Assembly (NCBI GenBank): GCA_017553285.1
Contig: JAFZMK010000327.1
Span: 1-34,563, forward strand
DNA: 34,563 nt
Direction of reading: 5' to 3'
Source of the DNA: Rhodocyclaceae bacterium
GTDB lineage: Bacteria > Pseudomonadota > Gammaproteobacteria > Burkholderiales > Rhodocyclaceae
Of this stretch, positions 1 to 34,563 are shown piece after piece (position 1 is the first letter of the stretch; each line of letters begins with the position of its first letter). The position numbers were made by a program, and so were the translations under genes. The notes beneath the pieces are model-generated. The model searched no databases, had not been told where the DNA came from, and saw nothing but the letters and a program-made list of their open reading frames with translations.

Positions 1-2061
1 GGCTTCGGCGGCGGGTGCTTCGCCGGAAGTCTGCGCCATTGCCACCAGGGTTTCGCGTTTGTTTTTCTCTGCCTCGGCAGCGGCGCGACGGCGGGCGGCT
101 TCTTCCTGTTCTTGAAGCTGACGCGCAGAGGCGCGGGCGACCAGGTCTTGACGGGTGATGCCGCGCTGTTCGGGGTTGCCGCTGAGCAGCTCTTTCATGT
201 CCAGAATCAGCACGATCTGGCCATTTGCCAGCGTGGTGACACCGGCCACGCCCTTGGGACGGAAGGCATCGAGCGATTTAATCACGGCGTCATCGCGTCC
301 GGCGAAGGTGTCAATGCCCAGCACGAACGAGAAGCCGCCCGATTGCATCAGTACGCCAAATTCGGGGGCACGCTCCACCGGCCAGCCCAGCAGCGAACCC
401 AGCGGCAGCACGGGCAGCACTTCGCCGCGCACCATCATGCTGGAGCGCCCGCCCACTTCCTTGATTTCGTCCAGATCGATGGTGAGAATCTCGCGCACCA
501 TCGACAGCGGCACGGCAAACGGTTGTTCGCCCAGACGCACCAGCAACACGGGCAGAATCGCCAGCGTCAGCGGCAGGTTGATGGTGAAGGTGGATCCGAC
601 CATGAGCTGCGAGCGCACGTCGATGCTGCCATTGAGGCGCTGGATGTTGGTGCGCACCACGTCCATGCCCACGCCACGACCGGAAACGTCCGAGACTTTT
701 TCGGCCATGGAGAAGCCGGGCAGGAAGATGAGGTTGAAGCTGGCGGTGTCGTCCATCACCGAGGCTTCTTCTTCGGAAATCAGCCCTTTTTCGACGGCTT
801 TGGCGCGCAGCCGTTCGGCGTTCATGCCGTGGCCATCGTCCGAAATTTCGATGACGATGTGGTCACCTTCCTGACGCGCCGACAGGCGCACGATGGATTT
901 CGGCGGCTTGTGCGCGGCCTTGCGCTCTTCGGGGCTTTCCACGCCGTGGTCGACGGCGTTACGCACCAGGTGAATAATCGGGTCGGCAAGGTCTTCAATC
1001 ATGGTCTTGTCGACTTCGGTCTCTTCGCCTTCGAGCACCAGTTCCACGTCTTTGCCCAGGTTGCGGGCAAGGTCGCGGGCAATCCGGGGATATTTCTGGA
1101 ACAGGCGGCCAATGGGCTGCATCCGCGTTTTCATGACGGCGTTTTGCAGGTCCGAGACCAGCAAATCAAGCTGGCTGACGGCCACATCCAGCGCGTGCAG
1201 GGTGTCGACGTCGCTGCTGCCGCTGAGAATTTCGGTGCGCAGCGCGTTCAGGCGGTTTTTGGTCAGACCAATTTCGCCCGAGAGGTTGAGCACCTGGTCC
1301 AGACGGGTGGTATCCACACGAATGGAGGTGTCGCGGCTTTTTTCGATGTCGCGCCGCCCGGTGGCTGCCGATGCGCCCGGTTTGTCGGATGCACGGCGCC
1401 CCCACGGGCCGGGACCTTGTTCGGCAGCCGGGGCTGCGGGCGCACCCGCCGGTACCACCGCACCAGCAGGTGCCGCAGCGGGGGCGGCAGCCGCAGCGGC
1501 AGGCACCGGCGCAGAGCCGGTGACCGCGCCATGAAGCTGTTGCCAGTCGGGCGAGCCTTCTTGCGGCGCAGCGCCAGCAGCCGGTGCCGCTTCCGCCGCC
1601 GGTGCGGCAGCGGGGGCAGCAGCAGCCGGAGCCGCTTCGGCAGCAGGCGCAGCCGCAGCAGTGGGCAGTTCGCCAGAAATCGCCTGCTTACAACGGGCGA
1701 TGACTTCCGGCGGCGCGGCAGGCGGTTGCTGGCTGCGTTCGAGATAGCTGAACATCTCACGGATTTCGCCCGTGGCTTCCATGATGACGTCCATGAGTTC
1801 CGGACTCAGCGTCAGCTCGTTGTTGCGCAGCTTGTCGAAGAGGTTTTCGGTCAAGTGGCAGAGCGTGACCATCTCGGTGGCGTTCAGAAAGCCCGCGCCC
1901 CCCTTGATGGTGTGAAAACCACGGAAGATGTCGTTGAGCAAGTTGTGATCGTTCGGGGAGCGTTCGAGATCGACGAGCTTGTTATCGACACCCGAGAGCA
2001 GATCGCCCGCTTCCACCAGAAAATCCTGGAGAAGGTCTTCCATTCCGGCAAAGTCACTCAT
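1..2061 (-). CDS. cheA: Chemotaxis histidine kinase CheA (C-terminus cut by window edge)
   Basis: CheA autophosphorylates on a histidine under chemoreceptor control and passes the phosphate to CheY (and normally CheB). The visible 687 codons begin at an ATG preceded by a purine-rich AGAGGGAATC. The P1/Hpt domain has the motif HTIKGGAGF with the phospho-acceptor His50. An Ala/Pro-rich linker (about 125-235) replaces a recognisable P2 domain. The dimerisation helices begin near residue 247. The kinase N box HLVRNAVDHGVE lies near 360, then DDGHGM near 410 and GRGVGMDVV near 462, so the ATP site looks intact. A CheW-like domain follows (about 500-622). The frame does not stop there: a charged Glu/Arg/Ala-rich tail runs at least 60 residues to the window edge. 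It lies 65 bp after cheZ and is probably the last visible gene of the cheV-cheV-cheY-cheZ-cheA unit. Identity is secure; the function of the tail is unknown. Confidence 0.96.
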   Translation of the reverse strand, partial: MSDFAGMEDLLQDFLVEAGDLLSGVDNKLVDLERSPNDHNLLNDIFRGFHTIKGGAGFLNATEMVTLCHLTENLFDKLRNNELTLSPELMDVIMEATGEIREMFSYLERSQQPPAAPPEVIARCKQAISGELPTAAAAPAAEAAPAAAAPAAAPAAEAAPAAGAAPQEGSPDWQQLHGAVTGSAPVPAAAAAAPAAAPAGAVVPAGAPAAPAAEQGPGPWGRRASDKPGASAATGRRDIEKSRDTSIRVDTTRLDQVLNLSGEIGLTKNRLNALRTEILSGSSDVDTLHALDVAVSQLDLLVSDLQNAVMKTRMQPIGRLFQKYPRIARDLARNLGKDVELVLEGEETEVDKTMIEDLADPIIHLVRNAVDHGVESPEERKAAHKPPKSIVRLSARQEGDHIVIEISDDGHGMNAERLRAKAVEKGLISEEEASVMDDTASFNLIFLPGFSMAEKVSDVSGRGVGMDVVRTNIQRLNGSIDVRSQLMVGSTFTINLPLTLAILPVLLVRLGEQPFAVPLSMVREILTIDLDEIKEVGGRSSMMVRGEVLPVLPLGSLLGWPVERAPEFGVLMQSGGFSFVLGIDTFAGRDDAVIKSLDAFRPKGVAGVTTLANGQIVLILDMKELLSGNPEQRGITRQDLVARASARQLQEQEEAARRRAAAEAEKNKRETLVAMAQTSGEAPAAEA

Positions 2062-2126
2062 GATTCCCTCTCTTTGCGTTTGCGCGCCCACGATGGGCAG
2101 TTTGGCATTGATTCAACAAATACTTC

Positions 2127-3041
2127 TCAGAAACCGAGACTGTCGAGCAGATCGTCGACCTGCTCTTGATTGGTGACGACATCCTGACTGTCGCCGGCAT
2201 TGATGACCGGGCCATTCATCAGGCCGTCCGATTTCGCGGAAGCCACCAGTTTTTCTGGCGGCGTGATTTCCAGCAAAACGCCAAGCAGTTGTTTTTCCAG
2301 CGTCTGGGCAAGGTCGACCACTTTTTTGATGACCTGCCCGGTGAGATCCTGGAAGTCTTGCGCCATCATGATTTCAAGCAACTGCTCGCTGACCGATTTG
2401 GCGTCCTGCGAGGTGCTGGCGAGAAAATCGCGGGTTTCATGCGCCAGCGTCTTGAATTCTTCCACAGACATTTCGTTGGCAAACAGCTTGTCCCAGCGCG
2501 CGGTCAGCGCTTCACTGCCATTCTGGATGCGGTCCTGAAGCGGCTGGGCGATGTCGGTGGCGTTGAGCACGCGGCTGGCGGCCTGCTCGGTCATCTGCGT
2601 GATGTAGTCGAGGCGCTGGCGAACGTCCGGCATGGACAGCACGGCATCTTGCAGCGAAGTATCCGAGCCGAGCGCGCGCAGGGTGTCGTGCACCTTGCGG
2701 GTCAACTGACCGATGCTGTTGAAGATGTTGTCCTGCTTGTCGCCACTTGCCGGGGCTGCTTCCTGCGCCGCAGGCGCGGCTTCGCCTTGCGCAGCGGGCG
2801 CAGCATCCGCACCGGCACTGAACTCGTCAGAGACGGAATCGAACAAGGATTGCAGCTCGCTGCTGTCGCCCGTGCCATCATCCACACTGGCAGCCGCAGC
2901 AGGCGCGGCGGCGGCGGCGGGAGCGGCGGCAGGCGCAGCCGGCTCAGGCGTGACTTCGGTGGCGACCTGATCTGCCGGAGCCTGGGACAAACTGTCAAAC
3001 AAGGCTTGCAGTTCGTCAGAATCGGTTGTCGCGTCGTTCAT
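2127..3041 (-). CDS. cheZ: CheY-phosphate phosphatase CheZ with long N-terminal extension
   Basis: CheZ speeds dephosphorylation of CheY-P and so terminates the motor signal. The protein has 304 residues against about 214 in E. coli. The catalytic segment QDFQDLTGQ is intact, with Asp232 and Gln236 matching E. coli Asp143 and Gln147. The C-terminus VDDLLDSLGF is the classic CheY-docking peptide. The CheZ core starts near residue 104 (DNIFNSIGQLTRK). Before it lies an Ala/Pro-rich extension with two similar short motifs, ELQALFDSLS (10-19) and ELQSLFDSVS (62-71), which resemble the C-terminal docking peptide. A strong AAGGAGG precedes the ATG. The gene sits 37 bp after cheY, as expected for its partner. 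Identity is certain; a role for the repeats in CheY binding is my inference. Confidence 0.97.
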   Translation of the reverse strand: MNDATTDSDELQALFDSLSQAPADQVATEVTPEPAAPAAAPAAAAAPAAAASVDDGTGDSSELQSLFDSVSDEFSAGADAAPAAQGEAAPAAQEAAPASGDKQDNIFNSIGQLTRKVHDTLRALGSDTSLQDAVLSMPDVRQRLDYITQMTEQAASRVLNATDIAQPLQDRIQNGSEALTARWDKLFANEMSVEEFKTLAHETRDFLASTSQDAKSVSEQLLEIMMAQDFQDLTGQVIKKVVDLAQTLEKQLLGVLLEITPPEKLVASAKSDGLMNGPVINAGDSQDVVTNQEQVDDLLDSLGF

Positions 3042-3078
3042 GCAAAAACCTCCTTCGTACCTGTGTCAAGCGCCGGTG

Positions 3079-3471
3079 TTATTTGCCGAGCTTGTCGAAA
3101 ATCTTCTGCAACTTTTCCGAGAGGGTGGCAGCGGTAAAGGGCTTGACAACGTACCCGCTTGCGCCTGCCTGCGCCGCAGCGATGATGTTTTCCTTCTTCG
3201 CTTCGGCGGTAACCATCAGAACCGGCAGATGCTTCAACGTGGGCGACTGACGGATTTTTTGCAGCAGCGTCAGCCCGTCCATGTTGGGCATGTTCCAGTC
3301 GGTGACGACGAACTCAAAGCCGCCCCCGGCTTCCAGTTTTTGCAGCGCCACAGCGCCATCTTCGGCCTCCTCTACGTTGGTATAGCCGAGTTCCTTCAAC
3401 AGATTGCGCACAATCCGTCGCATCGTGGAAAAGTCGTCTACCACCAGGAAGCGTGTTTTCGGGTCAGCCAT
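3079..3471 (-). CDS. cheY: Chemotaxis response regulator CheY
   Basis: Single-domain receiver of 130 residues, the normal length. When phosphorylated by CheA it binds the flagellar switch and changes rotation. All signature residues are present: the acidic pair Asp12-Asp13, phospho-acceptor Asp58 ([12 protein letters not shown]), the switch Thr88 (MVTAEA) and Lys110 (VVKPF). The DWNMPNMDG stretch is the form typical of true motor CheY proteins. It is placed directly upstream of cheZ and 40 bp downstream of a cheV, within what looks like one transcript. Nothing is odd about the gene itself. Confidence 0.98.
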
Positions 3472-3511
3472 CGTCTCTGTACTCCATCAGGCGTAAGTTG
3501 AGGGCGCGCGA

Positions 3512-4468
3512 TCAAGCATTCCGTAACAACATGGAACGTAGCGTCTCGGCCAGTACGTCGCCATCAAACTTGGCGACATAGGCATCCACGCCCGCTTGTT
3601 TGCCCATTGCCCGGTTGGCTTCCGATGACAGCGAAGAGTGCATGATCACCGGGATGCCTTCAAAGCGACGGTCAGACTTGATCTTGCGGGAGAGCACATA
3701 GCCATCCATTTCTGGCATTTCGGCGTCGACCAGAACGACATCAATGTCGTCATGCAGGTTGCGACCGCTTTGCTTCGCAAACGAGGCGAGCGAATCGAGC
3801 CGCGTCCAGGCTTCCAGGCCATTGGTGGCGAATTTGTGCCGGACACCGAGTTTATCAAGAACTTCTGCGATTTTCCGACGGGCGACCGCAGAATCATCCA
3901 CATAAAAGACGTTGTAATCGTGTCCGCCGACAATCGGCGGAATCGAACCCACAGAGGCTTCGCCAAAGGTGTTGGAAAGAATGGTTTCCACGTCCAGAAT
4001 GGATACCAGCACGCCATTGTCCAGTTCGGTGATGGCGGTGATGTAGCCGCCGGTGCCGCTGACGTTGTCGGGCGTGCGCACGCGGTCCCATTCGACACGC
4101 ACGATGCGGTCGACCGAGTCGACCAGAAAGCCCATCGTGCGCTTGCTGTATTCGGTCACCATCATGGTGCCGCCCAGTTCGCCGCCCTTGGTCAGACCAA
4201 GCGCGTGCCCCAGCGAAAGCACCGGCACCACGTGACCGCGCAGGGAAATCAGCCCTTCCACGCCGGCAGGCATGTTCGGCGTTTTGGTGATGAAAGGGGT
4301 GGCGGTGACTTCGCGCACCTTGAACACGTTGATACCGAAAACCTCGCTCGTTCCCAGCGAGAAGAGCAGGATTTCCATGCGGTTGGAGCCAACGAGGCTG
4401 GTGCGCTCATTTACTTCGCCCAGCGGACCTTTCGACTCGACAGGAGGCAGTTCTTTCGTCTCGGACAT
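3512..4468 (-). CDS. cheV: CheV-type adaptor (CheW-receiver fusion), downstream copy
   Basis: CheV couples receptors to CheA through its CheW-like half and can accept phosphate on its receiver half, which is thought to serve adaptation or act as a phosphate sink. The CheW-like domain covers about residues 28-170 (LLFSLG, VFGINVFKVREV, GLISLRGHVVPV). The receiver covers about 186-316, with Asp191-Asp192, phospho-acceptor Asp248 (VLVDAEMPEMDG) and Lys300. The usual switch Thr is Ser278 or Ser279 (IMHSSLS). AAGGA lies 7 nt before the ATG. It follows a second, similar cheV by 72 bp. The two align almost without gaps in the receiver half, with Asp248 and Lys300 at the same positions, suggesting an old tandem duplication. 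Confidence 0.94.
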   Translation of the reverse strand: MSETKELPPVESKGPLGEVNERTSLVGSNRMEILLFSLGTSEVFGINVFKVREVTATPFITKTPNMPAGVEGLISLRGHVVPVLSLGHALGLTKGGELGGTMMVTEYSKRTMGFLVDSVDRIVRVEWDRVRTPDNVSGTGGYITAITELDNGVLVSILDVETILSNTFGEASVGSIPPIVGGHDYNVFYVDDSAVARRKIAEVLDKLGVRHKFATNGLEAWTRLDSLASFAKQSGRNLHDDIDVVLVDAEMPEMDGYVLSRKIKSDRRFEGIPVIMHSSLSSEANRAMGKQAGVDAYVAKFDGDVLAETLRSMLLRNA

Positions 4469-4540
4469 GATCGTTCCTTAATCTCTCAAAACGTGCTTGA
4501 TCGGATCGGCGCGCGGTTTTTCCGTTCGGCCTCGCGTCTG

Positions 4541-5491
4541 TCAGCGCCCCATCAGGCGGCGCAAGGTGGCCGACAGACGTTGCGGTTCAAATTTGGGAAT
4601 GTATTCGTCCACCCCCACGGATTTGCCCAGTTGCTGGTTGGACATGCCGGAGAGCGACGAGTGCATGAGCACGGGCACACCGTTGAAGCGCTCGTCCGCT
4701 TTCACGGACTTGGTGAGCATGTAGCCGTCCATTTCCGGCATTTCCACGTCGGTGAGGATGGCGGCCACGCGCTCGGTGACCGGCACGCCCGCTGCCTGAC
4801 ACTGTTGCGCAATCTGTTGCAGCATCTGCCAGGCCATGTGACCGTTGACCGCGCCACGCCCGGGTACGTTGAGCGCTTGCAGGGTGCGTTCGATCTGCTT
4901 GCGGGCGATGGAGGAATCGTCGGCATAGACCACCATGCGGGTTTCGTTTTCCACCGGCTCGATGCCTTTGAAGAGGAATTCTTCGCCTTCGGCGTAGTGG
5001 CTGGTCTCGGCCAGCACTTTTTCTACGTCCAGCATCATGACGAGCTTGTTGCCGGGCAGTTCGGTAACCGCCGTGACCAGACCGCCGAGGTTGGCGGTGA
5101 GCATTTCGGGCGGCACGCGCATCTGCGACCAGTCCAGACGCAGGATGGTGTCGACCGCTTCGACCAGAAAGCCCTGGGTGTGACCGTTGTATTCGGTGAT
5201 GATCATCACGTTGCGCGGCGTCTCATCCTTGATGCCGACGTATTTGCCCAGGTCGACCACCGGCACCAGCGTGCCGCGCAGGCTGACCATGCCTTCGACA
5301 CAATCGGGCATTTCCGGCGCGGCGGTGATTTCGCCGCGACGAATCACCTCGCGTACCTTGAAGACGTTGATGCCGAAAATTTCCCTGCGACCGGATACGG
5401 AATCCTCGCCGAGCGAAAAAAGCAGGATTTCCAGCTTGTTGGTACCGGCAAGGCGGGTACGGGCGTCGATGCTTTTCAACAGATCAGACAT
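4541..5491 (-). CDS. cheV: CheV-type adaptor (CheW-receiver fusion), upstream copy
   Basis: A second CheW-receiver adaptor of 316 residues. The frame stays open further upstream to 5653, but that part has no CheW-like sequence and crosses a terminator hairpin. I therefore chose the ATG at 5491, which has AAGGAG 7 nt upstream and a start (MSDLLKSID) that leads straight into the CheW domain. CheW-like region about 19-165 (LLFSLG, IFGINVFKVREV, GMVSLRGTLVPVVDLG). Receiver about 185-315 with Asp191-Asp192, Asp248 (ILTDVEMPEMDG) and Lys300 (YIPKF). Compared with its neighbour it has a short polar insert (DSVSGRRE) in the first CheW strand pair. It is the first gene after the terminator behind cheB, so it probably starts a new transcription unit. 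With no cheW in the window, the two CheVs may supply the coupling function. Confidence 0.94.
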   Translation of the reverse strand: MSDLLKSIDARTRLAGTNKLEILLFSLGEDSVSGRREIFGINVFKVREVIRRGEITAAPEMPDCVEGMVSLRGTLVPVVDLGKYVGIKDETPRNVMIITEYNGHTQGFLVEAVDTILRLDWSQMRVPPEMLTANLGGLVTAVTELPGNKLVMMLDVEKVLAETSHYAEGEEFLFKGIEPVENETRMVVYADDSSIARKQIERTLQALNVPGRGAVNGHMAWQMLQQIAQQCQAAGVPVTERVAAILTDVEMPEMDGYMLTKSVKADERFNGVPVLMHSSLSGMSNQQLGKSVGVDEYIPKFEPQRLSATLRRLMGR

Positions 5492-5535
5492 TTTTTTCTC
5501 CTTGCGAGCGTGTGACTGCGCAATTGACCGAGGAC

Positions 5536-5541
5536 ATTCTA
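5536..5541 (-). promoter_or_regulatory. Possible -10 element upstream of the cheV-cheV-cheY-cheZ-cheA unit
   Basis: On the minus strand TAGAAT (5 of 6 to TATAAT) lies about 45 nt upstream of the upstream cheV and just downstream of the terminator behind cheB. This is where a new promoter would be expected. No good -35 hexamer sits at 16-18 nt spacing, so the call rests on one box and on position. Confidence 0.28.
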
Positions 5542-5577
5542 AAAGGTTTGCAACCAATGATGCAGCAGAAAAACAGG

Positions 5578-5605
5578 GCAAAAGCGGGAATATTCCCGCT
5601 TTTGC
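5578..5605 (-). terminator. Intrinsic terminator downstream of cheB
   Basis: A perfect 28-nt inverted repeat with core AGCGGGAATATTCCCGCT, flanked by AAAA/TTTT and followed on the minus strand by CCTGTTTTT. It lies 60 nt past the cheB stop and 87 nt before the upstream cheV start. It separates the upstream adaptation genes from the downstream signalling genes. Because the repeat is symmetric it could work in both directions, but only minus-strand genes flank it. Confidence 0.72.
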
Positions 5606-5664
5606 GAAATTTCGTTCCGCCGGTGACCGCAGGCAAGCGCCCCAGACGGTCACAGATGGCTAGT

Positions 5665-6315
5665 TTACACGGGATTGCCCGCAGACAAGCCCGGCAGGCG
5701 ACGAACAATTCCTTGCGCGACCTCTTCAATGGGCAAACTTTCGCATGAAGCGCCAATCTGGTCGGCGACACGGGGCATTCCGTAGACCACGCACGAGGCT
5801 TGGTCCTGCGTGATGGTCCAGGCGCCCTTCTGGCGCAGCTTCAGCAGACCATCGGCGCCATCCCGGCCCATGCCGGTGAGCAATACGGCAACGATTGCGC
5901 AGGAGGCTTCGGCAACCACGGAGCGAAACAACATGTCGACCGAGGGGCGGTGGCGGTTGCACGGCTCGGCGCTGGACAGGCAGCAGCGGTAGTGACCCGC
6001 GCCACGGGCAAGCAGCAGGTGCGAGTGCCCGGGGGCAATATAGACCGTGCCCGGGCAGAGCGATTCGTCGTGCTCGGCTTCCTTGACGCGCATCTGACAC
6101 GAATCATTCAGGCGGCTGGCAAAGGTTTCGGTGAAATTTTCCGGCATGTGCTGCACCACCATTACCGGCGGCGTGTTGGCCGGCAGGTTGGAGAGCACGG
6201 TCTTGAGCGCATCGGTGCCGCCCGTCGAGGCGCCAATGACCACAATCTGGCGCACGATGCTGACCGACGGCGGCGTTTTCCCACCTTGGCAAGAAGAAGC
6301 GTCGTAGCTGCTCAT
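5665..6315 (-). CDS. cheB: CheB methylesterase/glutamine deamidase, catalytic domain only (no receiver)
   Basis: CheB removes methyl groups from glutamates of chemoreceptors and deamidates glutamines, opposing CheR. The 216-residue protein carries the full catalytic set: Ser30 (GASTGGT), His56 (VVQHMPEN) and Asp152 (GMGRDGADG). The N-terminal receiver of standard CheB (about 130 residues plus linker) is missing, and only about 20 residues precede the catalytic domain. The ATG overlaps the cheR stop as ATGA, with AGGAAGA upstream, so there is no room for a receiver. The in-frame extension towards 6555 lies inside cheR and has no receiver motifs. Receiver-less CheB proteins are known in alternative pathways (ChpB, FrzG). 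Here activity cannot be set by phosphorylation of its own receiver. Confidence 0.93.
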   Translation of the reverse strand: MSSYDASSCQGGKTPPSVSIVRQIVVIGASTGGTDALKTVLSNLPANTPPVMVVQHMPENFTETFASRLNDSCQMRVKEAEHDESLCPGTVYIAPGHSHLLLARGAGHYRCCLSSAEPCNRHRPSVDMLFRSVVAEASCAIVAVLLTGMGRDGADGLLKLRQKGAWTITQDQASCVVYGMPRVADQIGASCESLPIEEVAQGIVRRLPGLSAGNPV

Positions 6316-7715
6316 TTCTTCTTCCTCGTGATGCGATAGACGGTTTTGCCCGCGCTGGTAAACAGGTCGGAGGCGTGCAGGAAACTTTCCGAATGCCCGG
6401 CGTAGAGTTCGCCGTCTGCTTCCAGCACGCGCAGAAAACGTTGCAGGATGGTGCGCTGCGTTTCCCGGTCGAAATAAATCATCACGTTGCGGCAGAAAAT
6501 GGCGTCGAAATGACCTTGCAGCGGCCAGTTGGCATCCAGCAGGTTGATGCGGCAAAAGCGAATCATCTGCTGTAGTTCCGGAATCACTTTCCAGCGGCTG
6601 CTATGTTCGCCGTCCATGGGCTGGAAAAACTTGCGCAGCCGCCCTTCCGAGATGCCGGTCATGCGATCGCTGCTATAGACGCCTTCGCGCGCATCAATCA
6701 GCACCTGGGTGTTGATGTCGCTGGCGACGATTTCCACCGGCGGATGCAGGCTGCCGAAGGCTTCGCAGGCGGTTATCGCCAGCGAATAGGGTTCTTCGCC
6801 CGTCGAGGCGGCACAGCACCAGATGCGAAACGGGCGCGTGAGGGGCTGGCTCATGCGCAGACGGTGCGCCAGCAGCTCGAAATGGTGCGCTTCGCGGAAA
6901 AAGGAAGTCAGGTTGGTGGTCAGCGCGTTGACGAAAACTTCCCATTCGGCACCATCACGGTCGATGAGTTCCAGATATTCGCGGAACGTCTTCAGGCGAC
7001 GCTCGCGCAGGCGCTTGACCAGACGGCCATAGACCATGTCCTGCTTGCTGGAGGCGAGCGCAATGCCGGCAAAATCGTAGATGCGCCGGCGAATGTTTTC
7101 GTAGTCTTCAATGGTGAAGACAAATTCGCGCGTGTTCAGTTTGTTGGAGGCGCTCACCGGGCGCATGGCCAGCGGCAAAGGCTCGTCGGCGCGCGAGGCG
7201 GGAATGCGCGAGGCGGGCGATGCGCCCGCAGGCGGCAGCGGTGGCGGCGGTGGTGCCTTGCGCTGCGTGCTGCCAAAGTGAATGGGCGCTTTCGGCGCGC
7301 TCGCTGCCGGCGTGTGAACGGGCTGCGGCGCGGCGGCTTTGGGGGCTTCTTTGGGCGCGTCTTTCGGAGCTTCTTTGGAGGCTTCTTTGGGGGCGTCTTT
7401 TTCCTGCACCAGTATGCCGGCCAGCACGGCGGCCACCTGCTCGGAAAACGATTTGGACTTGGGCGCGTCAGCTTGCGCACGCGGGGCAGACGATTCGGCA
7501 GCCGGTACGGCAGCCGACACCGGCGCTTCTTCTACCGGCGCCGGGCGTTGCACACGGGCGGCGGCCAGCGCCAGCGATTCTTCCACCGATCGAATCAGCG
7601 GACGCGGGCGCTCGGCCTGGCTGGCCGACCATTTCCCCATGCTGGCAAACGCGCCGCTTTTCGTAGCGGCACGGCCTTCAGGGTGGCCTGCGGGAGTTCG
7701 CGATTTATCGGTCAT
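6312..7715 (-). CDS. cheR: Chemoreceptor methyltransferase CheR with long disordered N-terminal extension
   Basis: CheR methylates receptor glutamates using S-adenosylmethionine. The catalytic part is normal: an N-terminal helical domain from about residue 196 (FVFTIEDYENIRRRIYDF), the SAM-binding motif WCCAASTGEEPYSLA near 299-313, and FDAIFCRNVMIYFDRE near 403-418. CheR is usually about 280 residues; this protein has 467. The first 190 residues are Ala/Pro/Lys-rich and include a run of KEAP/KEAS/KDAP units (110-127) and a five-proline stretch near 155. One short helical segment (SFSEQVAAVLAGILVQEKD, 89-107) stands out in the extension. The ATG lies 3 nt after the stop of the Hpt/CheW-like gene, and the cheR stop overlaps the cheB start, so these genes are tightly coupled. 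Confidence 0.95.
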   Translation of the reverse strand: MTDKSRTPAGHPEGRAATKSGAFASMGKWSASQAERPRPLIRSVEESLALAAARVQRPAPVEEAPVSAAVPAAESSAPRAQADAPKSKSFSEQVAAVLAGILVQEKDAPKEASKEAPKDAPKEAPKAAAPQPVHTPAASAPKAPIHFGSTQRKAPPPPPLPPAGASPASRIPASRADEPLPLAMRPVSASNKLNTREFVFTIEDYENIRRRIYDFAGIALASSKQDMVYGRLVKRLRERRLKTFREYLELIDRDGAEWEVFVNALTTNLTSFFREAHHFELLAHRLRMSQPLTRPFRIWCCAASTGEEPYSLAITACEAFGSLHPPVEIVASDINTQVLIDAREGVYSSDRMTGISEGRLRKFFQPMDGEHSSRWKVIPELQQMIRFCRINLLDANWPLQGHFDAIFCRNVMIYFDRETQRTILQRFLRVLEADGELYAGHSESFLHASDLFTSAGKTVYRITRKKK

Positions 7716-7718
7716 TGC

Positions 7719-9302
7719 TCATGCACGGGAAAACGGCGCGGCAGGCGGCGAATCTTCCGCCGGTACGGCATTTTCCCCGGAAGAAACAGGGTTGCTGCCC
7801 ATTGTCGCAGATTTTTCCCCGCCCAGCGCATCGCCCGATTGCGCCGTGTGCAGTCGTGCACGCAAGGGGGTGAGCACCGCGTGCACCCGCGCGCCCAACG
7901 CCTGCGCCGTCTCGCCCTTGGCGGCGGCCAGCGTGACATCTGCCTGCAAGGCGGCCAGCGTCTGCTCGGCCTGTTGCAGCGTGCGGCGCAGCGCTGTGCC
8001 CTGCACTGCCAGTTCGGGCGAGATCTGCGCGGCGCTGAGCATTTCCAGCAGCCCGGGCACACTCAGCCGCCACAGCCGCCGCCCGTCGTGCGTCTGCACC
8101 GCACCGGCCAGATACGGCCAGCGCCCGCGCAGGTGTTCGGGCAAATAGAGCAATTCGTCGGCAGCAAAACATTCCAGCCCGGCCACCACCTGCACCAGCA
8201 GCGCCGCCTCGCCGCTTTCTTCGCCAATGACCAGGGCAAAGGCGGGAGGTAGCTCTTCGAGCGCACGCGGGTGCACGTGCGGCCACCATTGTTGCGGGGC
8301 GAGCAGCGGCAGCAGACCTTGCGCAAACGGCAGCCGCGCCGGGGCGTCCGTCGGCCACAGTACGTCGTCCTGCACGGCGACGATGCCGTGCACACAGGCC
8401 AGCGGCAAGGCAAAAGCGTAACCGGCACAGTGAAAAATCTGCATCACCTCGCCCGCTTCCCTGCGCAGCGCCGGTACGGGCGCGGGCGCAGGCAGCGCCG
8501 AGGCGGCAGGCGCAGCTTCTTCGGGCTGCGGCGCGGCTTCGGGTGCGGGGTTGGGCGCGGGTGCGGCTTCGGGGGCGGGTTTTGCCTCCGCCACGGCTTG
8601 CGGTGCGGGTTTGGGCGCTGGGGCGGGTTTGGGCGCGGGTTTTGCGGCGGGGGCGGCTTTTGGTGCCGGGGCGCGGGCGGCGCTCTCTTCGGTTACGACG
8701 ACCGAGCCGGGTTCGGCCAGCGAAGCCAGCGCGTTTTCCAGCACCGCATCGGGCGCGTCCGTTTGCAGACACAGTTCGCACGTTTGCGAGGGCGCGGGCG
8801 CGGCTTCGACCGAAGGGATGCCGCCCGTAAAACGCCCAAGTTCCGACAAGGCTTCCAGCGCACGCCGCCACAGCAGGCTCACGCCCACCAGCATCCGCCC
8901 GACCTGAAAACGCAGCCGCACCCGTCGCCCCATCGGTTTGAGGCGCGGCGCTTGCCGCGCATCCGCAGCCAGCGCGCAACACATGACGTCGATGACCGCT
9001 TCGTCACACGCCCGCTGCGCGCGCAGCCGCGCCAGTTGCTCGTGCAGCAAGGTGATGCCTTGCACCAGCAGCGCCACGTCAGTGGTCTGGCGCGCGTGCT
9101 GCTGCAAGGCGCGCGCCAGACGGGCGAAAGATTCGTAGCCCAGGGTGGCCGCCGCACCACACAGCGAATGCAGCAGCCGCGCCAGTTCATAGCGGTCGGC
9201 CTCCGCCACCGTCTCGCCAGCCAGCAAACTGGCCAGCGAATCCAGCACGGAAGCGCTTTCCGCGAAAAACTGATCCTGCAAGGAAAGACTTTCTGCACTC
9301 AT
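7719..9302 (-). CDS. CheA-like protein lacking kinase domains: Hpt-like, P2-like module, Pro/Ala linker, CheW-like
   Basis: I do not recognise a named gene. The ATG at 9302 was chosen because the frame further upstream overlaps motB and is not protein-like. The Shine-Dalgarno is weak. The 527-residue product has four visible parts. (1) An Hpt-like helical domain (about 5-105) with LLHSLCGAAATLGY; His45 could accept phosphate, but the usual Lys of HxLKG is Cys48. (2) Residues 127-205 (RRVRLRF, ALEALSELG, CELCLQTDAPDAVLENAL) resemble the module between P1 and the kinase in many CheA proteins. (3) A PAPKPA-type linker (210-280). (4) A CheW-like domain (about 287-421; FALPLACVHGIVAV, GLLPLL, ALLVQVVAGLECF, YLAGAV). 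A helical and then polar tail follows. No dimerisation helices, N box or glycine boxes exist. Lying between motB and cheR, it probably acts as a scaffold or phosphate relay. Confidence 0.85.
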   Translation of the reverse strand: MSAESLSLQDQFFAESASVLDSLASLLAGETVAEADRYELARLLHSLCGAAATLGYESFARLARALQQHARQTTDVALLVQGITLLHEQLARLRAQRACDEAVIDVMCCALAADARQAPRLKPMGRRVRLRFQVGRMLVGVSLLWRRALEALSELGRFTGGIPSVEAAPAPSQTCELCLQTDAPDAVLENALASLAEPGSVVVTEESAARAPAPKAAPAAKPAPKPAPAPKPAPQAVAEAKPAPEAAPAPNPAPEAAPQPEEAAPAASALPAPAPVPALRREAGEVMQIFHCAGYAFALPLACVHGIVAVQDDVLWPTDAPARLPFAQGLLPLLAPQQWWPHVHPRALEELPPAFALVIGEESGEAALLVQVVAGLECFAADELLYLPEHLRGRWPYLAGAVQTHDGRRLWRLSVPGLLEMLSAAQISPELAVQGTALRRTLQQAEQTLAALQADVTLAAAKGETAQALGARVHAVLTPLRARLHTAQSGDALGGEKSATMGSNPVSSGENAVPAEDSPPAAPFSRA

Positions 9303-9354
9303 GATGGCCACCCGGGCACGAAGGAGGCGCGAAACATTCCGCCCTCTGCGCTGT

Positions 9355-9362
9355 TTATCGGC
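9355..9362 (-). promoter_or_regulatory. Possible sigma-28 (FliA) -10 box upstream of the Hpt/CheW-like gene
   Basis: The minus strand reads GCCGATAA, an exact match to the sigma-28 -10 consensus, 53 nt upstream of the ATG in the 121-bp motB gap. The -35 position 15 nt upstream reads TCAG rather than TAAA, so this is a half-match. A FliA promoter would suit a late chemotaxis unit (this gene, cheR, cheB). Confidence 0.35.
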
Positions 9363-9423
9363 AGCGCCGCAGCGTTGCTGAAGCGCTACACGGCGAAATA
9401 TTTTTCGCGCATTGTGACATACG

Positions 9424-10464
9424 TCACATTGTCGTGTCCGTTGCCTGTCCGCGCGCGCGCAGTTCCATTTCCCGCGCCGCTTCGCTGTCTTCCGGCGGCG
9501 CTTCTGGTGCGCCAAAGGATTCCCGGCGCATGTCTTCTTCGGCCTGTTTGTTGAGCACCAGCAGGCTGATGCGGCGGTTGATGGGCGCGGCGGGGTCTTC
9601 GGGCACCAGCGGCGCAATATCTGCCAGCCCCACCACACGCATCACTTTCGCCGGGTCCAGCCCGCCTTGCACCAGTTCGCGGCGCGAGGCGTTGGCGCGG
9701 TCGGCAGAAAGTTCCCAGTTGGAAAAACCGCGATGACCGCTGATAAACGGCGTGGAATCGGTATGCCCCGAGATGGAAATCTTGTTGGGCACGCCATTGA
9801 GCGCGCGCCCGATGGCACGCAACAGCGAGCGCATGTGCGGCTGCACCTCGGCACTGCCGCTGCTGAACATGGGGCGGTTTTTCTCGTCCACAATCTGGAT
9901 GCGCAAGCCTTCGGCGGTAATCTGCACCAGCAGTTGTTCCCGATACGGGCGCAGTTCCGGGCTGGCTTCCACCACTGCTTCAATGCGCCCTTTCAAATCC
10001 AGCAACTGGGCGCGCTCGGCGCTTTTGTCCACGCCGCCCACACCTTCGCCCGTACCTTCGCCGGAAAGGTCTTTGCCCTGGTCGCCACGGTCACTCTGAC
10101 CGCCTTGCGCGCGCAGGCTGGCATCGTCCGTTTTCGGTTTTTCGCGCCCGGGCGTGGTGCCACGGCGCACCTGACCGACCGATTTGGTCAAATCCTCGCC
10201 ACCGGCTGGCAAGACGCTGGAAATTTCCTGCTCGCCCACCGAAGAGCCGCCCTGCATGGCGACTTTCATTTCCATGTCAAAGCCTTCGGCAATCCCGCGC
10301 AGGTCTTCTTCCGAAGTCGAACCCAGCAGCCACAACAGCAAGAAGAAGGCCATCATCGCCGTCACGAAGTCGGCGTATGCGATTTTCCACGCACCGCCGT
10401 GGTGACCACCGCCACCCTTTTTGATGCGTTTGATGACTATTGGCTGTTGGGTTTTGTCGCTCAT
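9424..10464 (-). CDS. motB: Flagellar stator protein MotB
   Basis: MotB forms the proton channel with MotA and anchors the stator to peptidoglycan. The 346-residue protein has a basic cytoplasmic start (IKRIKKGGGGHHGG) and one membrane helix (about 30-49) carrying the proton-carrying Asp32 (YADFVTAMMAF). A Gly-rich, charged linker includes the plug region. An OmpA-like peptidoglycan-binding domain follows (about 175-305; ISISGHTDSTPF, NWELSADRAN, NRRISLLVL). The C-terminal 40 residues are acidic and disordered. motA ends 31 nt upstream, so the two are co-transcribed. All key residues are intact. Confidence 0.97.
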   Translation of the reverse strand: MSDKTQQPIVIKRIKKGGGGHHGGAWKIAYADFVTAMMAFFLLLWLLGSTSEEDLRGIAEGFDMEMKVAMQGGSSVGEQEISSVLPAGGEDLTKSVGQVRRGTTPGREKPKTDDASLRAQGGQSDRGDQGKDLSGEGTGEGVGGVDKSAERAQLLDLKGRIEAVVEASPELRPYREQLLVQITAEGLRIQIVDEKNRPMFSSGSAEVQPHMRSLLRAIGRALNGVPNKISISGHTDSTPFISGHRGFSNWELSADRANASRRELVQGGLDPAKVMRVVGLADIAPLVPEDPAAPINRRISLLVLNKQAEEDMRRESFGAPEAPPEDSEAAREMELRARGQATDTTM

Positions 10465-10495
10465 CGCCTGTCTTCCACCGCTTCAGCCTGACGCC

Positions 10496-11347
10496 TTATT
10501 TGTGGTTTTTCAGCTCGGCTTCCAGTTCCTGGAAGGTCGGGCGGTCGTCGCCTTCGAGCACTTTACGGCCAAATTCCACCGCCACCTGCGGCGCATAGCC
10601 ATTCATGCTGGCCAGCAACACCGCCTTGATGCAGGTGAAAATTCTGCCTTCGTGCTCGGCAATCTGACCGAGCTGGCTGGCAATCGGCGCCACAAAGCCG
10701 TAAGAGACCAAAATCCCGAGGAAGGTACCCACCAGCGCGCCGGCAATCATTTTCCCCAGCACGGCAGGCGGCTCGCCCACCGAACCCATGGTATTCACCA
10801 CCCCCATCACGCACACCACGATACCGAAGGCGGGCAGGCCATCGGCGGCGTTTTGCATGATGTGCGAGGGCGCGTGCGCTTCGTGGTGATGCACTTCCAG
10901 TTCCTGCTCCATCAGCCCTTCGATTTCCATCGCGTTGAGGTTGCCCCCCACCATCATGCGCAGGTAGTCCGTGATGAATTCCACCAGATGATGATCGCCG
11001 GCAATCGCCGGATATTTCGAGAAAAACGGGCTGCTGCCGGGGTTTTCCACGTCCTGTTCGATGGACATCAAACCCTCTTTGCGCACCTTGGAGAGCAACT
11101 CGTACATCAAGCACAGCGCATCCATGTAATACGCCTTGTTGTGCTTGGAACCCTTCAGGATGCCGGGCAACGCCTTCATCGTGTGCTTGATCGCCTTGCC
11201 GCCGTTACTGGCCACCAGCCCGCCGATGGCGAGACCCAGAATGGCCGCGTACTCATTGGGCACCCACAGTGCCGCCACGTTGCCGTGGATAGCATAGGTG
11301 CCTACTGAAGACAGCAGGATGATCACGTATCCAATCAGCAGAAACAC
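10496..11347 (-). CDS. motA: Flagellar stator protein MotA
   Basis: MotA is the four-helix inner-membrane stator subunit that turns proton flow into torque. Its 283 residues match the usual length. The residues that contact the rotor and shape the channel align one position from E. coli: Arg89 and Glu97 in the cytoplasmic loop (KVRKEGLMSIE), Pro172 (LPAFGIVVCVMGVV) and Pro221 (FVAPIASQ). A GGGAGGAG stretch about 8 nt before the ATG serves as the ribosome-binding site. It follows the flhDC unit after a terminator and a candidate promoter, as in the classic flhDC-motAB arrangement, so it is presumably switched on by FlhDC. Confidence 0.97.
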   Translation of the reverse strand: MFLLIGYVIILLSSVGTYAIHGNVAALWVPNEYAAILGLAIGGLVASNGGKAIKHTMKALPGILKGSKHNKAYYMDALCLMYELLSKVRKEGLMSIEQDVENPGSSPFFSKYPAIAGDHHLVEFITDYLRMMVGGNLNAMEIEGLMEQELEVHHHEAHAPSHIMQNAADGLPAFGIVVCVMGVVNTMGSVGEPPAVLGKMIAGALVGTFLGILVSYGFVAPIASQLGQIAEHEGRIFTCIKAVLLASMNGYAPQVAVEFGRKVLEGDDRPTFQELEAELKNHK

Positions 11348-11397
11348 TCCAGACTCCTCCCGCCCGAAGTACGGGCGCAGCGTTTTGCAACAACCCG

Positions 11398-11428
11398 ATT
11401 ATCGGTCAAAAAACCCGCCCCCTGCCAA
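11398..11428 (-). promoter_or_regulatory. Candidate promoter for motA-motB (and downstream che genes)
   Basis: On the minus strand TTGGCA (5 of 6 to TTGACA), a 19-nt spacer and GATAAT (5 of 6 to TATAAT) lie 50-80 nt upstream of motA, between the flhC terminator and motA. The spacer is longer than ideal, which would fit an activator-dependent (FlhDC) promoter. The -10 overlaps ACCGATAA, a 7 of 8 match to the sigma-28 -10, without a matching -35. Confidence 0.4.
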
Positions 11429-11481
11429 GAAAATTTCACCCCGGGCGTGCACCAGCGCACGCCCGCGCCACGATACCCCAC

Positions 11482-11515
11482 AAAAAACAGGGGTGCTCTC
11501 TTGCGAAAGCACCCC
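11482..11515 (-). terminator. Intrinsic terminator downstream of flhC
   Basis: On the minus strand an 8-bp stem GGGGTGCT/AGCACCCC with a 10-nt loop is followed by TG and six T. It lies 46 nt after the flhC stop and separates flhDC from motAB. Confidence 0.85.
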
Positions 11516-11561
11516 AAGGGAGGATGATCAACACACAACCAAAGCTGGTTTTCTGGGCAAT

Positions 11562-12128
11562 TTATTCGGCCAGCGCCACCGTCTTGCGCGTCGAAGTGCG
11601 CGTGCGCGCCACCGATTTCTTGCCTTTGCCGGCACGCGAGGGCATGTTGCACAGACCGCAGACGTAGTTGGCTTTCGGGTCGTAAGCGTGCGAGACGTAT
11701 TCGCCGCCGCATTGCGTGCAACGGGTCAGTTGCAGCAGGTCGGCATCGAAAAAGCGCACCAGCGTCCAGGCGCGGGTCAAGCTCAGCGCCGGTTCGATGC
11801 GCAGCGCTTCGATTTTGTCCAGATACAGGTGGTAGGAACGCAAAATCGCGTCCAGCCCGGTCAGTTGCGCGTAGCGCTCAAAAAACCGGAAAAACCCCAT
11901 GAACAGCGAAGCATGCACGTTCGGCTGCCAGGCCATGAACCAGTCGGTGGAAAACGGCAGCATCCCTTTCGGGGGCGAAGCACCACGTACTTCCTTGTAG
12001 ATTTTCAGCAGCCGTTCGCGCGACAGCGAAGTCTCGGTCTCCAGCATTTGCATACGGGCGCCCAGACTCACCATCTCCACGGCGCGGCGGACTTCTTCAG
12101 CATCCTGAATCACGCTTTTACTTTTCAT
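11562..12128 (-). CDS. flhC: Flagellar master transcriptional activator subunit FlhC
   Basis: FlhC joins FlhD in the D4C2 complex that activates class II flagellar promoters with sigma-70. The 188-residue protein keeps the four zinc-binding cysteines at the same numbers as E. coli: Cys137, Cys140 (CTQCGG), Cys157 and Cys160 (CGLC). The N-terminal part has the family pattern (MVSLGARMQMLETETSLSRERLLKIYKEV, with PPKGMLPFSTDWF after it). The C-terminal tail (GKGKKSVARTRTSTRKT) is basic and may help DNA binding. Its ATG overlaps the flhD stop region by 11 nt, implying translational coupling. The intact zinc site suggests a working regulator. Confidence 0.97.
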   Translation of the reverse strand: MKSKSVIQDAEEVRRAVEMVSLGARMQMLETETSLSRERLLKIYKEVRGASPPKGMLPFSTDWFMAWQPNVHASLFMGFFRFFERYAQLTGLDAILRSYHLYLDKIEALRIEPALSLTRAWTLVRFFDADLLQLTRCTQCGGEYVSHAYDPKANYVCGLCNMPSRAGKGKKSVARTRTSTRKTVALAE

Positions 12129-12462
12129 CGCCGTCTTCTCCTCGTGGCAGTTTTTCCGGCGCCTGCGCGGCTGCCACTATGGCCGCGTGCAGACTGGTAC
12201 TGGTCAGATCGCGGCCTTCGCCCGCCAGCATTTTCATCAATGCGGCGTTGTCGAAACGGAACGCTGGCAAAACCATCTGGCAATTTGCCATGCGTACCAG
12301 TTTCGGCCCCGAAAGCCCGACAATCAGATCCGCAATCTCGCCGTCAATTCCGAGACGAAACATGGCCGACTCGCGGTCTTCGCGCAGCATCTGCTGAGCG
12401 AGCATCAGGAACGCAGTGTTCAGCTCCTGAATATCTTCCTGGAAGTCGCGGCGTTGCTTCAT
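12118..12462 (-). CDS. flhD: Flagellar master transcriptional activator subunit FlhD
   Basis: Partner of FlhC in the flagellar master regulator. The 114 residues match the family length. Conserved stretches include LNTAFLMLAQQMLREDRESAMFRLGI and FRFDNAALM. FlhD normally dimerises through a disulfide; the only cysteine here is Cys61 in a mid-protein loop (ANCQMV). No good Shine-Dalgarno precedes the ATG, yet this start aligns with E. coli FlhD. It is the first gene of the motility block, 125 nt downstream of the fba terminator, so its promoter should lie in that gap. Confidence 0.95.
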   Translation of the reverse strand: MKQRRDFQEDIQELNTAFLMLAQQMLREDRESAMFRLGIDGEIADLIVGLSGPKLVRMANCQMVLPAFRFDNAALMKMLAGEGRDLTSTSLHAAIVAAAQAPEKLPRGEDGDEK

Positions 12463-12503
12463 CTGACTGAAATATCCAAACCGTTACTGCGGGTACGAGC
12501 CAA

Positions 12504-12532
12504 AACTTAAAGTAGTTTGTGAAGAATTGCAA
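12504..12532 (-). promoter_or_regulatory. Weak candidate promoter for flhDC
   Basis: The minus strand shows TTGCAA, 17 nt, TAAGTT about 45-70 nt before flhD. Spacing is ideal but the -10 matches only 3 of 6, so an activator would be needed. The gap is more AT-rich than its surroundings, as usual for a regulated promoter. Confidence 0.25.
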
Positions 12533-12587
12533 AACCCGCACGCTTTGCATCTGTGTTTTCTGTGCAAATCTGTGTCTTTTCTGGCAC

Positions 12588-12615
12588 AAAAAACGGCGCG
12601 GATTGCTCCGCGCCG
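12588..12615 (-). terminator. Intrinsic terminator downstream of fba
   Basis: On the minus strand an 8-bp GC-only stem CGGCGCGG/CCGCGCCG with a 6-nt loop is followed directly by six T. It lies 34 nt past the fba stop, a textbook intrinsic terminator that insulates flhDC from fba. Confidence 0.92.
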
Positions 12616-12649
12616 TGACATAGTGCCTTGTGCGCTGTGCCCTGCCCTG

Positions 12650-13714
12650 TTAGCGCACCGCCTGTTTCAGTTGCCCGTCGCGGTAACGGGCGGCCATTTT
12701 GTCCAGCGAGACGGCGCGGATGCGGTCAGCCTGCCCTGCCGAGCCAAACGCCTCGAAACGCTGGCGACACAGTTGTTTGGCCGCTTCGCGGGCGGGTTTG
12801 TTGAATTCGCGCGGGTCGAATTTTTCGGGATTTTCAGTAAGGAACTTGCGGATGGCGCCGGTCATCGCCAGACGGATGTCGGTGTCGATGTTGATTTTGC
12901 GCACGCCGTAGCGAATCGCGGTTTGCAGCTCTTCGACCGGCACACCGTAGGTTTCTTTCATGTTGCCGCCATAGTTGCGGATGATGGCCAGCAGCTCTTG
13001 CGGCACGCTGGACGAGCCGTGCATGACCAGGTGCGTATTCGGCAGGCGGGCGTGGATTTCCTTGACGCGCTCGATGGCGAGAATGTCGCCAGTGGGTTTG
13101 CGGGTGAATTTGTAGGCACCGTGGCTGGTGCCGATGGCGATGGCAAGTGCGTCGCAATCGGTGGCGCGGACAAACTCGGCAGCTTCATCCGGGTCAGTCA
13201 GCAGCGCGGAATGATCCAGCTTGCCAGCGGCGCCAATGCCGTCTTCTTCGCCCGCCTGACCGGTTTCCAGCGAGCCGAGGCAGCCCAGTTCGGCTTCTAC
13301 GGTCACCCCAATGGCGTGCGAAAACTTCACCACTTCGCGGGTAACTTCCACGTTGTATTCATAGCTGGACGGCGTTTTGCCGTCTTCGCGCAGCGAGCCA
13401 TCCATCATCACGCTGGAAAAGCCCGAACGAATCGCCGCCATGCACACGGCGGGCGTCTGGCCGTGGTCCTGATGCATGACTACCGGCAGGTGCGGGTAAC
13501 TTTCCACTGCGGCGTCAATCAGGTGGCGCAAAAACGCCTCACCCGCATATTTGCGTGCCCCCGCCGACGCCTGCATGATGACCGGGCTGGCGCATTCTTC
13601 TGCGGCCTCCATGATGGCCTGCACCTGTTCCAGGTTATTGACGTTGAAAGCGGGCAAGCCATAGCCGTTTTCGGCAGCGTGATCCAGCAATTGACGCATC
13701 GACACAAGTGACAT
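12650..13714 (-). CDS. fba: Fructose-bisphosphate aldolase class II, CbbA subtype
   Basis: Cleaves fructose 1,6-bisphosphate to dihydroxyacetone phosphate and glyceraldehyde 3-phosphate, or the reverse in gluconeogenesis and the Calvin cycle. The 354-residue protein has the zinc/catalytic motif HQDHG (Asp83, His84), a second ligand region GTSHGAYK near 195-202, and HGSSSVP near 232. The sequence style ([27 protein letters not shown]) is that of the CbbA/Calvin-cycle subtype common in betaproteobacteria. That name does not prove autotrophy, since no other cbb gene is in view. GGAGG lies 7 nt before the ATG. It has its own promoter and terminator. Confidence 0.97.
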
Positions 13715-13751
13715 CGAAAGACCTCCTCAGTGGTTCAGGGAAAACTTTTTT

Positions 13752-13780
13752 ATTCTACTGTCTGTTTGAGGCGATGACAG
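13752..13780 (-). promoter_or_regulatory. Candidate sigma-70 promoter for fba
   Basis: On the minus strand CTGTCA (4 of 6), exactly 17 nt, TAGAAT (5 of 6), about 40 nt before the fba start and upstream of a strong GGAGG. Spacing and placement are good. It lies in the 134-bp divergent gap shared with the DadA-like gene, for which I see no convincing promoter. Confidence 0.55.
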
Positions 13781-13848
13781 CCGCAGTCAGCTTGCATATC
13801 ATTACGGGTTGTTAAACACAGATACAAAAACGGCAGCACAAGCGCATC

Positions 13849-15120
13849 ATGGACATCGCCATCATCGGAGCCGGCATTACCGGGCTGACCACCGCCTGGC
13901 GCTTACACGCAGCGGGTCATCGCGTCACGATTTTCGAGACCTGCGATGAACCCGCCTCTCAAGGCAGCCGCCACAACGGGGGGCAATTGCGCTTTTTTAC
14001 CCTCTCGCCGGTGGCGGATCGTCGCCTCTCCCTGTTTTCCCTGCCCGACTGGATTAACGCCTACGACTCGCCCATCTACTGGCGCCCGCAGCGTGGCGAC
14101 GGGCAATGGCGCTGGTTGCGCGCGTTTTTGCGCGCCAGCCGCAAGCGCCCGCGACAAGAGGCGCTGGAAGCCTTGCAGGAACTGGCCGCCATCAGTTTTG
14201 AGCTGACCGGACAACTGCACGAGCTGCCCGGCGTGCACTCCCACCATGCCCGCACCGGGCGCATCGTGCTCTACCGCCATCCCAAGCGTTTTGAGGCGGC
14301 ACGGCGCGCCGCCGAGCACACCTATCAGTTGCGCGAACACATGCAAACGCTCTCCAACGCCGAGTGCGTGGAAGAGGTGCCGCTGCTTGCCGACACCATC
14401 AAGCACTTCGTCGGCGGCATTTACAGCCCGGACGATTGCGTGCTGGACGTGCCCCTGCTGTGTCGCACGCTCTCTGCCCATCTGCTCACCAAAGCGCCCG
14501 AGGTGCGCATCATGTACGGGCTGAAGGCGCTATCGCTCGATGCGCGCAACGGGCGCATCGTCGCCGTCGATACGGAAGAAGCGCGCTTTGCCATTGATGC
14601 CGTGGTGCTCGCCTGCGGCGTGCAAACCCAGCCGCTGCTGTACCGTCTGGGCATTTCGCTGCCGCTCTACCCGATTACCGGCTATCAGCTCAGCATCGCG
14701 CAGGTGGCCGATGCGCCGCCGCTGCGCGTGGCGCTCTCGGATGCGGAGGCGCATTTTCATCTCAGCGCGCTGGAAGGGAAAATCCACGCCTCGGGGCTGT
14801 TTGACATCGCCGCGCCGCGCGAATTTCCCAGTGCCGCGCGGGTAGAGCATCTGCGCCGGCGCGCGGCGGCTTTCACCGGCAAACACTGGCCGCTGGATGC
14901 GCCCGAAGTGTTCATGAACGTATGCGCCGCCACGCCCAACGGCTGCCCCATCATTGGCCGTCAGCCTGAATTTACCAACCTCTGGTACAACCTCGGTCAC
15001 GGTCAGTTGGGGCTGACGCTGGCGGCGGGCGCTGCCGAACTGCTCGCCTGCCAAATGAGCGACAAGCCCATCCTCTGCAACGAAGCGCCGTTTGCGCCGC
15101 CGCCAATGGACGGCGCATAA
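13849..15120 (+). CDS. FAD-dependent oxidoreductase, D-amino acid dehydrogenase (DadA)-like
   Basis: A 423-residue member of the DAO/DadA fold. The dinucleotide-binding motif IAIIGAGITGLTTAW (4-18) begins the protein, followed by the acidic end of the second strand (IFET). HNGGQLR near 43-49 matches the flavin-loop position where DadA has NAGQ. The C-terminus has NLWYNLGHGQLGLTLAAGAAELLA, the family's FAD-contacting segment. DadA oxidises D-amino acids to 2-oxo acids and passes electrons to the respiratory chain. The substrate here cannot be told from sequence, because no dadX racemase or transporter lies nearby. It is a single gene, divergent from fba and convergent with glmS. No clear Shine-Dalgarno is visible. 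Confidence 0.85.
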   Translation: MDIAIIGAGITGLTTAWRLHAAGHRVTIFETCDEPASQGSRHNGGQLRFFTLSPVADRRLSLFSLPDWINAYDSPIYWRPQRGDGQWRWLRAFLRASRKRPRQEALEALQELAAISFELTGQLHELPGVHSHHARTGRIVLYRHPKRFEAARRAAEHTYQLREHMQTLSNAECVEEVPLLADTIKHFVGGIYSPDDCVLDVPLLCRTLSAHLLTKAPEVRIMYGLKALSLDARNGRIVAVDTEEARFAIDAVVLACGVQTQPLLYRLGISLPLYPITGYQLSIAQVADAPPLRVALSDAEAHFHLSALEGKIHASGLFDIAAPREFPSAARVEHLRRRAAAFTGKHWPLDAPEVFMNVCAATPNGCPIIGRQPEFTNLWYNLGHGQLGLTLAAGAAELLACQMSDKPILCNEAPFAPPPMDGA

Positions 15121-15144
15121 AAACGGGCAAACGCGGCGCGCACC

Positions 15145-16992
15145 TTATTCCACGGTCACGCTCTTGGCCAGATTGCGCGGGCGGTCTACGTCCGTGCCGC
15201 GCGCCAGCGCGGTGTGATAGGCCAGCATCTGCACCGGCACGGCATGGACAACCGGCGAGAGCAGCCCGGCATGGCGCGGCGTGCGGATAACGTGCACGCC
15301 GGGCGAGTCGGAAAACTCGCTGTCCTGGTCGGCAAACACAAACAACTCCCCGCCACGCGCGCCCACTTCCTGCATGTTGGCCTTGAGCTTGTCGAGCAGG
15401 CGGTCGTTGGGCGCGATGACCACTACCGGCATGTTTTCATCGACCAGCGCCAGCGGCCCGTGTTTGAGTTCGCCGGCGGGATAGGCTTCGGCGTGGATGT
15501 AGGTGATTTCTTTGAGTTTCAGCGCGCCTTCCAGCGCAATCGGGTAATGGATGCCGCGCCCCAGAAAAAGCGCGTTGTGCTTGTGCGCAAACGTGCCCGC
15601 CCAGCCTGCCACCTGCGCTTCCAGATTCAGCGCGTATTGCACGGAACCGGGCAACAGCCGCAGCGATTCCCGGTACTCGGCGCAGGCTGCCTCATCAATG
15701 CGCCCGCGCTGCACGCCCAGCGTCACCGCCAGCGAAAACAGCGCCACCAGTTGCGTGGTAAACGCCTTGGTGGAGGCAACACCAATTTCCGCCCCGGCGC
15801 GGGTGTAGAAGACCAGTTCGCTTTGGCGCGGCAGCGCGCTTTCCATGACGTTGCAGATAGAGAGCGAATGACGATGCCCCAGCGACTGGGCGTATTTCAG
15901 CGCCTCGAGCGTATCGAGCGTCTCGCCCGATTGCGACAGCGTCACCACCAGATGCTGCGGGTCGGCGCAAGCGCGCCGATAGCGGTATTCGCTGGCGATT
16001 TCCACCTCCGTGGGAATGCCGGCGATGGCTTCCAGCCAGTATTTGCCGGTCAGCGCAGCGTAATACGACGTGCCGCAGGCAAGCAGTTTCACACCCGTGG
16101 TTTCCCGAAACACGCTGGCAGCCTGCGCGCCGAAAATTTCGGGCACAAAACCTTCGTCCAGCACGATTTCGCAGGTGTCGGCAATCGCGCGCGGTTGCTC
16201 GTGAATTTCCTTCTGCATGAAATGGCTGTAAGGGCCAAGTTCCAGCGAAGCCAATGACACCTGCGACAGTTTTTCTTCACGCCGCACCGGTGCGCCGTCG
16301 CGGTCGAGCAAGCGCACAATGCCTTGCGGCGCCAGTTCTGCCACGTCGCCTTCGTCCAGATAGACGATGCGGCGGGTATGCGCCACCAGCGCGGAAACGT
16401 CGGACGCCAAAAACACCTCGCCCTCGCCCAAGCCCACCAGCAGCGGGCAGCCCATGCGCGCGACCACCAGCGTTTGCGGCAAATCTGCCGCCATCACCGC
16501 AATCGCATACGCGCCTTGCAGGCGCGCGCAGGCGCGGCGCACGGCGGCAAAGAGGTCGCCATCGCCGGCAGCGCTGTATTCGTGTTCAATGGCGTGGGCG
16601 ATGGTTTCCGTATCGGTTTGCGATTCAAAGGTGTAGCCCAGCGCCGCGAGGCGGGCGCGTTCGACTTCAAAGTTTTCGATGATGCCGTTATGCACCACCA
16701 CGATGCGCTGGCGCGAAATGTGCGGGTGGGCGTTGGATTCATTGACGCCGCCGTGCGTTGCCCAGCGCGTGTGACCAATGCCGATGCGCCCGCGCACGCC
16801 CGCCTCAGCGGCAGCAGAGCGCATTTCCTTCACGCGCCCCACGCGGCGCACCCGCTCGATGCGTTGTTTTGCCTCGTCAATCACCGCGATGCCAGAAGAA
16901 TCGTAGCCGCGATATTCCAGCCGACCCAGCCCGTCGGCGAGGAACTCCACAATGTTGTCTGCGGCGCAAATGCCGCCCACGATGCCGCACAT
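15145..16992 (-). CDS. glmS: Glutamine-fructose-6-phosphate aminotransferase (isomerising) GlmS
   Basis: Makes glucosamine 6-phosphate from fructose 6-phosphate and glutamine, the first step to UDP-N-acetylglucosamine for peptidoglycan and lipopolysaccharide. The 615-residue protein has the N-terminal glutaminase with nucleophile Cys2 (MCGIVGG), GHTRWATHG, and two SIS sugar-isomerase domains (about 290-430 and 460-605). [30 protein letters not shown] and the conserved tail NLAKSVTVE are all present. It starts 15 nt after glmU with a purine-rich AAGGCAAGGATT. No glmS ribozyme is expected in this lineage, and 15 nt would not hold one. Complete and ordinary. Confidence 0.98.
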
Positions 16993-17007
16993 AATCCTTG
17001 CCTTCCG

Positions 17008-18414
17008 TTACGGTTTGTCCTTGTCGCGTGCCTGCGGGCGTTGCCAGTCGGCAATGCATACTTGGCGTCCACGGGCGATGTTCAGGCTCTCCGGCGGGCA
17101 ATCGCGCACAATCACGCTGCCCGCGCCCACCGTCGCGCCATCATTCACACGCACCGGCGCAACCAGCAGCGCGCCGCTGCCGATGAAGCAGTTGGCGCCG
17201 ATTTCGGTGCGGAATTTGTTGACGCCGTCGTAGTTGCACGTCACCGTGCCCGCGCCGACGTTGGTTTTCTCGCCAATGTCCGCATCGCCCACGTAGGTCA
17301 GATGATTCACCTTCGCGCCGCGCGCCAGCGTGGATTTCTTGATTTCCACAAAATTGCCCACGTGCACATCGTCGGCCAGTTGCGCCCCCGGGCGCAGCCG
17401 GGCATAGGGGCCGATGCGCACATTGGCGCCCACCGTGCACTCTTCCAGATGCGAAAACGGCGCGACCACCGTGCCCGCGCCGAGTACAACGTTTTTCAGC
17501 ACGCAGTTCGCGCCCACGCGCACGCCGTCATGCAGCACGCACTCGCCTTCCAGCAGCACGTTGGCATCCAGCACCACATCCTGCCCGCAGCGCAGCGTGC
17601 CGCGCAAATCAAAGCGTGCCGGGTCCAGCAAAGTCACGCCTTCGCGCATCAGCCGCTGCGCCTCGCCGTGCTGGAAGGCGCGCTCCAGCGCCGCGAGTTG
17701 CGCGCAGTCATTGACGCCAGCGGCAAGGTGATGCGCCGCCACCGGCACCGGACGCACCGGCACGCCTGCGGCGGCGGCCATCGCAATCAGGTCGGTCAAA
17801 TACAGTTCGCCCTGCGCATTGGACGGGCGCAGCGCCTGCAACCAGCCCGCCAGCCGCGCATTGGGCAGCGCTAGGATGCCCGTATTGATTTCGCGCAGCC
17901 GCCGCTGCGCATCACTGGCGTCTTTTTCTTCCACGATGGCGGCAACGCCACCGGCAGCATCGCGCACGATGCGCCCGTAGCCAAAGGGGTTGTCCAGCAC
18001 GTCGGTGAGCACGCCCAGCGCCTCGCCTTGCGCGGCGGCAAGCAGCGCGCTGAGGCTTGCCACGTCAATCAGCGGCACATCGCCGTAGAGCACCAGCGTT
18101 TTGCCCGTCGGCGGCAACGCGGGCAACACCTGTTGCAGCGCGTGCCCGGTGCCGCGTTGTTCGGCCTGTTCCACCCAATGCACCGCAGCCGACGGCAGCG
18201 CCTCGCGCACCTGCTGCGCGCCGTGGCCGACCACCACGTGAATGGCCTGCGGACGCAGCGCCGTGGCGGTTTCCAGCACCCGCGCCAGCATCGGTTTGCC
18301 GCCGATTTCGTGCAACACTTTCGGGCGCGCCGAGCGCATCCGCGTCCCCTTGCCTGCCGCCAGAATCACCACATGCAGGGGTTCATCGCCCGCCGTCTCA
18401 AGCGTGTGCACCAT
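17008..18414 (-). CDS. glmU: Bifunctional GlmU: GlcN-1-P acetyltransferase / GlcNAc-1-P uridyltransferase
   Basis: Catalyses the last two steps to UDP-N-acetylglucosamine. The N-terminal uridyltransferase has VVILAAGKGTRMRSARPKVL (15-34) and YGDVPL. The C-terminal left-handed beta-helix acetyltransferase has hexapeptide repeats and the catalytic His segment VNHLTYVGDADIG, followed by NVGAGTVTCNYDG. I chose the ATG at 18414 (468 residues). The frame could start at a GTG at 18444, but that lies almost on the likely transcription start implied by the -10 box at 18457. glmS follows 15 nt later, so the amino-sugar pathway is one operon, though the middle step GlmM is elsewhere. Confidence 0.97.
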   Translation of the reverse strand: MVHTLETAGDEPLHVVILAAGKGTRMRSARPKVLHEIGGKPMLARVLETATALRPQAIHVVVGHGAQQVREALPSAAVHWVEQAEQRGTGHALQQVLPALPPTGKTLVLYGDVPLIDVASLSALLAAAQGEALGVLTDVLDNPFGYGRIVRDAAGGVAAIVEEKDASDAQRRLREINTGILALPNARLAGWLQALRPSNAQGELYLTDLIAMAAAAGVPVRPVPVAAHHLAAGVNDCAQLAALERAFQHGEAQRLMREGVTLLDPARFDLRGTLRCGQDVVLDANVLLEGECVLHDGVRVGANCVLKNVVLGAGTVVAPFSHLEECTVGANVRIGPYARLRPGAQLADDVHVGNFVEIKKSTLARGAKVNHLTYVGDADIGEKTNVGAGTVTCNYDGVNKFRTEIGANCFIGSGALLVAPVRVNDGATVGAGSVIVRDCPPESLNIARGRQVCIADWQRPQARDKDKP

Positions 18415-18456
18415 TGTTTGACCATCCCGCGCAAAACGCGCCACAAAAATCGGCGG

Positions 18457-18465
18457 ATTTTATCA
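18457..18465 (-). promoter_or_regulatory. Extended -10 promoter element for glmU-glmS
   Basis: The minus strand reads TGATAAAAT: an extended-10 TGn followed by TAAAAT (5 of 6). It lies about 43 nt before the glmU ATG inside otherwise very GC-rich DNA. No -35 match is seen, which is common for extended -10 promoters. Confidence 0.5.
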
Positions 18466-18581
18466 CGCCCGCCCCGCGCCCCCGCCGCCGCACAGCCCGC
18501 AACGCCCTGAAGCACCGCGCGATTGTGCCTGTTCGCTGCCTCCTTTTTGCCTTTTCGCAAGCCCTGACGCGGCAATTCCCC

Positions 18582-18587
18582 TATAAT
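18582..18587 (+). promoter_or_regulatory. Consensus -10 box for the maoC/pta-ackA unit
   Basis: A perfect TATAAT lies 98 nt before the start of the MaoC-Pta gene in the 271-bp divergent gap with glmU. No convincing -35 is seen at 16-18 nt (the region reads AAGCCCTG). A 5' leader of about 90 nt would result. I see no gene or structured RNA in the rest of this gap. Confidence 0.5.
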
Positions 18588-18685
18588 GCGGCGCACGTAA
18601 CTCCCGACTGCCCAGGCAGCAGCGCTGTGCGCAACGCACCCGGGCGCCCGTTCCACCCTTTCACTTTCAGCGAGGTAGCGACGTC

Positions 18686-20080
18686 ATGACTCAAAATCAG
18701 TTCATCGAAAACAAAACCTACGATGAAATCCAGGTTGGCGATACCGCACAGCTCGTGCGCACCCTGCGCCCCAGCGACATTCATCTGTTCGCCATCATGT
18801 CCGGTGACGTCAACCCCACCCACGTCGACACCGAATTTGCCCGTTCTGGCCAGTTTCGCGAAATCGTCGGTCACAGCATGTGGGGCAGTGCCCTCATCTC
18901 CACCGTGCTTGGCACGGAATTCCCTGGCCCGGGCACGGTCTACGTCTCCCAGTCGATGAATTTTCACCGCCCCATCACCGTGGGCGACACCCTCACCATC
19001 ACGATTACCTGCGAAGCCAAGCACGACCGTGACCACCACATCGTCTTCGATTGCCTCGCGGTCAATCAGGACGGCATGAAGATTATCGACGGCAAGGCCG
19101 AAGTGCAGGCGCCGACCGAAAAAATCAAGCGCACCCGCGTGCAGTTGCCCGACATCACCATCTCGGACCGCGAACAGCGCTATCGTCACCTGCTGTCCAT
19201 CACCTCCGGTCTGTCCCCCATCCCGATTGCCGTCACCCACCCCTGCGACAAAGAATCGCTCTCCGGCCCCGTGCAAGCGGCCAAAGCCGGGCTGGTCGAG
19301 CCGATTCTGGTCGGCCCGGAAGCGCGCATTCGCGCCGTCGCCGAAGAATTCGGCTTTGATCTCAACGGCATGACCATCATCGACACCCCGCACAGTCACG
19401 CCTCGGCTGCCAAAGCCGTGAGCCTGTGCGCCGAAGGCAAGGCCGAAGCGCTGATGAAAGGCTCACTGCACACCGACGAGATGATGGGCGAAGTCGTGCG
19501 CCACCTGCGCACCGAACGGCGCATCAGCCACGTCTTCCTTGCCGACGTGCCCACCTACCCGCGTCCCATCATGATTACCGACGCGGCGGTGAATATCGAA
19601 CCGACGCTGGAAGAAAAAGTCCACATCATCCAGAACGCCATTGACCTGGGGCACGACCTGGGCATTGCCGAACCCAAAATCGCCATCCTCTCGGCGGTGG
19701 AAACCGTCACGCCCAAGATTCGCTCCACGCTGGAAGCCGCCGCGCTGTGCAAAATGGCCGACCGTGGTCAAATCAAGGGCGGTCTGCTCGACGGCCCGCT
19801 GGCATTCGACAACGCCGTCTCCCTGGTTGCCGCGAAAACCAAGGGCATTCACTCCGTGGTTGCCGGTCAGGCAGACATCCTCATGGTGCCGGATCTCGAA
19901 TCGGGCAACATGCTTGCCAAACAGCTTGAATACCTCGCCAAGGCGCTCATGGCTGGCGTCGTGCTGGGCGCGCGCGTGCCCATCGTGCTGACCAGCCGCG
20001 CCGACACGGCAGAAACCCGCGCCGCCTCGTGCGCCATCGTTCAGCTCATGGTCCACAGAAGAAGGGAACAACACGCATGA
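18686..20080 (+). CDS. MaoC-like hydratase / phosphate acetyltransferase fusion
   Basis: A 464-residue two-domain protein. The N-terminal 145 residues form a MaoC/hot-dog domain with the hydratase signature SGDVNPTHVD; Asp41 and His46 match the catalytic pair of R-specific enoyl-CoA hydratases. From about 165 onward it is a phosphate acetyl/butyryltransferase (THPCDKESL, LVGPEARI, GHDLGIAEPKIAILSAVE, GGLLDGPLAFDNAVS, ADILMVPDLESGNML). This half converts acetyl-CoA and phosphate to acetyl phosphate and CoA. The ackA start overlaps its stop as ATGA, confirming an acetate Pta-AckA pathway. Such fusions occur in other proteobacteria. Whether the hydratase half works on polyhydroxyalkanoate or fatty acid intermediates cannot be read here. 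Confidence 0.93.
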   Translation: MTQNQFIENKTYDEIQVGDTAQLVRTLRPSDIHLFAIMSGDVNPTHVDTEFARSGQFREIVGHSMWGSALISTVLGTEFPGPGTVYVSQSMNFHRPITVGDTLTITITCEAKHDRDHHIVFDCLAVNQDGMKIIDGKAEVQAPTEKIKRTRVQLPDITISDREQRYRHLLSITSGLSPIPIAVTHPCDKESLSGPVQAAKAGLVEPILVGPEARIRAVAEEFGFDLNGMTIIDTPHSHASAAKAVSLCAEGKAEALMKGSLHTDEMMGEVVRHLRTERRISHVFLADVPTYPRPIMITDAAVNIEPTLEEKVHIIQNAIDLGHDLGIAEPKIAILSAVETVTPKIRSTLEAAALCKMADRGQIKGGLLDGPLAFDNAVSLVAAKTKGIHSVVAGQADILMVPDLESGNMLAKQLEYLAKALMAGVVLGARVPIVLTSRADTAETRAASCAIVQLMVHRRREQHA

Positions 20081-21279
20081 AAACCATCCTCGTACTCAAC
20101 GCTGGTTCTTCCAGCCTCAAATTCGCCCTCTACCCGCTGGATGCCAACACACCCGAGCGCATCGCGCCCAGCCCGGTCATCTCCGGTCAATACGAAGGCA
20201 TCGGCACCGAAGCACCGCAGTTTTCTGCGAAAACTTCGGACGGGCGCAAGTTCAAGGAAACGGTCACGCTCGACGGCGACCAGTCCGAGCAGCACCGCAG
20301 CGCGCTCTCGCACCTGTTCAACTGGCTCAACACCATTGACCCGAATCTGGACATTGCCGCTGCTGGTCACCGCGTCGTGCACGGGGGCGAAAAATACAGC
20401 GCGCCGCTGCGCCTGACGCCCGAGAACATGAAGGAACTCGAAGCCTTCATTCCGCTCGCCCCGCTGCACCAGCCGCACAACCTGCGCGCGGTCGAAGCCG
20501 TGCGGGCGCTGCTGCCCGCAATCGGTCAGGTCGGCTGCTTCGATACGGCCTTCCACCGCACCCAGTCGCCGCTGGCGCAAGCCTATGCCATTCCCCGCGC
20601 ACTCACGCAAGAAGGCGTCAAGGGCTACGGTTTCCACGGCCTGTCGTATGACTACGTCTCCCGCCAGTTGCCGGAAATCATCGGGAAGGACAAGGCCGAC
20701 GGTGCCGTCATCATCGCCCACCTGGGCAATGGCGCTTCCATGTGTGCCCTGCGCAACGGCAAGAGCGTGACCACCACGATGGGCTTTACCGCCGTCGACG
20801 GTCTCATGATGGGCACGCGCTGCGGCATTATCGACCCCGGCGTGCTGCTCTACCTCATGGAGCGCAAAAACATGGATGCTGCCGCCATCACCAAGCTGCT
20901 CTACAAAGAGTCCGGCTTGCTGGGCGTCTCGGGCATCAGCCAGGACATGCGCGACCTGCTCGAATCGGATGCGCCCGAAGCGCGCGAAGCGGTGGATTTG
21001 TTCTGCTACCGCATTGCGCGTTCCATCGGCTCGCTGGCCGCTGCCGTGCAGGGGCTGGATGCGCTCATCTTCACCGGCGGCATTGGCGAACACGCCCCGG
21101 TGATTCGCCAGAAAGTCGTCCAGCTTGTCGGCTGGCTGGGTCTGGAACTGGATGAGCGCGCCAACGAAGCGCACGCCTCGCGTATCGACACCTCGTCCAG
21201 CCGGGTAGCCATCGCCGTCGTGCCCACCAACGAAGAGCGCATGATTGCCCGCTACACCGCCGAGACCCTCGGCCTGTAA
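20077..21279 (+). CDS. ackA: Acetate kinase AckA
   Basis: Interconverts acetyl phosphate and ADP with acetate and ATP. The chosen ATG (20077) overlaps the stop of the Pta fusion gene, has GAAGGG upstream, and leads directly into VLNAGSSSLK with the active-site Asn8. The protein has 400 residues, the usual length. Other family motifs are GHRVVHGG (substrate Arg), YGFHGLSY (catalytic His), GGIGEHAPVIR and PTNEERMIA (metal-binding Glu). The segment GLMMGTRCGIIDPG differs slightly from the E. coli GTRSGDIDP but keeps the key Arg. Acetyl phosphate made here could also phosphorylate CheY-like receivers, though this is speculation. Confidence 0.97.
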   Translation: MKTILVLNAGSSSLKFALYPLDANTPERIAPSPVISGQYEGIGTEAPQFSAKTSDGRKFKETVTLDGDQSEQHRSALSHLFNWLNTIDPNLDIAAAGHRVVHGGEKYSAPLRLTPENMKELEAFIPLAPLHQPHNLRAVEAVRALLPAIGQVGCFDTAFHRTQSPLAQAYAIPRALTQEGVKGYGFHGLSYDYVSRQLPEIIGKDKADGAVIIAHLGNGASMCALRNGKSVTTTMGFTAVDGLMMGTRCGIIDPGVLLYLMERKNMDAAAITKLLYKESGLLGVSGISQDMRDLLESDAPEAREAVDLFCYRIARSIGSLAAAVQGLDALIFTGGIGEHAPVIRQKVVQLVGWLGLELDERANEAHASRIDTSSSRVAIAVVPTNEERMIARYTAETLGL

Positions 21280-21300
21280 GAGGCGCGCTGCCCTCCCCCA

Positions 21301-21329
21301 AACCGGCGCTTGCGGGCGCCGGTTTTTTT
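21301..21329 (+). terminator. Intrinsic terminator downstream of ackA
   Basis: A 9-bp stem AACCGGCGC/GCGCCGGTT with a 6-nt loop runs into seven T, starting 22 nt after the ackA stop. Confidence 0.92.
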
Positions 21330-21367
21330 GCGCGCTGTTTTTTACGCACGCGCACGCGCCGCGCACC

Positions 21368-21403
21368 CACAAAAAACGGCTCTTCAAAGAGCCGTTTTTT
21401 GTG
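21368..21403. terminator. Bidirectional intrinsic terminator between ackA and the YqaE-like gene
   Basis: A 16-bp stem with a TCAA loop; the core ACGGCTCT/AGAGCCGT is flanked by A6 and T6, so it gives a GC stem and U tract on both strands. It lies between convergent genes and backs up the ackA terminator while ending the small minus-strand gene. Confidence 0.93.
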
Positions 21404-21422
21404 CCCGGGGCGCACACAGGTT

Positions 21423-21617
21423 TCAGCGCGGCGCGCTCAGCGCCTTGCGGATTTTCTGGTCGGTTTTGTATTGGCTGAGCGCATAGACGGACCAAATCGC
21501 GGCGGGCAGCCAGCCGATGATAGTGATTTGCAGCAGCAGGCAGATGATGCCGGCGAAGGGGCGGCCAATCGTGAAAAATTGCAGCCAGGGCAGCAAGATA
21601 GCGAGAATCAGGCGCAT
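21423..21617 (-). CDS. Small YqaE/Pmp3-family membrane protein
   Basis: A 64-residue hydrophobic protein. I chose the ATG at 21617, with AAGGAACC upstream, over one at 21668. The earlier start would sit inside the rpoC terminator and add a basic, unrelated stretch. The sequence begins MRLILAILLPWLQFF and has two membrane helices (about 3-20 and 25-47; GIICLLLQITIIGWLPAAIWSVYAL). This layout matches YqaE/Pmp3 (UPF0057) proteins, which affect membrane potential and stress tolerance in yeast and plants; the bacterial role is unclear. A charged C-terminal tail (QYKTDQKIRKALSAPR) is longer than in the shortest members. It stands alone between two terminators, so it needs its own promoter in the short gap, and none is obvious. 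Confidence 0.75.
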   Translation of the reverse strand: MRLILAILLPWLQFFTIGRPFAGIICLLLQITIIGWLPAAIWSVYALSQYKTDQKIRKALSAPR

Positions 21618-21647
21618 GAGGCGGTTCCTTGGTTTTGGGTTGTGCAT

Positions 21648-21684
21648 AAAAAACCGCCGCGCGCGCAAGCGATGCGCGCGGCGG
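21648..21684 (-). terminator. Intrinsic terminator downstream of rpoC
   Basis: On the minus strand an 11-bp GC stem CCGCCGCGCGC/GCGCGCGGCGG with a 9-nt loop is followed by six T, 14 nt past the rpoC stop. It closes the rplKAJL-rpoBC transcript. Confidence 0.92.
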
Positions 21685-21698
21685 CGGTGTGGATGCGA

Positions 21699-26030
<4,332 letters not shown>

Positions 26031-26113
26031 GAGCGGTCACTCCAGGCGCGGAAAGTGGGAACACGCACGCCCCGCAAGGGGGCGCGCGCCGGTATCAGTG
26101 AGGAAAAATACGG

Positions 26114-30277
<4,164 letters not shown>

Positions 30278-30419
30278 GGGAACTCCGAAAAACGGTCAGA
30301 CGTGAAAGGAAAGGACAAAACAAAATGGCTGCAAACCGCTTTGTTTTGGCCTTGCCGCCGGCGCGCGCGAAAAGGCGTTTCCCGCCGCACGATGCGCCAA
30401 TTCGCCAGAAACAAGTGCA

Positions 30420-30448
30420 GGGCTGATGCCCGAAAACGGCACCAGCCC
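30420..30448 (-). promoter_or_regulatory. Stem-loop in the rplL-rpoB spacer (possible attenuator or processing site)
   Basis: On the minus strand an 11-bp stem GGGCTGGTGCC/GGCATCAGCCC (one G-U) closes a 6-nt loop, starting 18 nt after the rplL stop. No T-run follows, so it is not a full terminator. In E. coli this spacer holds a partial terminator and an RNase III site that set the L7/L12 to RpoB ratio, and the same job is plausible here. Confidence 0.45.
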
Positions 30449-30466
30449 CGCTGCGCTGCGCAGGTC

Positions 30467-30856
30467 TTACTTGATTTCGACCTTGGCGCCCGCTTCTTCC
30501 AGTTGCTTCTTCATGGCTTCGGCGTCGGCCTTGGCCACGCCTTCTTTCACCGTCTTCGGCGCGCCATCGACGAGGTCTTTGGCTTCTTTCAGGCCCAGGC
30601 CGGTCGCCGCACGGACAACCTTGATGACCTCGACTTTCTTGTCGCCAGCGGCAACCAGCACCACGTCGAACTCGCTCTTCTCTTCGGCAGCAGCAGCCGC
30701 GCCACCACCGGCAGCGCCGCCCGCCGGGGCAACGGCCACGGCAGCCGCAGCGGCGGAAACGCCGAATTTTTCTTCCATGTCCTTGATGAGCTGAGACAGC
30801 TCAAGCACGGTCATGTTGCCAATCGCTTCCAGAATATCGTCTTTCGATACAGCCAT
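30467..30856 (-). CDS. rplL: Ribosomal protein L7/L12
   Basis: Stalk protein that recruits translation factors to the ribosome. The protein has 129 residues. An N-terminal dimerisation domain ([26 protein letters not shown]) is followed by a flexible Ala/Gly/Pro hinge (about 34-58). The C-terminal factor-binding domain has [37 protein letters not shown] and ends [15 protein letters not shown] precedes the ATG. It lies 54 nt after rplJ, with which it shares L10-controlled translation in known systems. Confidence 0.99.
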
Positions 30857-30910
30857 TTTTTTACTCCTGAATCAGGTTTCGGTTACGCCCATGAAAAGGG
30901 ACGGAAAAAA

Positions 30911-31435
30911 TCAAGCAGCCTCTTTCGCATCGCGCAGTGCAGCCACCGTGCGAACGAATTTGCCGGGCACTTCGTTGAGGGTGCGAACGAATTTCGCCAC
31001 CGGCGCTTGCAGGGTACCCAGCAAGGTTGCCAGCAGTTCTTCGCGACTCGGCATGGAAGCGAGGGCTTTCACGCCCGCCACATCCATGACGTAGTTCGGC
31101 ATTGCGCCCGCTTTCACCACCAGTTTGTCGTTCGATTTGGCAAACTCGCTCAGCACTTTGGCAGGCGCCACCGGATCTGCGGAAATCCCGTAAATCAGCG
31201 GACCCACCATGCTGGAAGCCAGCCCTTCAAACGGCGTGCCGGCAACGGCACGACGAACCAGGGTATTTTTCAGCACGCGCAAATACACACCCGAAGCACG
31301 CGCTTTCGCACGCAACTCAGTGATTTGCCCAACTTCGAGGCCACGGTACTCAGCGACAATCACCGCCTGCGCCTTCGCCAGTTCGGCGGAGACTTCGGCA
31401 ACAACTGCCTTCTTGTCGTCAAGATTGAGACCCAA
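30911..31435 (-). CDS. rplJ: Ribosomal protein L10 (TTG start)
   Basis: Base of the ribosomal stalk, binding L7/L12 dimers and 23S rRNA. I chose the TTG at 31435, giving 174 residues beginning (M)[14 protein letters not shown], because AAAGGAG ends 7 nt upstream and the family starts here. An ATG at 31486 would add 17 residues with no L10 similarity and would place the ribosome-binding site inside the gene. A GTG at 31441 is too close to the AGGAG. Family motifs include [28 protein letters not shown] and [18 protein letters not shown]. The weak TTG codon fits translational control by the leader RNA upstream. Confidence 0.93.
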
Positions 31436-31559
31436 GGTCACTCTCCTTTCTAAAACGCCCGTGCGCGCAAAACACGCAACAGGCAACCAAGGCGACCGTC
31501 ATTCAGGAAGCTCTTCGGCAGGCAAACCGCCCTGCCCCCAAGCCACTTCTTTCGGGAAT

Positions 31560-31640
31560 CGCCATCTGCGCTGGGCGAAGGCCGAAGCCTCCAATTAAGG
31601 GAATCCCCCCAACGGTCTTTGATAACCCGGCGGCGCATCG
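31560..31640 (-). promoter_or_regulatory. L10 leader RNA (autoregulatory L10-L12 binding site)
   Basis: Within the 286-nt gap between rplA and rplJ the minus strand carries the conserved blocks of the L10 leader: AAAGACCGTTGG, then CCTTAAT, then CCCAGCGCAGATGG. In E. coli the matching blocks are AAGACCGUAGG, UUAAUCC and CUACGCAGAUGG. The L10-(L12)4 complex binds this kink-turn structure and represses rplJL translation. The remaining gap DNA holds no gene I can support; the lower part up to rplJ may hold the switching helix. Confidence 0.85.
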
Positions 31641-31721
31641 ACCCAACTACTGCCGTTTTGCCACCGGCCCAAAGTTCTTTGCGCGCGCCACACAAGGGGC
31701 ACGCGCGCTTTGCCGCGCCAA

Positions 31722-32432
31722 TCAGGCGGCGACGTTTTCCGCAGCCACGGCGGCGGCATCCACCCGCACCCCTGCACCCATGGTGCTGGAGACGGAAATT
31801 TTGCGCAGATACACACCTTTGGCAGAGGCCGGACGCGCTTTCACCAGCGCATCGATGAGCGCCTTGCAGTTTTGCGTCAGCGCATCGACGCTAAAGGAGG
31901 CACGACCCACCGTAGCGTGCACGATGCCCGCCTTGTCGGTGCGGTATTGCACCTGGCCGGCCTTGGCGTTTTTCACCGCCGTAGCCACGTCCATCGTCAC
32001 GGTGCCGACTTTCGGGTTCGGCATCAGGCCGCGCGGGCCGAGAATCTGACCAAGCTGACCGACCACACGCATGGAGTCCGGCGTGGCGATGCACAGGTCA
32101 AAATCAATCTGACCGCCTTTGACCTGCTCGGCAAGCTCGTCAAAACCAACCACGTCCGCACCGGCAGCGCGGGCAGCTTCGGCTTTTTCGCCCTGGGCAA
32201 ACACGGCAACGCGCACGGTTTTGCCGGTGCCCGCCGGCATCACCACGGAGCCGCGCACGAGCTGGTCGGATTTGCGGGCATCAATGCCGAGGTTGACGGC
32301 AATATCCACCGATTCATCGAATTTGGCCGTGGCACATTCCTTGACCAGCGCCAGCGCTTCACCCAGCGGGTAGATGCGGCTACGGTCGACTTTCGCACGC
32401 AGGGCGGCAACACGTTTGGAAACTTTCGCCAT
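31722..32432 (-). CDS. rplA: Ribosomal protein L1
   Basis: Binds 23S rRNA at the L1 stalk and helps move deacylated tRNA from the E site; in E. coli it also represses its own rplK-rplA mRNA. The 236 residues match the family. Diagnostic stretches are [20 protein letters not shown]-type near 38-57, [16 protein letters not shown], and [19 protein letters not shown]. The start lies 2 nt after the rplK stop, so the two are translationally coupled. Nothing unusual is seen. Confidence 0.99.
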
Positions 32433-32434
32433 GA

Positions 32435-32866
32435 TTACAGCCCCTCCACGGTAACGCCCATGCTGCGGGCGGAACCCGCAATGGTGCGCACCGCCGCTTC
32501 CAGATCGGCGGCGGTCAAATCTTTCATCTTGGTCTTGGCGATTTCCTCCACCTGGGCGCGAGTAATCGAGCCGACCTTGTCAGCGTGCGGTCTGGACGAG
32601 CCTTTGGTCAGCTTCGCCGCTTTCTTGATCAGGATGGACGCCGGCGGTGTCTTCATCACGAAGGTGAAGCTCTTGTCCGCAAAGGCGGTAATCACCACCG
32701 GAATCGGCAGACCGGGTTCCACGCCCTGCGTCTGGGCATTGAACGCCTTGCAGAATTCCATAATGTTCAGACCACGCTGACCCAGCGCCGGGCCAATCGG
32801 GGGACTCGGGTTGGCTTTCCCGGCAGGAACCTGCAACTTGATATAGCCAATGATTTTTTTTGCCAT
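32435..32866 (-). CDS. rplK: Ribosomal protein L11
   Basis: Binds the GTPase centre of 23S rRNA and is needed for RelA activation in E. coli. The 143-residue protein has the N-terminal proline-rich helix region ([24 protein letters not shown]) and the C-terminal rRNA-binding domain ([30 protein letters not shown]). TGGAGAG precedes the ATG. The 90-nt gap from nusG is where an L1 operator lies in other bacteria; I could not identify one confidently here. Confidence 0.99.
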
Positions 32867-32956
32867 GGATACTCTCCATTATTGAGTTCATACGCGCCCG
32901 TCCGCAAGACGATGCGCTCCTCGTGCCCCGCCACGCATGGCGAAGCCTGTTTCCCA

Positions 32957-33493
32957 TCAGGTTTTTTCCACCTGATCGAAATCCAGTTCCACCGGCGTCG
33001 AGCGACCAAAGATGGTCACCGCGACACGCAGTTTGTTTTTGTCGTAATTGACGTCTTCCAGCACGCCATTGAAGCCCGCAAACGGCCCTTCCTTGACGTG
33101 CACCGATTCGCCAATTTCCCACAACACCTTGGGACGGGGTTTTTCCACCCCTTCTTGCATCTGGTGCATGATTTTGTCGACTTCCGCCTCGGAAATCGGC
33201 GTCGGGCGCTGCGCCGAGCCACCGACAAACCCCGTCACCTTCGGCGTCGATTTCACCAGGTGCCAGGTTTCATCATTCAGCTCCATTTCCACCAGCACAT
33301 AGCCGGGGAAAAACTTGCGCTGGGTAATCATTTTCTGGCCGCCCTTGCGGGTTTCCACCACTTCTTCGACCGGCACCAGAATGTTGCCAAAAAAATCCTG
33401 CAAGCCGGAACGGGCAACCCGGTCGACCAGCGCGCGCTGCACGGACTTCTCAAAGCCCGAATAGGCATGTACAACGTACCAGCGTTTCGACAT
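32957..33493 (-). CDS. nusG: Transcription elongation/antitermination factor NusG
   Basis: Binds RNA polymerase through its NGN domain and Rho or S10 through its KOW domain, linking transcription to translation. The ATG at 33493 (178 residues, [22 protein letters not shown]) was chosen. An upstream in-frame ATG at 33532 overlaps secE and adds an unrelated stretch. NGN domain about 4-115 ([19 protein letters not shown]). KOW domain about 125-176 ([18 protein letters not shown]). It starts 2 nt after the secE stop, the usual secE-nusG coupling. Confidence 0.98.
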
Positions 33494-33495
33494 CG

Positions 33496-33843
33496 TTACT
33501 TCCACCCCAACAACAGGCCGTAGAGCAGCCACTCCAGCGTCTTGTCAACAAGCCACAGAAAAGCCGAAACCAGCAGCACGAAAACAAACACAATCATGGT
33601 GGTCTGCACGGTTTCCTTGCGCGAAGGCCAGACGACCTTGCGTGTTTCGGCAATCGCTTCGCGGGCAAAGGCGGCAAAGCGCTTGCCCGGCGTGCTTTGC
33701 AGCCCCACCGCAGCGGCAAGCACAACGCCTGCCAGCACGGCCAGCACCCGCACGACCAAAGGCATGTCGCCCAGCGCGTAGAAGCCGAATACGCCTGCCA
33801 CCAGCAGGAGCAACGCCACCACAAATTTGATCTTATCGGCCAT
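33496..33843 (-). CDS. secE: Preprotein translocase subunit SecE
   Basis: Essential small subunit that clamps SecY in the inner-membrane translocon. The 115-residue protein has three hydrophobic helices (about 6-24, 29-47 and 80-108), the three-helix form of many proteobacteria. The conserved amphipathic segment [21 protein letters not shown] lies before the last helix. The ATG lies only 19 nt after the 3' end of tRNA-Trp, with no clear Shine-Dalgarno in between. Translation therefore probably depends on processing of a joint tRNA-mRNA transcript or on a separate promoter inside the tRNA gene. Confidence 0.97.
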
Positions 33844-33862
33844 CTATCGAGAAAAAAGAAAT

Positions 33863-33938
33863 TGGCAGGGGCAGAAGGAATCGAACCCTCAACCTCCGGT
33901 TTTGGAGACCGGCGCTCTGCCAGTTGAGCTATACCCCT
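33863..33938 (-). tRNA. tRNA-Trp (anticodon CCA)
   Basis: A 76-nt cloverleaf on the minus strand. Acceptor stem AGGGGTA/TGCCCCT, D arm GCTC/GAGC, anticodon stem CCGGT/ACCGG with loop CTCCAAA giving anticodon CCA, T arm GAGGG/CCTTC with TTCGAAT, discriminator G and an encoded CCA. The order tuf, tRNA-Trp, secE, nusG is conserved in many proteobacteria. Confidence 0.98.
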
Positions 33939-33977
33939 GCGTAAGCAAGCTATGTGTTGTTCAAGGCGCGCCTTGCG

Positions 33978-34018
33978 AAAACGGCGCACCCGAGCCGCAT
34001 CAGAACGGTTCGGGCGCC
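33978..34018 (-). terminator. Possible terminator or processing stem downstream of tuf
   Basis: On the minus strand a long stem (GGCGC, CCGA and CCG pairing with CGG, TCGG and GCGCC; one A-C mismatch and a bulged T) is followed by GTTTTCGC. The U tract is short. It sits between tuf and tRNA-Trp and could end tuf transcription partly. Confidence 0.35.
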
Positions 34019-34028
34019 TGTGTGCGCA

Positions 34029-34052
34029 AGGCAGTCTCTGGCAAGACTGCCT
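34029..34052 (-). other. Stem-loop after the tuf stop
   Basis: A perfect 9-bp stem AGGCAGTCT/AGACTGCCT with a 6-nt loop begins 16 nt after the tuf stop. No T-run follows on either strand, so it more likely protects the mRNA 3' end or aids processing than terminates transcription. Confidence 0.4.
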
Positions 34053-34067
34053 GAGTTTGGCGAAAGA

Positions 34068-34563
<496 letters not shown>

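Follow-up and report, generated by a model that had tools for sequence, protein, structure and literature searches.

Kinase-less CheA proteins have been reported as rare, and the sole well-studied case is one half of a split kinase. This is CheA3 of Rhodobacter (Cereibacter) sphaeroides, in which a dead middle separates P1 from a CheW/P5 domain, and which receives its phosphate from CheA4, a kinase that has no P1 of its own (PMC2817712; PMC10782961); CheA3 is thought to be derived from a full CheA (PMC10782961, PMC2817712). In Caldicellulosiruptor, Desulfuromonas and Anaerocellum, rare Hpt+CheW proteins with a short linker have also come out of a domain search, in a paper that notes them in passing, without locus, origin or selection (PMC2829493). 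In a 2023 survey of CheA, P1, P3, P4 and P5 were present in all of its homologues (PMC10782961), so that its main data set does not cover proteins such as the one described here, which we call X.

The window analysed, a stretch of 34,563 nucleotides that is one whole contig (G000:C249) of a Rhodocyclaceae bacterium, contains a cluster in the order flhDC-like genes, motA, motB, X, cheR, cheB, cheV, cheV, cheY, cheZ, cheA. By ORF analysis of the window, X starts at an ATG at 9302. The relevant features are as follows.

9424..10464, minus strand: motB, the gene before X
7719..9302, minus strand: X, 527 aa, kinase-less and CheA-derived (P1, P2, linker, CheW-like domain, helical hairpin, tail)
8952..9296, minus strand: Hpt/CheA P1, five-helix domain, X residues 3-117 (Pfam Hpt E 3.6e-9; AF2 helices; fold match 1i5n)
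9168..9170, minus strand: His45 of X, putative phospho-acceptor, followed by Cys at +3, Gly at +4, Arg at +19 and Gln at +22
8688..8933, minus strand: P2-type CheA module, X residues 124-205, beta-alpha-beta-beta-alpha-beta (P2 HMM, hhalign, Foldseek)
8451..8690, minus strand: Pro/Ala/Lys-rich linker (PAPKPA), X residues ~205-284, differing in length between sister species
8028..8450, minus strand: divergent CheW/P5-like domain, X residues 285-425 (sub-threshold Pfam CheW; fold match; dN/dS 0.16)
7833..8024, minus strand: helical hairpin, X residues 427-490 (AF2 helices)
7722..7832, minus strand: C-terminal tail, X residues 491-527, without the W-containing CheR-docking tail of several relatives
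6312..7715, minus strand: cheR, beginning 3 nt past X
1..2061, minus strand: resident CheA (P1, P3, P4, P5; no P2), its C-terminus cut by the contig end, after P5

The closest precedent of X is CheA3. Like CheA3, X has an N-terminal P1, a C-terminal CheW/P5 domain (the CheW part by fold and by relatives) and no working kinase. CheA3, however, has a 794-aa middle with vestigial P2, P3 and P4 and with phosphatase activity, whereas X has a short linker, a recognisable P2 and no vestigial P3 or P4; and CheA3 is the P1-bearing partner of a P1-less CheA4, whereas X coexists with a complete CheA that carries P1. X thus shares the architecture of CheA3 but not its split-kinase logic and, because its partner CheA is complete, has to have some task besides standing in for an absent P1. 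The proteins of PMC2829493, compared with X by description, resemble it: they have P1 and P5/CheW only, with a shorter linker. CheV and CheW adaptors have a CheW-like docking domain as X does, with the difference that CheV bears a receiver where X bears P1 and P2.

The original prediction, made from the DNA alone, read this gene as a CheA-like protein with an Hpt segment around His45, a middle module of the kind found between P1 and the kinase core, a PAPKPA linker and a CheW-like domain, but with neither dimerisation helices nor ATP-binding boxes. This first observation is confirmed, and the interpretation built on it is partly supported and extended. The Hpt domain (PF01627, residues 9-95) scores over the curated Pfam cut-off at E 3.6e-9, with His45 in the exact motif LLHSLCGAAATLGY. 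The middle module is of CheA P2 type: it reaches 31.0 bits (E 1.7e-10) against a P2 HMM built from the CheAs encoded next to motB in relatives, the P1-P2 profile of the X family runs unbroken across P1 and P2 of E. coli CheA (2lp4, E 1.8e-22), and T. maritima P2 (1u0s) is among its Foldseek matches (E 0.037). The predicted linker is indeed there, as about 80 residues of Pro/Ala-rich sequence separating P2 from the CheW-like domain, with no long vestigial kinase or phosphatase middle. Neither P3 (PF02895, H-kinase_dim) nor the P4 HATPase gave a Pfam match in X at E<=5, the P3 matches of the genome lying outside X. NCBIfam holds no relevant model for X, so that no named family was found to cover this architecture; relatives give just partial CheA/CheW matches far under cut-off.

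The CheW-like domain requires more care. Its Pfam match (residues 289-420) is weak by sequence in this genus, at 17.7 bits (E 0.0028) against a cut-off of 23.5, and that cut-off is passed in five relatives; by fold, the domain matches 2ch4_A at Z 12.1 and TtCheW at Z 11.7. These fold comparisons come from AF2 models of the two halves of X, folded separately. The P1-P2 half was modelled at pLDDT 84.5 as five helices (3-26, 34-53, 57-72, 76-94 and 101-117) followed by a beta-alpha-beta-beta-alpha-beta unit, and among solved natural structures it comes closest to CheA P1, to the complex of CheA P1 with P2 and to P1 of R. sphaeroides CheA3, with Z 18.4 for Salmonella CheA P1 (1i5n) and Z 17 for CheA3 P1. 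The C-terminal half was modelled at a mediocre pLDDT of 64.7; for its first 142 residues, CheA P5 and CheW alone emerge as strong fold matches, at Z ~12. CheA or CheV rows were present in the alignments behind both models (P5 and CheV rows for the C-terminal half), so the fold matches support the folds but do not independently prove them, and the domains of X rest more securely on the sequence tests.

Low dN/dS against the sister species (G001) indicates that X is a selected protein and not noise. The two proteins share 83% identity at an overall dN/dS of 0.20, X being under purifying selection at about 0.2, with values of 0.16 for P1, 0.16 for the CheW half (which has the lowest dN of all parts), 0.17 for the middle module and 0.55 for the last 37 residues; CheR core and MotB give 0.20 and 0.08 in the same comparison. 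A decaying pseudogene without function is accordingly very improbable: X does evolve fast relative to MotB, sits on long branches and has its position empty in many genera, yet the ORFs are intact in carrier species, P1 and CheW domains are constrained much as the CheR core is, and kinase-less proteins at the same position in three other genera also have dN/dS of about 0.26-0.35.

Several neighbours of X have features of their own. CheR bears a fast-evolving, Ala/Pro-rich N-terminal extension of ~195 aa (60% identity to the sister species vs 85% for the core). CheB (window 5665-6351, minus strand) is a methylesterase without a receiver domain, likewise in several other X-bearing genomes; the CheBs of most loci with a CheA next to motB retain the receiver. 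The tandem cheV pair (window 3512-5653, minus strand) is conserved in the family, and most of the coupling in this array is apparently the work of these two proteins. As to the CheA encoded in the same locus, the original prediction was essentially right in calling it full: P1, P3, P4 and P5 are present before the contig ends. This resident CheA does, however, lack P2, scoring -1.8 bits against the P2 HMM. Apart from both CheVs, CheA and X itself, the only CheW-domain match in the genome is a protein beside a PilJ-like receptor, and a dedicated flagellar CheW gene was not found in this 95.7%-complete assembly. With no flagellar CheW found and a resident CheA without P2, a protein offering both a CheW-like domain and P2 is not obviously redundant here. 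Elsewhere in the genome, a ChpA-like CheA with several Hpt-like motifs of its own, which accounts for the other P3 match, and the PilJ-like receptor adjoining a CheW (G000:C76 = L013 and G000:C89 = L017) probably belong to a type IV pilus chemosensory system.

To place X in its family, the DNA around motB-cheR was examined in several dozen related loci, a survey that the original prediction had proposed. We call the motB-adjacent CheA F7 and the cheZ-adjacent CheA F6, labels given by position and not by published class models. In many relatives the slot between motB and cheR holds a second chemosensory operon, namely cheY, an F7-type cheA whose product is mostly 680-770 aa long, cheW and at least one receptor gene; in many other genera it is empty, so X is dispensable in the family. 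A third set of loci has kinase-less proteins there, as P1-(P2-)CheW in four genera and as other kinase-less P1 forms in at least five more. P1-P2-CheW occurs in this genome and in G001, G036, G119, G115 and G034, and in G117, from the same genus as G036, the P1-P2 part is seen and the gene continues beyond the contig. G062 has P1-CheW without P2. Hpt and CheW are both over the Pfam cut-off in G036, G119, G115, G034 and G062, with CheW E-values of 1e-14 to 4e-19. In G222, of the Pseudothauera group, a 473-aa ORF (L142:1806-3227, plus strand) fuses P1, F7 P5 (118 bits) and an MCP signalling piece (MCPsignal E 5e-20), ends in a DEWEDS tail and adjoins a retained cheY. G097 and G232 combine P1 with an apparent receptor C-terminal piece (weak MCPsignal matches), G237 has P1, helices and a tail, and G145, G269 and G233 have P1 alone, at 127-141 aa. 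The proteins of G016 (L009:9056-10609, minus strand) and G100 (L030:1647-3188, minus strand) add to P1-P2 a C-part of ~300 aa that matches no profile tried; it is possibly a strongly diverged P5, a vestigial P4 having been rejected since hhalign found no match for this part in F7 CheA (E 0.37). X is not carried by loci L059-L117, and an order-wide search at E<=1e-46 matched this genome alone among 399, a strict cut-off that also drops distant forms.

The slot itself points to where X came from. F7-type CheAs of Rhodocyclaceae (Pseudothauera, Azonexus, Denitromonas and others) share with X a homologous P1, a homologous P2 and the same position between motB and cheR, but are full kinases with P3, P4 and P5. 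The middle module of the X family matches F7 CheA at hhalign E 1.6e-18 vs E 0.4 for F6 CheA, and that of this genome and G001 taken together still matches F7 at E 2e-8. The resident F6-type CheA has P1 and P5 folds in common with X, but it is a full kinase without P2 and its P1 lies far from that of X in the tree; the reading of X as this CheA in truncated form was therefore rejected. Hence, of the earlier idea that X derives from a CheA that lost P3 and P4, the CheA ancestry stands, with the F7-type CheA of the slot as parent in place of the resident one. The loss itself was too simple a picture. In most assignable relatives the CheW half corresponds to the protein that cheW encodes and need not be a P5: for the relatives, hhalign gives E 8e-26 against CheW and 2e-7 against F7 P5, and in G119, G062, G034, G115 and G036 this half scores far better as F7-operon CheW (for G119, 89 bits vs 9 bits for P5). 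For these five a simple P5 was rejected; in G222 the half is F7 P5. The CheW half of this genus is too diverged to match either preferentially, nor was X placed clearly by a CheW-domain tree.

Several of the proteins also end as receptors do. The receptors of the slot terminate in a CheR-docking-type pentapeptide, e.g. DEWEEF, and similar tails occur in X of G062 (PPLPKIRRGIRQGAVAADEWEIFRE) and of G119 (PLPKVGGAARYDGSIADEWESNKK) and in G097 (RPLPKFRRTSGTTGSDQEWPEF); the strict tail motif was found in 0/604 other Che/Mot/Flh ORFs of the same loci. Since the CheW half of most assignable relatives matches the cheW product and several tails are of receptor type, collapse of cheA-cheW-mcp into one ORF is the simplest history. 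We are thus highly confident that X is a kinase-less relic of an F7-type CheA that formerly lay between motB and cheR, its cheY-cheA-cheW-mcp operon having collapsed and P1-P2 having been joined to a CheW-like domain. The P1 tree favours several independent origins of the kinase-less proteins, with G222 grouping beside CheAs of its own genus (85/54), but its starred branches force only one. With this reduction found, in more than one form, in related genera too, selection seems repeatedly to have turned a kinase operon into a non-kinase adaptor. Separately, PAS-containing proteins are encoded directly before cheR in three loci (L027:8333-10249, minus strand; L049:9001-10599, minus strand; L021:1105-2631, plus strand). 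They resemble aerotaxis receptors, with HAMP in two, no MCP signalling domain detected and a PK/PR..EW-type tail in all, and are likely degenerate receptors left from the same collapsed operon.

The tails raise the question of whether X is a relic kept so that its C-terminus tethers CheR near the array. Pentapeptides of this kind bind CheR (PMC7390727), W-containing pentapeptide-like tails are present in G097, G062, G237, G119 and G036, and the X gene stands directly before cheR. Nevertheless, the CheR-docking-type tail is gone in the genus studied here, it is missing from the P1-only genes too, and several tails lack the final aromatic, all of which makes this reading improbable.

What the kinase-less proteins have done to P1 bears most directly on function. 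In T. maritima and Salmonella CheA, Lys(+3), His(+19) and Glu(+22) form a hydrogen-bond network around the phospho-His, and they are invariant in all CheA P1s that we compared. The 17 kinase-less P1s, which are related sequences with an uncertain number of independent events among them, all keep the phospho-His, Arg(-3), Gly(+4) and Gly(+10) (17/17 each), and 13/17 keep Lys(+3) and 13/17 Glu(+22), with one Asp besides at the latter. His(+19), by comparison, is found in 0/17 of them vs 23/23 F7 and 18/18 F6 CheAs, and also in P1 of E. coli, Salmonella and T. maritima; the Thr(+18) position is Ala in 17/17. X itself goes further. The Cys in place of Lys after the phospho-acceptor, which had led the original prediction to doubt phosphotransfer, is real at +3 of a signature that otherwise retains His and Gly(+4), and His(+19) and Glu(+22) have become Arg and Gln as well. 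That doubt holds for this genus, where Cys(+3) and Gln(+22) probably make phosphotransfer by X weak. The change from Lys to Cys is specific to this genus, the general change among the kinase-less proteins being the loss of His(+19). In the yeast HPt protein Ypd1 the +3 and +4 residues contribute to the receiver interface (PMC6341664), while on mutants of the Lys/His/Glu network in CheA P1 nothing useful was found in the open literature. With His(+19) lost and +3/+4 mostly kept, the pattern fits P1s that are no longer kinase substrates and most of which still face receivers.

This pattern must be weighed against an arrangement like that of CheA3 with CheA4, in which P1 of X would be phosphorylated in trans by the resident CheA and pass phosphate to a subset of regulators. 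X has retained His45, Gly(+4) and the fold of P1, one of its nearest solved structures is P1 of CheA3, and CheA3 itself provides the precedent (PMC2817712). Still, a CheA with its own P1 needs no split partner, and all three network residues have changed in this genus, and we regard trans-phosphorylation as unlikely.

The likeliest role of X, as far as sequence can tell, is that of an adaptor in the array which makes contact with response regulators and is not a substrate of the CheA kinase. Building on the non-redundancy of its CheW-like domain and P2 in this genome, we propose that the CheW-like half would dock to receptors or CheA, and that P2, a domain absent from the resident CheA, would together with P1 bind CheY and both CheVs through their receivers. 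P1 of the kinase-less relatives would no longer be tuned as a substrate of the CheA P4 kinase, though in most of them its His may still exchange phosphate with receivers, as a buffer or sink; in this genus, with the active site further weakened, binding and not phosphotransfer would probably dominate. That X works in this manner in the resident CheA's array falls a little short of an even chance in our estimate, and the explanation as a whole, origin and adaptor mechanism together, stands at about even. The original prediction had also considered a purely structural role, here an adaptor or decoy that occupies CheW/P5 sites in the array, competing with or replacing CheW, with P1 and P2 passive. 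Active-site decay in this genus (Cys+3, Gln+22), the undetected flagellar CheW gene and the lowest dN of the CheW half fit this reading. We nonetheless consider it rather unlikely, as P1 is the one part common to 17/17 kinase-less relatives, including the P1-only genes, which argues that P1 is not passive in general, and the His is kept in this genus too.

Beyond X itself, new here are the identity of its slot with that of the F7 operon of relatives and the homology of its P1-P2 with F7 CheA and not with the resident CheA. More interesting than the single protein is the family-level pattern of repeated P1-centred relics to which CheW and receptor tails have been fused. We tentatively suggest, as possible though short of probable, that a whole operon collapsed, probably several times, into P1-built kinase-less proteins with CheW and a CheR-docking tail, and that P1, freed from the kinase and with the CheA-specific Thr-His pair (+18/+19) lost in every case seen, may now serve the array of the one CheA left as a docking hub and phosphate reservoir that faces the regulators. 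One family thus presents a graded series, from full operon through P1-P2-CheW, P1-P5-receptor piece, P1-tail and P1 alone to nothing, which allows testing of which chemosensory parts are worth keeping without a kinase, and of the role of the invariant His(+19).
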